Source: an uncultured Flavobacteriaceae bacterium (GTDB lineage: Bacteria; Bacteroidota; Bacteroidia; Flavobacteriales; Flavobacteriaceae). Taken from it: 64,000 bases of DNA. The notes below the pieces were generated by a model. That model was not told the DNA's origin. It searched no databases and saw only the letters and a program-made list of their open reading frames with translations. Positions 1 to 64,000 of the stretch are shown piece by piece. The position numbers and the translations under genes are program-made. The stretch is from contig CANLVG010000007.1 in the NCBI GenBank assembly GCA_947494565.1, positions 62,001 to 126,000 of the forward strand, in the 5' to 3' direction. Within the stretch, counting starts at the first letter, position 1. Each line of letters opens with the position of its first letter.

Positions 1-183
1 GTTGGAGCCGAGAAAGTGGTGCCATTTCTATTGGAATCCAAATTAACAGCGCTAGGGGGAATATATAGTAAGGGAAAAGATTTTTCTTCTTATACTGTTG
101 TGGATAAAAATCTCATAACTGGTCAAAATCCAGCATCTGCGTCAAGCGTTGCCATTAAAATGATAGATTTATTAAATGCTTAA
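1..183 (+). CDS. DJ-1/PfpI family protein, C-terminal end only
   Basis: Open from the first base of the window in frame 1 and ending with TAA at 181-183, so only about 60 C-terminal residues are visible. The segment has the LITGQNPASA stretch typical of the last helix region of DJ-1/PfpI-family proteins (glutamine-amidotransferase-like fold, often chaperone or glyoxalase-like). The catalytic Cys elbow lies upstream of the window, so the exact subfamily cannot be given. The next gene starts 3 bp after the stop, so the two are probably co-transcribed. Confidence 0.7.
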   Translation, partial: VGAEKVVPFLLESKLTALGGIYSKGKDFSSYTVVDKNLITGQNPASASSVAIKMIDLLNA

Positions 184-186
184 ACT

Positions 187-597
187 ATGAAACAAAAATC
201 TCCGCTGCCACCATTTACATTGGAAACTGCAAAACAAAAAATTCAAATGGCGGAAGATGCCTGGAATTCTCAAAATCCAGAAAAAGTAAGTTTCGCATAT
301 ACTGTTGATAGTGAATGGCGAAATCGAAGCACATTCATTAAGGGTCGCCACGAAATTGTAACTTTTTTGTCGGAAAAATGGAAAAACGAGTTAGACTATA
401 AATTAAAAAAAGAATATTGGGCACATACCGATAACCGTATTGCTGTAAGGTTTGAATATGAATACCAAAATATTGATGGAAAATGGTTTAGGGCATATGG
501 GAATGAGAACTGGGAGTTTGACAAAAATGGTCAAATGGATAAAAGATACGCCAGCATTAATGACCTTGAAATACAAGAAAAGGATAGACGATTGTAA
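187..597 (+). CDS. DUF1348 / NTF2-like protein
   Basis: 136 residues, full length for the DUF1348 family, a branch of the NTF2/SnoaL-like cone fold. Family-type features are the early Trp-rich stretch [11 protein letters not shown], the [13 protein letters not shown] segment and the C-terminal [14 protein letters not shown] strand. No signal peptide, so cytoplasmic. No reaction is established for the family. It starts 3 bp after the DJ-1 gene and is probably in the same operon; such pairs often sit among stress or detoxification genes. ATG at 187 is the only sensible start. Confidence 0.8.
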
Positions 598-897
598 AAA
601 ATACTACATAGGGCACCATGTTTAAAACATAGCTAATTCAGGATTTTCAAGAGGTTTTTGCTTATTTCAAAGACCTACAAATTTAAAAATTTGGCTCTGC
701 TAAACTGAAAATTTATTAACTTTAAAACACTACGTTCTATACACCTGACCGTTATGAAAGTTCCTAAAAACGAACCTTTTTTAAGACACCTTCATTTTTC
801 AAAAGTTGGGAGACCAAGACAGTATGCACTTTTTGTTCAATTATAGTTTTGATAAAACCGGACACTTGACTATTGGATGTTCAGATAATATATGAAG
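598..897. other. intergenic, no gene seen
   Basis: AT-rich stretch between two convergent genes. It has only very short open frames and no convincing terminator with a T-tract. The stretch near 680-740 (AAATTTAAAAATTTGG and following) looks like ordinary low-complexity spacer. Nothing else is supported here. Confidence 0.5.
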
Positions 898-1500
898 TCA
901 TAAAATCTCCTCCCATGTTCTCATTTCATCATCCTTTAAGTAAGGAAGCCAAATCCTAAACGTAAACCGAGCGTAGTATTCTGAAACATCAGGTTCTTCG
1001 TTCAAATACTCTTTGGCGCCCAACCAAGATGTAATGGAAAAAATGAATTGTTCCGCTAAAAATAAAATTTGATTTTCACTGATCTGTTCCCTGAAAATTC
1101 CTTGCTCCTTATAGAGCATAATAATTTGTAAAATCTGGGTTTTCTTTAAATTGAACAAATCCAAAGTAGTTTTTTTGATTTCCGGAAGCCTGCGCCAAAC
1201 TACTTCATTATCCTTGAAGAAGAAACGGTATTTGAACATGATCTTGAAATTGTCTTTCATCGAACCTATTACGTCTTCCTTGTCTAAGCCTTTGTCCGTA
1301 AGTCTTTCGGCACCTTGAACCTCGAAAAGGAATTGAGCGAACAAAGCTTTAATAAGTGCATCTTTTGTAGGATAATGATAGTGCAGATTACCCTGGCTCA
1401 TGTCAATGGATTTGGCTATATGTCTAGTAGTAACCTTCTCTACCCCATCCGTGTTAAATAGATGCAATGTCTTATCTAAGATTTTTTGTTTCGTAGCCAT
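898..1500 (-). CDS. TetR/AcrR family transcriptional regulator
   Basis: 200 residues, normal TetR size. The N-terminal helix-turn-helix lies at about residues 22-45, with the signature MSQGNLHYHYPTKDALIKAL. The remainder is an alpha-helical ligand-binding domain without a recognised effector class. It is divergent from the amidohydrolase gene, with about 60 bp between the two starts. That gap carries a 12-bp inverted repeat that is the natural operator candidate, so it probably represses itself and its neighbour. Confidence 0.88.
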   Translation of the reverse strand: MATKQKILDKTLHLFNTDGVEKVTTRHIAKSIDMSQGNLHYHYPTKDALIKALFAQFLFEVQGAERLTDKGLDKEDVIGSMKDNFKIMFKYRFFFKDNEVVWRRLPEIKKTTLDLFNLKKTQILQIIMLYKEQGIFREQISENQILFLAEQFIFSITSWLGAKEYLNEEPDVSEYYARFTFRIWLPYLKDDEMRTWEEIL

Positions 1501-1558
1501 TAGTTCATTTGAGCTAATTAGTTATATTTGCTATATAAAATTAGACCAAATGAACTAA
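1500..1558. promoter_or_regulatory. inverted repeat, candidate TetR operator
   Basis: TTAGTTCATTTG at 1500-1511 and its exact reverse complement CAAATGAACTAA at 1547-1558 flank a 35-bp centre. The centre holds a Bacteroidota-type -7 box, TATATTTG, at 1523-1530. A related sequence, CTAATTAGTT, lies at 1514-1523. The arms sit at the two gene starts of the divergent pair, as expected for a repressor that blocks both promoters. Binding by the adjacent TetR protein is inferred. Confidence 0.55.
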
Positions 1559-1560
1559 TT

Positions 1561-2963
1561 ATGAAAATTTCCACATACATTCTGTCCATAGTTTTTTTAA
1601 TTTTCATAACGGGTTGTAGTAATTATTACACTAAGCAACTCGTAGAAGAAAATAAAAATGCGCTCCCGATTCTGTTTAAAAATGTTCACATATTCAATGG
1701 AAAGGATAGCTCCCTAGTTCTTAACCAAGATGTTCTGGTTGAAAACGGGTTCATAAAAAGTATTACTGAACATTCCGAAACCAAAAATGATCAGGCTTAC
1801 CATATTATTGATGGAAAGGAAAAAACATTGATACCCGGGTTAATTGACGCCCACGTGCATTTATCAGGAAGCGGCTCCGTGCCTTGGGAGAACCTGAGTG
1901 CCGACGAGACCTATAATCTAAAAGCCTATCTCCACTCGGGAATTACGACGGTCTATGATTTGGGAGGTATGGCCTCGGATATAGAGAAACTATCACAAGA
2001 AGTTGGTAAAGGTGAACTATTGGGACCTAACATATACCATAGCCATATACCGATAACGGTAAAAAACGGCCATCCAATTCCTTTGACAAAGGAAATTCTG
2101 GGTTGGCCTTTAAGGTCTTTTGTAAATACGCTTGCTCCTACGATTGAAAAGGCCGAGGATGCCGAAAAAGTTATTCAGGATTACTTAGGGGAAAATGTGG
2201 ATTATGTCAAAATCATATATGATCAGATTCCTCCTGATTCTCCTGTAATGAGCTACAATGCATTGGAAGCTTTGATCGATCAGGCCCACGGCAAGGGTTA
2301 TAAAGTCTTTGTACATATCGGCAGTCCACAGAACGCCGTAGATGCCGTAAATGCAGGTGCCGATATTCTTGCTCATGGTGTTTGGAGGGGCAAGCTGACA
2401 TCTGGGCAAGCGGATATCATTGCAAGTTCCAAAGTGCCAATGATCTATACTTTGGCCGCGTTCCAGAATGTAAATAGTATTAATCAAGGCGAATACTATC
2501 CGGAAGCTATTGATACCTTATTAGTCCCCAACATTATTCTTGACCCGGTAACGGGAGAAAAAGGATTGGATGTTGAAAATCAAAAAGCCATGAACTCCTT
2601 TTTTGATGACGTTACCGATAAAAGCCAGTTCTTGTTCGATAACTTCACCTTGCTACGGGAAAAAAATGTTCAGATGATATTGGGAACGGACAGTTCTCTA
2701 CCTGGCACTTATGCCGGAAGCACCTATCTACAGGAAATGGACGCTTTAAAAGCCTATGGTCTTAGCAATTTTGAAATTCTTTCAGGAGCTACTTATTTAC
2801 CTTCAAAACTCTTTTTGGACATCCCGATTTCGGAACGGTCGAAGTGGGAAAGAAAGCAAGCCTTTTGTTGGTAAATGGAAATCCATTGGAAGACATAACG
2901 CTTATCAAATCTCCCGAAACAATTTTACTGAACGGGAAAATTATTGAAAAAGTTGAAAAGTAA
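1561..2963 (+). pseudogene. amidohydrolase lipoprotein, frameshifted near the C terminus
   Basis: Imidazolonepropionase-like metal-dependent hydrolase. ATG at 1561 gives a lipoprotein signal ending FLIFITGC, so it would be anchored on the periplasmic side. Metal-site motifs are in place: GLIDAHVH (residues about 95-100), YVKIIYD with the bridging Lys, VFVHIG, LAHGVW and LGTDSS. In frame the protein stops at 2874 with a nonsense tail. Switching frame at the T run 2812-2816 restores the expected family ending (GTVEVGKKASLLLVNGNPLED and on) to a TAA at 2961-2963. The last ~48 residues, including the final beta-sandwich strands, are therefore lost unless the shift is a sequencing error. Confidence 0.72.
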
Positions 2964-3034
2964 ATATTCGCCATTTTCGACTTTTCAGTGACGTTAAATA
3001 AAAAGTTTAAAGAAAATATTTTACAAATACCTCT

Positions 3035-3528
3035 ATGAAACTCTTAATGGATAATATAATCGGCCAGCTTCGCGATGTACAAGAAGGAAAAATTGGATGG
3101 GTACGAATTTTAACAAAAAACTAGCCCATATTACTCAGGATTCGGCTTTTATTAGACCAAAACCAAATCTTCACAGTGTAGCTGAAATAATCTCTCATCT
3201 TACCACTTGGCGAAAAGAAACCATTTTGAAAATTGAAACGGGAGAAGGAAGTATTACCGACGATACAGAGGAAAACTGGTTGGCAAACGATAAACTGGAA
3301 GAAGTTGGATGGGACACTATTCTTTCTTCATACCGCGATACGCTCTCAGAATTGATAGCACTTCTTGAAATTAGAGATGATAGTTTTTTAAAAGAGAAGT
3401 ATTATGATACCGATTTTAAAGACTATTATGAGTATCGATTTGTGGTTTATGGCATGCTCCATCATGATATTTATCATTTAGGGCAACTTGGAATAATCAT
3501 TAAATTTCTAAGTGGTACTAGCGAGTAG
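3035..3528 (+). pseudogene. DinB family protein, frameshifted near the N terminus
   Basis: A four-helix DinB/YfiT-type protein, usually a divalent-metal-binding bundle and often thiol-S-transferase-like. The longest open frame starts at 3097 (143 residues) with VAEIISHLTTWRKE and the C-terminal helix MLHHDIYHLGQLGIIIK; the His residues are the usual metal ligands. Helix 1, MDNIIGQLRDVQEGKI, is readable only in another frame from ATG 3035 or 3047. It joins the main frame if one base is restored at about 3093-3096. The gene is therefore probably broken or mis-sequenced rather than starting at 3097. Confidence 0.7.
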
Positions 3529-3636
3529 CGACGATTCTCAATATCAAAATTCATAGTTCCATGAAGGCAACGTTTTTAGAAACTAGGTAGTTTAGATGTG
3601 ACATTTTGATATTCAAATAAGTCGAATACTTGTAAT

Positions 3637-4856
3637 TTAAATGGCTGATATCAATTGTTGATTGTAATCATCTAGAATAGTAGTTGGTAGCGATTTAAGA
3701 TATATTTGGGTTGTATTTAGCTTACTATGCCCAAGCATTGCTGAAATTGCTTGTAACGGTACATTATTTAACATGGCTTGGGTGGCAAAACTATGACGGG
3801 ATACATAGGTAGTTAATTTTTGTTCAATACCGCATAATTCTCCAATTGTTTTTAGGCCCCTGTTATAACGTTGACGCTCCCAAGAAATTTCTCTTTCTTG
3901 GAGTTCTGGGTTTTCTCTTTTGATTACAGGAAAGATATAATCGCTTTTCTTTTTGCCGTGTAGGTAGATTTCTAGTATTTGAGCTAATTGCTCTGTTATT
4001 TTAATATCGTATAGTTTAGAGGTTTTCCTTCTTCGGAATTTGATTCGGCCATCAACAATGTTTTCTAATTTCAAATAGCACATGTCGGTAAAGTTCATTC
4101 CATATAATAGAAAGGAACATATGAAATAGTTGCGATACCGAAATAATACGATATCCTTTGGAAGTTCTAGTTCCATAATTTTTCTTATTTCCTCAATTTT
4201 TAAAGCTCGCTTTTCCGTCGGAGTTTGCCTTATGGAATAGTTTGCAAAGGGATAAGCTTCTTTTTCAACTAATCCAGCTTTGATACCTTTGTTATAAATT
4301 GCCTTGATTGCCCTTAGATAGACGGATAGGCTATTGATACTATTCCCTTTAGCCAAATGGTAGCGCTCGAATTTTTTGATAAAATCATAGTTAAGTTCGT
4401 TGAATTTTACGTCTTTTCCTTTGGTGAAGGTTTTCAAAATCGAAACGATTCCCTTGTAACTTCTAGCTGTACCGAAACGTTGCGACACTTTTAAATCCTC
4501 GGCCAGTGATTCTCCGTATTTGTAAAATGAATCGTAATTACTTTTTCGGGTTATTCTATTCTTGATTTGAGTAATGGACATAAAATTAAGTTGTCCTTTA
4601 TCATGAAGCTTGTTAATGATGTCATTTGCCTTTGCTTCTTCTTTAAGAGCAAGGTATTTAAGGTGGCAATTGAAGCCACTTTTGTATAGGTTTTCCTGAT
4701 TGAACATTTTCGATAATCCCAATATTTTTCTAATATTGAGTAACCGGTCGAAATAGAAGTGGTTTTTCGCAGGTGCGTAAGACGAAAAATGATTGGAAAA
4801 GAACCATCTTTTTTTGCTCTTCTAGTATCCAATAAAAGGGTCAAATATGTCCTCAT
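3637..4856 (-). pseudogene. tyrosine recombinase / integrase, frameshifted
   Basis: Site-specific recombinase of the Bacteroidota phage-integrase type. The catalytic domain is intact in the main frame: Arg in FICSFLLYGMNFTDMC region, the KFRRRKTSK beta-hairpin, H-x-x-R in VSRHSFATQAM, the GH pair in LGHSKLNTTQIY and the Tyr nucleophile in IYLKSL. The N-terminal arm-binding domain (MRTYLTLLLDTRR from about 4856) is in another frame. The frames meet at the run TTTT 4707-4710, where one extra base would fuse WDYRK to MFNQENL. It sits directly beside the displaced tRNA-Arg 3' end, so it is the integrase of the island to its left. Confidence 0.82.
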
Positions 4857-5009
4857 ATTCTTCAAGGTACTAAAAAAATTTGCAAACAATTTGCAAACAA
4901 ATCCTTGAAATCAAATAATATCATTTGACATCAAATATAATTCAATCATCTAAAAATCAGTAAATTACAATGAAATTTATACTTTGAAGAACCCTCTCCA
5001 AAAGAGCTT

Positions 5010-5050
5010 CTAAGCAGACGGTCACAGGTTCGAATCCTGTCGCGATCACT
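5010..5050 (+). tRNA. displaced 3' part of tRNA-Arg(UCU), att site
   Basis: From the anticodon loop (CTTCTAA, anticodon TCT) through variable loop, T arm (ACAGG-TTCGAAT-CCTGT) to the acceptor 3' strand CGCGATCAC. The upstream bases do not form the matching 5' half: no D arm, and no partner for the GCAGA anticodon-stem strand. This is therefore not a functional tRNA. It is the 3' fragment left at one end of an element integrated into tRNA-Arg. The intact tRNA is expected at the other island end, left of the window. Confidence 0.75.
5032..5049 (+). repeat. att core copy 1
   Basis: GAATCCTGTCGCGATCAC, identical to 5206-5223. It spans the T loop to the acceptor 3' end of tRNA-Arg, the usual core for tyrosine-recombinase integration. 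Confidence 0.75.
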
Positions 5051-5064
5051 TAAAGCAGAAAGAC

Positions 5065-5090
5065 CATCCACCCTTCCGTGGATGCTTTTT
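5065..5090 (+). terminator. rho-independent terminator after the tRNA fragment
   Basis: Stem CATCCAC / GTGGATG (5065-5071 and 5078-5084) with a 6-base loop, followed by CTTTTTATTTT. It is placed where a tRNA terminator would be. Confidence 0.65.
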
Positions 5091-5104
5091 ATTTTATGGA
5101 AGGA

Positions 5105-5125
5105 TGCAAGGCATCGAGCCTTGCA
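5105..5125. repeat. perfect hairpin between the two att copies
   Basis: TGCAAGGC and GCCTTGCA (8 bp each) around ATCGA. There is no T-tract on the plus side, so its role is unclear. It lies within the segment trapped between the two att cores. Confidence 0.5.
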
Positions 5126-5205
5126 CTCCTGGAGTAAATTAAAAATAAACGCGTGAGCGATGGTACTTTCTATTTTCAGGCGGGAGGGCGAAGGAAAACC
5201 GAAGT

Positions 5206-5223
5206 GAATCCTGTCGCGATCAC
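5206..5223 (+). repeat. att core copy 2
   Basis: Second exact GAATCCTGTCGCGATCAC, 174 bp after the first. The bases before it (GGAAAACCGAAGT) do not resemble a tRNA, so only the 18-bp core is repeated. It is followed by its own terminator-like hairpin (about 5235-5267, GCCTC/GAGGC then a T run) and probably marks an older integration at the same tRNA end. Confidence 0.65.
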
Positions 5224-5395
5224 AGTTAAATAAGGCCTCAGAAGGCTTCAACCTCAGAGGCTTTTTTATTTGAAAGCACCTGAAAACGTTTCATGTTTTG
5301 ACATGGACTGATGCAATGGAAGTCCATTTCCATTGAATTATTCTGCCGATTTGTACGAGTAGTTGTATTTTTAATAGCTAACGATTCCGGACAAA

Positions 5396-6208
5396 ATGAT
5401 CGCAAATCATAAATACTATCATTGGTACTATTCAATAAAGAATAACCACCTTCTGTTTAACCTAGGAACCGCGGCATTTGTTTGGAGCTTTTTATTCATT
5501 GCCAAGCCTTTTGGAATAGGCGATACCAATCTGTCATTGGCCTTATGGTGTGGCTATCTTTTAGTATTTGCCCTGACATGGGTCTTCATAAGCTATTCAA
5601 CGGATTTCTTCACTCGGATCTTTGCGGATACCAAGGCAGAAAAGAAAGAAAAAATTAGTCTGTTTGGTTTTGTTATCAAAAATTTTCTCTTGGTACATTC
5701 CATTTTGATCATACGACTTGCGTTTTGTAACTGGTCTTGTATTGATCTACTGGAATACTTGGAAATTTGGCTTGCTACCATTGTTCTTATTGGATTGAGT
5801 TATTTCATCTATACGTTTCATGCCAAATACTGCTACTTTAAAACTATGGTCGGCAAAAATTTTGACGAGGAATTGGTAGTACTAAACCCAACGGGGAAAT
5901 ATCCATTTAAACAGTATCCGGAGAAAATCGTTTATTTTAAGTCTGAAGACAATTACGTAAGGATAGTGTACTTGGACGAAAAGGAATGTTTAAAATCAGA
6001 GTTAATACGATTAACCTTAGTGTCGGTTGAAGGCCAATTAGGGTCTTTTAGTCAATTTACGCGTATTCATCGATCTTATATTGTGAACTTAAATTTTTTA
6101 AAACACAACATCGTAAACGAGTTCGTGGAAGTGCTAACCGGTTCGGACTCTTTACAATTACCCGTTTCCAGAACGTATAAAAAAGCCTTGGTTGAGAAAA
6201 TAGCCTAG
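5396..6208 (+). CDS. membrane-anchored LytTR transcriptional regulator
   Basis: 270 residues. About four hydrophobic segments (roughly residues 20-40, 50-70, 100-118 and 122-142) are followed by a C-terminal LytTR DNA-binding domain (about 165-270). Family features are YFKSEDNYVRIVY, the FTRIHRSYIVNL core and a final LPVSRTYKKAL. There is no receiver domain, so the membrane part probably senses the signal or docks a partner. It is the first gene to the right of the tRNA/att boundary and is read away from the island. No obvious partner is next to it. Confidence 0.85.
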   Translation: MIANHKYYHWYYSIKNNHLLFNLGTAAFVWSFLFIAKPFGIGDTNLSLALWCGYLLVFALTWVFISYSTDFFTRIFADTKAEKKEKISLFGFVIKNFLLVHSILIIRLAFCNWSCIDLLEYLEIWLATIVLIGLSYFIYTFHAKYCYFKTMVGKNFDEELVVLNPTGKYPFKQYPEKIVYFKSEDNYVRIVYLDEKECLKSELIRLTLVSVEGQLGSFSQFTRIHRSYIVNLNFLKHNIVNEFVEVLTGSDSLQLPVSRTYKKALVEKIA

Positions 6209-6338
6209 GTCGTTCGCCACTAATAAGGCCCCACTTACCACAATTTGCTTTTCCCGATTCGTTCAGTGTTTTATATGATGTAGTATTGAAAAGTGGAATT
6301 TGATTCTCCTCACATTTTCAATAAAATACTGCGAAGAC

Positions 6339-6983
6339 ATGCGAACTTCAAACCGAAATTATACTATCGAATATAGTGGTGCGATTGCTGGGATCCTATC
6401 TATTGTGCTCTATATTGCTTCAGCGGCCTTTTCATTCTTGCCCGATGCAGTAAGCAGGCTATTTGCATTTGCATTCCCATTGCTATGGATCATGTCTTTT
6501 ATGGGCCTTTATAGGTTTCTGTCTGAAGACTATTTGGGTGCCTCCTTGCAAACTGCTTTTTTGTTCGGAGTCATAGGTGGTGCTATAGCATGCACCTTTT
6601 TAGTGATTCAACAAGGCAATTTGGTGTGGTATGAACAAGTAATGCAGGGTACTTTATCCGAAGAGGCAAAGCAGTTGAATAAAGCCATACTATTAGGGGT
6701 TGACAAAGTTCAGACGTATATGGATATCGTATTTGATATATTTATCAGCATCGCTTGGATTTTATTCGGTCTAAATATTGCCCGGAGTCCAAGCTTTAGT
6801 CGTATTCTCGGATATCTTGGAAGCCTAATTGCTTTAGGGCTGCTGGTATTTAATCTGTATACGTTTCCGTTTCCACCGGCAGATTCCGGTCTATTGGATC
6901 TTGGCCCTTTCTTCGGCTTATGGGCACTGGTATTTTACGTGTTGTTTTTTCTCAAAGTAAAAGCGAAGCGGCAGCATCAATAA
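6339..6983 (+). CDS. hypothetical multi-pass membrane protein, DUF4386-like
   Basis: ATG at 6339 is preferred over an upstream TTG; it gives a 214-residue protein with about six membrane segments. The pattern of two N-terminal helices, a loop around YEQVMQGTLSEEAKQLNKAI, then four helices and a basic tail (KVKAKRQHQ) resembles the poorly characterised DUF4386 group. No catalytic motif is visible and the function is not known. It is about 130 bp downstream of the LytTR gene on the same strand and could be its target or partner. Confidence 0.6.
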   Translation: MRTSNRNYTIEYSGAIAGILSIVLYIASAAFSFLPDAVSRLFAFAFPLLWIMSFMGLYRFLSEDYLGASLQTAFLFGVIGGAIACTFLVIQQGNLVWYEQVMQGTLSEEAKQLNKAILLGVDKVQTYMDIVFDIFISIAWILFGLNIARSPSFSRILGYLGSLIALGLLVFNLYTFPFPPADSGLLDLGPFFGLWALVFYVLFFLKVKAKRQHQ

Positions 6984-7470
6984 TTAGCCGCTTTAACGAC
7001 CTTTCTAAAATAACTAAACCTATCCTTCATCTTTAGACCAAGTTCAGTTCACTATTAATTGAAGCGTAACACGAAACTGATTTGGAAAGTTTAAGACAAG
7101 ATTTAGGTCGAGGACTTTGATTTACCTGCAAAAAGACAGGCTTTGGTAAACTTCGAGGCGTGCGGCATGAAACTTCGTTTCGTTCGCTTTTGTTTTATAC
7201 TATAAATTTATGGTAAGCAAACCTGTCCCGTAATAGGTTTATTAATGAGACTACTAAAAAAGGCCAAGAAAGGTGGGCTTTTAGCCATGGTCCGCTGCCG
7301 TGTAAAATTAGGATTGTGAAACGGTCGTTTTAAGGGACTGCTATTTTTGTGCTTCCAATCACTTAAAAATAGGCTGAACCATCTTCATAGGTTGTATAAG
7401 CCACATATATGTTTTATCCGCTATATTTGGTATAAAGCATAGTTGAATTTAATTTTTAGCATCAAAACCC
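6984..7470. other. intergenic with one copy of an interspersed repeat
   Basis: No supported gene. Positions about 7316-7390 resemble 33690-33770: shared blocks are CGTTTTRARGGACYGCTATTTTT and CTGAACCATC. Both copies end upstream of a gene in the identical TATATTTGGTATA (7422-7434 here), which contains a TAnnTTTG -7 box. It may be the promoter region of the M20 hydrolase built from a dispersed element. Confidence 0.5.
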
Positions 7471-8916
7471 ATGAAAATAATACTTAAAATACTCATCATT
7501 TTTTTACCTGCAGTGGTTTCAGCCCAACAACGATCTTCAATCAAGGAACAAGTGTTGGCTGAAGTGGTAGGTCTCGAGGAACAGATAAACAAGGTAAGCC
7601 AGTTCTTGTGGGATTACTCAGAAGTCGCGTTGAAAGAGCATAAATCTGCTGATCTTCTTATTGAAATATTAGAAAAGGAAGGGTTTAATATAGAAAAAAG
7701 TGTGGCAGGTATGCCTACAGCTTTTGTGGCTACCTACGGAACCGGTGATCCTGTAATAGGCATACTTGCTGAATACGATGCGTTACCAGGAATAGGAAAC
7801 GCTCCTCTACCCTATAAAGCACCGCGTGAAGACGGACTTACCAGTGGCCAGGGTTGTGGCCATAACTTGTTTGGTTCAGCAAGTGTAAATGCAGCCATCG
7901 CAACAAAACGGGTTATGCGCAAAAACAATATGAAAGGGACGATAAAGCTTTTCGGAACTCCTGCCGAAGAAACAGTAACAGGTAAAGTTTACATGGCTAA
8001 AGATGGGATATTCGACAACCTTGATGCAGTTCTTGAATGGCATCCTCATAACCAAACAGGTGCAGGTTTTTCAGGCTTTTATAGTAGTCTGGCTATGAAC
8101 AATTTTGAAGTGGAATTTTTTGGACAATCAGCTCATGGAGCAGTAGATCCATGGAATGGGAGAAGTGCGTTGGATGCTGTAGAAATGATGAATTATGGAG
8201 TGAATCTAATGAGAGAACATATATACCCGACCACAAGAATTCACTATGTGATTCCAAATGCGGGGGAAGCACCAAATGTAGTCCCAGAGTATGCCAAGGT
8301 TTGGTATTATGTAAGAGACACAAGCCGCAGCAATGTTGAGAAATATTATCAACGAATATTAAATATAGCTGAAGGATCTGCCTTGGCTACAAGTACCACC
8401 TACAAGGTTAAACTAAATACTGGGGTCCATGCCTATAATTTAAATGGTCCAATCTTAAATAGATTGCAAGAGAACATAGAGTATGTTGGTGCTCCAGTTT
8501 TTACCGATGAAGAACAAGAATGGGGTAAAAAATTGCAAGAGGCTACTCTAATCGATCAAAAAGGTTTTGCTACTGATGTTGTACCTATTTCCGAAAATTG
8601 GGAAAAATTACCACCAGGGGGAGGGTCAACAGATGTTGCAGAAGTAAGTTTTCTTGCACCAACGGCTGGTTTTTTTGTAGCCACCGCGCCGATTGGAGTG
8701 CCTTGGCATAGCTGGGCAAGTAGTGCCAGTCATGGTTCATCAGCTGGTTTTAGGGGAACCCAAACTGCCACCAAAATTCTCTCCTTAACGGCCATAGATC
8801 TCCTTACTGATAAAAAATTACGTGATGAAGCAAAAGCTTATTTTGATAAAAAGACAGGAGGAAAAGCCTATAAATCACCTATACCCAAAGATCAAAAAGT
8901 AACATTACCAAAATAA
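7471..8916 (+). CDS. secreted M20-family amidohydrolase, AbgB-like
   Basis: 481 residues with an N-terminal signal peptide (MKIILKILIIFLPAVVSAQ), so periplasmic. It belongs to the M20 zinc peptidase/amidohydrolase family and is closest in layout to aminobenzoyl-glutamate utilisation protein B. Evidence is LAEYDALPGIGNAPLPYK, the metal-site GQGCGHNLFG, the EE pair in GTPAEETVTGK, LEWHPHNQTG, the dimerisation domain at about residues 210-330, and the late WHSWASSASHG. It would hydrolyse an amide of an N-acyl amino acid or peptide; the substrate cannot be read from sequence. A terminator follows at 9001. Confidence 0.87.
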   Translation: MKIILKILIIFLPAVVSAQQRSSIKEQVLAEVVGLEEQINKVSQFLWDYSEVALKEHKSADLLIEILEKEGFNIEKSVAGMPTAFVATYGTGDPVIGILAEYDALPGIGNAPLPYKAPREDGLTSGQGCGHNLFGSASVNAAIATKRVMRKNNMKGTIKLFGTPAEETVTGKVYMAKDGIFDNLDAVLEWHPHNQTGAGFSGFYSSLAMNNFEVEFFGQSAHGAVDPWNGRSALDAVEMMNYGVNLMREHIYPTTRIHYVIPNAGEAPNVVPEYAKVWYYVRDTSRSNVEKYYQRILNIAEGSALATSTTYKVKLNTGVHAYNLNGPILNRLQENIEYVGAPVFTDEEQEWGKKLQEATLIDQKGFATDVVPISENWEKLPPGGGSTDVAEVSFLAPTAGFFVATAPIGVPWHSWASSASHGSSAGFRGTQTATKILSLTAIDLLTDKKLRDEAKAYFDKKTGGKAYKSPIPKDQKVTLPK

Positions 8917-9375
8917 CTGTTGAACAAGAAGACAAGTATGTATAATCATTGTAAACCAAAAACGATAAGACAATGCAAATATTACCGCTCTATAACATAA
9001 AATAAAGGGCATTAAAACGCCCGTTTATTAAGAACGTTATGATTGAGAATGATATTTCTTAACCTATTTTGAAGAGTTTCGTAAAACGAACATTTCTTAA
9101 AACACCCACCCATTTTCCTATTTAGTCCCTTTTTGTCGCTGTTGTATCGGTCTGGCCGAAGCGTCAAATCATCCAAAAGTTTCCGAATGATGGTAGCACG
9201 TTTGCGTTTATGAAACTGTTTTGGAGGTGTTCCCTTACTAACTGATGACCAGTTATACACGCTGAGCAGCCATGTATGTAATTTGCTATGTGAATAAAAA
9301 CTAATTTATTACATTTAATGTAAATCGCTTATTACCAATACTTCCCCCAAGAATGTAACGTATAACTATTCTATT
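8917..9375. other. intergenic: terminator, then spacer and promoter region
   Basis: After the terminator at 9001-9029 there is an 82-codon open frame on the minus strand (9012-9260) with no recognisable family; it is not called. CCAGTTATACAC at 9249-9260 recurs at 13163-13174, and both copies are followed by similar AT-rich sequence with TTACATTTAAT before a gene start. Confidence 0.45.
9001..9029 (+). terminator. rho-independent terminator of the AbgB-like gene
   Basis: AATAAAGGGC / GCCCGTTTATT hairpin with loop ATTAAAAC. The A-run and T-run pair as in a bidirectional terminator. Confidence 0.7.
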
Positions 9376-10689
9376 ATGGGGTACTACAGCATCTTTTCGA
9401 ATTTATTTTTTATCCTGGTATTCGTTACCGGAATGGTTTCTCAACAAGACAAATCCCTTAAAACAGTTGACACCCAAGTGATTCATGCAGGTGCCCTGAT
9501 CGCTGTTGAAAAAGGCCAGGTTATCAATGACGTTGTTATCGTCATTGAAGGGAAGAAAATCGTAAAAATTGAAAAGGGCAGTGCAAAGACGAAATACAAC
9601 CCTATCATCGACTTATCCGAGTACACGATACTTCCCGGTTTGATCGACTGTCATTCGCACCTGACAAGCCCGTATTTCGACACCTCCATTGATGCTTATG
9701 AGATGGCCATCGCATCCTATGGTGTTTTAGGAACAGTATACGCTAAAAAAACGCTTGAAGCTGGTTTTACAAGCGTACGTGACGTCGGAGGTGTATTTTA
9801 TAGTGATGTTGCCCTTCGTGATGCCATCCATAACGATTGGATTCCCGGCCCGCGCATGTATGTAAGCGGCAAGGCCTTAACGATGACAGGGGGACATGGC
9901 GCATGGGGCAATTGGTTGGCACCGCATATGAAGCTAGAGCCCAACCCCGGATTTCCGGCAGATGGTGAAGATGAAGTCAGAAAACAAACCAGGACCCTCA
10001 TCAAAAATGGAGTTGACCTGATTAAAATTAATGCTACGGGTGGCTTTGGCACATCCAAATCAATTCCTGGGGCGGCATCCTTTACTATCGAAGAAATGAA
10101 GGCCGCGGTTCAAGAAGCGAATAAAAATGGCTTGAAGGTAGCTGCACATGCGCATGGCGCTGATGGTATTAAAAATGCTATAAAGGCCGGCGTGAATTCC
10201 ATAGAACACGGCACTTTTTTAGATGACGAATCTGTACAATCAATGAAAAACCAGAAGGTATACCTGGTGATGGATTTATTGGCCGCCCACTATGAGCTTA
10301 TTGAAAAAAACGACGATTTCAGTGACAAAAAAACAAACCTGAACAATCAAGAGATGTTTCAAAAGCTTTCGGGCAACTTCAACAAGGCATATACCCAAGG
10401 CGTGAAAATGGCCTTTGGAACCGACTCGGGCATCTACCCACATGGAAGAAATGCGGAACAGTTCAATTTGATGGTCAAAGCAGGAATGACTGAAATGGAT
10501 GCCCTAAGATCGGCTACGATAATTGCAGCGGAGCTTATCGGTATTGAAGACAAGACCGGAAGTATCGAAGAAGGAAAATGGGCCGACCTCATAGCCGTTA
10601 AGGGCAATCCACTGGAGGATATCTCGCTCTTGGAAAAAGTCGAATTTGTAATGAAAGAGGGGAAGATTTATAAATCACCTATACAATGA
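9376..10689 (+). CDS. secreted amidohydrolase (imidazolonepropionase-like)
   Basis: 437 residues with a signal sequence (FFILVFVTGMVSQQ). It is a metal-dependent amidohydrolase of the group that includes Xaa-Pro dipeptidase-like and imidazolonepropionase-like enzymes. Binuclear-site motifs are all present: GLIDCHSHLTS, LIKINATGG (carbamylated Lys), VAAHAHG, SIEHGTF, AFGTDSG. The C-terminal GSIEEGKWADLIAV strand closes the beta-sandwich. The likely substrate is a peptide or cyclic amide in the periplasm. The stop overlaps the next start (ATGA at 10686-10689), so translation is coupled. Confidence 0.85.
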   Translation: MGYYSIFSNLFFILVFVTGMVSQQDKSLKTVDTQVIHAGALIAVEKGQVINDVVIVIEGKKIVKIEKGSAKTKYNPIIDLSEYTILPGLIDCHSHLTSPYFDTSIDAYEMAIASYGVLGTVYAKKTLEAGFTSVRDVGGVFYSDVALRDAIHNDWIPGPRMYVSGKALTMTGGHGAWGNWLAPHMKLEPNPGFPADGEDEVRKQTRTLIKNGVDLIKINATGGFGTSKSIPGAASFTIEEMKAAVQEANKNGLKVAAHAHGADGIKNAIKAGVNSIEHGTFLDDESVQSMKNQKVYLVMDLLAAHYELIEKNDDFSDKKTNLNNQEMFQKLSGNFNKAYTQGVKMAFGTDSGIYPHGRNAEQFNLMVKAGMTEMDALRSATIIAAELIGIEDKTGSIEEGKWADLIAVKGNPLEDISLLEKVEFVMKEGKIYKSPIQ

Positions 10690-11468
10690 AAATACACCTT
10701 TCAGCTGTAGTATTGATAATGGTATGCAAAACCAGTATTTGGATGGCATCCGCGCAAAATTCGATTACCCCAGATGCTCTTGAGATCACGACCCAACTTA
10801 CGTTTATCAAAGTCGAAGAAGCCGATACATCAAAGTTTGAGACTGCGCTGTCTCGTTTGGCCACATTGGCCCAAGAAAGCGAACTGCCAGAAGATTTTGA
10901 TTGGTTGGTATATGAATCCGATGAAAAAGAGTATTTGATTATAAGCTTTAGTAACGGCTTGGACGATGTGCTCAAGTTGGACGATTACCAAACTGCATTT
11001 CAGAAGTGCGACGAAAAAGTCGCCTTTGATGCTATTTTGAATTCCCTGAAAACTTGCCACTTCATAGTGACCAAAAACTTCTTGCAAGAAATGCTTTTGC
11101 CTTGGAGTACCGTAAAAGAAATAGCAACCTCAAAACATCCTTTGACAACTATGGTCGAGTATAAGGTATATCCGAACAATCGTGATAAATTCGATGACTA
11201 CACCCGACAACTGGTAAAACTTTTAAAAGAAACGGAGTACCCCTATCCTCTTGAGGGTAATCGGGGTGCCTTTGGGGCATATAGCAGTCTATTTCATATT
11301 TGGTTTTATGATTCGGGCATGAATGAAGGCATTTATGAAAATATCGAAAAATGGATGACTAAAAAGGGAAAGTCCAACGAATATGAAAGCATTGGAAAAT
11401 CCATTGCGAAAGTGGTCATTTCCCAAAAAGAGTGCCATCTGGTATACCATCCGAAAATGAGTTATTGA
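10686..11468 (+). CDS. secreted protein of unknown function between two amidohydrolases
   Basis: 260 residues with a signal peptide (VLIMVCKTSIWMASAQ). The mature part appears to be two alpha/beta repeats, each with an FIKVEEADTSKFETAL- or VEYKVYPNNRDKFDDY-like start. This resembles dimeric alpha-beta-barrel (ABM/NIPSNAP-like) domains, though no family can be named with certainty. It is coupled by ATGA to the amidohydrolase before it and lies 11 bp before the one after it, which suggests an accessory role in the same periplasmic pathway. Confidence 0.55.
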   Translation: MKIHLSAVVLIMVCKTSIWMASAQNSITPDALEITTQLTFIKVEEADTSKFETALSRLATLAQESELPEDFDWLVYESDEKEYLIISFSNGLDDVLKLDDYQTAFQKCDEKVAFDAILNSLKTCHFIVTKNFLQEMLLPWSTVKEIATSKHPLTTMVEYKVYPNNRDKFDDYTRQLVKLLKETEYPYPLEGNRGAFGAYSSLFHIWFYDSGMNEGIYENIEKWMTKKGKSNEYESIGKSIAKVVISQKECHLVYHPKMSY

Positions 11469-11479
11469 AAATCATAAAT

Positions 11480-12862
11480 ATGAGAACACTTTTAAGAATA
11501 GGAGCTTTTATGCTTCTGATAACGTCTTTTGTTGTTGGAACTACGTGTAAAGATGCACAGGACGAAAGGTCAAATTATGACCTGATCATCTCCAAAGTCA
11601 ACCTGATCGATGGCACGGGGAAAGACCTACAAGAAAATGTGAATGTCTATATCAAGGATTCCAAAATCTCAAAAATAGATACGGGCGCTATCGAATCAAA
11701 TGAGCTAAAGAACGTAATCAATGGAGCGGGCAAATATCTTATCCCCGGCTTATTTGACTGTCACGCACATACCTCTTCCGAGCCATCCTATATAGCCAAA
11801 TTCGTCCATTTTGGTGTGACCTCTATTTTCATCCCCGGGGGGAGTCGAAGCACCAATTCGTTTTACAAGAAAATGCGTGCTATGGGAAATCAAGATTCCA
11901 TTCCAGCTCCCAGGACATTCCACACAAGCCAACACTTTACCATGGAAGGTCGGCATCCGGTCAAAACCTATAGTTCGTCAAATTGGGTTGAAGGGGAAAC
12001 GGTGTATTTATTGCGAGAGGTTGACGAAATAGCGGGCCTAGTCAAACAAATGGCCCAACAACCCATTCTAGGGATCAAGTTAACTATTGAAGAGGGCCCA
12101 CATCCGCCCGTGGTAGAACGCATGCCACAAGCTTTTATAGATCAGGTGCAAAAGGAAGCAGAAAAAAATAATCTTGAGGTCTATGCACACATAAGTGACA
12201 ATGTAGAATTGGAAATGGCCGTAAAAGCCAATATCAATAATCTGGTACATTTTACTGGGGTCGACCTTGACTTTGTTCGCGACAGTAGCCTTGTGTCAAA
12301 AATATACAAGGATAGTATCAATTGGGTGACCACTTTAATGCTTGACAAGAGTTTTCTGTACCCACTGCACCCCGAATGGGCGGAAGATCCACACATTCAA
12401 GATTTGTATCAGTCGGAGACTTTTGAAGCTCTCAACGATTCAAGCTATGTTTTTCGCGCCAACGATTACATCACTTTTATGAAGGACTATTTGAATACCG
12501 ATACCCTGACCTTGAAAGACGCCGTTCAATTTCAGGTAGACGATATCAAGGTACTGATGCAAAATGGGGTCAACATGGTACTGGGAACGGACACGGGCAA
12601 CACATTTATTCTTCAAGGATATAGTTTGCATGAAGAAATGCAACTCTTAGAATTAGGGGGTATGCCTCCTATGGACATCATCAAAATGGGCACCTTAAAT
12701 GCCGCTAAAATGATGAAAGCCGAAGACCGTCTAGGCTCTATCGAAGTGGGTAAATTGGCCGATATGGTCCTTTTGGACGCGAACCCCTTAGTGTCCATTA
12801 CGAATACCCTAAAAATAAATAGCGTGTTTAAAAATGGTCAAGCCCAAACTCGGATCGAATGA
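11480..12862 (+). CDS. exported amidohydrolase
   Basis: The start at ATG 11480 removes an unlikely 16-residue extension and puts the gene 11 bp after its neighbour. The N terminus is hydrophobic (IGAFMLLITSFVVGTTC); a lipobox is possible but not canonical. Metal motifs are GLFDCHAHTSS, GIKLTIEEG, VYAHISD, LVHFTG and VLGTDTG, as in the gene two positions upstream but diverged. The C terminus is GSIEVGKLADMVLLDANPL. It is the third member of the operon. A duplicated function on a related substrate is inferred. Confidence 0.85.
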   Translation: MRTLLRIGAFMLLITSFVVGTTCKDAQDERSNYDLIISKVNLIDGTGKDLQENVNVYIKDSKISKIDTGAIESNELKNVINGAGKYLIPGLFDCHAHTSSEPSYIAKFVHFGVTSIFIPGGSRSTNSFYKKMRAMGNQDSIPAPRTFHTSQHFTMEGRHPVKTYSSSNWVEGETVYLLREVDEIAGLVKQMAQQPILGIKLTIEEGPHPPVVERMPQAFIDQVQKEAEKNNLEVYAHISDNVELEMAVKANINNLVHFTGVDLDFVRDSSLVSKIYKDSINWVTTLMLDKSFLYPLHPEWAEDPHIQDLYQSETFEALNDSSYVFRANDYITFMKDYLNTDTLTLKDAVQFQVDDIKVLMQNGVNMVLGTDTGNTFILQGYSLHEEMQLLELGGMPPMDIIKMGTLNAAKMMKAEDRLGSIEVGKLADMVLLDANPLVSITNTLKINSVFKNGQAQTRIE

Positions 12863-13266
12863 CGAATGGAAGGTCTTCGACAACTGTGAAAAGTGTACGA
12901 ATCAAGTTCGGTAAATGGAACAATTTACCGCTCCAAGTTTAACTTCTCAAGGTTCAATTAAACGTATGACCACTTCATTGTACAAATGCAATTGATCCCG
13001 TGGGGGCCATTCCTATCCGCGTGCCAAACTATTTGAGAGCCATAAGGGAATGAAGTCCCATCAAACCGATGACTTTCTTGTAGCACTTTAAAGCGCATTG
13101 CTATTCCCGTTCAAGAAAAAAGCCAAGGAAAAGATTGGGTAAATTACCGTTCAATTATGCAGCCAGTTATACACTTTCTGAAGCCATTCATACAATAATA
13201 TATTGTTAATCAAATATTTACATTTAATTTGACACAGCTTTTATGGGAATATAAAACTTGGATCAA
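12863..13266. other. intergenic, hairpin and second CCAGTTATACAC copy
   Basis: A perfect 8-bp hairpin CGGTAAAT-GGAACA-ATTTACCG lies at 12909-12930 without a T-tract. The stretch at about 13160-13245 resembles 9247-9335 (shared CCAGTTATACAC, AGCCAT and TTACATTTAAT). No gene is supported. Confidence 0.45.
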
Positions 13267-13677
13267 ATGGAATGGAAAACGAACTCTATATCAAAAATCC
13301 CCTTTCTTTTGATAGCGATTATGTGCATGACGTGTTCATCGTCGGATGATGGCGCCATAGAAGAACCTCAGAGCGGGGAAATCGATCAAGCTCTTGTAGG
13401 CACTTGGATAGGCACTATTGACGGCGGTCTTGGCGAGGCTGAGATTGTCATTGATCTAAAAAGTGACGGAACCATGTCCGGTGAAGGAGCCGATTCCCCA
13501 TATTGCCCATTGAACGGGAAATGGGAAGTGAAAGAATCTTCTTTTATAGCAAAAGGAAATGATACCTGTGATGGCACTGCTGTCACATTAACTGCGCCCT
13601 ATTCCCAAACGGAATTAAAAGGGAGATGGAATGCGTCGAGCGGAAATACAGGTACTTTTTCAGTAAAAAAGGAATAG
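13267..13677 (+). CDS. small lipoprotein, lipocalin-like
   Basis: 136 residues from ATG 13267. Signal and lipobox end at IAIMCMTC-SSSDD, so it is a membrane-anchored lipoprotein. The mature part has GTWIGTIDG, SDGTMSGEGADSPYC and GKWEVKESSF, the alternating-strand pattern of lipocalin-like or META-like small beta-barrels. The two Cys (in SPYCPLNG and NDTCDG) could form a disulfide. No specific function can be given. It is a single gene, separate from the MBL gene that follows. Confidence 0.6.
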   Translation: MEWKTNSISKIPFLLIAIMCMTCSSSDDGAIEEPQSGEIDQALVGTWIGTIDGGLGEAEIVIDLKSDGTMSGEGADSPYCPLNGKWEVKESSFIAKGNDTCDGTAVTLTAPYSQTELKGRWNASSGNTGTFSVKKE

Positions 13678-13771
13678 CACTCGGCGATTGCCCATTCCCG
13701 ATTCTTTCCTAAATTCGAGAAAGTTTGGAAGGGTCCCTCAAAAAAATAAAACCAAACACAGATGCTATCCG

Positions 13772-14650
13772 ATGGTATTTAAGTTGACGTTAAACCTTAT
13801 CGTATTCCTATCGTGTCTTTTCGTGCTTCAATCTGGCAGTCCTGAATATGATAAATTAGCTGACGACCAAAAGAATACAAACCAAAAATTAGATTCAAGG
13901 AGAAATGCATATCGTGATAGTTTAAAGATCTCCTATATCGGTAATATGGGGGTATTGATAGGTTGTGATGATCGGCACATTCTCATTGATGCGCTACACA
14001 AAAAGTATAAACCAGACTATGTATTTCCTTCCAAAGGCACTGTGCAAAAATTGATAAATGGAGATTCAGGTATTGACATTGCTCTAGTAACGCATCATCA
14101 TAAAGACCATTTTGATGCAGTGTTGGTCAGTGACTATTTGAAGGAAAATGATAGATCAATCGTGCTAGGTTCTCCGCAAGTGACAGAAGCAATTGCCCCA
14201 AATTCCAAGGAGATATCATTTTCGAATAGAATAAAGGAAATCGCCTATGATGGGGAAATGCATACGATACTACATGATGAAATAGAAATACGAGCCTTCA
14301 AATGCCCTCATGTAAATGCTACACGACACCGTTCAGTTCAAAATATTGCCTACATCATTAAAATCAAGGGGTATTCGGTATTGCATGTCGGGGATACCAA
14401 TTGGGATACCGCTAGATCAAGTTTTAAAGCTCAAAATGTAATCGATGAAAAATTTGATGCCGTGGTACTTCCGTATTGGATGCTACTCGATAAAAGTTCA
14501 CAAAAGGAAGTTTTAGAATCCTTGACAACAAAACAAATCATAGCAACGCATATTCCTCCATTTCTTGACGACGCAGAGAAGAAAGCTCTATTGGCCAATC
14601 ATGCCAATATCGTTTTATTTGACGTTCTAGGTAAGCAAATTACGCTCTGA
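13772..14650 (+). CDS. MBL-fold metallo-hydrolase, exported
   Basis: ATG at 13772 gives a 292-residue protein with a hydrophobic leader (LTLNLIVFLSCLFVLQSG). The metallo-beta-lactamase fold is clear: LVTHHHKDHFD (HxHxDH), CPHVNATRH, LHVGDTNWD and the late ATHIPP. It resembles the UlaG-like/RomA-like branch that hydrolyses phosphodiester or lactone bonds, but the substrate is not readable. An earlier in-frame start at 13688 would add a non-signal extension and is less likely. Confidence 0.75.
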   Translation: MVFKLTLNLIVFLSCLFVLQSGSPEYDKLADDQKNTNQKLDSRRNAYRDSLKISYIGNMGVLIGCDDRHILIDALHKKYKPDYVFPSKGTVQKLINGDSGIDIALVTHHHKDHFDAVLVSDYLKENDRSIVLGSPQVTEAIAPNSKEISFSNRIKEIAYDGEMHTILHDEIEIRAFKCPHVNATRHRSVQNIAYIIKIKGYSVLHVGDTNWDTARSSFKAQNVIDEKFDAVVLPYWMLLDKSSQKEVLESLTTKQIIATHIPPFLDDAEKKALLANHANIVLFDVLGKQITL

Positions 14651-15034
14651 ACAGTCTTGATCACAACACAGTGACAGTAAACGTCGGCATACATTTGAGC
14701 TAATAGTAATGAAAAAATTGGTGACACGGTCCGATGTTGTTCGAATCACAAAGTGTAATCAGGATAGCAATTGCCAGCTTGACTAATGATAAAGGCCTGA
14801 AGGAAGTGTCCTAGTTCGCGTCAGGGTTATGGATAAAATGATACGTTCAAAAGTTCAGTCTTAAATTTAATTAGAGAAAAGATACAATCGTTTTTCTTTT
14901 GGCCTTGTAGATAGATTCAAGTAATTGAGCCAGCCGCGCTGTTGTTCCAATAGCATACAGGGCATAGGTTTTTCTTTTTCGAAATTTATCGGCTAAATAA
15001 GTATCTTTAGGGTAACAACCATCCAGTTTCGAGC
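14651..15034. other. intergenic, contains an integrase relic
   Basis: No intact gene. The right half holds the relic described at 14874-14995. The left half has only short open frames and a GTTCGAATC motif at 14739-14747 that does not fold into a tRNA arm. Confidence 0.5.
14874..14995 (-). pseudogene. fragment of a second tyrosine integrase
   Basis: Minus-strand translation KFRKRKTYALYAIGTTARLA and following QLLESIYKAKRKTIVSF aligns to KFRRRKTSKLYDIKITEQLA and QILEIYLHGKKKSDYIF of the integrase at 3637-4856, and the DNA is also visibly similar to 3935-4045. Only about 40 residues of the catalytic domain remain, without the RHR box or Tyr. It points to an earlier element at this site. Confidence 0.65.
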
Positions 15035-16882
15035 ATGTCCGAAATTCAAACCAAGCTTCCGGCATTTCTGAAAAAAGTCCCCTTCTTTTCCGAAGTTTCC
15101 AAGACTTCGTTGATTACGTTATGCGAACATATTGAATTGCATGATTTTTATAAGAATGATCCTATTGTTGTCAAGGGTGATGTCGGTGATGCCATGTATG
15201 TCATTCTTGAGGGAGAAGTGAAAGTACATGAAAATCAGTACGATTTCGGTACCTTAAGAAAGGAAGAGTGCTTTGGAGAATACGCACTTATCGATGACGA
15301 TAGGCGGTCCGCTTCCGTGACGGCCCTCAGGGAAACCCAGGTTGCAAAGATAGATAGGGTGCACTTTCTCGATCTGATGAAAGGTGATCAGGGGTTTTCC
15401 CAGGGAATACTCTCAGTGATGATCAAACGTCATCGTGAATTGGATGCCACCCAAGAACAATTGGCGAATTCCAAAAAATTAGTGGAACAGGCAAACGGTA
15501 AAATGAGCGGACTCATCAATGGCGCTATGGACGCCATTATCATGTTCGATTCCAGGTTTCGCATCATCTTGACAAATCCTTCTGCGGATACGATACTACA
15601 AAATGATGATACACTTCAGCGCAACATACTTTTTTTCTTTGATGAAGCTAGTGCCGAACTCATTGAAGCTCTCGTAAAATCGGGACTCGAAGGCGATGAA
15701 AAAGCCATCAACAACTACTTGCCGAATATTGTTAAGGTCATCGGTTCAGATGAAAAGGAGACCTTGAACGAAGGTACGATCAGTAGATATGGTGAAGGTG
15801 ATGAAACATATTATACGCTAATTCTAAGGAATATCGACGAACGCCTCGCAGCTCAAGACACCATTAGTCTTTTGACCAATCAGACCGAATATTTGGCCGA
15901 GGAAATACAGGAATTGACCAGCAGCTACGGAATTATCGCAGAAGATTCAGGTATGGTCGACGTACTCAATTCGATTGAACAAGTCGCGCAGACTGACGCC
16001 ACGGTCTTGATTAACGGAGAAACCGGTACAGGTAAGGAATTGGTCGCCAGGGCGATTCATCAAGCTAGTCCTAGAAATGATAAACCACTTATTCGAATAA
16101 ATTGTGGTGCCATTCCGGCGAACTTGATCGAGAGCGAATTGTTCGGCCATGAGAAAGGAGCCTTTACAGGAGCTACGGCAAGTCGCAGAGGGCGCTTTTT
16201 ATTGGCTGATAAAGGAACCATCTTTTTAGATGAGATCGGTGAAATGCCTTTAGACTTACAACCTAAATTGTTACGCATTATTCAAGAAGGGGAATTCGAC
16301 CCGGTTGGAAGTTCGGAAACCATAAAAGTAGATGTTCGGATTATCGCGGCAACACATCGAGACCTGTTGCGCTTCTCCAAGGAAGGAAAGTTTCGAGAAG
16401 ACCTCTATTATCGTCTAAACGTTTTTCCTATTGTGGTTCCACCATTACGGGAAAGGGGTGATGACATCTACTTGATCGCTCAGGAAATCATGGGCCAATT
16501 TTCTGCCAAATTGAATAAAAATGTAAAACCTCTGACGGAGGCGGACAAAGCGTTGCTATCACGCTACAATTGGCCGGGTAACGTTAGGGAACTTCAAAAC
16601 ATTATTGAGCGAGCAGTAATCATAGCGAAAGATAGAAACATCGACTGGAACACTTTGATTCCCAAATCTTCCGAAGATGGTGCTATGCAGGTTGAATCAA
16701 AAACGGAAAAAATCTACTCCGCCGAGGAAATGATCAAACTCGAACGCGAGAACATTCTTCGCGCGCTCAGGAAGACCAAGTGGAAAATATCGGGAAGAAA
16801 TGGGGCGGCGGCCATTCTCCAATTAAAGCCCACGACGCTTACTTCCAAGATCAAGGCCTTGAACATCGAAAGGCCGATATAA
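15035..16882 (+). CDS. sigma-54-dependent activator with cyclic-nucleotide-binding and PAS domains
   Basis: 615 residues. Domains: cNMP-binding beta-roll (about 15-130) with the phosphate-binding cassette [16 protein letters not shown], keeping Glu and Arg; a PAS-like domain (about 155-270, [17 protein letters not shown]); AAA+ sigma-54 interaction domain (about 305-535) with Walker [15 protein letters not shown], Walker [10 protein letters not shown] and the R-finger region [14 protein letters not shown]; Fis-type HTH at the end ([20 protein letters not shown]). It should bind upstream sites and open a sigma-54 promoter in response to a cyclic nucleotide and/or a PAS ligand. The next gene has exactly such sites upstream. 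Confidence 0.92.
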
Positions 16883-17007
16883 TATCTCGACTGCATTTGA
16901 ATTGCGTATTGACCTTGGCCATGCACTCTTATGGCATTGGTCAGCTCATCTGACCTCTCCGCTATGACCATCAAATGTCGGTACTAAAAATATGCCATTG
17001 GATATTC

Positions 17008-17060
17008 CACGAAATCTCGTAAATATACTAACGATATTTCGTGAATACTTGAAATATCGT
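17008..17060. promoter_or_regulatory. three phased half-sites, candidate enhancer (UAS)
   Basis: The half-site GAAATMTCGT occurs at 17011-17020 (+), 17031-17040 (- strand, read ACGATATTTC) and 17051-17060 (+). Starts are exactly 20 bp apart, two helical turns. The first two form CACGAAATCTCGT / ACGATATTTCGTG, a 13-bp inverted repeat with one mismatch. The last two form a perfect 10-bp inverted repeat with a 10-bp spacer. They lie about 60-110 bp upstream of the sigma-54-like promoter and just after the activator gene, the usual geometry of an enhancer-binding-protein site. Confidence 0.7.
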
Positions 17061-17118
17061 AATATCTTGAAAGCAATTTTTATTATTTAATGAACTGATA
17101 ATCAATAGTTTGAATGGT

Positions 17119-17134
17119 TTGGCACGAGGATGGT
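17119..17134 (+). promoter_or_regulatory. sigma-54-like -24/-12 promoter of osmC
   Basis: TTGGCACG AGGA TGGT. The -24 half matches the consensus TTGGCACG at all eight positions. The -12 half TTGC is matched at two of four positions, in the correct spacing. It is about 47 bp before the osmC ATG. Confidence 0.55.
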
Positions 17135-17180
17135 AATAGACCTGGCAGCAATAATGCTAAACAATTTAAATTTTATTAAA

Positions 17181-17732
17181 ATGATTACAACAGCAAACAT
17201 TAAAAACGGAGTAAACGTAGACCAATTAGTAGAAACCATTGGTGCAGTTCAAGGAAATCCTGAATTGGCGAAATTCGAGTTCAGAACAAAAAACAATTGG
17301 ATCGAAGGCGGTCATTGTGTATCGAGTATGAAGAGCTTTTACGGTGTGGGTCAGGAAGACACTACACGTAAAGAGACCTTTACCATGGAGTGTGATCACC
17401 CGAACGTTTTGTTAGGAGAAGACAAGGCCGCTACACCTGCAGAAGTGGTGTTGCACGCTTTGGGTTCTTGTTTGACAGGTGCAATGGTGTACCATGCCGC
17501 TGCAAACGGAATCGAAATCGAAGGCGCTGAATCTTCTCTAAAGGGAGGATGTGATTTGCACGGTTTCCTTGGTTTGGACCCTGAGGTGCGAAAAGGTTTT
17601 GACGGTATCACGGTTCGCTTAAAAGTGAAATCGGATGCTTCTGAGGAGCAATTGCTAAACTTGGCGAAGTTTTCCCCGGTTTTTGATATCATTTCAAACC
17701 CTACTCCGGTTGCTATCGAAATCGTAAAGTAA
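17181..17732 (+). CDS. OsmC family protein
   Basis: 183 residues from ATG 17181; an upstream in-frame start at 17130 would overlap the promoter. OsmC/Ohr fold, normally a thiol-dependent peroxidase. The conserved Cys in HALGSCLTGAMVYHA is present, and MECDHP and the GGCDLHGFLG loop supply further Cys. The usual second catalytic Cys (CPV box) is Ser here (AKFSPVFDIISNPTPV), as in a known OsmC branch of unclear activity. Classical Cys-Cys peroxide reduction is therefore not assured. Its upstream region suggests sigma-54 control by the adjacent activator. A strong terminator follows. Confidence 0.85.
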   Translation: MITTANIKNGVNVDQLVETIGAVQGNPELAKFEFRTKNNWIEGGHCVSSMKSFYGVGQEDTTRKETFTMECDHPNVLLGEDKAATPAEVVLHALGSCLTGAMVYHAAANGIEIEGAESSLKGGCDLHGFLGLDPEVRKGFDGITVRLKVKSDASEEQLLNLAKFSPVFDIISNPTPVAIEIVK

Positions 17733-17740
17733 GACTGCTA

Positions 17741-17780
17741 AAAAAGGCCGCCCGAAAAATGGGTGGCCTTTTTTATTTTT
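17741..17780 (+). terminator. rho-independent terminator of osmC
   Basis: AAAAAGGCCGCCC / GGGTGGCCTTTTT stem (one G-T pair) with loop GAAAAAT, then a T run. It separates osmC from the PFOR gene, so the latter needs its own promoter or read-through. Confidence 0.8.
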
Positions 17781-17816
17781 TAAGCACCAAACAATAAACA
17801 CCCAATCATAGTCAAA

Positions 17817-20800
17817 ATGAATCCTCATAAGCATAGCATAATTACGGGAAACGAGGCCGCCGCGACAATCGCTTATAAAACCAATGAGGTCTGCGCCATT
17901 TATCCTATAACACCATCTTCTGAAATGTCGGAACTGGTAGCGGAGTGGAGTGCGACCCAACAAAAAAACATTCTCGGTTCTATCCCCACTGTTTTTGAAA
18001 TGCAAAGTGAGGCCGGAGTCGCCGGCGCGTTACATGGCGCCCTGCAAACAGGATCTTTGGCAACCACATTTACAGCCTCTCAAGGGCTTTTGTTGATGAT
18101 ACCCAATATGTACAAGATTGCCGGTGAGCTTACACCTAATGTCATTCACGTGGCGACGCGTTCTGTTGCTACCCACGCCTTATCCGTTTTTGGAGACCAT
18201 AGCGATATCATGGCGGCGCGCAGTACCGGTTACGCTTTTCTTGGTGGCGCATCGGTACAGGAAGCGCTCGATTTTGCTTTGATTGCCCAGGCGGCGACCT
18301 TGGAATCGCGTATTCCTTTTGTGCATTTTTTTGACGGATTTAGAACTTCTCATGAAACGGCAAAAATCGAATGCATCTCTGATGCTAGTCTTCGCGAAAT
18401 GATGGATCAAGATTTGATCATCGAACACCGAAATCGAGGACTGAACCCGAATGCGCCGGTCTTGCGTGGAACATCTCAAGGTCCTGATGTATTCTTTCAG
18501 GGTCGCGAAGCAGTGAATTCCTATTATAATGCTTGTCCGGATATCGTTCAAAATCAAATGGACAAGTTTGCAAAATTGACCGGCCGACACTACCGACTAT
18601 TCGACTACGTCGGTCACCCAGAAGCGGAACAAGTGATCATTGCCATGGGTTCCGCCACGGAAACTATTCAAGAAACCGTAGAGCATCTCAATGCCAACGG
18701 AGAAAAAGTCGGACTGATCAAAGTCCGTTTGTTTCGGCCTTTTAGTACAAAACATCTATTGGAGGCATTGCCTAAAACATGTAAATCGATAGCCGTTTTG
18801 GATCGCACCAAAGAACCGGGTAGTGCCGGTGAACCGCTATATCTGGATGTCGTACAATCGCTAATGTCAGTAACGGATACCTACGCCACACTTCCTAAAA
18901 TAGTGGGTGGCCGTTATGGACTTTCTTCCAAAGAGTTGAACCCCAGTATGGTCAAGGCCTTGGTCGATCATTTAAAACAAGAACATCCGAAACACAGTTT
19001 CACGATGGGAATAAACGATGATGTGACCCATCTGAGTATACCCTATACTGATGACATTCAGCTACAGGGTGAAAACTTTCAGGCGTTGTTTTATGAAACC
19101 AAATCGGAAGCTTCATGTACCAGTTTCAATGCACTACTGCAAATCATCGGAGCGGAAAAGCAGATCCAGGGCTATACAGAAATCGATTATAAAAAATCGG
19201 TATCTCGTAGTGTGTCCCATCTACGGATGGCTGATTCGCCCATCAAAGCACCTTATTTGATTTCGAATGCTGATTTCGTTGGATGTGATTCCGTAGGGTT
19301 TTTGGAAAAAGATACGGTCTTGAAACGCCTAAAGGACAATGGAGTATTGTTGATACATACTGCTTTGAACACTACGGAATTTTGGAAGGGTATATCCTTG
19401 GAAAAGCGGAAAGAAATTCAAGATAGAAACATTTCATTGCACTGTATCGATTTGAATACCATCAGCAAAAACTGCGTTTTGGGCGCTAGTAAAGTGTCAG
19501 GTTTTCATACTTGTGTTCTACCATTGAACGGTGATTTGTGTGATGAAAAAACAGCTGCGCAATTACAAGACTATATTTTAAAGGTCGATACGTCATGTAA
19601 TTTCAGTACGGAACAAGCATCGAATTTTGATGTCGAATTTGCCGATTCCTTTTTGGGAAGATTGATGGAGGGAAGAGGGGAAGAGCTTCCTGTGGGGGTA
19701 TTTCCCGTTGATGGAACTTACGAAACGGATACGGCGAAATTCAATAATCGAAATTCGTGGGATGCCCTTCCGGAATGGGATGCCGATTTGTGTACGCAAT
19801 GTGGCGCATGCAGTATGGCATGCCCGCAAGGGGCCATTCGCATGAAAGTGTATGACGATTCTTATGTACAGCAGGCTCCTGAGGGATTTCGATCGGTCAA
19901 GTGGATTGAGGAAGATGGGCAAAGCGATTTGTTGAATTATACGATACAGGTAAACCCTGAGCAATGTACGAGCTGTAACAATTGTCTGGATGCCTGTCCG
20001 GCAAAAGCGTTAACGCTTCAAGACAAGGGTTTAAAGTTCAAGAAGGCGCAAGAAAACTGGACGCATTTTGATAGCATTCCGGAATTTGATAGAACCAAAT
20101 TAAATACGACCAAAGTAAGTCAGCAGCAGCTGCAAGAACCGCTGTTCAAATATTCGATCGGTGTTGATGGATGTGGCGAAGCGCCTTACTTAAAGCTGAT
20201 TTCCCAATTATTCGGCGATCGAATGTTAGTTGCAAACGCTACTGGTGCCAGTTCCATTTTCGGCGGGGCACTCCCAACAACGCCCTGGGCAAAAAATGAC
20301 AAGGGCAGGGGGCCGGCTTGGTCGAATTCCCTTTTCGAAGACAATGCGGAATTCGGTTTGGGGTATCGACTGTCTTTAGACCAACAAGCACAGCAAGCAC
20401 GAATGTTGTTGCAAAGCTTAGTGTCCGATTTTGATTTGGCACATGATATTTTGACGGCGGAGCAAAACACCGAAAGACAAATTCAAGAACAACGAAAACG
20501 AGTAGAACAGTTAAAGGCCCACTTAACCACTGTCGCCAAGACTGAAGCGCAACAACTTTTGGGTATTGCCGACAGTCTGGTGAAGCAGAGTGTATGGATC
20601 GTGGGAGGCGACGGTTGGGCCTACGATATAGGTTATGGCGGATTGGATCATGTGGCGGCGTCCGGGAAGAATGTAAACATTTTGGTATTGGATAACGAAG
20701 TCTATTCGAATACCGGCGGACAAATGTCAAAAGCCACCCCCTATGGGGCTTCCGCTAAATTCGCTACCAACGGAAAGCAACGGCAAAAGAAAGACCTGGG

Positions 20801-21236
20801 GCGTTTGATGCTGTCGTATGATGCTATCTATGTCGCTCAAATTGCGATAGGAGCTGATCAAGAACAGACGTTAAAAGCGATTCAAGAAGCAGAAAGTTTT
20901 GACGGGCCATCGATTATCATTGCCTACTGTCATAGTCCTGCTCATGGGATCGACATGAAAAATCCGAGCCAGTACCACAAAGCGGCTGTTGCTTCCGGAC
21001 AGTGGTTGTTGTATCGAAATGATCCTAGAAGAATAGCGAATCCTTTTCAATTGGATTCAAAAGCTCCCGATATTCCTATTCAGGAGTATTTAAAACTCGA
21101 GGGGCGATTTGCAAAAATGGTCAAAGAAAATGGGGCATTGTTGGAGTCCAAAATAGCGTCTATTCAAAAGAGTATCGATAAAAAATATGAACTGTTCGCG
21201 ACAATGGCTTCACAAGAAGAAGCTGCCTTGGTCTAA
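17817..21236 (+). CDS. pyruvate:ferredoxin oxidoreductase-like protein lacking proximal-cluster cysteines
   Basis: 1139 residues, single-chain PFOR layout. Domain I has YPITPSS and RSVATHALSVFGDHSD, holding the substrate Thr and Arg. The TPP domain has GDGWAYDIGYGG and DNEVYSNTGGQ. Two ferredoxin clusters are complete: CTQCGACSMAC from residue 659 and CTSCNNCLDAC from residue 717. The ligands of the proximal cluster are mostly missing: the normal ACAGCGETPY reads GVDGCGEAPY (Val783, Cys786), ATGCSS reads ATGASS (Ala811), and the late Cys is Ser1040 (AYCHSPAHG), with a Cys two residues earlier. Electron flow from TPP must differ from standard PFOR, or the enzyme does another 2-oxoacid reaction. 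Annotation pipelines would call it nifJ. Confidence 0.88.
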   Translation: MNPHKHSIITGNEAAATIAYKTNEVCAIYPITPSSEMSELVAEWSATQQKNILGSIPTVFEMQSEAGVAGALHGALQTGSLATTFTASQGLLLMIPNMYKIAGELTPNVIHVATRSVATHALSVFGDHSDIMAARSTGYAFLGGASVQEALDFALIAQAATLESRIPFVHFFDGFRTSHETAKIECISDASLREMMDQDLIIEHRNRGLNPNAPVLRGTSQGPDVFFQGREAVNSYYNACPDIVQNQMDKFAKLTGRHYRLFDYVGHPEAEQVIIAMGSATETIQETVEHLNANGEKVGLIKVRLFRPFSTKHLLEALPKTCKSIAVLDRTKEPGSAGEPLYLDVVQSLMSVTDTYATLPKIVGGRYGLSSKELNPSMVKALVDHLKQEHPKHSFTMGINDDVTHLSIPYTDDIQLQGENFQALFYETKSEASCTSFNALLQIIGAEKQIQGYTEIDYKKSVSRSVSHLRMADSPIKAPYLISNADFVGCDSVGFLEKDTVLKRLKDNGVLLIHTALNTTEFWKGISLEKRKEIQDRNISLHCIDLNTISKNCVLGASKVSGFHTCVLPLNGDLCDEKTAAQLQDYILKVDTSCNFSTEQASNFDVEFADSFLGRLMEGRGEELPVGVFPVDGTYETDTAKFNNRNSWDALPEWDADLCTQCGACSMACPQGAIRMKVYDDSYVQQAPEGFRSVKWIEEDGQSDLLNYTIQVNPEQCTSCNNCLDACPAKALTLQDKGLKFKKAQENWTHFDSIPEFDRTKLNTTKVSQQQLQEPLFKYSIGVDGCGEAPYLKLISQLFGDRMLVANATGASSIFGGALPTTPWAKNDKGRGPAWSNSLFEDNAEFGLGYRLSLDQQAQQARMLLQSLVSDFDLAHDILTAEQNTERQIQEQRKRVEQLKAHLTTVAKTEAQQLLGIADSLVKQSVWIVGGDGWAYDIGYGGLDHVAASGKNVNILVLDNEVYSNTGGQMSKATPYGASAKFATNGKQRQKKDLGRLMLSYDAIYVAQIAIGADQEQTLKAIQEAESFDGPSIIIAYCHSPAHGIDMKNPSQYHKAAVASGQWLLYRNDPRRIANPFQLDSKAPDIPIQEYLKLEGRFAKMVKENGALLESKIASIQKSIDKKYELFATMASQEEAALV

Positions 21237-21240
21237 AACC

Positions 21241-24200
21241 TTATTTCTCATGCATGGTGTTTACGATTTCCCAATCTTTCGGAACTCCTGAAACTATATA
21301 CTCGGCAGCCTTGGTCATAAAATATTTCGAGACCTTGTCTTTTGGGTTTTTGGTCAGCACCTTATCAAAAATTGCGGAAGCTTTCGGAAATTGATTGTTG
21401 AAATAGTAGTGCAATCCTTTTTCAAACTCCTTTAGAGTTTTTCTCTTGAGTTTGACCACCTCAGGGTCATCCCCATCAAAGCATTCGTAAATACCGATAA
21501 TGTTGTCTTTTCCTTTGACCTGTACTTTCCCCAAATACCTAAAATGATAATCCCCCTTGTTCTTAATAGTTGCAAGACTATCTTCACTGATAATAATATT
21601 CGCACCATAATGTTTGGTCACACCCTCCATTCGCGAAGCAGTGTTCACGGTATCGGCTATGATGGCTGTGTCGTTTCTACTTTCATCACCGATGATACCC
21701 ATTACCAAAGGCCCGGTATGGAGGCCCATTCCTACCGAAATAGGAACATTGCCATCACTGATTCGTCTCATATTATATTCTTGAAGGGATTGTTGCATGT
21801 CGATACTTGCCTGTAGCGCATGCTCCGCTTCATGCGGGAAAAGTGCCATAATACCATCCCCCAAATATTGATTGACAAAACCTTTGTTGTTTTGAATTAC
21901 GGGTCCCATTTTACCCACATAAGAATTAACGAATTTAAAATTCTGTTTCGGAGTCATGCCTTCCGCAAGGGTGGTATATTCGCGAATATCGGTAAAAACT
22001 ACGGTCACGTCCTTTTCAACATGATCGCCCAATAGTACATCTGTAATGGTTTCCCTTCCGACGGACTTTATGAATTCCGTAGGGACAAATTTACTTGTGG
22101 CCTTATGAATTCCATTCATATCTAAATGGGCTTTGAGCCGCGCCAACAGTTCATTTTTTGAAAAAGGTTTGGTCAGGTAATCGTTTGCCCCAACATTGAA
22201 ACCGGCTACCAGATCTCGTACCCGATTTTTTGCCGTGAGCAATACGATAGGCAGCTCACTGGAAACGTATTTTTTTCGAATCTCTTCGCAAACCTCATAA
22301 CCCGACATGCCGGGCATCATGACATCCAATAGAACGATACTGAAATCTTCTCCCTTTTCTATGATTTTGAGCGCTTCATCCCCGTTTTTAGCACTGATCG
22401 TACTATAACCACCAATGGCCAAATGGTTTTCAAGCACACGCCGATTGATGGGTTCATCATCGACGATAAGAACCTTGGCGAGGCCTTTTTGCTTTTGTAC
22501 AGAGACATCGGATGATGTTGTACTTTCATCGGTTTCTACACGTAATTGGGGAATTTCCTCATGTTCTAGAATTTCCCCCAGCAACATATCTTTGCGTGTT
22601 TTATCACTTATGGGAAGTGTAAACGTAAACATCGAACCTTTACTAACTTCCGAATCAACTTGAATGGTTCCCCCATGAAGCGCTATCAACTGCTTTGTTA
22701 CCGAGAGTCCGAGTCCGGTCCCGCCATATTCACGTTGTGTAGAACCATCGCCCTGCTCAAAGGATTTAAAAATGTCTTGAAATTTATCTTTTGGTATGCC
22801 GATCCCGGTATCGGAAACAGAAATCGAGAGCATTTTGTCTTTTTCGCTGGCTGTGATTTCGACGGTACCTTTTTCGGTAAATTTAATCGCATTGCCAACG
22901 AGATTATGTAAAATCTGTTGGACACGATTTTCGTCCGCTTCAACCAAGGCAATTTCCTTGGGTACGGTGTTGAGAAGCTTCAGGTTCATGCCTTCTATCA
23001 AGGGCTGCGAGAGCTTCAGTACAACGTCTGCAATCGAATGTATATCCACCGGTCGTGTAGCGAGCTCCAAATCGTGGTTTCTCAATTTCGAAAAATCCAA
23101 AATATCATTGACCAAATGGGATAAACGTTTACCACTATTGGTTATCATATCTAGATTTTCAATGGCTTTTAAGGGCAAGTTTCCTGCAACTCCGTCTTTT
23201 AAGGATTCCGAAAGTCCGATAATACCACTCAAAGGAGTGCGGAGTTCATGGGAGGTATTGGCGAGGAATTGATCTTTAAGTGCATCGACTTGTTTTAAGC
23301 GGGCGACAAGATTTCTTTCTTGCTCTAATTTCTTGTTTTTCTGCTTGTTTTTCCAATAAAAACCACCAAAAAGTAAAAGGGCAAAACTTCCGAACAAAGC
23401 TAAATAGAGGGTAGTGCGTTGTTTACTGAGGTTCTTTTCAAACAATAACTCTTGCTCAGCTTTTTGTTTGGTAAATGCGATACTGTCGGATAACTGTTGC
23501 TTATCGAATTGGTATTGCATTTCTTGCCTGGTAATCTCCTGTATTTTCTCTTGGTTTATCAATGAATCCTGAGTGGTAGTGGCAAGCTTAAAATACTCCA
23601 GTGATTTTTGCATATCCCTTAACCCTTCCCAAGCGCTGCTCAAGCACTCGTATGATTCCTTTTGAACGAGTAGGGCTCCTGTTTTTTTTGATAGTTCAAG
23701 TGCTTTCTCGGCATCCTTGATTGCCAATCGAAAGTCTTTTTGCGCTAAGAAAGTTTTTGCCCTGTAACTGTAGACGGCCGGTAGCCCCTCGCTATCGCCT
23801 ATTTCTTCTTTGATTTGGACACTTTTGTTAAGGTAATCCAACGCTTTTGCGTATTCCCCTTGTTGGCTATAGGCCCCTCCTATATTACTATATGCCCTAC
23901 TAAAAGACTTTTTATCATTTACCTCTTCCGCTATTTGTGCACTTTTTAATAAGTTTTCTAAGGCGAGTTCATGGTTTTTTAGATTCGTATAGATAAGTCC
24001 AATATTGTTATAGGATGCCGGCAAAGCTCTTTTGTTCCCTAATTCCTTCTTTATTTTTAAGCTATATTGGTAATATTCCAATGCTTTTTCATTTTTCCTT
24101 TGATCAGAGTATACATTGCCCAAATTATTGGTGACCCGTGCAAGCCCTGGTTTATCATTTAGTTCTTCAGAAATTTTCAGACCGGCCAATAGATTTTCCA

Positions 24201-24624
24201 ATGCTTGGGTATAGTTTCCGAGCTCGTAGTAAATAGTTCCTATATTACTGTAGGATGTGGCGGTGGCTTTCCGGTCCTCCAACAGTATATTTATTTCGTG
24301 GGTTTGTTGAAAGTATTTTAAGGCCTTCCTGAATTCTCCTGCCACTGCATAGGCTCTCCCAATAAGATTTAAGGAGGTAGCTTTCCAATCCTGGTTTTTT
24401 TGCTCCAAGGAGAACTCTAGTAGTTGTTGCCCGGTGGCCCTTGCAGTATCAAGGTTCTGCCTAAATTGAAGTAAATACAGATCAAGTCCTGCTTTGAAAC
24501 GAATGGAATCGATTTGGGTAGGGCTTTCCCAAACCAGTTTTAAGCTATCTATTTTGTCGGTTTGGGCGTTCACGAACTGGCACGTCAAAATAACCCAAAG
24601 AAATGTGAGTAGTACTTTTTTCAT
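21241..24624 (-). CDS. TPR / histidine kinase / receiver / class III nucleotide cyclase sensor
   Basis: 1127 residues. Signal peptide (FLWVILTCQFVNAQ); about seven periplasmic TPR repeats (60-350); one membrane helix (about 405-425, LALFGSFALLLFGGFYW); HisKA with His near 459 (SHELRTPLSG); HATPase (NLVGNAIKFTEKG, DTGIGIP, GTGLGLS); receiver with Asp near 765 (LLDVMMPGMSG); class III cyclase with metal Asp in FTDIREYT and YLGDGIM and transition-state Asn/Arg in VNTASRME; a short C-terminal tail. The purine-selecting Lys (usually VDKF) is Gln here (VNQYLGD), so ATP versus GTP is open. It ends 4 bp from the convergent PFOR gene. The nearest cNMP receptor is the sigma-54 activator 4.4 kb away. 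Confidence 0.9.
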   Translation of the reverse strand: MKKVLLTFLWVILTCQFVNAQTDKIDSLKLVWESPTQIDSIRFKAGLDLYLLQFRQNLDTARATGQQLLEFSLEQKNQDWKATSLNLIGRAYAVAGEFRKALKYFQQTHEINILLEDRKATATSYSNIGTIYYELGNYTQALENLLAGLKISEELNDKPGLARVTNNLGNVYSDQRKNEKALEYYQYSLKIKKELGNKRALPASYNNIGLIYTNLKNHELALENLLKSAQIAEEVNDKKSFSRAYSNIGGAYSQQGEYAKALDYLNKSVQIKEEIGDSEGLPAVYSYRAKTFLAQKDFRLAIKDAEKALELSKKTGALLVQKESYECLSSAWEGLRDMQKSLEYFKLATTTQDSLINQEKIQEITRQEMQYQFDKQQLSDSIAFTKQKAEQELLFEKNLSKQRTTLYLALFGSFALLLFGGFYWKNKQKNKKLEQERNLVARLKQVDALKDQFLANTSHELRTPLSGIIGLSESLKDGVAGNLPLKAIENLDMITNSGKRLSHLVNDILDFSKLRNHDLELATRPVDIHSIADVVLKLSQPLIEGMNLKLLNTVPKEIALVEADENRVQQILHNLVGNAIKFTEKGTVEITASEKDKMLSISVSDTGIGIPKDKFQDIFKSFEQGDGSTQREYGGTGLGLSVTKQLIALHGGTIQVDSEVSKGSMFTFTLPISDKTRKDMLLGEILEHEEIPQLRVETDESTTSSDVSVQKQKGLAKVLIVDDEPINRRVLENHLAIGGYSTISAKNGDEALKIIEKGEDFSIVLLDVMMPGMSGYEVCEEIRKKYVSSELPIVLLTAKNRVRDLVAGFNVGANDYLTKPFSKNELLARLKAHLDMNGIHKATSKFVPTEFIKSVGRETITDVLLGDHVEKDVTVVFTDIREYTTLAEGMTPKQNFKFVNSYVGKMGPVIQNNKGFVNQYLGDGIMALFPHEAEHALQASIDMQQSLQEYNMRRISDGNVPISVGMGLHTGPLVMGIIGDESRNDTAIIADTVNTASRMEGVTKHYGANIIISEDSLATIKNKGDYHFRYLGKVQVKGKDNIIGIYECFDGDDPEVVKLKRKTLKEFEKGLHYYFNNQFPKASAIFDKVLTKNPKDKVSKYFMTKAAEYIVSGVPKDWEIVNTMHEK

Positions 24625-24980
24625 GGTCTGAGCGGGAGAACAGTTGGTTTGTTGTTATCCTAAATGTAACGTTTAATGTTCTAAACACAAAAAAAGGCCT
24701 ACGGCATGATAGGTCGTCTTATGAATGAAATTTATGTTTCCAATAGCATCCTGATTGATATCAATGAAAATCTAATGGGAATATACCCGCTAGTAGGTAA
24801 AAAGACCATCTGTCAAATTTAGATGGTCTTTTGCGATGGGTAACTCGATATTCGAGATGTATACGGGAATGCCGTCAAACAAGCATCGATATGGTAAATC
24901 TGGCTTTCCTCGGATGCCTTCTGAGCCCACCTTTATCGGCAGGCCGGCTTGATCTGAGGTTATTTGCGGGTTGTCTAAAA
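24625..24980. other. intergenic with a bidirectional terminator
   Basis: Upstream region of the cyclase sensor plus the end of the TPR lipoprotein transcript. It contains the terminator at 24800-24832 and no gene. Confidence 0.55.
24800..24832 (-). terminator. bidirectional rho-independent terminator
   Basis: AAAAGACCATCT / AGATGGTCTTTT, a perfect 12-bp stem with loop GTCAAATTT. A and T runs on both sides fit termination in either direction; it most likely ends the TPR lipoprotein transcript. Confidence 0.75.
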
Positions 24981-25847
24981 CTAGTTCCCCTGAATGGAGT
25001 CTAGTTTCGCGCTTACAATTTTAGAAATTTCCTTTAGCATTTCACTATTCTTATACAGTTCACCATAGGTGCTCACCGTTTCGATATAGTCCAAGGTTTT
25101 TTGGTAAATTCCGTTTCTATTGTAAACCATAGCTGCATATTCGGCGTAATAAAAATCATTCTTGGCATTAGCTCCATATTGTATGGCCTTTTCCAGATAC
25201 TCCAATGCTTTTTTATAGTCTTTCTTCGAGTAATACATGACAGACATGAACTCATATCCTTTCGGTAAATTAGGGATGAGCTCCGTACTTTTTTTGTAGC
25301 ATTCCAAAGCCTTGTCAAACTCGCTGTTGTAATAATAGGCCATACCTAAAGACCAGATGGCCGCTGCACTATCCGGATACATATTCACTACTTTTTGAAA
25401 ATACTCTTGCGCCTTGAGATAGTCTTCCTTTACCAATAAGTAGTACTCCGCTTGCATAATATCACGTTCTGATTTTAATCTTGATTTTTTGGAAAGCTCA
25501 TAAGCTTGAGTAACCTTTTCTTTATATTTTTCAGGGTCTTGCTCATAAAATCCTCCCATTAAAAAACCACTTGGATAAGAAGGGTCTAATTTCATTACTT
25601 GCGCTGCCTTTTCTTCAAATTCATCCTTATCACCATAGAAAAAGAAGTTTTTTTCCAAGTCATTAAAAAGCTGATGTACTTCAGGTACTTTGGAATCTAC
25701 AGCAAGGGTAAACCCATGGGTATTCAAATCTTTTGGCGCATATTTTTCTACAAATTCGTCTTCTAGTTGACGTTCTGTTTTCTGTGATTGGCAACTCTCT
25801 AAATTAGAAACAATGCATAGGGCAATCAAATAGGTTATACTTTTCAT
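24981..25847 (-). CDS. TPR-repeat lipoprotein
   Basis: 288 residues. The lipoprotein signal ends at SNLESC-QSQ. The mature part has about five TPR units, e.g. AAAIWSLGMAYYYNSEFDKA and GYEFMSVMYYSKKDYKKA. No enzymatic domain, so probably a periplasmic scaffold. It lies downstream of the LytS/LytR-type pair on the same strand, separated by about 125 bp, and may be controlled by it. Confidence 0.75.
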   Translation of the reverse strand: MKSITYLIALCIVSNLESCQSQKTERQLEDEFVEKYAPKDLNTHGFTLAVDSKVPEVHQLFNDLEKNFFFYGDKDEFEEKAAQVMKLDPSYPSGFLMGGFYEQDPEKYKEKVTQAYELSKKSRLKSERDIMQAEYYLLVKEDYLKAQEYFQKVVNMYPDSAAAIWSLGMAYYYNSEFDKALECYKKSTELIPNLPKGYEFMSVMYYSKKDYKKALEYLEKAIQYGANAKNDFYYAEYAAMVYNRNGIYQKTLDYIETVSTYGELYKNSEMLKEISKIVSAKLDSIQGN

Positions 25848-25973
25848 AGGGATATCGTTTAGTTTAAAAATCTAAAGTATATCGTATGAGTACACCTTTT
25901 TTTGAAAGTAGAGTTAGGTCGCACAACTGTTGACGAAGAAGGCGAAAGTGTCGCTGTTTAAAACGTGTAGTTT

Positions 25974-26675
25974 TTACAAGAAGGGTAGCTTTTGAATCAC
26001 CTCTTTGGCGTAGCTAGTACCAATTGGAATTTCAATCGTTCCGATTTCGATATCTTTTTGGGTATACGCGGTGATTTTTTCCAATGCTATAATGTAGGAT
26101 CGATGTGTTCTTAAAAAGAGATGTTCAGGAAGTTGTTCGGTTATTTTACCAATATTGCTCTTCACCACAATCCTAGTATTTGTGGTGTGTATTCTAACAT
26201 AGTCTTTTAAACTTTCGACATATAGAATTTCATTAAAAATGATTTTAATTTGTTTCTTATTCACATTGACATAAAAGAATCGTTTCTCAATAGCTGCTCC
26301 TGGTTTGTTTTCGAATGTACGTTGTGTTCTTTCATAATACCGGTCTATGGCCTTGACAAAACGTTCAAAAGAAATAGGTTTTAAGAGGTAATCTACAATG
26401 TCTAGATCATACCCCTCTACGGCATATTCCCTATATGCCGTGGTAATGATAACCTTGGGTGGATTTTGCAATGTTTTTAAAAAATCCAAACCCTTTAAAA
26501 CCGGCATTTCAATGTCTAAAAATAACAGGTCTATCGTTTCGTTTTTAGTAATTTCAAAAGCTTCGATAGCGCTGTAACAGCATGCTACAATTTGAAAGGC
26601 ATCTAACTTTTTTATATAGTTCTCTAAAAGCGCAATAGCAGGTGATTCATCATCGACCAATACACATCTGACCAT
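25974..26675 (-). CDS. LytTR response regulator (LytR/AgrA type)
   Basis: 233 residues. Receiver domain (about 1-120) with the phospho-acceptor Asp in LLFLDIEMPVLKG and conserved Lys in LLKPISFERF. The LytTR DNA-binding domain (about 140-233) has ILYVESLKDYVRIH and FLRTHRSYIIAL. The start lies 1 bp from the kinase stop, so it is the partner of the histidine kinase immediately upstream. Targets are unknown; the TPR lipoprotein downstream is a candidate. Confidence 0.92.
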   Translation of the reverse strand: MVRCVLVDDESPAIALLENYIKKLDAFQIVACCYSAIEAFEITKNETIDLLFLDIEMPVLKGLDFLKTLQNPPKVIITTAYREYAVEGYDLDIVDYLLKPISFERFVKAIDRYYERTQRTFENKPGAAIEKRFFYVNVNKKQIKIIFNEILYVESLKDYVRIHTTNTRIVVKSNIGKITEQLPEHLFLRTHRSYIIALEKITAYTQKDIEIGTIEIPIGTSYAKEVIQKLPFL

Positions 26676-26676
26676 C

Positions 26677-27705
26677 TTAAGTTAGTTTTAAGTTTAATCG
26701 AAGAATGAAAGAAGTAGGCGCCTCCTGTAGTATGAGCTCATGTTTTTTTGAATAGATTAAATCCAATTGTCGTTTGATATTTATGAGACCTATACCTGTT
26801 TTATACGCGTCTGTTTTGTTATCGCTTTTGTCTTCGGTCTTTGTATTCCAAATACTAAAATCCAACTCCGAATTAAATTGCCTTAATTGAATTCTGATTT
26901 CCGGTTTTTGAATGCTTCCACTAACACCATGCTTAAAAGCATTTTCCACCATTGACAATAACAAGAGTGGTGAAATCTGAATGGTGTTTTTCGAGATTTC
27001 CTTATCAAAATCTATTTTTAATCGATTGCCGTATTTGATTTTTTCTAAGGAAATATAATTTTCTATGGTTTTTACCTCGGCTGCCAATGACACCTGTTTT
27101 TGCTGACTTTTGTATAGGATGTAATCTAAGATCCCCGATAGCTGTAGTACCATATTCGGTGCTTTAGGAGACTTCGTGATGACGTAGGAATAGAGATTAT
27201 TCAGCGTGTTGAACAAAAAATGGGGATTTAGCTGTGCTTTTAAATATTTCAGCTCGGTAGATACTTTTTCATTTTCTAAGGTGTACAGCTGCTCTCTTTC
27301 TTTTTGCTGTTCTCTATTCACTTTATGGAAATACATAATTAAACCAGGGAAATGAAAGGATAGCATGTAAAGTGGAAAATCTTCAAAACTTAATAACGGA
27401 TAAGGCCCGTCTACACAAAATTGATCTAAATAGTAATACCCCATTATACGAAATAGGACGACCAAAAACCCAATAGTAAAGGCCAAGGAGAGAGTGAACG
27501 CCATATACTTTTTTTGGTTCAAATACTTTGGTACCTGCCAATAATTAAAACTGTAGGCCGCTAGAATCAATAGGGGTAGCTTACATAAAGTAGTCTCGAT
27601 GTTAACAGTAAATGACTCCCGACTTGTAGATGACGAAATGTAGAAAAGAAAAAATATCACCCAGAAGAAAAAATGTCCTAACAGTTTTCTTTTATTAAGG
27701 TTCAT
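26677..27705 (-). CDS. sensor histidine kinase, LytS/YehU type
   Basis: 342 residues. Four hydrophobic segments in the first ~135 residues, then a coiled-coil linker (NREQQKEREQLYTLENEKV) and the His_kinase domain with His in LNPHFLFNTLNNLYSYV. The ATPase part has LLSMVENAFKHG and GIGLINIKRQLDLIY. The extracytoplasmic loops are short, so the signal is probably sensed in the membrane. It forms a two-gene unit with the LytTR regulator. Confidence 0.92.
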   Translation of the reverse strand: MNLNKRKLLGHFFFWVIFFLFYISSSTSRESFTVNIETTLCKLPLLILAAYSFNYWQVPKYLNQKKYMAFTLSLAFTIGFLVVLFRIMGYYYLDQFCVDGPYPLLSFEDFPLYMLSFHFPGLIMYFHKVNREQQKEREQLYTLENEKVSTELKYLKAQLNPHFLFNTLNNLYSYVITKSPKAPNMVLQLSGILDYILYKSQQKQVSLAAEVKTIENYISLEKIKYGNRLKIDFDKEISKNTIQISPLLLLSMVENAFKHGVSGSIQKPEIRIQLRQFNSELDFSIWNTKTEDKSDNKTDAYKTGIGLINIKRQLDLIYSKKHELILQEAPTSFILRLNLKLT

Positions 27706-27928
27706 AAGTTGCGTGCAATTAAAGTAGTGCCATTGCGAGGCATTTGTGTATGACTATATGGAAAGCATAGTAGCATTCTACTATATCGTACAAGAATGGG
27801 CAAATAGGCTGTGATAAAACGATTGCTATTCATCTTTTTTAATGTATTTAAGGGAAAAGAATAGCCGCGATCTACAAAACAATAATCAGATTCAGCATCT
27901 GCGTCACAAAATTAAGACAGGGCTTCTA

Positions 27929-28804
27929 TTATTTGATTTTACGCAACAAATCCTTCATTTTTCTTTCTTGCTCTTCCGAGGCCCTTTGATGCCTTTCTTC
28001 GGTCCAATTTTCTGGATTGGTTTTTACATAATCCATTCCAATTTTTAGTGTTTCAAGAGCTTCTTCATATTGTTTTCTGCTGGTTAATATGTCAATTTTA
28101 AGGTCGTAATACCAAGATGCTTTTCTTAAATCTATTGCTAGATTGATCAGTTTTAGCGCAGTTTCTAATTCTGTATTTAGAAAATAGTAATAGTCGGCGC
28201 CTACAGCAAGTACATCTGAGTCCTTGACTTTACCTGCCAATAATTCTTCATTAACCATTTTCATTAGACTCTTATCGGTTTGTGTCTTAATTTCGAAAGT
28301 CACCCGGGTATTTTCCCAAGAAATATTCAATTCGGAATCGGCCCTTATTAAATCAATATCAATTGTAAATGATTCATAGTACCTTTCGGTTGTATTTACT
28401 TTTGTTTTAAAACGGATTACATCCTTGGTTTCATCATACCCTTCTAATCCGTAAACCGTACTATCACTATTTAGAATAATCGTCCATTCTTTTTTGTCAG
28501 GAATGGTGAACAGAGAATACTGTCCTGCTGGTATTACGATATCGTCTATGACAACCTCATCATCAAATTTGATTTTTGTACCATTACCTGCCCCTGTGCG
28601 CCATATTGCTCCAAAGGGTACCAGTTCATCGAAAATTTTTCGCCCCCTTGCTATGGGGCGCTCATATGCTATTGAAATAGTTTTGATTCCAACTTTTTGT
28701 TCAATACTTCCCTTTGGACTTAGTGACGGAAATTCTATTTGCGCCGCCAACCCGGAAGTGGAAAGTAGTAGCAATAGTAATAGATAAACCTTCATACTTC
28801 TCAA
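27929..28804 (-). CDS. DUF2911 domain protein
   Basis: 291 residues with a signal peptide (VYLLLLLLLSTSGLAAQ); ATG at 28795 is an equally good start. The DUF2911 domain (about 30-170) shows SIAYERPIARGRKIFDELVPFG, WRTGAGNGTKIKF and PAGQYSLFTIP, a beta-sandwich common in Bacteroidota with no assigned activity. The C-terminal third is helical and TPR-like (ALKLINLAIDLRKASW, YEEALETLKIGMDYV). It stands alone, so context gives no further hint. Confidence 0.85.
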   Translation of the reverse strand: MRSMKVYLLLLLLLSTSGLAAQIEFPSLSPKGSIEQKVGIKTISIAYERPIARGRKIFDELVPFGAIWRTGAGNGTKIKFDDEVVIDDIVIPAGQYSLFTIPDKKEWTIILNSDSTVYGLEGYDETKDVIRFKTKVNTTERYYESFTIDIDLIRADSELNISWENTRVTFEIKTQTDKSLMKMVNEELLAGKVKDSDVLAVGADYYYFLNTELETALKLINLAIDLRKASWYYDLKIDILTSRKQYEEALETLKIGMDYVKTNPENWTEERHQRASEEQERKMKDLLRKIK

Positions 28805-28950
28805 TTTTATTGGTTCTTAAATTTTTATTAGTAGTTATGCTAACAGAAGGTAAACGCTCAACACTTTCGTAATTGAAGTTTTACTGATTCAAAAGCTCTC
28901 CGAAATTGCATTAAACTGCCAGAGGCCTATATATTGTTTTCGGATTACGC

Positions 28951-29712
28951 TTATTTTATGTCCGATATAAATTCAAAAGCATGTTGTATATCAGTAGCTT
29001 GAAGTACTACTTCTTTCGTGTTTTCATCTTCTGAGCCAGATGAGACCAAGCCTACAATTCTTCCGATAGTATCCACTACGGGAGCTCCACTCAAACCTCC
29101 CATATTTTTTGGGCCTCTTGTTTGTATAAGGGTATGAAAATTTCCCTCAGTATTATCGAATTTGTATTCATAGGCGCGTTGTGGGCCTGTTGTATCTTTA
29201 TAAGTCCATCCGACAGCGTATAAACGTTCTCCTTTCTTTAATGGTTTCTTCCTAAAAAGTAATGGGGTATAGTTTGTTTTGTTTTCTTTGACGGAGAAAA
29301 CCAACCAATCCTCATAAGTATCCCAGTTGGTGTCCATGTAGGACCAAGTGAGGGAGTCTTTTTTATTTGTATTCAATAGTTTGTCGGTAATAATGTATTT
29401 TGTGCTATCATTCTTTGGGTGCATTTTCCACTGCTTCAAACCCCCTTCAAAATCAACAAATTTCATAGCATCGGTTTTAGCTATCATTAGAACATGTTTT
29501 GCTGTGATAGCATACGTTTTACCGTTATACACAACTAAAAAACCGTTTGACGCATTTGAATTGTCAAATGATGGATCTTGATAAGAAACATTGTTAATAA
29601 GGCCAATTTGAGTATTCTTCAAACGTCTTGTTGTTGAACAACTTATAACTACCGTCGTCATAATTGTTACTACTATCGCGCTCCTAAATTTTATAGTCTT
29701 TGCAAATGTCAT
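28951..29712 (-). CDS. trypsin-like serine protease lipoprotein
   Basis: 253 residues. The leader ends at VVIS-C, a lipoprotein signal. A chymotrypsin-fold catalytic triad can be read: His in YAITAKHVLM, Asp in YEDWLVFSV (or in the preceding NWD), Ser in MGGLSGAPVVD. No PDZ domain follows, unlike DegP/HtrA. It is therefore a small surface or periplasmic protease, or a protease-fold binding protein. No neighbour suggests a substrate. Confidence 0.75.
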   Translation of the reverse strand: MTFAKTIKFRSAIVVTIMTTVVISCSTTRRLKNTQIGLINNVSYQDPSFDNSNASNGFLVVYNGKTYAITAKHVLMIAKTDAMKFVDFEGGLKQWKMHPKNDSTKYIITDKLLNTNKKDSLTWSYMDTNWDTYEDWLVFSVKENKTNYTPLLFRKKPLKKGERLYAVGWTYKDTTGPQRAYEYKFDNTEGNFHTLIQTRGPKNMGGLSGAPVVDTIGRIVGLVSSGSEDENTKEVVLQATDIQHAFEFISDIK

Positions 29713-29778
29713 TTTTGTTTATCGGGTTTATAGTTAAGATATGTCAGGTGTATATTCAGTGATTTTAAAGATTGACTT

Positions 29779-30624
29779 CTATTTAGTTACTGAAATAATA
29801 TTTTTATCGGTAAACCCATTATTGAATTTAATCTGTGATAGTGCTTGTGTGATGCTTGGAGATTCTCCATACGCGCCTTTTGCATCAGGTAAAAAGTAGA
29901 TTCGGTTTGTAGCAAGTTTCTGCCCTTCAACCATTTCATAGGTATATTCTGCTAAAATTACCGGTGCATTAATACCTGCGAAAGGGAGCGAAAAATAAAA
30001 TCGGTCTATTAAAAGCGTAGCTGGATTTATATGAAGTATATAAATGTCATTTTCCGCTTTTCCCGTTGTTGCTGGATCATAGGTGACCTCTAACTTAGAA
30101 TACGTAATGTCATTGTATACTTCTGTTCCTATATATTTAGCAATGGTTCCGGGGTCATTGAGTTTATATGGCATTACAAACCAAAAGTAATTGGCACGCC
30201 GTACAAATTCTGCTAGGGCTATTGTCCTTTCCTTTTCTATAGTACTTCCATTAAGTGTGATCTTTGTTTTTTTTCCATCAAAAAGATGTGTGACGATACC
30301 ATTTTCAGTGGGTAAGGTGTTTATTTCATGACGAGTGTAATGTCCAAATGAAATTTCATCATCAAATATGTAACGTTCCGTAGAAATATCCGCAGCACCT
30401 TCTGACATCGTATATTCGTAATGATATTCCACATCATTTTTACTGCGTAGATGATTCCAACCGCCATGAGCCTTTTCAACTGCAGCAAGTAAAGCGCTTG
30501 GGTCCGTGAGGTCAAGTTTTGGCGCTGTATCTTTTTCTTCTGTTATCTGGCTCTTCTTTTCTTTACAGGCTGTTAGGTTTAGCAAAATAACTATTGCTAG
30601 TAGGAAGGGTTTTTTAAAATGCAT
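29779..30624 (-). CDS. LolA-like lipoprotein (DUF6503-like)
   Basis: 281 residues, lipoprotein signal ending LLNLTAC-KEKK. The mature protein has AVEKAHGGWNHLRSKNDVEY and a series of amphipathic strands (GIVTHLFDGKKTKITL, YSKLEVTYDPATTG). This resembles the LolA/LolB-type half-barrel found in Bacteroidota proteins now grouped as DUF6503. Family name is from pattern only. Role unknown, possibly binding a hydrophobic ligand. Confidence 0.6.
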   Translation of the reverse strand: MHFKKPFLLAIVILLNLTACKEKKSQITEEKDTAPKLDLTDPSALLAAVEKAHGGWNHLRSKNDVEYHYEYTMSEGAADISTERYIFDDEISFGHYTRHEINTLPTENGIVTHLFDGKKTKITLNGSTIEKERTIALAEFVRRANYFWFVMPYKLNDPGTIAKYIGTEVYNDITYSKLEVTYDPATTGKAENDIYILHINPATLLIDRFYFSLPFAGINAPVILAEYTYEMVEGQKLATNRIYFLPDAKGAYGESPSITQALSQIKFNNGFTDKNIISVTK

Positions 30625-31028
30625 GAGTTTAGTCTAATGAACCCGAAAGGTATGTTAACAATCGCTGGCACTACCTTTTTATAGACATTTACAAGGTTTC
30701 TGAATACAAAGAGCTATTTACCGTAGACGTAGCGCATACTATTTTATGAAATTATCATTAAGAAAGACCTGGTTTCTATGTGACTGCGTCAACTAAAAGA
30801 GCACTATGATGTAATAAATCAAAAGACTTTTTTGATATGAAGAAGACTACGAAAATTGAACAGTGGTTAAGATAGAAGTTCACACAGTGCGTATCACGGT
30901 TTGTCAAGGACTCTAGAAAGGTCAATGAAACCGATGAACTATTCAATATCAGCAGGAGCACTTATTTTAACTGGAAAACAAAGTGTCAAAAATAAACAAG
31001 ACCTATAAATCCATACACATAAAAGAAT
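30625..31028. other. intergenic, possible remnant reading frame
   Basis: No supported gene. On the plus strand from about 30837 a frame broken by one TAG reads MKKTTKIEQWLR, then after the stop a stretch ending LFNISRSTYFNWKTKCQK. That end has the look of a transposase or HTH fragment, but it is too short to assign. Confidence 0.3.
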
Positions 31029-33437
31029 TTAATCTGTAGCTATTGTTTTGGAAATCAAATGGCCGTCGTTTGAAAAACCTTGTATAACGAATAGTAAACC
31101 GTCGGTCTTTTCATTTTGTGCGATTTTAAAGCTGATATCTCCTTTCGTATCCGTTTTCAAGTGGGGTTTCCAATCGACTTCCAATAAATCCAAAGGTCTT
31201 GATTCCTCAAAGATATATCGGGGTGTATAATACGTTCTAGCGCGATCAAACCCATTGTTAACAACGAATTGGTCAAAAGGTTTGTTTTTATATTGGCGAT
31301 AATCAGCTGAAGTAAATACTTGAAAAATCATAATACTTACTTGAGCTCCTGGGTCAAAGCCGAGATTGTTGACCATGATATTTTCAATATCATTTAGTGG
31401 CAATTGCAGGGTGGGTAACTCTTCAGGTCGGATCGACCTACCATTGATGAATAGTGGGGCGAACTTGCGATGGCCCCCAAGATAGGCTTCCCCATTGTCT
31501 CTTGTTCGAACGGTAAACCCTTGTTGTGCCAGAAGATCCATTAAGCCCATATCGGAATTTTTGAATACTTCGGGAAACGGTATATCATAGTATTTGCCAA
31601 TATCGCTCACCAAGGGTTTATACTTTGCGATTGTTTTTCTTCTTTGTAGGTATCGTTCGCTACGTTTCTTATCGGTTACGGTTACTTCATCTAGGTCAAT
31701 GGTACGCTCCAAATTTCGGAATAGACTATCATTGCCCCAGACCCTTGTTCCATAATTTTTTATGTTGTCAAAACCATAGGGCGGGCCCTTTTCTCGGGCG
31801 GAAACTGCTGGTGCTCTATCAATCTTAAGGTCGGTGGTCGTTTTGTTAGCAGTGGTGTCATATGCAATAGTTGAGGGTTTGATCAGTTTCCCGAAACTAT
31901 CTCGATAGGCTACCCTTAAGGTATCGCCATTGAAGAGGTCCAAGTTTTGAAAGACAAATTGAGATTGGTCCGTTAATTCAACCTTGTCGATTATACGGAG
32001 GTCATCAGGTATTAAAACAAGATCGGTATACTTCCCTTCTTTTTTGAGTGTCCCCTTTAGTTCAAAACCCTGTTCGAATTCATAGGCTTCATCTGGGTTG
32101 ATTTCTTGAATCAGTTCATCAAGCGTGTACCGGGTCCAGCCCTGGGTAAGTAACAGCAAGTCTAAATGTTCTTTTCTTTTCTCATTTTCGGTGTCAAAGT
32201 AATAGGCAGGGTTTTCAATCGTACCTTTCACATAAGGACTCAGTAGAAAGGCGCTCTCGATGGTGTTTTTTTGATCTACCACCTTCGATTTTTTTTGAAG
32301 TATTGAAACACTCAAATCGACCCCTAGCCTTTTCTTTTTTCCTTTGGTCGAAAGACGATACGTAATGGAGTCACTATCGATTTTGGCTTTTTCAAGAGAA
32401 ACAAATGATTTTTTCCGGCCGGTTTCCATATAGAATTTACGTTCGGCGATAGGTTGGTCATCGGCGAAAAGTGTTAGGGTATGTACCCCGTCTAAAAATA
32501 TGTTTTTATCGGTTTCGATGAATAGGTTCGTTGAATCGAGCCGTTCCATCGAAAGAAGTTGGAATAGCTGACGGTCTTGATAGTATAAGAGCGTATAGTT
32601 CGAAACCGCTTGATTCTTTAGCGTCGCCTCATTGGTCTTTACGCTTATTTTGAGGTATTTTTCGTCTGAATTGTCGATGCTTAACGACACGCCTTTGGCC
32701 AATGCCTTGGGCACATCTTGTTCCAGTAGCGTATCTTGAAGTTGTATTTTGGCCCTATAGGTCTCCCCTTTTTTGTAGATAAAACTACACTTTCCCAGGC
32801 CCTCATATTCACTTTGGAAAGTGGTAATGGCCTCGCCTTCGTTGTTAATAATAGTGCCTTGAAAATCAACACTTCTGCCACCGAATAGAGCTTTAATGCC
32901 AAGGCTATTTTCAACGTCTTCAATAAGATTTCCACTTTCGGGAAGCAATTGCACATCATACTGCTCGTGCCCTTCCATTGATGGGTTAGGGGGTAGTTGC
33001 CCCAATATCGTAATTTCTTGCAGGTACTGGTATTCCTTTCCAAAATTACGCATGTAGTTGGTGCGCGCCTGAAGGTAATAGACGCCGGGCGCGATAGCAT
33101 CATTCAGTTCGATTTGACCCAAGCCCGTCCCTTCTGTTATGGCAATGTTCTTCGCGAACATTTGCGTTCCATTTTCATCGAACAGCTTTACTTCCAAGAT
33201 TTTTGTTCGAACCGATGGATGATTGATGGAATCGCCTACGTATGCTTTGAACCAAATGATATCATCGGAAAAGTAGGCCGTTTTGTTGGTATGCACATAG
33301 ACTTTTTCTTTCAGTCTAGGGTTTTGTTGCATTTCGTACAATCCGTCGATCAACGAAGTCTGAGCGGTCATAAAAAGGCTGACCGATAGCATGCCGATAT
33401 AAAGCAGAAATTTAACGCCGCTGGCCACTTTAGACAT
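31029..33437 (-). CDS. large exported MG2-like protein with C-terminal plug-like domain
   Basis: ATG at 33437 gives 802 residues with a signal peptide (LLYIGMLSVSLFMTAQ); a longer in-frame start at 33521 lacks one. The N-terminal region (about 25-150) resembles the macroglobulin MG2 segments of Bacteroidota surface proteins (KEKVYVHTNKTAYFSDDIIW, PGVYYLQARTNYM). A series of beta-sandwich domains follows. The C-terminal part (about 640-720) contains LMDLLAQQGFTVRTRDNGEA and APLFINGRSIRPEEL, reminiscent of a TonB-receptor plug without the barrel. Probably periplasmic or outer-membrane-associated; function unknown. Confidence 0.6.
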   Translation of the reverse strand: MSKVASGVKFLLYIGMLSVSLFMTAQTSLIDGLYEMQQNPRLKEKVYVHTNKTAYFSDDIIWFKAYVGDSINHPSVRTKILEVKLFDENGTQMFAKNIAITEGTGLGQIELNDAIAPGVYYLQARTNYMRNFGKEYQYLQEITILGQLPPNPSMEGHEQYDVQLLPESGNLIEDVENSLGIKALFGGRSVDFQGTIINNEGEAITTFQSEYEGLGKCSFIYKKGETYRAKIQLQDTLLEQDVPKALAKGVSLSIDNSDEKYLKISVKTNEATLKNQAVSNYTLLYYQDRQLFQLLSMERLDSTNLFIETDKNIFLDGVHTLTLFADDQPIAERKFYMETGRKKSFVSLEKAKIDSDSITYRLSTKGKKKRLGVDLSVSILQKKSKVVDQKNTIESAFLLSPYVKGTIENPAYYFDTENEKRKEHLDLLLLTQGWTRYTLDELIQEINPDEAYEFEQGFELKGTLKKEGKYTDLVLIPDDLRIIDKVELTDQSQFVFQNLDLFNGDTLRVAYRDSFGKLIKPSTIAYDTTANKTTTDLKIDRAPAVSAREKGPPYGFDNIKNYGTRVWGNDSLFRNLERTIDLDEVTVTDKKRSERYLQRRKTIAKYKPLVSDIGKYYDIPFPEVFKNSDMGLMDLLAQQGFTVRTRDNGEAYLGGHRKFAPLFINGRSIRPEELPTLQLPLNDIENIMVNNLGFDPGAQVSIMIFQVFTSADYRQYKNKPFDQFVVNNGFDRARTYYTPRYIFEESRPLDLLEVDWKPHLKTDTKGDISFKIAQNEKTDGLLFVIQGFSNDGHLISKTIATD

Positions 33438-33833
33438 TTCCTTAACGATTCTTTCTATCAAGATAGTAAAAAGGATAATGGACACTGGATAGAACGGCCT
33501 ATTTATCGAAAATCCCTTCAAATTTGTACGTGGTAGATGAACCGCATCGATCTTCCTTTTTGTGTAGATTCAATATATCAATTTGAAACAAGGAAGTGCT
33601 ATTCGCGTGTGAATTCAAATCACGAATTACATACCGGAGACGGAAGTCTTAGAAAATGACCAATATTTAAGCCCCATGGATTTTCTGAACCGGATGGATT
33701 AAATGGCCGTTTTGAAGGACCGCTATTTTTCCACCAATTCTTGAAAGTTGTACTGAACCATCCTTATCAGTTATATTTGGTATATAGTGAGCATATGTTC
33801 ATTATACATACGTTGGTAATCATTTCACTCAAA
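33438..33833. other. intergenic with second copy of an interspersed repeat
   Basis: Divergent promoter region. Positions about 33690-33770 match 7316-7390: GGCCGTTTTGAAGGACCGCT, then TATTTTT and CTGAACCATCC. They are followed by TATATTTGGTATA at 33772-33784, identical to the copy at 7422-7434. Confidence 0.5.
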
Positions 33834-34373
33834 ATGAAATTTCTCTTCTTATTTCTAGTCATTATAGGTTTCCAAGGTTTCTCCCAACCGGGGTGTGAAG
33901 ATGGAAAATATAAAATATTGATATACGGAATGGCCAAAAATCCAAGCCAGTCGGAACTGGCTTTAGATCAAAAATGGAATATTGAAAAAATATCCGTTGC
34001 CCAATGCCGAGTGAATGCTAAATTAAGGGACAGCGTCAAAACTGAAAATGAACAAACTTGGGCAAGAATAGCAAAAGAATTGCGAATCGAAAATCCTGAA
34101 TTGGACTATCAAAAACAACTCTACAGTACGAAAAGGGACTTGAACATAATCAAATCAATGGTTCACAATAGCAATGTTGCGAATTCAATATGGAAAAACC
34201 TAAGGAAGAAAAAAGAGGATTTTTTGATTTATGAAAACATGGAGATTTTGGATAAATCAAAATATGCGATTTCAGTTAAGAAATGGAAAAGGGAAAATGA
34301 CGCCAAACCACAAAGCAGGACTTATAATTGCATTGTTGACCTATCTTCGGAATCGGTTGTACTGAAAGACTAA
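33834..34373 (+). CDS. secreted hypothetical protein
   Basis: ATG at 33834 gives 179 residues with a clean signal peptide (FLFLFLVIIGFQGFSQ). The mature part is highly charged and mostly helical (SELALDQKWNIEKISVAQCR, RIAKELRIENPELDYQK) with two Cys near the N terminus. No family is recognised and no catalytic motif is visible. It is a single gene preceded by the dispersed TATATTTGGTATA element. Confidence 0.55.
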   Translation: MKFLFLFLVIIGFQGFSQPGCEDGKYKILIYGMAKNPSQSELALDQKWNIEKISVAQCRVNAKLRDSVKTENEQTWARIAKELRIENPELDYQKQLYSTKRDLNIIKSMVHNSNVANSIWKNLRKKKEDFLIYENMEILDKSKYAISVKKWKRENDAKPQSRTYNCIVDLSSESVVLKD

Positions 34374-34532
34374 GATACTATTGGCAACATGGGCCATAAT
34401 TTATGGCTACAAAAAGTTAACTTCAACCTTGGAAATTATCAACGGCTGAATTGGCCACCGCAGGAAATCTAAAGAGTTCCAACGCCACTTCAAATTATTG
34501 CCGAGACGTTGGCAAACAATAACAAAAGAATC

Positions 34533-35345
34533 ATGAAAAAAATCATGTTACTATTTCTGACTATTCTGACCATAGGATGTAAAGAGCAAACAAAAAAGGA
34601 AGAAGCCAAATCTGTAGACAAAAAGGAAAATGTAAAAAAGAAACGACCAGTTGCATTTGAAGAGGGCAAGTTTTTCGAAGTCGATGGAAAGAAAATGTTA
34701 TATGGTGGAGAAAATGAAAATGAGCATTTTGACATTACTAATTATCTACTCAAAGACGAACAGTTTCACTACGGAATAGGACGTGAAAAATTTCCCGCGT
34801 TATTAAAACCTGAATTTGTTTCTGTTGCAGAAGCAAACAAAGTGTGGGCAGATAGTACAAGGTTTTTGTTAGCTCAATCTGGTAATGAAGTCAAAGCATA
34901 TGCTGTTAAAGACTTAACAAGACACGAAATTGTAAACGATGTTTTGGACGGACAACCCATAATGGCCGTTTATTGCATATTGGCTGATTTAGGAGCTATT
35001 TATGAGAGAAATTATGGGGATAAAGAGCTAACATTTGCATTAAGTGGATATACGTACTATGACGAAAATGTTTGGAATGGATTAGATGGGTTTGTGTTTT
35101 GGGATAGGGAAACAGAAAGTCTATGGTGGCCATTGATCGGAAAGGCGGTCTCCGGACCTTTAATGGATGTAAAACTTATTGAGATGGACAAAAACAAATG
35201 GAGTGATACCCATTGGAAAAACATACGAGAAAATCATCCAAATGCAAAAGTTCTAAAGTCAGGACAGGATTTTGAAAGGCCAACTGAATGGAAAAAAATA
35301 GAAGATGTGGCTTCCATTGTAGAGAACTTTTCGGTAGAGAAATAA
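34533..35345 (+). CDS. DUF3179 domain lipoprotein
   Basis: 270 residues from ATG 34533; lipoprotein signal LLFLTILTIGC-KEQ. After a Lys/Glu-rich linker the DUF3179 domain shows LAQSGNEVKAYAVKDLTRHE, PIMAVYCILADLGAIYERN with its conserved Cys, and FWDRETESLWWPLIGKAVSG. The domain is widespread but has no assigned reaction. It is followed 60 bp later by the penicillin-acylase gene. The short flanks carry matching TTGCCGAG motifs (34493-34500 and 35353-35360). Confidence 0.8.
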   Translation: MKKIMLLFLTILTIGCKEQTKKEEAKSVDKKENVKKKRPVAFEEGKFFEVDGKKMLYGGENENEHFDITNYLLKDEQFHYGIGREKFPALLKPEFVSVAEANKVWADSTRFLLAQSGNEVKAYAVKDLTRHEIVNDVLDGQPIMAVYCILADLGAIYERNYGDKELTFALSGYTYYDENVWNGLDGFVFWDRETESLWWPLIGKAVSGPLMDVKLIEMDKNKWSDTHWKNIRENHPNAKVLKSGQDFERPTEWKKIEDVASIVENFSVEK

Positions 35346-35404
35346 TAACGTTTGCCGAGCCGAAATAATAGCCGATACAATTACATATCATTTAAACTAA
35401 CCAT

Positions 35405-37495
35405 ATGAAAAATTATATTCTTTTACTGGCAGTCGCCTTATTAATATCTTGTGAGCAATCCAAAACGACCATTACCGAAAACGAAATTCTTTGGGATACT
35501 TATGGCATTCCTCATATCTATGCAACTTCTGATAATGACTTGTATTACATGTCTGCATGGGGTCAGATGAAAAATCATGGAAACCTTATTTTAAAACTTT
35601 ATGGAGAAGCTAGAGGTACTAGTGCAGAATTATGGGGTGAAGGTTTTGAAATTAATAAAGCATTACATCATTTAGGCCTTTATGAACAATTGCAACCCGC
35701 TTATGACAATTTAGTGCCTAAATATCAAGAAATGCTTCAATCTTTTGTGGCTGGAATCAATTCCTACGCAGAGAAGAATAGTGACGAATTAGATGAAAAA
35801 TATAAAAGGGTTCTACCGATAACTGTAAATGATATCATCGCACACAATTTTCGTGTAGTGAATTATGAATTTCTTATTCGAGGAACTTTTTCATCCAATC
35901 AAAAAATAGAAGGTGGATCAAATTCTTGGGCGCTTTCAGGAAGCAAAACTTCTACTGGCAATGCGATGTTGGTTGCCAATCCACATTTATGGTGGTCAGA
36001 CCTTTATTTATGGCATGAACAACAATTTATTACAAATGAATACAACATGTATGGCGCAACCCTTATAGGGAATCCCTCAATAATTCTTGGTTTCAATGAC
36101 AACGTGTCGTGGACACATACGGTAAACACAATTGATAACACAGACTTGTTCGAATTAAAGAAAGAGGGCAATACTTATTTACTGGATGATGAATTTATTC
36201 CATTTGAAGTGCGTAACTATATAGTTAAAGAATTGCAAGAAGATGGGATCATAAAAACGCATGAATTCAAAAGGAACATCGCAAAGCATGGGGTTATTAT
36301 CCGGGAAAGTGAAAATTCTGCAATAGCCATTCGCTTTGCACAGATGAAAAACTTCACACCACTAATCGAACAGTACGACTTAATGTCGAAAGCGAAGAAT
36401 TTAGAGGATATGAAAAATGCCCTTGCCCTAAGACAAATGCCATTTTTGAACACAGTTTATGCCGATAAAGACGGCAATATAATGCACCATTTTGGCGGAC
36501 TTGTACCTAAAAAAAATGGCGATTGGGATAAATGGCAAGGAGTGGTATCTGGTGATTCTAGTGCTGACATTTGGACCGATTATTACGAAAGTAATGAGTT
36601 GCCTGTTGTTATCAATCCTCCCTCCGGTTGGTTACAGAACGCTAATGATCCACCTTATTTAAATACGTTGCCAAAGGTATTGGATCCCAATGATTTTGCA
36701 TCACATATAGCACCGAATAATATGAGGTTTCGACCACAACGTGCCGCGAGATTAATGCATGAAGAAGATAGTATTTCTTTAAATCGTTTGGTAGAGTTAA
36801 AACATGACAATAAAGCAGAATTGGCACTACGATTAAATGATGACCTGCTGGCTTTAAAAGATCTTACGTCCGACTCTTTAGTTCGTGCAGCCGTTGATGT
36901 AATGACAAAATGGGACGGTTCTTACGACGCCAATAGTCTAGGTGCCCTACTTTTTATGGAATTTACCAATACATGGGCTTTAGAAAAGCAAACTAGCCCA
37001 TTTCAATTGATTAATTTATTGAAGGATCCATGGCAGTATAATGACCCTATCAATACACCAGACGGATTTGTTGATAATAAGGAAATTGTTGATATCATAA
37101 AAAAAGCTGTTGAAAATCATTTGACTAAGTATCCCTCTCTTGAAATTCCATATGGAGACTATTATAAATTAAGAATCGGTGATTTAGAATATCCCGGAAC
37201 AGGAGGTCCCCAACATTTAGGTGTTTTTAGAATTTTATATTCTTTAGGTTCAACCCCTGATGAAGAAGGCAAATTTTTCGGCAATTTTGGAGATACTTTC
37301 GTTCTTGTTCTTGAAATGGGAGAAGAAATCAACGCTAAAGGACTCTTAACATATGGAAATTCATCTAATACTGACAACAAACATTATGGCGACCAACTAG
37401 AAATGTTTAGTAAGAATAAATTAAGGGATATTTGGTTCGAACGAATCGATCAGGAGACGAATATGGAGCTGAAGGAAAATAAAAACGATATGTGA
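35405..37495 (+). CDS. penicillin/acyl-homoserine-lactone acylase family lipoprotein
   Basis: 696 residues, lipoprotein signal LLLAVALLISC-EQS. It is an N-terminal nucleophile hydrolase made as a precursor. The alpha chain begins with DTYGIPHIYATSDNDLYYMS. The autocleavage site is before Ser in EGGSNSWALSGSKTSTGNAM, with GFNDNVSWTHTVNTIDNTDL as the beta-chain Asn region. It would hydrolyse a fatty-acyl or aryl-acyl amide, for example N-acyl-homoserine lactone; substrate not readable. The lipid anchor is unusual for enzymes of this family outside Bacteroidota. It may be co-transcribed with the DUF3179 gene. Confidence 0.88.
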   Translation: MKNYILLLAVALLISCEQSKTTITENEILWDTYGIPHIYATSDNDLYYMSAWGQMKNHGNLILKLYGEARGTSAELWGEGFEINKALHHLGLYEQLQPAYDNLVPKYQEMLQSFVAGINSYAEKNSDELDEKYKRVLPITVNDIIAHNFRVVNYEFLIRGTFSSNQKIEGGSNSWALSGSKTSTGNAMLVANPHLWWSDLYLWHEQQFITNEYNMYGATLIGNPSIILGFNDNVSWTHTVNTIDNTDLFELKKEGNTYLLDDEFIPFEVRNYIVKELQEDGIIKTHEFKRNIAKHGVIIRESENSAIAIRFAQMKNFTPLIEQYDLMSKAKNLEDMKNALALRQMPFLNTVYADKDGNIMHHFGGLVPKKNGDWDKWQGVVSGDSSADIWTDYYESNELPVVINPPSGWLQNANDPPYLNTLPKVLDPNDFASHIAPNNMRFRPQRAARLMHEEDSISLNRLVELKHDNKAELALRLNDDLLALKDLTSDSLVRAAVDVMTKWDGSYDANSLGALLFMEFTNTWALEKQTSPFQLINLLKDPWQYNDPINTPDGFVDNKEIVDIIKKAVENHLTKYPSLEIPYGDYYKLRIGDLEYPGTGGPQHLGVFRILYSLGSTPDEEGKFFGNFGDTFVLVLEMGEEINAKGLLTYGNSSNTDNKHYGDQLEMFSKNKLRDIWFERIDQETNMELKENKNDM

Positions 37496-37948
37496 CAATA
37501 GTTATAAGTAATCGCCTGCCTGTGGGCAGGCTTGCTAAGTTAAATGTTAACTCACACAACTACTTATAACCAAGACCTCGAGGTACAGGCAATCCCTAAA
37601 ATCATGGATTTTTGAAACTTTTTCTTCCTTAAGTCCTGTTAGTCGACCGTTTTGTGAAATGTATGAGAGGTAAAAAAGCTTTTTGTCGCTAAAAACTCTA
37701 ACTATTTCATAAAATAGAGTACTATTAATTTAGGCCTTACCCACTCGATTTTACTTGGTGTAACCAGTACACATCAAGATATGACCACAGTATCGCATTT
37801 TTCAAAAGTTTCACGGACTTCATTCGAAACGTAGAAAACACTTTTTTGCCTCAGCGTCAATACGCTTTTGAGGATGCCGTTATATCGATTTCCGAAAAAT
37901 AGTCCGCTTCGCCTTCCATTAGATTTAAAAGCCCCTTGCTATTTGTTT
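37496..37948. other. intergenic between convergent genes, palindromic element
   Basis: Contains the inverted-repeat element at 37501-37570. No gene is supported in the remaining AT-rich sequence. Confidence 0.5.
37501..37570. repeat. 70-bp element with terminal inverted repeats and inner hairpin
   Basis: GTTATAAGTA at 37501-37510 and TACTTATAAC at 37561-37570 are perfect 10-bp inverted ends. Inside is the hairpin GCCTGCC-TGTG-GGCAGGC (37514-37531). No coding capacity and no obvious target-site duplication. It could be a REP/MITE-like element or a structured transcript end. Confidence 0.5.
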
Positions 37949-38365
37949 TTAGAGCTCATCTGCCTTGGTGCAACAGTTTTCAGTACGGCATTGACAATAC
38001 CTACGGTTGTACAAATGCAGTATGACCAAGGCAATTGAGGGTATATAGATCAGTGCCTCTGCAAGTGCGATGAATTGTAGTTTTTCATTCAAAATGATTC
38101 CGGCCAACAGTGCCCAAAAGCTCCATAAGGCCGGCTTCATCCATTTTTTGGAGGTGTTCTTTACGGACCAAAACACGGCCATGAAGGATATCACAATGAA
38201 AACAATATCCAAAAACCCCCACCAAAGGGGGCTACTATGATGTCCGTGCACATGACCTGTATGGGCTGCGAATAAAAATGGTGTGGCCAAGCAATGCGCA
38301 AGGCAGAGCGTACTGGCCGTCACACCCACGGTGTTGGCATGTAGTGATGGTATTATGGCTTTCAT
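37949..38365 (-). CDS. MerC domain protein
   Basis: 138 residues, MerC-type inner-membrane protein with four hydrophobic segments. The N-terminal Cys motif STLCLAHCLATP is in the first helix, followed by a His-rich loop (HTGHVHGHHSS) and a Cys-rich tail (YCQCRTENCCTK). The founding members import mercuric ion. In Bacteroidota, MerC-like proteins without other mer genes are common, and the His/Cys clusters suggest handling of some soft metal such as Cu or Zn. It is the last gene of the long minus-strand metal locus, 10 bp from DUF5916. Confidence 0.85.
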   Translation of the reverse strand: MKAIIPSLHANTVGVTASTLCLAHCLATPFLFAAHTGHVHGHHSSPLWWGFLDIVFIVISFMAVFWSVKNTSKKWMKPALWSFWALLAGIILNEKLQFIALAEALIYIPSIALVILHLYNRRYCQCRTENCCTKADEL

Positions 38366-38374
38366 TTCTATGAT

Positions 38375-40630
38375 TTAAAACTGCTTCAAAAAAGTGATTT
38401 TGCTGATGAATTGGGTACTCCGCTGAATGGGATCGAAAACATTGGTTTGGGTGTCGTTGAACACGAGGTAAATGAACGACAGCGGCATATATTCCCAACT
38501 AAAGCGAACGTTCCACCGTCCTTGTTCATCAAAACTATTGTATTGGTAAAAGGTGGATAGCTGTACCCTTGGGTTCAACGCCAAGCGCAAACTTGCCGTA
38601 TAGAGATCGGTATCGAGGTCTTCTTGTGAAACGCCAACTCCATTGATATTGTTATGTTCGTAGTCAGCCGTAAAGGCGATATGGGGCAAAGGTGCATAAC
38701 GCAACCCTGCGGTCACCGTATTTCTGGCGCCATTGTAAAAATTTCCAAAATCATACCGAACGGAACCCGATAGCTTTTTTGACTGGTCTGAGTTATAGCG
38801 AAGTGTATATCGGGTATAGTTATAATCCCCTTGTCCAATTTCGAGACCCAATGGAGCAAAACTGAAATTGATATTTTGCCATGTAGGCGTGAGGGAGGCT
38901 TCAACAAAACTATTGTCCTTAAACCAAGTGTAGATGGGGAAAATATAGAGATTGGATTGTTGAAATTTTCCAAAATCCTCAAAATCATGAAAGTAATTAA
39001 AAAAGACTCCGGGATCCCAACGGCGCACAAAGGGTAACCATTTAGGCCTTAGAATGGCATACCCTCCAGGGCTATGAAGCATGAAATCTTTTTGGGCAAC
39101 AAATCCCATATCCGGGGCGTAATCAGGACTTACAAAATCAGTAATATATCCCATGTAATATTTATTGGTTCTTGAGGTAGCTCCTATTCTTCCAGCAAAA
39201 CCGTTATCTTCCGTCTCACTATCGAGTGAAGTAGATAGTAGATAGGTCAATGTAAGATCTGGTTTTGGACGAATCAATCCATCAATTGAAATAGTGGTGT
39301 TATCCTGGCTTTCGACACCCAAATCACGTAAAGAATCATCCAACCGATAAGTGACCATGGCCCCAATATTATTTTCCTCACCATAATTCTGGGTATAACG
39401 TGCCACACCAAACGTACTTCCCGGGCTGTCATCCGTTTCCCTTTGACGAACCGCCAATGCGGCTATGGTTCGGTTTTCGTCTCGATCAGTATACCGGGCG
39501 CCGGCATCCAAGGGCGCGGGGGAAGCATTAAAGCTATTGGAGAGACCTATGGTGCGACTGAAAAATGGCCGTACCCTAGAGCCACCTGCACCTGCCCAAA
39601 TACCGGAATTTTCTAAAAAGAACTGCCGCCGTTCGGGAAAGAAGATATTAAAGCGTTCCAAGTTGTTTACCGCTCGATCCACATCTGCCTGCGCAAAATC
39701 GGTATTTATGGTCAAGTCGAGTACGGCGTTCGGGTTAATAGCCCATTTGACATCGCCCCCGACCTTTGGCTCATTTATTTTATCGGTCACGATGTCACCC
39801 GTTTTGTTTTCGTCATACTGAAATAGTGCATACGGTTCTATTCTGATGTTCGCTGATGGCGGAGGTACCTTTAAGCCCGTAAGTTTGGCGGCATAGATCA
39901 TGCGGTTTTCAGAAAATGACTGAGGGATATCAGGGAAAACGGTTTTTTCATAGTCTTTACGTGCCAAGCGGAAAAAAGTAATCCCCCATTCTATAGGAAC
40001 ACCTTCTAAGGGTTTGTCATACCGAATCGATTTGAAGGGAATGGCGAATTCCGCATAATACCCCTTATCGGTTCGCTGGGTGCGAACACGCCATAAAGCG
40101 TTCCAGTCTTCATCTCTATTGCGATCGTTAAAACTCTGTAGGTCTTGTTGATTCCCATAGGGTGTGGTTTGAAAGGAAACGGCATATTGTTTCGTATTCT
40201 GCGCGTCGATTTGAATGCCGAAGACATCATTTTCAAGCCCATTGAAATCTCGACTCAAATCTTGCATTCGAATGCCTTTTTTACCAAGGGAATCCTTGGC
40301 AAAGACCCCAAAATAAAGATTCTTATCATCGTAAAGGATGCGTACTTCGGTAGGATTTTTAATGGTTCCGCCTTGAACAGGCTCTACCCTGAAAAAATCG
40401 GTAACGGGTTTTGCTATCTTCCAATCGGATTCGTCCAAGCGCCCATCAATGTTCATTTCCGAGGTCGTCTTGAAAGCCTGAATCTCTACAGGAATTTTAG
40501 GGGGTGGGAAATTGCCATCTTCTTGGGCAAAAATAGCGGGCCCTGAAAGACTTGCTAGTACAAATACAATTCTGCTGGGCCTCTTTTTGAGTCTTAGGAA
40601 TATACGGAATAGTAAAAGTGTATTTCTCAT
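38375..40630 (-). CDS. DUF5916 outer-membrane protein with CBM9-like N domain
   Basis: 751 residues with an export signal (IVFVLASLSGPAIFAQ). The N-terminal domain (about 45-210) is CBM9-like (MNIDGRLDESDWKIAKPVTD, VRILYDDKNLYFGVFAKDS). The DUF5916 part (about 230-751) has ADVDRAVNNLERFNIFFPER followed by repeated amphipathic strands ending in KITFLKQF, the form of an outer-membrane beta-barrel. Function unknown. Its place behind the TonB/ABC genes suggests a role in the same uptake or export pathway. Confidence 0.85.
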   Translation of the reverse strand: MRNTLLLFRIFLRLKKRPSRIVFVLASLSGPAIFAQEDGNFPPPKIPVEIQAFKTTSEMNIDGRLDESDWKIAKPVTDFFRVEPVQGGTIKNPTEVRILYDDKNLYFGVFAKDSLGKKGIRMQDLSRDFNGLENDVFGIQIDAQNTKQYAVSFQTTPYGNQQDLQSFNDRNRDEDWNALWRVRTQRTDKGYYAEFAIPFKSIRYDKPLEGVPIEWGITFFRLARKDYEKTVFPDIPQSFSENRMIYAAKLTGLKVPPPSANIRIEPYALFQYDENKTGDIVTDKINEPKVGGDVKWAINPNAVLDLTINTDFAQADVDRAVNNLERFNIFFPERRQFFLENSGIWAGAGGSRVRPFFSRTIGLSNSFNASPAPLDAGARYTDRDENRTIAALAVRQRETDDSPGSTFGVARYTQNYGEENNIGAMVTYRLDDSLRDLGVESQDNTTISIDGLIRPKPDLTLTYLLSTSLDSETEDNGFAGRIGATSRTNKYYMGYITDFVSPDYAPDMGFVAQKDFMLHSPGGYAILRPKWLPFVRRWDPGVFFNYFHDFEDFGKFQQSNLYIFPIYTWFKDNSFVEASLTPTWQNINFSFAPLGLEIGQGDYNYTRYTLRYNSDQSKKLSGSVRYDFGNFYNGARNTVTAGLRYAPLPHIAFTADYEHNNINGVGVSQEDLDTDLYTASLRLALNPRVQLSTFYQYNSFDEQGRWNVRFSWEYMPLSFIYLVFNDTQTNVFDPIQRSTQFISKITFLKQF

Positions 40631-40638
40631 TTTGAATT

Positions 40639-42069
40639 CTATTGGTTTTTCATTTTGATAAAGCCCACCAAAAAAGCGATCAATGCCATGACCCCGGATT
40701 TGGCCAAGCTTGTCCCGACCCCGTATAGATTCGAATGCGTTGGTGGTATTTTAAATGAGGGAAGATTTGAATAGTCTTCAAGTTGTATTGGGTGGTCCCA
40801 AAAGAGTTTCTCAAAGTAGAAATCCGTAATATCCCCATGAAAATGGGTGAGCGCTTTTTGAAACTGAAGGAAAGTTTCCAAATCGGTTTTGGCTACCTGA
40901 GCGAATAGATGCTGTAAGTTTACGGAAGGACTCAGCCAATGAAATCCCTTTGTCCACCGACTTCTTTTTTCGACTTCAAGATTGTATCGAGTGACCTCCT
41001 GGTTGCTGTTGATATCCTTTAAGGCCGTAAATGCGGCATAGGCCTTGGCGGGCATGTTGTGGTGTATCAGGCTGTCGCTGGCGGCTAGACCCGGTTCGTG
41101 GGAAAGAAATTCCATAATCACTTCCCGTGATTCGTTTTCATCATTTTCGTTTTCCAGACCGGTACGTCGGGTGAGTCCTGCTAAAGTCGTGCTGCTCAAT
41201 GGGTATTTCGTAGTTACGATGATGTTGAGCAATGCGGGAACGACAATCAGGAATAATAGCCATAAACCGGCCGCTATCATGGCATTAAAGGCCGAACTTT
41301 TGCGAAAGCTGATGATTAGAAATAGTAGGGCAAACCAAAACGCGCAATAGGTGACTACCCCCAAAATCCAAATGATTGCGGGAATTCTATTTTCCGCATC
41401 CAAAAGGTCGCCTGAAGCAAATAACCCGATGAAGGAAATGAGCAAGGCAAGTCCGGTGATGATCGTAAAATAGAACAATAGGCGTAACAGTATGATTTTT
41501 CCAATACTGACGGATTGCACTTGTAAGAGGGGCAATGTTCCATTCTCTTTTTCTGCGGAAAATGAGCTGTAACAAAAAACAATAATCAAAAGGGGAAATA
41601 GGTATATGAGTACGAATGACAGGTCAAAGTTGCCTGCCAATAGGTTCACCGGGTTGGCCAGTTCATTTTCAAAAAGTTGATAATGAAGACTCATACCCGT
41701 TAAGCGGTAATAATACCGAAATAAGTCACGTTGACCAATGGCCAACGCAGCATAGTCGTGCGGAGGTAGAATTGCATGATAGCCATGACGAAACCAAGCG
41801 AATTCAGGGCGCGAGGCGATATCATGCATCTGTTCTTGTGCCGAAGATTCTAGGGCACCTTTGAAACTGTCCCTATAGGAGGAAAATTCCACATCTTCCA
41901 GATCCGTAATGGTTACAATCGTCTCTCGCTGTGCATCTATTTCCGATTGTCCATAGTAAATGGCATAGAGTCCGAAAACAAAGGACGCCAGGAGCATGAC
42001 CACTTGGTAGCGGTTTCGAACAAAGGTCTTCCATTCGTATTTCAGTATTGTTTTGGAAATTGTGTTCAT
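40639..42069 (-). CDS. ABC-2 type permease, DUF3526, copy B2
   Basis: 476 residues from ATG 42069, which overlaps the previous stop by ATGA; an earlier start at 42129 lies inside the neighbour. About six membrane helices with a large extracytoplasmic loop (about 60-170). The family segment is LLIIVFCYSSFSAEKENGTL followed by LLQVQS, ahead of the transmembrane core. It is a paralogue of the permease at 47129 (shared LFGSFDLAF/LAGNFDLSF and YLLPLLI/YLFPLLI blocks). It should dimerise with copy A2. No second ATPase is present, so it probably shares the one at 49965. Confidence 0.82.
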   Translation of the reverse strand: MNTISKTILKYEWKTFVRNRYQVVMLLASFVFGLYAIYYGQSEIDAQRETIVTITDLEDVEFSSYRDSFKGALESSAQEQMHDIASRPEFAWFRHGYHAILPPHDYAALAIGQRDLFRYYYRLTGMSLHYQLFENELANPVNLLAGNFDLSFVLIYLFPLLIIVFCYSSFSAEKENGTLPLLQVQSVSIGKIILLRLLFYFTIITGLALLISFIGLFASGDLLDAENRIPAIIWILGVVTYCAFWFALLFLIISFRKSSAFNAMIAAGLWLLFLIVVPALLNIIVTTKYPLSSTTLAGLTRRTGLENENDENESREVIMEFLSHEPGLAASDSLIHHNMPAKAYAAFTALKDINSNQEVTRYNLEVEKRSRWTKGFHWLSPSVNLQHLFAQVAKTDLETFLQFQKALTHFHGDITDFYFEKLFWDHPIQLEDYSNLPSFKIPPTHSNLYGVGTSLAKSGVMALIAFLVGFIKMKNQ

Positions 42070-43499
42070 AACGGCGTTTTCTTTTTTTGGTCTACCTGGT
42101 TTAGAAGCACCAGTATGGTCGAGATCCATATCATTAGGGAGGCGAGTTCGACCTTGTAGTTGCTAATTGCCTTGATGGCAGTGGGCGATCGATACGAAAA
42201 GTCTGCGATGCCTTCCCATAAAGACTTTCCTGCCTTGTACTCATAGAACTCCCCATACTTGGAATTCTGAGCCATATCGTCGTTCATTCGTTTCACCAAA
42301 TTCCTGCGATATTCCTCGACTTCATCTTCAAAGTGCATACTGGTGTGAATATCGGTGCCCGAAAGCCCCATAGAAAGGTGCTGTATCGCCAAGTATGGGT
42401 TGATTAGGCTTCCGATACTTCCCAAACGGTTCTGTTTGTGAAAAATGCCCCTTAAATTTTGGAGATGATGGTCATAGATTTTATTACCGTACTCTTCGCC
42501 AGCCTGCATGCTCACACCGTCAAAATTGAACGGTAGTTGCTGTATCGAATCGACATGGTATTCTTCTAAAAATTCTTTTTCCAATTGGGCCATTCGAACG
42601 GAACGTGAAGTGTTTCCGTCAAGTCCATTATCGATGTCATGCTGTATTTGGGTCTTGAATAAACGCATTGATGGGAGCTTATAAAAGCTCTCACCCATAT
42701 TCGCCAATGCTTTTGGCATTAGCATGGTAAAAAAGATCCAAAACGTCAGTAAAGTCAGTAAGGCGTTCCTTCCTGTTGCGGATTTTAGGGACACCCACAC
42801 TGAAAAAGAAATAAATAGAAAAAGGTAACTGCTGTATAACAACAGTAGAAACAGGAGTCTAGTTCCCATATCGAGGAGCGCATCAGAATCTACTCCAGAT
42901 TGGGAAAGTAGTATGACACCGAGCAAGAAAGGTGTTAAGAGTACCAAGAGCATGAGGAGATAGGCCAGTATCTTTCCATAGGCCAATGCCCTAAACGATA
43001 TGCCCTGGCTTATCAACAAACGCAAGGTGCCACTCTCCCGTTCTTTAGTAAAGGAAGCGAATGCCAAGAAAATAATGAGCAAAGGAAGGAGTACTTGCAG
43101 GACCAAAGCACCGCTCAATTCACCAAACCGTATCATGCTACTATGATCCTGGGCGGGCCTGAACATGAATTCGTGTTGGTAATGTGCTTCTAAATACACA
43201 GAGGTTCCAGTGAAGGTGTCCAATCCGAAATCGAACATGCTGAAAACGGTTTTCGGTTTGAATGCGAAAGTTCCGTAATGGGCGGCAATATGTGGGTGTT
43301 TATCTCCCTGACCCAGCCATTCTTTTCTTTTTTCATCCTGTGTCCGTATGATGGTCCTTTCCTGTTGCTTATACGAGAGATATCCTGCGAATAAGGCTAT
43401 TCCCAATAGTGCCGAAATCAATACCCCAAGGGATACTACGAGTTTTTCCCTTAGGGCTATCTTGATTTCGTTCTTTGCTATACGTACCAGTTTAGACAT
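42066..43499 (-). CDS. ABC-2 type permease, DUF3526, copy A2
   Basis: 477 residues, N-terminal membrane helix, a long periplasmic domain, then five to six helices. It is a paralogue of the permease at 48562: AAHYGTFAFKPK, FTGTSVYLEAH and LAFASFTKERESGTLRLL match AAHYGTYAFKPK, YAGTSIFLEAH and LGYNSFTKEREMGTLTLL. It ends in an ATGA overlap with copy B2 and follows the DUF4374-like gene by 10 bp, so it belongs to the same operon. The substrate is not identifiable; related NosY-type permeases act in metal cofactor handling. Confidence 0.82.
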   Translation of the reverse strand: MSKLVRIAKNEIKIALREKLVVSLGVLISALLGIALFAGYLSYKQQERTIIRTQDEKRKEWLGQGDKHPHIAAHYGTFAFKPKTVFSMFDFGLDTFTGTSVYLEAHYQHEFMFRPAQDHSSMIRFGELSGALVLQVLLPLLIIFLAFASFTKERESGTLRLLISQGISFRALAYGKILAYLLMLLVLLTPFLLGVILLSQSGVDSDALLDMGTRLLFLLLLYSSYLFLFISFSVWVSLKSATGRNALLTLLTFWIFFTMLMPKALANMGESFYKLPSMRLFKTQIQHDIDNGLDGNTSRSVRMAQLEKEFLEEYHVDSIQQLPFNFDGVSMQAGEEYGNKIYDHHLQNLRGIFHKQNRLGSIGSLINPYLAIQHLSMGLSGTDIHTSMHFEDEVEEYRRNLVKRMNDDMAQNSKYGEFYEYKAGKSLWEGIADFSYRSPTAIKAISNYKVELASLMIWISTILVLLNQVDQKKKTPL

Positions 43500-43509
43500 G
43501 ATCCCTTGC

Positions 43510-44772
43510 TCAATCCAGTGTTTCCAATCCGTTTACGTAACCGCCTGTTGAAACGAATTTCTTGCTTGTGGAGTTGGTCGCCCCATTAAAACTGTATACG
43601 GCGTTCTCATCGTTGGTAGCATTGGTGAACAACAACTCTTCTCCATCCAAAGGGCGAATGATCATTCCCCTTGAGCCGTAGGTTGTAGGAAGTCCGGGCA
43701 CCGCACCTACACTGGTTCCGTTTAGTAGATCTATTTCATAATAGGTGAACTGCGGTTCGCCTGTTTGGAATTCGAAAAAATCATTCTCGTCCTCGACCTT
43801 GGATGTAAAGGCACGTCCATCGGGCATTAAATAGACCCCCCAACAGACATTACCCGTTGCGGTTTCCATATCCATAAAATAATCTGAATCAAAATCGGTC
43901 TCCCCATTGGCAATCTTTAAAAGGCCACTCGGACTGGCACCTCCGCTCAGGGTAGTACCCAGACCTTGTACATAGATATCGCCATTCTCGGCCTTTACCA
44001 TTCCGGTGTTGGCAGCCTGACCTCCGAAAACCATACCTGTTCTTGCATCGGAAAGTATTTTCTCAACCGTTCTTGAATTTAGATCGATTACGGCAACATA
44101 GGCAGAATCGTTTACGGGCACAAAGTTGTTCTCGTAATGGACTCCCATAAACAGTTTGTCATCACGTTCCATCATATCGAGGTAGTAGGTGCGTATTGCT
44201 TCTGGAAAACGGCTCGTCACATCGCTCAGGGGTACTTCGTCGGTAATGCGCATGGTAGTAGGGTCGAATACGATCACCTTTGAAATGCCTCCGGCCACGG
44301 AGCCGTAAGCCACGGTTTCACTTTCAAAGTACAGGGTTGAGAAAACGTTCGCGCCAGGAACCACGATGCGTTCCTCTTCCACAGTATTACCTTCAGCATC
44401 AAAGACATATTTCACCAGTGTTGCGGGCGCTCCAAAAGGAGAGGTGTATAGCGCCTTGTTATACGATACGGTACCCGCCCCAGAACCTGCAGCTAGTTCT
44501 GTCGCCTCATCATTACCGATCGTATCGAAATCTAAGTCGGTCAATCCTTGTACATAAGTGGTCTGGTTAGGGAAAGCTCCGCCTACCGTAGAGAGCCCAA
44601 AATTGATGACAACAGGATCCGGCTCAGGTTCAGGATCTGGTGTGGCATCGGGCGTAGGAGTAACGTCTGCCACCGGGGGCGCATTGTCGTCGCCACTGCA
44701 ACCGATGGAGATAATTCCTATGAATAACAGGGTAATCAGAAGTTGACCATTTTTTAAGAGTACTTTTTTCAT
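43510..44772 (-). CDS. DUF4374-like surface lipoprotein, TonB receptor partner
   Basis: 420 residues. Lipoprotein signal LFIGIISIGC-SGDDN, then a Pro/Asp/Glu/Thr-rich spacer (TPTPDATPDPEPEPDP) typical of surface-exposed Bacteroidota lipoproteins. The body is a beta-propeller (repeats such as TGMVKAENGDIYVQGLGTTL) of the DUF4374 type. DUF4374 includes XusB, the siderophore-binding partner of TonB receptor XusA in Bacteroides. It lies 18 bp after the receptor gene, so a ligand-capturing role for this receptor is likely. Family assignment is by pattern only. Confidence 0.65.
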   Translation of the reverse strand: MKKVLLKNGQLLITLLFIGIISIGCSGDDNAPPVADVTPTPDATPDPEPEPDPVVINFGLSTVGGAFPNQTTYVQGLTDLDFDTIGNDEATELAAGSGAGTVSYNKALYTSPFGAPATLVKYVFDAEGNTVEEERIVVPGANVFSTLYFESETVAYGSVAGGISKVIVFDPTTMRITDEVPLSDVTSRFPEAIRTYYLDMMERDDKLFMGVHYENNFVPVNDSAYVAVIDLNSRTVEKILSDARTGMVFGGQAANTGMVKAENGDIYVQGLGTTLSGGASPSGLLKIANGETDFDSDYFMDMETATGNVCWGVYLMPDGRAFTSKVEDENDFFEFQTGEPQFTYYEIDLLNGTSVGAVPGLPTTYGSRGMIIRPLDGEELLFTNATNDENAVYSFNGATNSTSKKFVSTGGYVNGLETLD

Positions 44773-44790
44773 TTTGTTTTTATTTAAGTG

Positions 44791-47127
44791 TTATAATCGA
44801 TTTAAAAATGTTCTTAGGGTTATGTAAAAAGCCCTGCCCGGGCGTTGCACGCTAAAGTTGTCAAATACCTTTTCATTCAACAGGTTGGTACACTCTAGGG
44901 ATAGGGAGGCCTTGTTTTTCAATAGTGCAATGGATGCCCCGATATTCTGTACGAATTGTGAGGGAATGCTGTTCTTGAAATCCCTATTGCCATCAACTTC
45001 CCAGAACAGGAAAAACTCATTTACATAGCTGCCGGACCACCAGGCCGAGAATATATTCCCTGAACCGAACAAGTCCTTCTTGTTAAAGCGTACTTCGGCA
45101 TTACCGAACAGATACGGAATATTGGGGAGGCGTGCATTGAAGTAGCGTTCGTCAACTGTTCCAGTGACACTTTTCGGAGAACGGTTTCTCAGATCTTGAT
45201 AGGTAGCATTAGCGGTAATCTCTAGAAAATTGAGCGGCCGTAAACGAAATTCCATGTCTGCGCCCAAAGTCCTGGCCTTTAAAAGGTTTTGATATTGAGC
45301 AAAAAATTGCGAGGTTCTTAACCAGATAATATTATCCGTATCACGATAAAAAAAGTTGGTCTCCCAATCGATTTTTGTAGCGTTCAATTGTATTCCAAGA
45401 TTCAGATTATGACTTTGTTCTGGTTCAAGAAAGGGGTTTGGTCTGGTTAAAGTGAAATCACCAAACAATTCAAACTCGTCTGGAAGTCTTGTGGCGTATT
45501 CGTAAGAGGTTTTTATTAAAAATTTATCCGTCATGCGATATCGCAAGGACTGTAAAAACCCAAGATTGGAAACCTCTTGTTGGTTCGGAATGAACTCAAG
45601 GTTTTGAATAGCATATCCCTCTGCATTCAACCAGAAGTGCTTCACTGCGGAATAGCTCACCAACTTTTTCGAAAAATTGTGCTCGTAGGCCAGTCCGGTA
45701 GCATTTTTAAAAAGAACGGTAGGATTGGCAAAAAAGTCCTCTCCGTAAAATTGGGCGGCTATCGGGTCTTCACCAATTCTCCTGAACCAAGCCGAGAATA
45801 CATTGAGCGTGAACTTTCCTTTTTCCCATGGGGCATTCGTTACATTAAACCTCTGGAGCAGATTTTTACTATTGAGTTCCAAGAGATTTCTAGAGGTCGA
45901 AATTTCACCGCCGTCGGTTCGTCGGTCAAAGACTTTTCCGTCCCAGGTGTAGACGTTTAGCGTAGTATCTATGAAATGCCCCCGGGTTTGATTATAAGCT
46001 CCGTACCATTTTACGTCGGTTTTCTTGAATACGTCTCTTTTCTGATAATCAATAGAAGTGCTTACCGTAGTTTCATCATAGGTCACCTCTCCATACGGCT
46101 GGGCCATGATGGCATTGTGCTGAATATCATCTTCCATGCCCGAATAACGGACGCTAAGAAGCAGTCGGTCGGCATAGGGTTTGTCAAGGACGCCTCCGTA
46201 CAATCCTGCCAAAAAATTTGAAAAACCATCGTGAAATCGTTCTGCCGTGGCCGGATTCGGATTGCCAAATTCATCTGGAATCTCGATATCGACCTCGTAG
46301 TTATTATCGGAATGGTTAAAAAAGGAATTGACACCGATCATCCATTGCTTCTTCGGATGTGTCCATTGCGCATTCAGATTGATTTTATGACTATTGAACG
46401 ACCCGCCGGAATACGAAGCATCCAAATAATCGCCATTGGATTTTCGCGTAATGATATTGATGCCTCCACCCAAGGCATCTGCTCCTAGATGCACGGGAAC
46501 CACTCCTTTATATACTTCGATTTGATCCATGAGACTGGCGGGAAGCACATTTAACCCTAAGCCAGAGCCATAGTATGATAGCGGGATGCCATCTAAAAAG
46601 AAGGGAACCGATTTACCGGTCATCCCGTTGAGATATACCTCCGCATTGCTGCCAAAACCTCCGGTCTGTCGAACGACCACTCCTGGAACTTGTTTAATAA
46701 TATCACTTGTGTTGGTATTTCGAACAAGAAATCGTTCCGTCTGGACAACGGAAACATCGAAGGTGCTTTCCCGAAGTTCTTGTGTTTTCGTTTTACCGGT
46801 TACGGTCACCCCATCCAAGGCCTCGGTCTCTTCCGAAAGAACCACCCTTATTTGAACGGATTGCCTTTCTTCTATATCCATTTTCTTGAGTTGGGTCTGA
46901 TAACCGATGGAAGAAAACCGCAACGTAAGTTCTCCTACGTTGTTGATGGATAAACGGAAATACCCAGATTCATCAGTACTCGTATACGCTTCTTTCGGAA
47001 GCAATTGCACGGTAACGCCCAGGAGCGGAATATCGTTTTGATCCACGACCAGTCCTGAAACAAGTATATCTTGACACCATACCGCGTGGGATGTGATCGT
47101 AAAAAAGAGGATGAGGGTTCGAATCAT
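44791..47127 (-). CDS. TonB-dependent outer-membrane receptor, siderophore/metal type
   Basis: 778 residues. Signal peptide (ILFFTITSHAVWCQ); carboxypeptidase-like N domain (about 22-100, VSGLVVDQNDIPLLGVTVQL); plug domain (about 120-230, IIKQVPGVVVRQTGGFGSNA, VYLNGMTG); a beta-barrel ending with an aromatic-rich last strand (GRAFYITLRTFLNRL). It is not of SusC size, so a siderophore, heme or metal-complex receptor rather than a glycan one. It starts 1 bp from the permease before it and is followed by the DUF4374-like lipoprotein. Confidence 0.9.
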   Translation of the reverse strand: MIRTLILFFTITSHAVWCQDILVSGLVVDQNDIPLLGVTVQLLPKEAYTSTDESGYFRLSINNVGELTLRFSSIGYQTQLKKMDIEERQSVQIRVVLSEETEALDGVTVTGKTKTQELRESTFDVSVVQTERFLVRNTNTSDIIKQVPGVVVRQTGGFGSNAEVYLNGMTGKSVPFFLDGIPLSYYGSGLGLNVLPASLMDQIEVYKGVVPVHLGADALGGGINIITRKSNGDYLDASYSGGSFNSHKINLNAQWTHPKKQWMIGVNSFFNHSDNNYEVDIEIPDEFGNPNPATAERFHDGFSNFLAGLYGGVLDKPYADRLLLSVRYSGMEDDIQHNAIMAQPYGEVTYDETTVSTSIDYQKRDVFKKTDVKWYGAYNQTRGHFIDTTLNVYTWDGKVFDRRTDGGEISTSRNLLELNSKNLLQRFNVTNAPWEKGKFTLNVFSAWFRRIGEDPIAAQFYGEDFFANPTVLFKNATGLAYEHNFSKKLVSYSAVKHFWLNAEGYAIQNLEFIPNQQEVSNLGFLQSLRYRMTDKFLIKTSYEYATRLPDEFELFGDFTLTRPNPFLEPEQSHNLNLGIQLNATKIDWETNFFYRDTDNIIWLRTSQFFAQYQNLLKARTLGADMEFRLRPLNFLEITANATYQDLRNRSPKSVTGTVDERYFNARLPNIPYLFGNAEVRFNKKDLFGSGNIFSAWWSGSYVNEFFLFWEVDGNRDFKNSIPSQFVQNIGASIALLKNKASLSLECTNLLNEKVFDNFSVQRPGRAFYITLRTFLNRL

Positions 47128-47128
47128 T

Positions 47129-48559
47129 TTAAGAATCCATTATAATCGAATGCGTTCGACGCATGGTGCTGCCGAGGAAACCAAGTCCAAATAGACCAAG
47201 GGCAATCAGTAGCAATGGCGGTATCGACACCCAGCTATTTTGAGCTTTCGGTTCGTAGTTGAATTCAGGGATATTTGGATAATCCAGTTGGGAAAAATCC
47301 TTATTGTTATACAAAAAGGGCATAAAGTGTTGCCGCCATTCTCCGGCAAAAGCAACTACTTGCTTTCTGTAGTTTTCATAATTTTCCTTTGAAGTACCGG
47401 CCATACGGTTGAGCGATTCCTGAACGAGTATTGCCGGAGACAACCATTTGAACTTGCCGATCCAATTTTGTTGGTTTTGTAATTGTCCTTCATACGAGTC
47501 GAGTATCGGCGCCATTTTTTCTTTTACCAAATTTTGCGAGGCCATATAGCGATGGTAAAAACCTCTACTTTGCGTTGTATCGTTCAGGGCGTATTCTGGA
47601 TGGTCGCGTAAGAAATTGTCCAAAATTTCATTCTGTTTTTCTGTAACTTCAGCTTTCATAGTCCGCATTTCATTGATCATCAGATTGCGGGAAGGCATGG
47701 GATACAATGAATTGCCTAATTGGTTTAGGATAGAGGGCACCAAGAGTACAAATAGCACCCATAAACCCAATAGGGCCACGGCATTTTTTGCCGAACTCCC
47801 AACCCATATATTCACCAAGAAGGACAAAGCGAACCAAAACAGCATATACACCAAGATGAGACCTACCAGGCCGAAGAAAGTCGTGGGTTCACCAAAGGGG
47901 TCGAGTCCCAATACCAAGAAAACGAGGGTTAGGGATACAAGAACCAAAAGGGACAACCAGAAAAATCGCAGGACCAATTTCTGCAAAACCCAATGCTGAA
48001 GTCCGATGGGTTGTGATGCCAATAATCTCAACGAACCACTTTCCTTTTCCGAGGAAAGTACATTATACGAGAAGGCCACGATCAACAAGGGTAAGAGGTA
48101 GATAATTACAAAGGCCAGATCAAAGCTGCCGAATAGCAGTTGTACAGGACTCGTCATTTCGGTAAAATTCAAAGAAGCGTCATCACCGCTTACCGTTGGT
48201 TTGACATAATGGGTGAACAGATCGGCTTGTCCAGTGGCGATAAAGGACATGGGTTGTTGCTCCATTGCGGCTACTCTTGGATGGTAGTTTCCAACAGCCA
48301 TGGGGCTTGAGGGAATCGTCCAAGATGACGCGCTGACCTCCATACCCCGTTCAACGGAATCTAAAAGTTTTAGCATCATGGCGTCGCTTTCCTTTACTTC
48401 ATCCTTGGCCTTGATGATACTATCTTGGCGGGTTTCGACCTTTTTCAAACCATTATAGGTCGAAAACCCAAACAGTAGCACCAAGATCAAACTCAACAAT
48501 TGAATCCAGCGGCTGCGCAACAACAGGGTCAACTCGTATTTAAAATTATAGGATAACAT
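47129..48559 (-). CDS. ABC-2 type permease, DUF3526, copy B1
   Basis: 476 residues, topology as for copy B2: N-terminal helix (SRWIQLLSLILVLLFGFSTY), large outer loop, then a six-helix core with LIVAFSYNVLSSEKESGSL. It lies 2 bp after copy A1 and 1 bp before the TonB receptor gene, so it is part of the same transcript. It probably forms a heterodimer with A1 powered by the ATPase at 49965. Confidence 0.85.
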   Translation of the reverse strand: MLSYNFKYELTLLLRSRWIQLLSLILVLLFGFSTYNGLKKVETRQDSIIKAKDEVKESDAMMLKLLDSVERGMEVSASSWTIPSSPMAVGNYHPRVAAMEQQPMSFIATGQADLFTHYVKPTVSGDDASLNFTEMTSPVQLLFGSFDLAFVIIYLLPLLIVAFSYNVLSSEKESGSLRLLASQPIGLQHWVLQKLVLRFFWLSLLVLVSLTLVFLVLGLDPFGEPTTFFGLVGLILVYMLFWFALSFLVNIWVGSSAKNAVALLGLWVLFVLLVPSILNQLGNSLYPMPSRNLMINEMRTMKAEVTEKQNEILDNFLRDHPEYALNDTTQSRGFYHRYMASQNLVKEKMAPILDSYEGQLQNQQNWIGKFKWLSPAILVQESLNRMAGTSKENYENYRKQVVAFAGEWRQHFMPFLYNNKDFSQLDYPNIPEFNYEPKAQNSWVSIPPLLLIALGLFGLGFLGSTMRRTHSIIMDS

Positions 48560-48561
48560 AG

Positions 48562-49968
48562 CTAAAGGGTTTTGGTGGTGAAAAACAACAATCCGAAAGT
48601 GGCAAAAAGCCAGGTCGCCAACACCACCATATTGGAGGTGTTGCGATTTAGGACGGAACCGAGTTCGGGCGGATCATATTGAAAAGCGGGCAACTGCTTC
48701 CAAAAGTCGGCACTTGCTTTATAGCCCCGTTCCCCATATTGGGTGTTTTTGGCCGTATTGCCATTTAAGAACTCTTGGGTGGCGATGCGGTAGGTCTCGG
48801 CAGCATCGGCGAAATCCCAATGGGTATCATAATCGGTATGTGCAATGGCCATACTCAAAAAACGTGTGGGCAAATAAGGTGAGATAGACGCCAAACTCCG
48901 ATATATATTCGATTGATTGGAGTATTGCTCTTTAAGGTAGTTGTAATGCTTAAAATAAATTTCCGCTTCATGCTCCTCCCCTTTTTGCATGCGATAGGCA
49001 TTAAAATTAAAGGGAAGTTGATGTAGGCTATCCACACCGTATTCTTGCAAGACTTGTTTTTCCAACTGTTTGGCTTCCTTGCTCCATGGATCATGACCAT
49101 CCAACCCTTCTTTTTTATCTTGAAGTACATTGGCTGCAAATTCTTGTCGCGTAGGGTAGGGGTACTTGTTTTCCGCAATGTTACTGGCCGCTTTGGGGGC
49201 TGCCAAACAGGCCAGAATCCAAATACAAAGGGAGGCGACCAGTGCAATTCCAGATTTTTTGACCAGGGAGGAAATCAACAATATGATGTTGATGAAAACC
49301 GCGTAATAAACCATATAGACCAAAAACATGACCCCAAGGGAGTTCCAGTTGAAGACTCCAAAATCTTGAAGGTTGTCCAATAATATTCCCGCGATTAGAA
49401 AAAGTGTTAGGGTTATGATCAAGACGGGCATAAAGAGGGCGCTCCATTTACCTAGCAACCACTTCCAATTGGAAACACCTTGACTTTTTAAGAGGGTCAA
49501 GGTGCCCATTTCGCGCTCTTTCGTAAAGCTGTTATACCCTAGAAGGATGATAAGTAGTGGTAAAATGAACAACAGAATAAAATCTGGTGTCAAATCTCCA
49601 AAGCGCGCCAGTCCGGTTTGGTCCGCCGCCGCACTGAATTGTGCTTCGTTACGTTTATGTGCTTCTAAGAAAATAGAGGTGCCCGCGTATTTGTCTACAC
49701 CTTGGTCGACCAATGATAAGGGGTATTTGGGTTTGAAAGCATAGGTTCCGTAATGGGCGGCGGAGTGCGGATTCTTTTCACCTTGGTTGTCCCAAACATC
49801 CCGTTCTGACGTTTTGGCCATGGCATATTGGGCGTTCACGTTCTGGAATTGTCGGGTGCTGATCCACACGGATACTCCAAGTAATAACAGCACGATTATC
49901 AATGAGATTCTAACCCTACCCTCACGAAACAATTCCTTGGTTTCTTTAAAAAATGTTTTTGAAATCAT
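48562..49968 (-). CDS. ABC-2 type permease, DUF3526, copy A1
   Basis: 468 residues, with N-terminal helix, periplasmic domain (NPHSAAHYGTYAFKPKYPLS) and a helix bundle from LGYNSFTKEREMGTLTLL onward. The start overlaps the ATPase stop by ATGA (49965-49968), giving translational coupling. It is a paralogue of copy A2 at 42066. Together with B1 it is the first permease pair of the locus. Confidence 0.85.
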   Translation of the reverse strand: MISKTFFKETKELFREGRVRISLIIVLLLLGVSVWISTRQFQNVNAQYAMAKTSERDVWDNQGEKNPHSAAHYGTYAFKPKYPLSLVDQGVDKYAGTSIFLEAHKRNEAQFSAAADQTGLARFGDLTPDFILLFILPLLIILLGYNSFTKEREMGTLTLLKSQGVSNWKWLLGKWSALFMPVLIITLTLFLIAGILLDNLQDFGVFNWNSLGVMFLVYMVYYAVFINIILLISSLVKKSGIALVASLCIWILACLAAPKAASNIAENKYPYPTRQEFAANVLQDKKEGLDGHDPWSKEAKQLEKQVLQEYGVDSLHQLPFNFNAYRMQKGEEHEAEIYFKHYNYLKEQYSNQSNIYRSLASISPYLPTRFLSMAIAHTDYDTHWDFADAAETYRIATQEFLNGNTAKNTQYGERGYKASADFWKQLPAFQYDPPELGSVLNRNTSNMVVLATWLFATFGLLFFTTKTL

Positions 49969-50681
49969 GGTGCTACTTCTTTATAGTCCATTGTGTTGAG
50001 GTAAGCACTTTCCAATTCGGAAAGGGAAATGTCGCCGGCCACAAATTGTTGCTTCAGTTGGCCGTCTTTCATAATACCAATATGGGTAGCTACTTCTTTG
50101 GCACGGAACAGGTCATGGGTGGCCATCAAGGTGGCGACCTTTTTATCTTTGAGCTTCCGTAGCAGGCGCCCAAATTCATTACTCGCTTTAGGATCCAGAC
50201 CAGAGGTAGGCTCGTCGAGTAGTAAGACTTTAGCCTCTTTAGCCAGTGCAATGGCAATACCTACCTTTTGGCGCATCCCCTTAGAAAATGTTGAAATTCG
50301 TTTACTAAAAGCCTCCGATTGCAGTCCGGCTTCTTCGAGAAACCCTTTTAACTCAGGTGTGGAAAAAGTTTTTCCTGCAATTCCTGAAAAATAATCGAGG
50401 TTTTCCACAGCGGTAAGGCTGGGGTATAGCATCAGATTTTCTGGAATATAGGCCAAGAACTTTTTGGTGTGCTTAAGGTTTTCCTGTACGTTCAACTGGT
50501 TGATGAACGCCGTGCCCGAAGTAGGCTCGATAAAGCCCAAAAGTAGATTGATAGTCGTGGTCTTTCCGGCACCGTTGGCACCAAGGAGGCAATAGATATC
50601 ACCCTCTTTTACATTGAGATTCAAATGGTCTAAGGCCTTCTGCCCACCATACATTTTTGTAAGGTTATCAGTTATGATCAT
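49965..50681 (-). CDS. ABC transporter ATP-binding protein
   Basis: 238 residues, a single nucleotide-binding domain: Walker A GANGAGKTT, Q-loop region AYIPENLMLYPSLTAVENL, signature FSKGMRQKVGIA, Walker B VLLLDEPTSGLD, switch His in MATHDLF. It resembles NosF/ABC-2 type ATPases. It is the only ATPase in a locus with four permeases, so it presumably serves both pairs. The 100-bp gap upstream holds an imperfect hairpin at about 50717-50744 (CACTGTTTCTCC / GGAAACACAGTG). Confidence 0.93.
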   Translation of the reverse strand: MIITDNLTKMYGGQKALDHLNLNVKEGDIYCLLGANGAGKTTTINLLLGFIEPTSGTAFINQLNVQENLKHTKKFLAYIPENLMLYPSLTAVENLDYFSGIAGKTFSTPELKGFLEEAGLQSEAFSKRISTFSKGMRQKVGIAIALAKEAKVLLLDEPTSGLDPKASNEFGRLLRKLKDKKVATLMATHDLFRAKEVATHIGIMKDGQLKQQFVAGDISLSELESAYLNTMDYKEVAP

Positions 50682-50782
50682 AATGAATGAAATAGTAAAT
50701 TATACAGTATAGTAACCACTGTTTCTCCTAGAGGAAACACAGTGTTGCGCGTCAAAATTCAAGGGGTTTGCCTTGGAAAATA

Positions 50783-51142
50783 TTAGTAACGTATAGAAAC
50801 AGGGGGTCCTCTGAGCCGGGAAAGGGCTCTAAGAGTCGATTCAAAGATGAGTTCGCCAAGACCAATAACTACAACGGAAATCGGGATAGCTATTAAAGGA
50901 GAACGGGATGACTGTAGAAGGAACGTTTGTCCCAATAATTTGGCACATAGTTCGCAAGAAGTGGAGTTTTCATCAATTTGGGAATCATTCGCGTCATGTT
51001 CACTATGGAAATCAAACGAATGTTGCGTAAAGACATGGATGGTATGGATTGACGACTGCACAAATAGTACAATTGTCAACAGCAGTACAAACCACTTTTT
51101 GGTTCTATCGCTTCCCATGGGAAAAGGGTGAGTGGAGCACAT
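50783..51142 (-). CDS. small membrane protein with His-rich and CELC motif (copy 1)
   Basis: 119 residues; ATG at 51118 is a better start for the first helix (KKWFVLLLTIVLFVQSS). A periplasmic stretch TIHVFTQHSFDFHSEHDAND is followed by NSTSCELCAKLL, then a second helix and a tail LRGPPVSIRY. His clusters plus CxxC suggest metal binding. It is a clear structural paralogue of the protein at 51904-52209. Unknown family, possibly related to DUF2946-type proteins; location ahead of the TonB/ABC genes supports a metal role. Confidence 0.6.
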   Translation of the reverse strand: MCSTHPFPMGSDRTKKWFVLLLTIVLFVQSSIHTIHVFTQHSFDFHSEHDANDSQIDENSTSCELCAKLLGQTFLLQSSRSPLIAIPISVVVIGLGELIFESTLRALSRLRGPPVSIRY

Positions 51143-51177
51143 CCACTACGGATTATTGGTTAAAAGTTTAACGAAAC

Positions 51178-51735
51178 TTATTCAACGGTTACATTGAATG
51201 TTTGTGTAATATCGGTTTCACCGCCAGCATCGGCCAATGTGCCATCATTCGGTTTTTTGGGTTCATGCCGTAGGGTGAACGTAAGGGTTCCTGAACTCGC
51301 GGCACCCGCCGTAAGTTTGATTTGCGTTCCTAACGGGTTGCCATCGCCGTCAAAATTGACGTATTCCATGGTGACGTCTAGACCGTCGCCAATAGTATAG
51401 AAAAATTGGTGTTCCTCATCTTCTTCTTCGACTTCATCCGTAATGTTTTCCGGGGGAGTCTCGGTTTCGTTCAACAAAAGAATATTGCCCGTATAGGACG
51501 TTCCTGCAACAAAACTTCCAGAAACCTCTTTTACTGGAGCATTGGGTCCGTCACCATCGAGGTCTCGTGACTCCATTGTGATTACGGCACCGCTGCTATC
51601 GGGGTTTAGGGTTACCATTAAGGTAGTGATGACCTCTTCTTCATTAACGATGTCTGGAGTATTGTCATCATCGGAACAGGAGGCAAAAAATAAGGTCAAA
51701 AAGGTAAACATAGATAAAAACTGAACTGTTTTCAT
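51178..51735 (-). CDS. acidic lipoprotein, metal-locus associated
   Basis: 185 residues. Lipoprotein signal LTLFFASC-SDDD. The mature chain is beta-rich and very acidic (DEVEEEDEEHQFFYTIGDGL), with the sequence ITTLMVTLNPDSSGAVITME and a final strand TFNVTVE. Related flavobacterial proteins are often labelled 'type 1 periplasmic binding fold', which the length does not really support. It sits between the two CELC proteins, as in flavobacterial TonB metal loci. A metal- or complex-binding role is inferred. Confidence 0.6.
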   Translation of the reverse strand: MKTVQFLSMFTFLTLFFASCSDDDNTPDIVNEEEVITTLMVTLNPDSSGAVITMESRDLDGDGPNAPVKEVSGSFVAGTSYTGNILLLNETETPPENITDEVEEEDEEHQFFYTIGDGLDVTMEYVNFDGDGNPLGTQIKLTAGAASSGTLTFTLRHEPKKPNDGTLADAGGETDITQTFNVTVE

Positions 51736-51903
51736 GGCTAAAATTGAGAATGAATACTAAAACTAATTGTGATGTACTTGGGTTTCGCCTCAATGATATT
51801 CACATTTGATTCCTTTGATTCTTTCGAATCGACGCATATCAAAATAGGAGGAACTTCGGTGTTGAATCGAAGAGCCTTAAAAAGAGACGAAAAACAGGAG
51901 GGA

Positions 51904-52209
51904 TTATCCTAAAATAGTAGGCGGGGGCCTTGAGAAAAGTGAGCCCTTATAAAAAGAAACGATAGCTTCTTGATCGAAAGGACGGACTGTTGGTTCAGAA
52001 GGTATGATAATCAGCGACTTTTCAATAGTAGTCGCTGCCGGAATGATGCCATCAAGTTGCTGACCTTCGAGTGTCAATACACAAAGTTCACAATTCGTAT
52101 TGGAGTCCTCCAACGTATCGTGATGCTCGTAAACATGAAATGCAGAAATCTTCGTCAGTAACAAACCGACAAGAATAAATATACCAAAAGGGCTTAGTAT
52201 TTCTTTCAT
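51904..52209 (-). CDS. small membrane protein with CELC motif (copy 2)
   Basis: 101 residues, first helix FGIFILVGLLLTKISAF, then HVYEHHDTLEDSNTNCELC and a tail SRPPPTILG. The order HxxxHH, CxxC, Pro-rich end is the same as in the protein at 50783-51142. It is the first gene of the minus-strand metal locus. Probably a metal-binding membrane peptide; no function established. Confidence 0.55.
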   Translation of the reverse strand: MKEILSPFGIFILVGLLLTKISAFHVYEHHDTLEDSNTNCELCVLTLEGQQLDGIIPAATTIEKSLIIIPSEPTVRPFDQEAIVSFYKGSLFSRPPPTILG

Positions 52210-52437
52210 GTTATCACAAACTTAGTGAATTCTCAGTAAATTTTGATGCTTATCAAGTAATGATAGTAGAAGAGTGCTTCACAATGTATTCGATAGTAAG
52301 GAATTTTTTATGAAGTCTATCAACGCTCATAAAATACAAACTAGTAAACCCGACATTTGTGAAGGAGTCTTTTTTGGTGCCGATATATTTTTAGGCAACC
52401 ATTTTTCATTTTTGACATCCTTATGGAAATCCTTTAT

Positions 52438-52872
52438 ATGATGATGAAAAGACTAAAACTATCAGTTGTAGCCCTAGTCGTACTCTCAATGATGACACAA
52501 ATGTCATGCGATAGTAGCGATGATTCCAATGCGGAATGTCAAGATGCTATCTGTACGGCAGTATTCGTGAGAATCATGGTAACCATAACCGATGAAAATC
52601 AAAACCCCATTGCCTTGGATTCTTTTGAAGTGATACATCGGGAAAATGGAAATGCCATAGCAACATCACTAACTGCTTCTGAACTAGAAGGAGCTAAAGA
52701 ACTCGGGCGATATCCATTGATAGAAGATGGAATTCTAGGAGTAAACCAAGAACTACAGGTTTTATTTAGAGGATACATTAACGGTCAGGAAGTCATAGAT
52801 AGTGATTATACCGTTGGCACCGACTGTTGTCATGTAAGTGTGACTTCTGGAGATATAGCGCTTATCCTCTAA
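52438..52872 (+). CDS. lipoprotein with C-terminal DCCHV motif
   Basis: 144 residues from ATG 52438 (further ATGs at 52441 and 52444 and an upstream one at 52423 are also possible). Lipobox SMMTQMSC-DSSDD. The domain is an Ig/carboxypeptidase-regulatory-like sandwich (FVRIMVTITDENQNPIALDS) ending in GTDCCHVSVTSGDIALIL. Two further Cys (ECQDAICT) may pair. It is divergent from the metal locus, with 210 bp between starts. Function unknown. Confidence 0.6.
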   Translation: MMMKRLKLSVVALVVLSMMTQMSCDSSDDSNAECQDAICTAVFVRIMVTITDENQNPIALDSFEVIHRENGNAIATSLTASELEGAKELGRYPLIEDGILGVNQELQVLFRGYINGQEVIDSDYTVGTDCCHVSVTSGDIALIL

Positions 52873-53026
52873 CTAAAACGATGCCCCACCCCTCGAACGA
52901 TCTAAAGTGCATTGTCCACTTTTTTCACTAATCTGAAAAATAGACTCCTTGTTGAAACCAAAATCGTCCGAACATGAATCGGCTTTCTAAGCGTACACTT
53001 TCGTTTAAAGTAATCGTTTGGTGTAC

Positions 53027-53902
53027 TTAGAATTTCAACTTCTCGGGGAGGTATTTCGATACCAAACCTTCGTAGTAGGGGCGTAAGGCTTTGGCATCGG
53101 GTTTTATCGGAGCTTTGGAATAGAGATCGTACGGATTGAATTTTTTCACCCATTCAAACATTTCGTGGTCGTGGGCATTCATCAGATGACTATAGGCACC
53201 CTCTCGATGCTGGGCATAGAAAGAATGGTACCGTATCATATATAAAGCGGGTTCGGGTAAAAAATCCTTCGTTATTTGATAGAGGTATTCGTCATGGCCC
53301 CAACTCATTTTAACATTGTTCAATCCACAGTTTTTACTATAGATGCCATATTTATGATTGTATTTTTGATTTGTATAATCAGGGTTTTCCTTGAAAAATT
53401 CATGATAAACGATTTGATCCGAAAATTGGCATCCTACCGGGAAGGTGTCCCCTACAACGGCCCATTGAGGTTCGCCAAAAAGACAGAGCACCTTGCCCAT
53501 ATCATGTAAAAATCCGGTCAGTACAAACCAGTCTGGGTGTCCGTCTGCCCGAATGGCCTCAGAGGTTTGTAGTAAGTGTTGTAATTGATCTAAATCGATA
53601 TCGGGGTCACTATCGTCTACCAGGGTGTTTAGAAAGGTAACGGCGTCCCAAATGGACATTTCCCTTCTATTGAACTTCAAGAATTCCTCTTCCTTTTTAC
53701 AGACAAAATCATAGGTCTGAAAAGTGTGATTAAGACGATAGAACTGCTTTACGGTATCTAATCTATCGGAATCTACATAGTTTCGAAATTCTTCCTTCTT
53801 CTTTTGAGATACTTCCGGATCGGGATATCGCTCCAGCAAGTGATCTTCCCAATCATCAATATCATTCATTGGGGTATGCTGCGGTTTTAAGGGCTCTTTC
53901 AT
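53027..53902 (-). CDS. inositol oxygenase (MIOX)
   Basis: 291 residues, full length for MIOX. It cleaves myo-inositol with O2 to D-glucuronate at a diiron centre. All HD-type ligands are readable: His in RADGHPDWF, His-Asp in [10 protein letters not shown] (about residues 131-132), His in [10 protein letters not shown], His in [10 protein letters not shown], Asp in [10 protein letters not shown]. The lid region [16 protein letters not shown] matches the family. No signal peptide, cytoplasmic. It is downstream of the hybrid regulator of the PUL, so glucuronate production next to a GH115-like gene is probably not accidental. Confidence 0.93.
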
Positions 53903-54052
53903 ATGACGGATTTTATCATGGGGTACACCTTGCCATTGTACAACTTCAAAGCTACCAAATGCGTTGTAAGGTATGTACAGGATCGCAATTGCATATGGAT
54001 AAACAATTCAAAAGAATGGAAAAATCAATCTATTACTCGAAGACTAGCGTTT

Positions 54053-57000
54053 CTATTTAATCAATTGGCTAGGGGGGTACCCGAATTGCTTCTTAAAACA
54101 GCGGCTGAAATAAAGTGGATCACTAAAACCAACATGGTCTGTAACTTCCGAAACATTGTACTTCTTGGTTTTAAGTAGTTTTGCCGATTTTTTTAGACGT
54201 ATGGTTCTTATGAATTCATTGGGGGCAAGGCCGGTCAGCTCCTTGATTTTTCGATATAGTTTGGACGAACTCATTCCTATTTCCGCACAAAGAAAACTTG
54301 AGTTAAGACTCGTATTTCCCATGTTTTCCTCTATTAGCACGTTTAATCTGGCCATAAGATCTTCATCGATGGGGGAATGCACGATTAGGCTTACTTCACT
54401 TTCAATATCTTCAGAGAATCTGGCTTTTAGTAGTTTACGTGACCTGATGACGTTTTCGATTCGCGATCGTAAGAGCGATGGCTCAAAGGGTTTTACCAAA
54501 TAGCCGTCTGCTCCATAGGTGAACCCTTTTATTTTATCTGCATTTTCAGATAAGGCCGTAAGCAGTATAACCGGAATATGGCTGATAGTGGCGTCATTTT
54601 TTAGGCGATCACAGAATTGAAGTCCGTCCATAATGGGCATCATAACATCGGCCACGCACAATATTGGCTTGATCTGGGCACAAATTCGTAGTGCTTCTTT
54701 ACCGTTTTCCGCTTGGAATACCCTATAAAAGTCAGACAGGTAGTCGACCAAATAGGCGCGAAGTTCAGAGTTGTCCTCCACGATTAAGATACGTTCTTTT
54801 ACATCTGTGCCTTGAATTATTTTTTTTGCAGTAGTGAGTTGAGGTGATTCGTCGATGATCCGATTTTGGCCATATTCAAAAATCTCATCACCGAGATAGG
54901 CATCACGTTCAATCGGTAGTTTCAATGTAAAAAGGCTCCCTTGATCTGGAGAACTCTGAACAGCAATGGTGCCTTTGTGCAAACTGACCAGGGCTTTTAC
55001 AAAGGAAAGGCCAATGCCTGCTCCGGTATTATTAGCGGTACTGTTTTTTGCTTGATAGAACCTTGTAAAGATCTTTTCGTGACTCGCTGACGGAATTCCT
55101 ATTCCGTTATCACTTACTTCTACGACCAGAAGCACTTGGTTGTTTTCCGTTTTTTTGGTCAAAAAGAGATCCACGTTGCCGTATTCGTGGGTAAACTTGA
55201 AAGCGTTGCTCAACAGATTGTATAGAATTTTATCATATTTATCACGATCGATGTACCCTTGAAAATCATCTATTTCGGAAATGTAATTGAATTGTATTTT
55301 TCTGTCTTCCGCAAATTCTTCGAAAGTCTCGAACGTGGTCTTCGTATGCTTTGCGATGTCTGTTTTTGATACCTTCAATCGTAATTTCCCTGTTTTTGAT
55401 TTTCTAAAGTCCAGTACTTGGTCCACTAAATTCAACAGCCTATTGGTATTTTGATGTATGAGGTCAAACTTTCTTTTTTGAAAGTGATTGGTCGTTTCTT
55501 TATTCTCTTCCAATAACTGTTTGATAGGGCCTAAAATCAACGTTAAGGGGGTTCTGATTTCATGGGATATGTTGGTGAAAAACCGAAGTTTCTCATTGTT
55601 CAGTTTCTCATCACGTTCACGCCTTACTTTCTCCATCAAGAGTTGTTGTTTCAATTCTAGTCTTATTTTGATTTGCCTTCGAATCAAATAGAAGAGTAAA
55701 GTCAGAATGAGCAGTAGCAATATCCAAGCTTTGTAGGTGAGCCAGAAAGGGGGTAAAATAGCTACTTCGTAGACCGAGGGATCGCTCCAGACACCATGAC
55801 TGTTCATCGCTCTCACTTTGAACACATAGTCCCCGAAAAAAAGATTGGTGTATTGAACAGTCCGCTGATTTACGTCAACCGTATTCCACGATTCATCAAA
55901 GCCTTCTAAAATATAGCTGTACTTGTTGGCCCGTTCGTTGACATAGGAAGGACTGGAAAAGGTAAATGCGAAATTCTTGTTTACATTTTTCAATCTTAGT
56001 TTGCGTTCTGAATTAATATCCTTGTCCAGAATTTTTTGGTCATTTAAAATACTTCCGACTTTAATCTCTTTGTTTTGTACACTAACACTAGTAATCATTG
56101 GTGGGGGCGAATAGTCATTATCTTTTAGCACTGATGGCGAAAAGGAAATGACCCCGTCTTTACCTCCCAAATAAATATGCGAATCATCCGAATAGTAAAA
56201 ACCGCTCAAACTAAACACATCTAAGCGATTGCCACTGTTAGCATGATATGTTTTTAATTCATGGGTATTCACATCATAACTGGCTACCTGATTATTGTTC
56301 ATGTTGAGCCATAGCAAATCGTTTTCATCAGAGATTACGTCGGTTATCCACCTGCCCTGCAATTCCGTGGGCATCGTAGCGGGCAAAAAGTCATCGAGAC
56401 TTTCATCGTAATAGTTCAATCCGTTTCTGGTAGCGGCCCAAATTCTTCCGTTATTGTCCTTGGCCAAATCGCTCACATTGTTGTGTAATAAACCTCTTTC
56501 AGGGTGGCTATTCGCCTTATACGACTTTGTCTTTTCAGAAAAAGAATCGTATCTGAAAACACCGTCTTGAGTGGCAATCCAAATCTTGCCTACATCGTCA
56601 ACGAGAATTTTATTAACTTCTTTATGGACACTTGAAATGCCCGGCGAATCAATAACTTCTAATGTTTCTATGTCTATGGCAACCAAACCTTCTCCATGGG
56701 AGCCAACCACCATTTTGTTTTCACCGATCTTCGCGAAAGACAGCACGGGATCTTGCTGAAAGCCGACATTTAAAACCGCTGTGCGATCTTTTAAGTAATC
56801 ATAAACCAAAATCTCGCCACTCCATAGACCACAATAAAATGTTTTGCCATCGAAAGACTGAATGCTAGCAATATCTTTCATGCCCTTGTATAGCGGAATG
56901 TAACTTTCATTTTCTGAAATAAACAGGCCGTTATGCCTAGTGGCCACCACTATTTTTCCATCAAATGTTTTTGAAAAGCCCCTTATACGAGGTACTTGGT

Positions 57001-58105
57001 TTTCAATATATTTGGAGATTTCTTTGTTCGTTTTAAACTGGTTTTCAAAGGGGTCGTATTTATCAAAACCGTTTTCCGTACCTACCCAGAGTACTCCTGA
57101 TGCATCAAAAAAGAGTGCCGATATCAGATCATCGACCAGGGTATCATCATCGGAAAGCTCGGAGTAATACCACTCAAAATTCTGTGAAGCAACATCTTCT
57201 AAACGATCGACCACTAATATACCTCCCAAGGTACCCAGCCAATAGTTTCCTTCAGGAGATCGAGCGACCGAGATAAAATGTGGACCTATCTTGTCACGAA
57301 CCGTTTCATCTTCAATATATAGGTTCTCAAATTCGTCACCTTCTTCATTTAACCTATAGAGCCCTTCGCGTGTACCTACGAAAATAGCTGCTTCCGTATC
57401 TTCATAAATGAAGTTTACATAAGGATTTACTTCCTCTGATTCCGGTACCGTTAGAGTATAGTTCTTCCGATTGGTAATGGCGCCTTTTTGATCGAGTTCG
57501 ATTTTGACAATGCCAGCGGTTTTATAGCTGCCAATCCAAATATTGCCCATTGAATCTTCGAATATTTCCTTGATGTACTGAAAATTGGGTAGCGGTATTT
57601 TTTTGAATGTGTTTTGCCCTGGATAATATATGAATAAACCGTTGTCTTTAGTACCTATCCAAACCCGGCTAAAACGGTCAATATGAATGGACCTTATCTC
57701 AGGATCTGGCAAACTATTCGGGTTATCGGAATCGGGAAGGAATGTCGAAAAGGCTTGGGTATGCATATCCAAACGAATAAGCCCATTTCTTGTGCCTATC
57801 CACAATTGGTTCATTTCATTATCAAGTTCAAGTGCGGTAATATCCCCACTTTGAATCGTATTGTTCGATGATATGGCTCCGAACCCCTTGAATTCTTGTC
57901 CGTCAAAACGATTTAAACCAGAAAATGTGCCCAGCCAAAGAAAACCATTCTCATCCTGTAGAATATGCCGTACTGAATTATGTGAAAGCCCATCATTATC
58001 ATTATAATGTTCGAACTTGATATTCTGGGCCTGCATATGGATGCCGAGCATCAATAGCAACAAAAATTTCATCACTTTCCGATACAGGGCTTTTTCAAAT
58101 CGCAT
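54053..58105 (-). CDS. hybrid two-component system regulator (HTCS)
   Basis: 1350 residues; ATG at 58072 (KFLLLLMLGIHMQAQ) may be the real start. Order: signal peptide, periplasmic two-component-regulator propeller repeats (about 30-690, e.g. GLSHNSVRHILQDENGFLW), Y_Y_Y domain (about 700-790), membrane helix near 800, HisKA with His near 846 (SHEIRTPLTL), HATPase (LLSNAFKFTHEYG), receiver with Asp near 1152 (ADVMMPIMDG), AraC HTH (about 1250-1350). Such proteins sense an oligosaccharide and activate the neighbouring PUL. It lies directly after the GH92 gene on the same strand. Confidence 0.95.
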   Translation of the reverse strand: MRFEKALYRKVMKFLLLLMLGIHMQAQNIKFEHYNDNDGLSHNSVRHILQDENGFLWLGTFSGLNRFDGQEFKGFGAISSNNTIQSGDITALELDNEMNQLWIGTRNGLIRLDMHTQAFSTFLPDSDNPNSLPDPEIRSIHIDRFSRVWIGTKDNGLFIYYPGQNTFKKIPLPNFQYIKEIFEDSMGNIWIGSYKTAGIVKIELDQKGAITNRKNYTLTVPESEEVNPYVNFIYEDTEAAIFVGTREGLYRLNEEGDEFENLYIEDETVRDKIGPHFISVARSPEGNYWLGTLGGILVVDRLEDVASQNFEWYYSELSDDDTLVDDLISALFFDASGVLWVGTENGFDKYDPFENQFKTNKEISKYIENQVPRIRGFSKTFDGKIVVATRHNGLFISENESYIPLYKGMKDIASIQSFDGKTFYCGLWSGEILVYDYLKDRTAVLNVGFQQDPVLSFAKIGENKMVVGSHGEGLVAIDIETLEVIDSPGISSVHKEVNKILVDDVGKIWIATQDGVFRYDSFSEKTKSYKANSHPERGLLHNNVSDLAKDNNGRIWAATRNGLNYYDESLDDFLPATMPTELQGRWITDVISDENDLLWLNMNNNQVASYDVNTHELKTYHANSGNRLDVFSLSGFYYSDDSHIYLGGKDGVISFSPSVLKDNDYSPPPMITSVSVQNKEIKVGSILNDQKILDKDINSERKLRLKNVNKNFAFTFSSPSYVNERANKYSYILEGFDESWNTVDVNQRTVQYTNLFFGDYVFKVRAMNSHGVWSDPSVYEVAILPPFWLTYKAWILLLLILTLLFYLIRRQIKIRLELKQQLLMEKVRRERDEKLNNEKLRFFTNISHEIRTPLTLILGPIKQLLEENKETTNHFQKRKFDLIHQNTNRLLNLVDQVLDFRKSKTGKLRLKVSKTDIAKHTKTTFETFEEFAEDRKIQFNYISEIDDFQGYIDRDKYDKILYNLLSNAFKFTHEYGNVDLFLTKKTENNQVLLVVEVSDNGIGIPSASHEKIFTRFYQAKNSTANNTGAGIGLSFVKALVSLHKGTIAVQSSPDQGSLFTLKLPIERDAYLGDEIFEYGQNRIIDESPQLTTAKKIIQGTDVKERILIVEDNSELRAYLVDYLSDFYRVFQAENGKEALRICAQIKPILCVADVMMPIMDGLQFCDRLKNDATISHIPVILLTALSENADKIKGFTYGADGYLVKPFEPSLLRSRIENVIRSRKLLKARFSEDIESEVSLIVHSPIDEDLMARLNVLIEENMGNTSLNSSFLCAEIGMSSSKLYRKIKELTGLAPNEFIRTIRLKKSAKLLKTKKYNVSEVTDHVGFSDPLYFSRCFKKQFGYPPSQLIK

Positions 58106-58182
58106 ACTACAATTTACGGTTTTAAAAGGGAAGTCGCGGACCTTTTTCAGTGTACGTAATTTCCAAAGCGCAAGGCACTATA

Positions 58183-60516
58183 TTACTCCAGCTTTGAATT
58201 CTTTTCCGAAGACATATAAAGTTCCAGCACGCCTCCTTCTATCAATTTTTCGTGGTTTATAAATGGTGCTTCCAAGGGCGTATCGTTCCATAACAACCTA
58301 TCAACGTAGATGTTTTCGGAACTATTCCCATGGGATATGATTTGAACCTTTTCGCCTGGATAATAATTAGTGTTCAACATAATGGTAATGGAATCAAAAA
58401 TGGGACTGCCGATTTCGTATTCCGGGTTTTCTTGAACACCGCCGTCCATTTGAAAAACACCTATTTTTAAAAGTACTGCCAAGCTTCCCATAAGACCTTG
58501 GTCTTCATCACCATTATACCCCGTCGAAGGATTTAGCCCGCCAAACACAATTTCCGAAACCTGCCTTGACCAATATTGAGTGAGGTCAGGACGGCCAAGC
58601 CTGTTAAAGATAAAGGCGGTTTGCATTGAGGGTTGGTTGCCGTAATTTATGGGAATTCGGCTCCATTCCGGATGCATCTCCCGATCATGCGAGCTTCCAG
58701 CCGTAAACCCTTGCTTTTGGGCTGCCTTAAATTGGGTGTTTAGTTTTTCCACGGCTTGTTCGGTACTTCCCATAAGCTGTGCTAAACCGATGAGGTCATG
58801 CGGTACAAACCACGTTGCTTGTGCCCCGTTAGACTCGTTGAATCCCGATTCATATTTGTACGGATCAAAGTGTGGGTGCCACTGCCCCCTAACATCCTTT
58901 GGACGCATCCAACCCGAGACTTCATCGTACACATTTTTGTAGTTAAGAGCCCTTTTCGAAAAATAGTTGAAGTCTTGTACTTCACCTAATTTTTTCGCAA
59001 GTTGTGCCAGTACAAAATCTTGGTAGGCATATTCCATTGTCAGGCTGGCCCCATCTTGATGTCCTCCGAACTTGCCTTCGGGTATGGGGTATGGCACATA
59101 GCCTTTATCAAGGTAGTGCTTCAGACCACCACCAATAGTGGTCGTATGTTCATATCCGGCTTTTTCCATGATACCGCCAGGCATATGGTTCTTTTTTAGT
59201 TTTTGATAAACCGAATCAAGATCTTTGGTAATCAGACCTTGTTGAATCGCACTTACAATAAACGGAGTACTGGAAGCACCTGTCATTACATAGGTGTAAT
59301 TGCCTCCGGAAGGCCCTCTAGGAATGAGTCCGCCATCCTTTTCGTACTGTAAAAGCGACTGAACAAATTCTTCTTTTATTTCAGGATAGACTAATCCCCA
59401 GAGTGTATTGATCGTCCATTGTGCTCCCCAAAAAGAATCGGAATTGTAGTGATTGAATTCAGGAATTCCATACGGGTCGAGGGGCAATTGGCCAATGCGA
59501 AATGCAGCTCCAGTATTGTCAGGATACGCACCATTGACATCACTAATGGTCCGTCGCCCTTGCAAAGCGTGCCATAAGTCGGTGTAAAACCTTCTTTGGG
59601 CCTTTTTTGTTGCGCCCTGCACCTTTATCCTGCTCAATAATTCGTTCCATTCCTCCTTCGAATCTTGAACTATTTGATCAAAATTCCAGTGTGACAGTTC
59701 AGCATCCATATTGCGTTTTGCATTGGCGGTCGAGGTGTACGAAATAGCGACCTTCATTAATACAGGCTGCTGGCTTTCTTTCAAAGCCAATTTATAGTTG
59801 CCGGTTTCTTGATGCTTTAGTAAGCTCTTAGCGGCCGTATTTAAAACAACATGAAAGAAAACTGAGTGTGGCTTTGGTTTTCTGCTGGTGGGAGCCACCA
59901 CGAACTCACCTGAAAATTCCGTAGCGGAAATTTGGGTCAGTTGCCCTTTTAATGTCTCACATGGCCCTAATTGCCCATTAAGGTTGAATAAAATGGCTTT
60001 CTCTGCCTTATCGTTTTCAAAGGTATATCTATGCATACCAACGCGTTTGGTGCTGGTCAGCTCGGTCTTTATGCCATAGCGTTGTAATTTTACCCGGTGA
60101 TAGCCAGGTGAGACTTCTTCATCTTCATGGGAGAATTTTGAATAGAAATCCGTGAATACCGTCGCTTGGTTTTCGGCGTCTAATACTACGGGCATAACCG
60201 AAAGCCCTGAGAGTTGCCAGCCGTGTACATGACTAAATCCCTTTATCGTATCTATTTCATAGCGATAGCCACTACCCCAAGTTCCTTTTAGTTGCGTATC
60301 AGGACTTAGATTTACCATGCCAAAAGGACGGGCCGCCGAGGAAAAAAGAAACCATCTGGAATTCTCGGTATCTAACTGCGGATACACCAAATCAACGGGT
60401 TGAATAGCGTTAACCACTTCTTTGCGGTTTTTTTCAATTTGTTTGCAGCAATGAAGAGCGCCTACAATCAAAAGCATCCATGAAATTGTGTATAAAGGAA
60501 CTCTGATGGTTTTCAT
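58183..60516 (-). CDS. GH92 family alpha-mannosidase lipoprotein
   Basis: 777 residues, lipoprotein signal LLIVGALHC-CKQ. GH92 features: GMVNLSPDTQLKGTWGSGYR, FSHVHGWQLSGLSVMP, and the catalytic-domain segments SFWGAQWTINTLWGLVYPE, GNQPSMQTAFIFNRLG and PSTGYNGDEDQGLMGS. The family is Ca-dependent and removes alpha-mannose, commonly alpha-1,2. The start overlaps the GH115-like stop (ATGA, 60513-60516), so the two enzymes are translated together and should act on one glycan. Confidence 0.93.
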   Translation of the reverse strand: MKTIRVPLYTISWMLLIVGALHCCKQIEKNRKEVVNAIQPVDLVYPQLDTENSRWFLFSSAARPFGMVNLSPDTQLKGTWGSGYRYEIDTIKGFSHVHGWQLSGLSVMPVVLDAENQATVFTDFYSKFSHEDEEVSPGYHRVKLQRYGIKTELTSTKRVGMHRYTFENDKAEKAILFNLNGQLGPCETLKGQLTQISATEFSGEFVVAPTSRKPKPHSVFFHVVLNTAAKSLLKHQETGNYKLALKESQQPVLMKVAISYTSTANAKRNMDAELSHWNFDQIVQDSKEEWNELLSRIKVQGATKKAQRRFYTDLWHALQGRRTISDVNGAYPDNTGAAFRIGQLPLDPYGIPEFNHYNSDSFWGAQWTINTLWGLVYPEIKEEFVQSLLQYEKDGGLIPRGPSGGNYTYVMTGASSTPFIVSAIQQGLITKDLDSVYQKLKKNHMPGGIMEKAGYEHTTTIGGGLKHYLDKGYVPYPIPEGKFGGHQDGASLTMEYAYQDFVLAQLAKKLGEVQDFNYFSKRALNYKNVYDEVSGWMRPKDVRGQWHPHFDPYKYESGFNESNGAQATWFVPHDLIGLAQLMGSTEQAVEKLNTQFKAAQKQGFTAGSSHDREMHPEWSRIPINYGNQPSMQTAFIFNRLGRPDLTQYWSRQVSEIVFGGLNPSTGYNGDEDQGLMGSLAVLLKIGVFQMDGGVQENPEYEIGSPIFDSITIMLNTNYYPGEKVQIISHGNSSENIYVDRLLWNDTPLEAPFINHEKLIEGGVLELYMSSEKNSKLE

Positions 60517-62624
60517 TCAATAGTTGCTTGAAGTTTACTGCGTAAATTTGATGCTATCTTTTTCATCATTTCAAAATCAGGAAATCCATTATTAGGCCTC
60601 CTGAGCTCTGGAGAATACCAATTTACCCATTTCTTGTTTTTATCCCCTATTTCTCTAGTTTTATATAGCTTTTCTAGTTGCGCCGTCGCTTCTGGTAGCA
60701 GTGTTAATGCCTCTTTTATGAAGGTCGCATCTTGCCCATTGGAAGCTTTCTTTTTTAGCTTGGCCATTTTGTGCAAGGTTTGCTCAAAGGCAATAAGTTC
60801 GGCATACAATAAACTTGGAAGGTAGATGTAATCATGATAGAATTCTTTGTTCATTGTATTCTTCGATACCCCTTTTGAGGCCTCAAGTAGTGCTGCCTTG
60901 ATTTTCTTTGCAGTATGGCCAACGTGCTCAAAATCATTTTGAACCCTTGCATAGTCTGAAGGTACCGGTGTTTTGCCGGGGCGCTCAATAGGCTCATCCG
61001 ATAGGTACGATATGACCTCGCGAATTTCCCATAGGTGCTGAACATACCCTATTCGACCCTCTTGGGCGTCGCTAAGCAGTCGCATTGAGGCCACGGCATG
61101 CGCTGCGGTTTCCGCCTCGAAATAGCGCGCTGTCCATTTTTTGTAGAAGGCTTCCCCGGTAAATTCGTCGGGAGTATTCGAAATTTCTGAATACGCCTCT
61201 ATATTCAAAAGGAAGGGCCTAAAGTTTTGACCATTTACCAAACAAAACTGATAAGCATCCAGGTCTTCAAAAGAGGCTTTCATCACATACTCTATGGTTT
61301 CGGGATAGGGATTATGAACGGTATGGTTTAACCAAAAGCCTGCATGCATATAGGTCCCGAACGCATACCTATCCGTGGTATTCGGTAAGAACCTATAATC
61401 GCCAAAACCGTCATCCGACCAGCAGACGATCCAATCTTTAGGTGGTCTAAAACCATCGTTCCACATTTGCATGGCATCGGAATAGCAGACCAAAACCTTC
61501 TCGGCTTTAGGGTTGTATTCCTCTACAAGTGCTCCAAAAACTTCATATACGGCATTGAATACCTCAATTTTGTCTTCTCCACAACTACTTTCGTATTCCC
61601 AGTCCCAGACCTGATGTCTCGGGCGCAGCATGAAAATATCCGTTTTTTTTAATGGTGTTTTCTCCAGGTAGTAGCGCCAAGCACCGATCCAATCCTCTTT
61701 ATAGTGCTCCCAACAAGTGGCTTTATCAGCTGACATCGGATGTATTTGATACCCCAAAGCGAAGTCAATGGCTATTTTCATCCCTTTGGAATGGGCATAA
61801 TCAATCATTTTCTCAAGGTACTCGATGTTTATTTTATACTCGGGATGGAGTTCTTTATATTCCGGTCGAATGAAAAATTCCGGCCTACCCAACATATCGA
61901 ATAGTTGAATGGCATTGTAACGTAGTCTGACTAGGGCATTGATCATTTCAGTATAGCTCTCCCAGTCGTATTCAAGTAGGTTTCCTCGATAGTTGGCCAG
62001 TTCATCAACATCGTTTTCGAAGTAACATAAAAGTGGGACTTTTGGTGGAGGTATTTTTTTGTTTTCGAAAGCGAAAAAATCGGTGATTTTTTTTTGCTTT
62101 GGAAGTTTACCTGTCCAAAATTTCAAAGGATCGATATCCAAAATTTCTTCCGCGTAGTCATATACTGCATATTGTAGGCCCTGTATATCGGAACCCGCTA
62201 GAATGATTGCTTGCGCTCCGTTCTTCAAGGATGCCTTGGACCATATTCCGCCTCTTGGCCCCGGGTTGGATGGCGATAGTTCTAACTTCGACTCTTTTGT
62301 TAAATTCGTGATTATCGTATTGGACCGTGACGTGCCTAGTACGAAAAACAAACCGTCATCCGGTAGTTTTTCAGTTTCAGAGATTACTTTGATGCTAAAA
62401 TCGGCAACGTCACCCAAGTCATTTTTAAAATCGCTAATGAGGTTTAATTCCAATTCGCTTGGGGCATTTCCGCTAATGATGAAACACTCTTGAGCGCTTT
62501 CTTCCGCGCATGATAGCAGAAACGTTGTGACCAGAGAGAGCAACCAGATACGCTTAAATTCATAACAAAGCGACTGTTTCGGTATACGGTTCCTCATAAT
62601 GCTAAAAAGGTTGAATTGATCCAT
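60513..62624 (-). CDS. GH115-like glycoside hydrolase lipoprotein
   Basis: 703 residues; a start at ATG 62597 is also possible. Lipoprotein signal SLVTTFLLSC-AEES. It resembles the first two thirds of GH115 (alpha-glucuronidase): GPRGGIWSKASLKNGAQAII with LAGSDIQGLQYAVYDYAEEI, then a TIM-barrel with WESYTEMINALVRLRYNAIQ and MWNDGFRPPKDWIVCWSDDG, the last matching the GH115 catalytic region. It is shorter than typical GH115 (800-1000 residues) and lacks a clear C-terminal domain, so the specificity could differ. Confidence 0.75.
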   Translation of the reverse strand: MDQFNLFSIMRNRIPKQSLCYEFKRIWLLSLVTTFLLSCAEESAQECFIISGNAPSELELNLISDFKNDLGDVADFSIKVISETEKLPDDGLFFVLGTSRSNTIITNLTKESKLELSPSNPGPRGGIWSKASLKNGAQAIILAGSDIQGLQYAVYDYAEEILDIDPLKFWTGKLPKQKKITDFFAFENKKIPPPKVPLLCYFENDVDELANYRGNLLEYDWESYTEMINALVRLRYNAIQLFDMLGRPEFFIRPEYKELHPEYKINIEYLEKMIDYAHSKGMKIAIDFALGYQIHPMSADKATCWEHYKEDWIGAWRYYLEKTPLKKTDIFMLRPRHQVWDWEYESSCGEDKIEVFNAVYEVFGALVEEYNPKAEKVLVCYSDAMQMWNDGFRPPKDWIVCWSDDGFGDYRFLPNTTDRYAFGTYMHAGFWLNHTVHNPYPETIEYVMKASFEDLDAYQFCLVNGQNFRPFLLNIEAYSEISNTPDEFTGEAFYKKWTARYFEAETAAHAVASMRLLSDAQEGRIGYVQHLWEIREVISYLSDEPIERPGKTPVPSDYARVQNDFEHVGHTAKKIKAALLEASKGVSKNTMNKEFYHDYIYLPSLLYAELIAFEQTLHKMAKLKKKASNGQDATFIKEALTLLPEATAQLEKLYKTREIGDKNKKWVNWYSPELRRPNNGFPDFEMMKKIASNLRSKLQATIE

Positions 62625-62718
62625 ATGATACTAGAGTTGCGCATAGTATAAAATAAAATGGGCAGATGATATGAGGTCCGCCCATTTTAAACTCAACTAA
62701 CTAACAATTTTAGAAACT

Positions 62719-64000
62719 TTAATAACCTGGATTTTGCTGCAAAGAGCCGTCCGAAAGCTGTAGTTCAGATTCAGGAATGGGTCTTAATAAATGAACTCCG
62801 CTGTCAAAGGCACCGTGATCAACTACTTGGGGGTTGTATACGTTGATTCGCTCCTCAAGCTTTCCTGTTCGCTTCAATACTGCCCACCTATTGGACTCAC
62901 CCGCCAGTTCAACTGCTCTTTCATTCAAGATGTCATCAATGGTCACGGTCGCATATGAATTGGCAACACCGGTAGCGCGCTCCCTCACAATATTGATATG
63001 GGAAAGGGAAGCAGCGGTATTTCCTGCTCCTAAATGAGCCTCCGCGGCAATCAAATGCGTACCCGCCACTCTAAAAACAAAAGTGTCACGAGCACCATCC
63101 GTATTTTCGTTAAAATCATTGTCATCGAACTTTTTGAAAATTGGAAAATTAGTTCTCAAAATGTTCGAAGAATACTGATAGGTCGCTCCATCAATGTTTT
63201 CAGGAAGCCCGAACAAATACTGATCGGGTTGATACACATAATACCGATTCATTTTGTCTGCTAATTCTAAAGGGTCCAAGGCAATCTTAGGGTAAAATAC
63301 TACCGTATCACCGGGTTGAATGAGTTCTTCGGGTAGCGGGCCTTCTTCTCCATCCGCATCGTAGATATCCTCGGAATCGGCAAAGAGCACTCTATGGATA
63401 GTAGCTTCTTCCCTAGAATCGTTTTCCGCAAACAAAGAATAGAAAAAAGGAGTTGGCATTGCCCCAAAACCCTGTGTTCCATAGGGAGTGCCGATTCTGG
63501 TGATACCGGGATAATTGAATACTTGGTTCATGAATGCAGCATGCTTGTTGTTTTGTTTATCTGTATCCAATGCACCTGTGCCCCATTGAACGGCAAAAAG
63601 TATCTCGTCATTTACTTGGTTGTCAATGTCGAATACTTCAGCAAAAGATTGGGTTCGAATATCATAACCGCCTATAGCCGTTTCGGCCAATGAAGCTGCC
63701 GTCGCAAAATCAGAAGAGGTACCAAATGAACTATACCCTCGGGTTAAATAGACCTCAGCTAATAAATGTTGCGCTGCCCTTTTTGAAAAGCGTCCGGTTT
63801 CCGGTTCATCCAATAATGTAGGGATGGCTTCTTCCAAGTCCGTTATAATTTGCGCATAGGTTTCTTCTTCCGAAGACCTAGCATAGTCGGTTCGAATTGT
63901 AGTTGCTTCCTCCAATTCAATAACGACCCCGCCATACTGCTGTGCCAAATTGAAATAAGCCAATGCCCTTAGAGCTTTTGCCTGTGCAATTCCATAATCT
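62719..64000 (-). CDS. RagB/SusD family outer-membrane protein, N terminus outside window
   Basis: About 427 residues visible; the frame is open to the window edge, so the lipoprotein signal and first helices are missing. SusD features: QAKALRALAYFNLAQQYGGV, SKRAAQHLLAEVYLTRGYSS (TPR helices) and the C-terminal LLRPIPESELQLS with QQNPGY. It binds glycan at the cell surface together with a SusC-type transporter, which should lie just beyond the right edge. It is the upstream member of the PUL. Confidence 0.93.
   Translation of the reverse strand, partial: DYGIAQAKALRALAYFNLAQQYGGVVIELEEATTIRTDYARSSEEETYAQIITDLEEAIPTLLDEPETGRFSKRAAQHLLAEVYLTRGYSSFGTSSDFATAASLAETAIGGYDIRTQSFAEVFDIDNQVNDEILFAVQWGTGALDTDKQNNKHAAFMNQVFNYPGITRIGTPYGTQGFGAMPTPFFYSLFAENDSREEATIHRVLFADSEDIYDADGEEGPLPEELIQPGDTVVFYPKIALDPLELADKMNRYYVYQPDQYLFGLPENIDGATYQYSSNILRTNFPIFKKFDDNDFNENTDGARDTFVFRVAGTHLIAAEAHLGAGNTAASLSHINIVRERATGVANSYATVTIDDILNERAVELAGESNRWAVLKRTGKLEERINVYNPQVVDHGAFDSGVHLLRPIPESELQLSDGSLQQNPGY

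Follow-up and report, generated by a model that had tools for sequence, protein, structure and literature searches.

A PFOR-like protein of Flavobacteriaceae without three proximal-cluster cysteines and the putative CoA-binding loop, encoded next to an OsmC-like partner

The window, i.e. the whole 64,000-nucleotide stretch of DNA analysed, carries on its forward strand (positions 17817–21236) a gene for a homologue of single-chain pyruvate:ferredoxin oxidoreductases (PFORs) that is devoid of three proximal-cluster cysteines and of the putative CoA-binding P-loop. This protein, here referred to as PFOR*, comprises 1139 amino acids and its reading frame starts with ATG. Its score with the TIGR02176 profile, pyruvate:ferredoxin (flavodoxin) oxidoreductase, was 1404.5 bits (cut-off 911.35), which bears out the first-pass annotation as a PFOR-like protein. 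The nearest PDB sequences were the PFORs of Moorella and Desulfovibrio; the identity to 6cin was 43% in the Foldseek alignment. The fold model, predicted from an alignment of 50 of the 80 named relatives, gave a bad whole-protein superposition on 6cin (TM 0.47, rmsd 30.9 Å) and displayed pLDDT values below 50 at the active site (residues 116–132, 811–818, and 964–974).

Three further genes of this region are considered here. An OsmC-like partner is encoded upstream on the same strand at 17181–17732; this start is shared by the clade, and the longest open reading frame begins at 17130. The gene is preceded by a promoter-like element of the sigma-54 type (-24/-12) at 17118–17135 of the forward strand, found by motif scan. 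Further upstream, at 15035–16882 (forward strand), a domain search identified a 615-aa protein combining a cNMP-binding domain with a sigma-54 activator. The gene convergent with PFOR* (21241–24624, reverse strand) encodes a TPR–histidine kinase–receiver–class III nucleotide cyclase.

Most residues expected of the PFOR active site were present. The substrate carboxylate residues Thr32 (17910–17912, forward strand) and Arg115 (18159–18161, forward strand; directly preceded by a clade-invariant Thr114), which we take to be Thr31 and Arg114 in the numbering of D. africanus PFOR, were conserved in all 37 members of the clade described below. The same was true for Glu65, while the TPP/Mg motif GDG (residues 931–933; 20607–20615, forward strand) was located by alignment, and Asp932 and Asn965 occurred in 36/36 sequences. 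In the available text on an archaeal relative, the Mg site consists of GDG plus Asn (PMC5020499). Thr960 is replaced by Asn in 36/36 clade members. Both quartets of ferredoxin-type cluster ligands in domain V, Cys659/662/665/669 (19791–19823, forward strand) and Cys717/720/723/727 (19965–19997, forward strand), were kept in 37/37 proteins, and the eight cysteines are present even in a degenerate relative of the clade (L134). The intactness of the two clusters' cysteines, of the TPP motif and of the substrate Thr and Arg had been noted in the first-pass annotation, and the clade-wide counts agree with it. The flanks of both accessory clusters are altered in concert, with H671Q and D716Q each seen in 36/37 members; these changes look like retuning, not decay.

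The ligands of the proximal cluster, by contrast with canonical PFORs, were largely missing. In the alignment, the four ligand positions of the window protein are occupied by Val783, Cys786, Ala811, and Ser1040, so that the reported absence of three of the four cysteines stands. The former CxxC pair, with Cys786 as the sole kept ligand, lies at 20163–20174; the former third ligand (ATGCSS changed to ATGASS) at 20247–20249; and the segment from the offset Cys1038 to the former fourth ligand at 20928–20936, all on the forward strand. Cys1038, which had been described as a stray cysteine, was indeed seen two residues off the fourth position. Within the clade, cysteine was found in 0/37 proteins at position 783, 0/37 at 811, and 0/36 at 1040, and in 37/37 at 786; late positions were counted over 36 since one sequence (L176) terminates at a contig end. 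Among 172 aligned proteins, 131 possessed all four ligand cysteines and 37, including that from the window, formed the clade without three of them. In a further three (L010, L016, and L132) the first three were present and no residue aligned at the fourth; the remaining one was L134. The canonical comparison groups, of 131 and 133 proteins, were defined by all four cysteines, which leaves these four proteins out. The four cysteines were also present in 79/79 named loci long enough to be read, out of 80 kept among the 592 relatives listed, a set from which records near the window may be missing.

An alignment check set beforehand placed no other cysteine of the window protein at the lost ligand positions, so that replacement by other cysteines was rejected. 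A disulfide between Cys786 and Cys1038 was rejected as a universal replacement as well: residue 1038 is Cys in 29/36 members and Ser or Thr in 7/36. Together with the acidic residue at position 784, which is found in 28/37 members, this leaves no invariant alternative ligand set. Sequencing error or decay as the source of the cysteine loss is ruled out by its occurrence in 37 genomes and by the dN/dS values given below. Cys240 is present in 37/37 clade members and in 20/131 canonical PFORs.

A second loss, absent from the first-pass annotation, affects domain III. The stretch GxGxDGTVGANKN, which we infer to be the CoA-binding P-loop, is gone; a degenerate stretch (residues 427–439; 19095–19133, forward strand) occupies its place in the alignment. 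The accessible part of the source on the Moorella enzyme states that CoA is bound by the domain III P-loop (PMC8091585). Columns of domain III conserved at 90% or more made up 7% in the clade versus 30% in canonical PFORs, and dN/dS for this domain was 0.365/1.44 between the window and L141. Conservation of domains I, II, and VI was higher in the PFOR* clade than in canonical PFORs. The earlier description of PFOR* as otherwise well conserved was therefore wrong, because the CoA P-loop is lost and constraint on domain III has mostly disappeared.

In the phylogenetic tree, the 37 proteins formed one clade with a support of 1.0 and a long stem (0.67). All of them originate from Flavobacteriaceae, of which at least 37 of 397 genomes carry PFOR*; this number is a lower bound because only part of the 101 genomes with matches at E 1e-150 or better were read. 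Surveys of genomes from the class (295), the order (395), and the phylum (247) showed no clade member outside the family; here the fetched matches were read, while score and match break-up served to assess the others, and one of these surveys covers matches at E 1e-220 or better. The reading frames were open in all 37 genomes, one of them (L176) being cut by the contig end, and whole-protein dN/dS was about 0.1 in close pairs; therefore, these genes are not decaying. No description of this branch was found among the titles and abstract openings listed from an open-access collection. PFOR*, with its losses, is almost certainly a distinct PFOR-derived subfamily of Flavobacteriaceae, as judged from sequence comparison. 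The suspicion of an undescribed PFOR branch is supported by a single well-supported clade, purifying selection, and an operon and promoter element of its own. A link with denitrification was considered and rejected: assuming that both surveys covered the same 149 genomes, nosZ scored above cut-off in 8 of 16 PFOR* genomes versus 60 of 133 others.

An OsmC-like gene lies upstream of PFOR* on the same strand in 37/37 cases and in 0/83 canonical loci. Among 24 PFOR* neighbourhoods, the activator was identified in 21, the cyclase in 23, and OsmC in 24; the corresponding numbers were 0, 0, and 0 in both 20 canonical loci of the same family and 63 other canonical loci. The string KGAFTGA occurred in 19/23 neighbourhoods. 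The class III cyclases vary in architecture; in L221, for instance, a fusion of ferredoxin, cyclase, and globin is encoded immediately downstream of PFOR*. The promoter-like element was detected 5' of the OsmC gene in 36/37 loci (shuffle mean 0.1, maximum 2). Its -12 part reads GC, with the spacing GG-N10-GC, in 29/36 elements. Since rpoN is present in the genome of the window, the element, the activator, and the sigma factor gene of a putative sigma-54 operon can all be recognized, with the window's own -12 part reading GT. Before the looser -24 scan, a strict sigma-54 pattern had given 0 sites in the window, and a motif scan of the region 5' of OsmC had given 2/37. Genome-wide, a later strict pattern yielded 3 sites in the window's own genome versus 1 in the control, but failed to detect the site in the window itself; of the regulon sites it predicted, L227 alone was read. 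Activator gene and promoter element are both located upstream, which fits control of the operon, not control by it. As a genomic association, the PFOR* operon and its predicted control circuit can be regarded as highly probable.

The OsmC-like protein scored 41.2 bits with PF02566 (cut-off 27.5), and 2opl was its only PDB match. OsmC/Ohr peroxidases possess a two-Cys centre, with the second Cys located before a Pro. This centre is incomplete in the clade alignment, which reads SPVFD (SPVLD in one protein); the Ser of this motif presumably occupies the second classical Cys position. Cys63 and Cys114 (numbered from 17130) are invariant in the clade, and we take the latter to be the first active-site Cys of the family. 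Thus, the partner shares the fold family and the first active-site Cys with other OsmC proteins, but has Ser at the second position and an extra invariant Cys63. At position 63, Cys is found in 37/37 partners, whereas Asn occupies it in 2opl and in the paralogue L200 (by alignment) as well as in the paralogues L201 and L202 (read by eye). Orthologues were present in 16/149 genomes, all 16 of which carry PFOR*. Through its tight genetic association with PFOR*, this OsmC subgroup may obtain a first functional assignment.

Loss of the cluster and the CoA loop in a protein that is nevertheless under selection and encoded in a conserved operon suggests that PFOR* probably carries out a different reaction from canonical PFORs. 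Judging from its residues, it would bind a 2-oxoacid on TPP and decarboxylate it; it could neither pass two electrons via the proximal cluster nor make acyl-CoA. With these exits closed, the active aldehyde would most likely either leave as free aldehyde or be joined to another carbonyl compound. We tentatively prefer, at a little under an even chance, to regard PFOR* as a non-oxidative 2-oxoacid decarboxylase or carboligase acting without CoA or the classical electron exit. The two remaining clusters might be structural or regulatory, or provide a slower or separate electron path. The OsmC-like partner with its clade-specific Cys could act alongside, possibly serving as a thiol acceptor or dealing with a reactive product, and cyclic nucleotides would switch the operon through the sigma-54 activator. 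Among the options in the first-pass annotation, we favour an absent cluster or a non-redox decarboxylase or ligase-like activity over a new electron route; the latter retains some plausibility because all eight accessory-cluster cysteines are kept.

For StOFOR1, the available part of one report states that the cluster is required for oxidative decarboxylation and that non-oxidative decarboxylation to acetaldehyde needs neither cluster nor CoA (PMC5020499). Against the non-oxidative reading, the eight accessory-cluster cysteines would be superfluous in a purely non-redox enzyme unless structural, and the concerted H671Q and D716Q changes point to retuning. In an archaeal POR, according to the accessible text, CoA was necessary even for the formation of acetaldehyde, where its part seemed to be structural (PMC4058850). 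The predicted fold is too uncertain at the site to tell an empty cavity from a filled one.

A CoA-independent oxidase seems unlikely but is the leading alternative. It would convert a 2-oxoacid to the free acid. Electrons would move from TPP to the medial cluster directly or via another cofactor in the vacated site, and the two clusters would then deliver them to a partner such as ferredoxin or flavodoxin. Such a route would fit both the invariant accessory-cluster cysteines and the second-shell changes flanking them, and oxalate oxidoreductase is a CoA-independent relative (PMC5020499, available part). The same text, however, places the proximal cluster of known enzymes between TPP and the medial cluster and reports the cluster requirement of StOFOR1 oxidation, and the alternative ligands at 784 and 1038 are not invariant. 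Distinctly less probable is a new two-protein 2-oxoacid system controlled by cyclic nucleotides and sigma-54: the active aldehyde or the electrons of PFOR* would pass to an OsmC thiol protein devoted to it, and the retained clusters would offer electrons a low-potential port of their own. About as doubtful is a thiol-acceptor route, where a disulfide or thiol of Cys63/Cys114 would take the active aldehyde in place of CoA, as lipoyl-E2 does from E1; the strict co-occurrence of both genes and the clade-specific Cys63 fit this idea, which leaves the accessory clusters unexplained. There is a slim chance that PFOR* is a sensor or scaffold, perceiving 2-oxoacid or redox state and acting on the cyclase/sigma-54 circuit while turning over little or no substrate; the nearby cyclases, including the L221 fusion, would suit such a role, but the catalytic residues are invariant and the upstream activator gene and promoter element fit control of the operon. 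A non-functional remnant can be practically dismissed: the relaxed domain III and the further degenerate L134 would agree with it, but the low whole-protein dN/dS contradicts it for the clade as a whole, and the 37 open frames and the conserved operon with its promoter element also speak against it.

In the textbook view, the three clusters and the CoA site of PFOR form one unit. The PFOR* lineage splits that unit, keeping the ligands of the outer clusters and dropping the TPP-side cluster and the CoA loop. It thereby offers a natural experiment on the role of each part and would carry a laboratory mutant result over to an evolved enzyme. Given the share of genomes with PFOR*, annotations of pyruvate:ferredoxin oxidoreductase in Flavobacteriaceae need checking before being read as acetyl-CoA-forming. 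With the single-chain PFORs (TIGR02176; D. africanus, M. thermoacetica), PFOR* shares length, domain order, TPP and substrate residues, and the eight domain V cysteines; it differs by the absence of three proximal ligands and the CoA P-loop and by its OsmC partner gene and sigma-54/cNMP gene context. The StOFOR1 of Sulfolobus tokodaii with mutated cluster cysteines, reportedly studied by Yan et al. in 2014 (cited in PMC5020499), likewise has no cluster beside TPP and keeps the TPP site, but these mutants are laboratory-made and the enzyme has two subunits without a ferredoxin domain of its own. The oxalate oxidoreductase of Moorella, as described in the accessible text, needs no CoA, possesses three [4Fe-4S] clusters, and is composed of separate subunits (PMC5020499); PFOR*, which would likewise need no CoA, lacks the proximal ligands.

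The product of the gene at 17817-21236 (+), 1139 residues in length, is a single-chain PFOR by homology. It matches the TIGR02176 profile with 1404.5 bits (cut-off 911.35), displays the domain order POR_N, PFOR_II, POR, EKR, Fer4, and TPP_enzyme_C, and has PFOR chains as its nearest solved sequences. No other POR_N match was present in the source genome at E <= 0.001. The residues reported at the proximal-cluster ligand sites by the first-pass annotation (V783, C786, A811, and S1040) were recovered in the alignment, as was the stray C1038, two residues away from ligand position 1040.

Relatives were sought in 295 genomes of the class, 395 of the order, 397 of the family, and 247 of the phylum, as well as in named genome contigs, and 172 distinct long proteins were aligned. 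All four proximal cysteines are present in 131 of these (canonical PFORs), while three are missing in 37, including the window protein. All 37 (PFOR*) originate from the Flavobacteriaceae; this family count is a lower bound (at least 37), the weaker matches having been covered only in part. C786 is retained in all 37 proteins, position 783 is occupied by V (31), E (2), D (2), I (1), or S (1), and position 811 by A (32) or S (5). Among the 36 proteins that reach the later positions, residue 1040 is invariably S and residue 1038 is C (29), S (6), or T (1). The suggestion of a separate PFOR branch, to be checked by a tree, held: in a FastTree reconstruction, the 37 proteins clustered with L134 at a support of 1.0 on a stem of length 0.67, and the adjacent group, itself supported at only 0.80, is made up of canonical PFORs. 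L134, with a frame of 1037 aa, is a shorter PFOR* that has degenerated further. It comes from genome G379 (locus L170), which also possesses a canonical PFOR; it is adjoined by the OsmC and activator genes and keeps the eight domain V cysteines and five checked catalytic residues.

The set of retained residues includes the eight domain V cysteines, T32, E65, and R115 (37/37 each) as well as D932 and N965 (36/36). For the two most similar pairs, Nei-Gojobori counts gave dN/dS of 0.033/0.27 and 0.035/0.35, and for the window protein versus L141 0.172/1.83, i.e. about 0.1 over the three pairs. We conclude that PFOR* is a genuine, conserved subfamily of PFORs and that its operon is coherent. No description of it was found in the open-access literature, as judged from titles and abstract openings.

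Twenty-four long neighbourhoods were compared (23 plus the window, with L170 and its degenerate gene counted in). OsmC was present in all 24, a class III cyclase in 23, and a cNMP-binding sigma-54 activator (15035..16882 (+) in the window) in 21; one of the three activator-less loci, L205, starts at a contig edge. The canonical loci used for comparison, 20 from the same family and 63 named ones no shorter than 12 kb, contained none of the three; each of these two groups included one locus that matched a sigma-54 domain on its own. In 36 of 37 cases, an element TTTGGCAYR-N4-wTGCw with sigma-54 spacing was located 58-73 bases 5' of the OsmC start (mean 0.1, maximum 2 in shuffles of the same stretches). 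Its -12 part contains GC in 29/36, the window copy reading GT; rpoN is present in the source genome. Association with nosZ was not revealed (8/16 carrier genomes vs 60/133 others).

Domain matches in the window cyclase (21241-24624 (-)), which adjoins the operon with the activator gene, indicate one fused TPR-histidine kinase-receiver-class III cyclase protein. The architecture is cyclase-TPR at locus L169, while cyclases with membrane-like segments (judged by eye) occur at L212 and L216. At L221:6414-7748 (-), immediately 3' of PFOR* and in the same orientation, a 2Fe-2S ferredoxin-class III cyclase-globin fusion is encoded; L165 covers a shorter part of that region. Two genes that resemble each other, both of 494 residues and on visual inspection similar to pyridoxal-type decarboxylases, were found near PFOR* in 2/24 neighbourhoods (L168:5018-6502 (-) and L220:12189-13673 (-)). 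The gene at 13688-14650 (+), 5' of the activator gene, encodes a protein of the metallo-beta-lactamase fold (PF13483) that has a hydrophobic stretch at its N-terminus.

The OsmC-like gene (17181..17732 (+); longest ORF from 17130) precedes PFOR* on the same strand in 37/37 cases, with gaps of 72-282 bases in 36 loci and 888 in L176, whose PFOR* ends at a contig end. Identities of the 36 other pairs to the window proteins are higher for OsmC (76-95%) than for PFOR* (52-74%). Orthologues of this OsmC (at least 77% identity) occur in 16 of 149 family genomes, all of which carry PFOR*; a seventeenth has only a 44% relative. Cys63 and Cys114 (numbered from 17130) are present in all 37 partners; in three OsmC paralogues (L201 and L202 judged by eye) and in 2opl, a relative of solved structure, Asn takes the place of Cys63.

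Where canonical PFORs have the domain III stretch GLGADGTVGANKNSIKIIG, the clade has variable residues. In the Moorella enzyme, a domain III P-loop holds CoA, as stated in an article citing the structure (PMC8091585), and we infer that the lost stretch is this P-loop. With the domains delimited by us according to the division of the D. africanus enzyme that a figure legend of PMC8945911 gives, columns at least 90% conserved in the clade versus canonical PFORs comprise 54% vs 38% (domain I), 43% vs 28% (II), 7% vs 30% (III), 23% vs 24% (IV/V), and 45% vs 33% (VI). Canonical PFORs vary much more among themselves than the clade does, so the drop in domain III stands out all the more. A114T, beside the substrate residue R115, occurs in 37/37 proteins. 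Further clade-wide changes round the old cluster and substrate residue are E778K (35 K, 2 R), T789A (35/37), Y815F (35/37), N818A (34/37), and T960N (36/36), while H671Q and D716Q (36/37 each) adjoin ligands of the two accessory clusters. Cys240, found in 37/37 clade proteins vs 20/131 canonical PFORs, is a candidate clade-specific thiol. The AlphaFold model (mean pLDDT 77.4, pTM 0.79) matches the PFOR fold in Foldseek (E 1e-102 to 6cin) with poor global superposition (TM 0.47, rmsd 30.9); its low confidence at 116-132, 811-818, and 964-974 makes it uninformative on the cavity.

Since two defining features fail, calling PFOR* a PFOR in function is unjustified, and with the CoA P-loop and proximal cluster missing the classical reaction is not expected. 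Retention of the eight accessory cysteines is the strongest argument against an entirely non-redox role and keeps alive the alternative that PFOR* still oxidises a 2-oxoacid without CoA, which we regard as rather unlikely. Also counting against a simple non-oxidative reading, acetaldehyde formation by an archaeal POR is stated in PMC4058850 to depend on CoA, whose part there is apparently structural. According to the part of PMC5020499 that refers to Yan et al. (2014), mutation of Cys ligands in an archaeal OFOR showed that the cluster is required for oxidative pyruvate decarboxylation; non-oxidative decarboxylation, as described in the same article, needs neither cluster nor CoA. This direct precedent, together with the lost P-loop and cluster, leads us to favour, tentatively and at slightly less than even odds, that PFOR* may perform non-oxidative decarboxylation or carboligation on TPP. 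The PFOR* clade resembles a natural, long-lived version of these archaeal OFOR Cys mutants.
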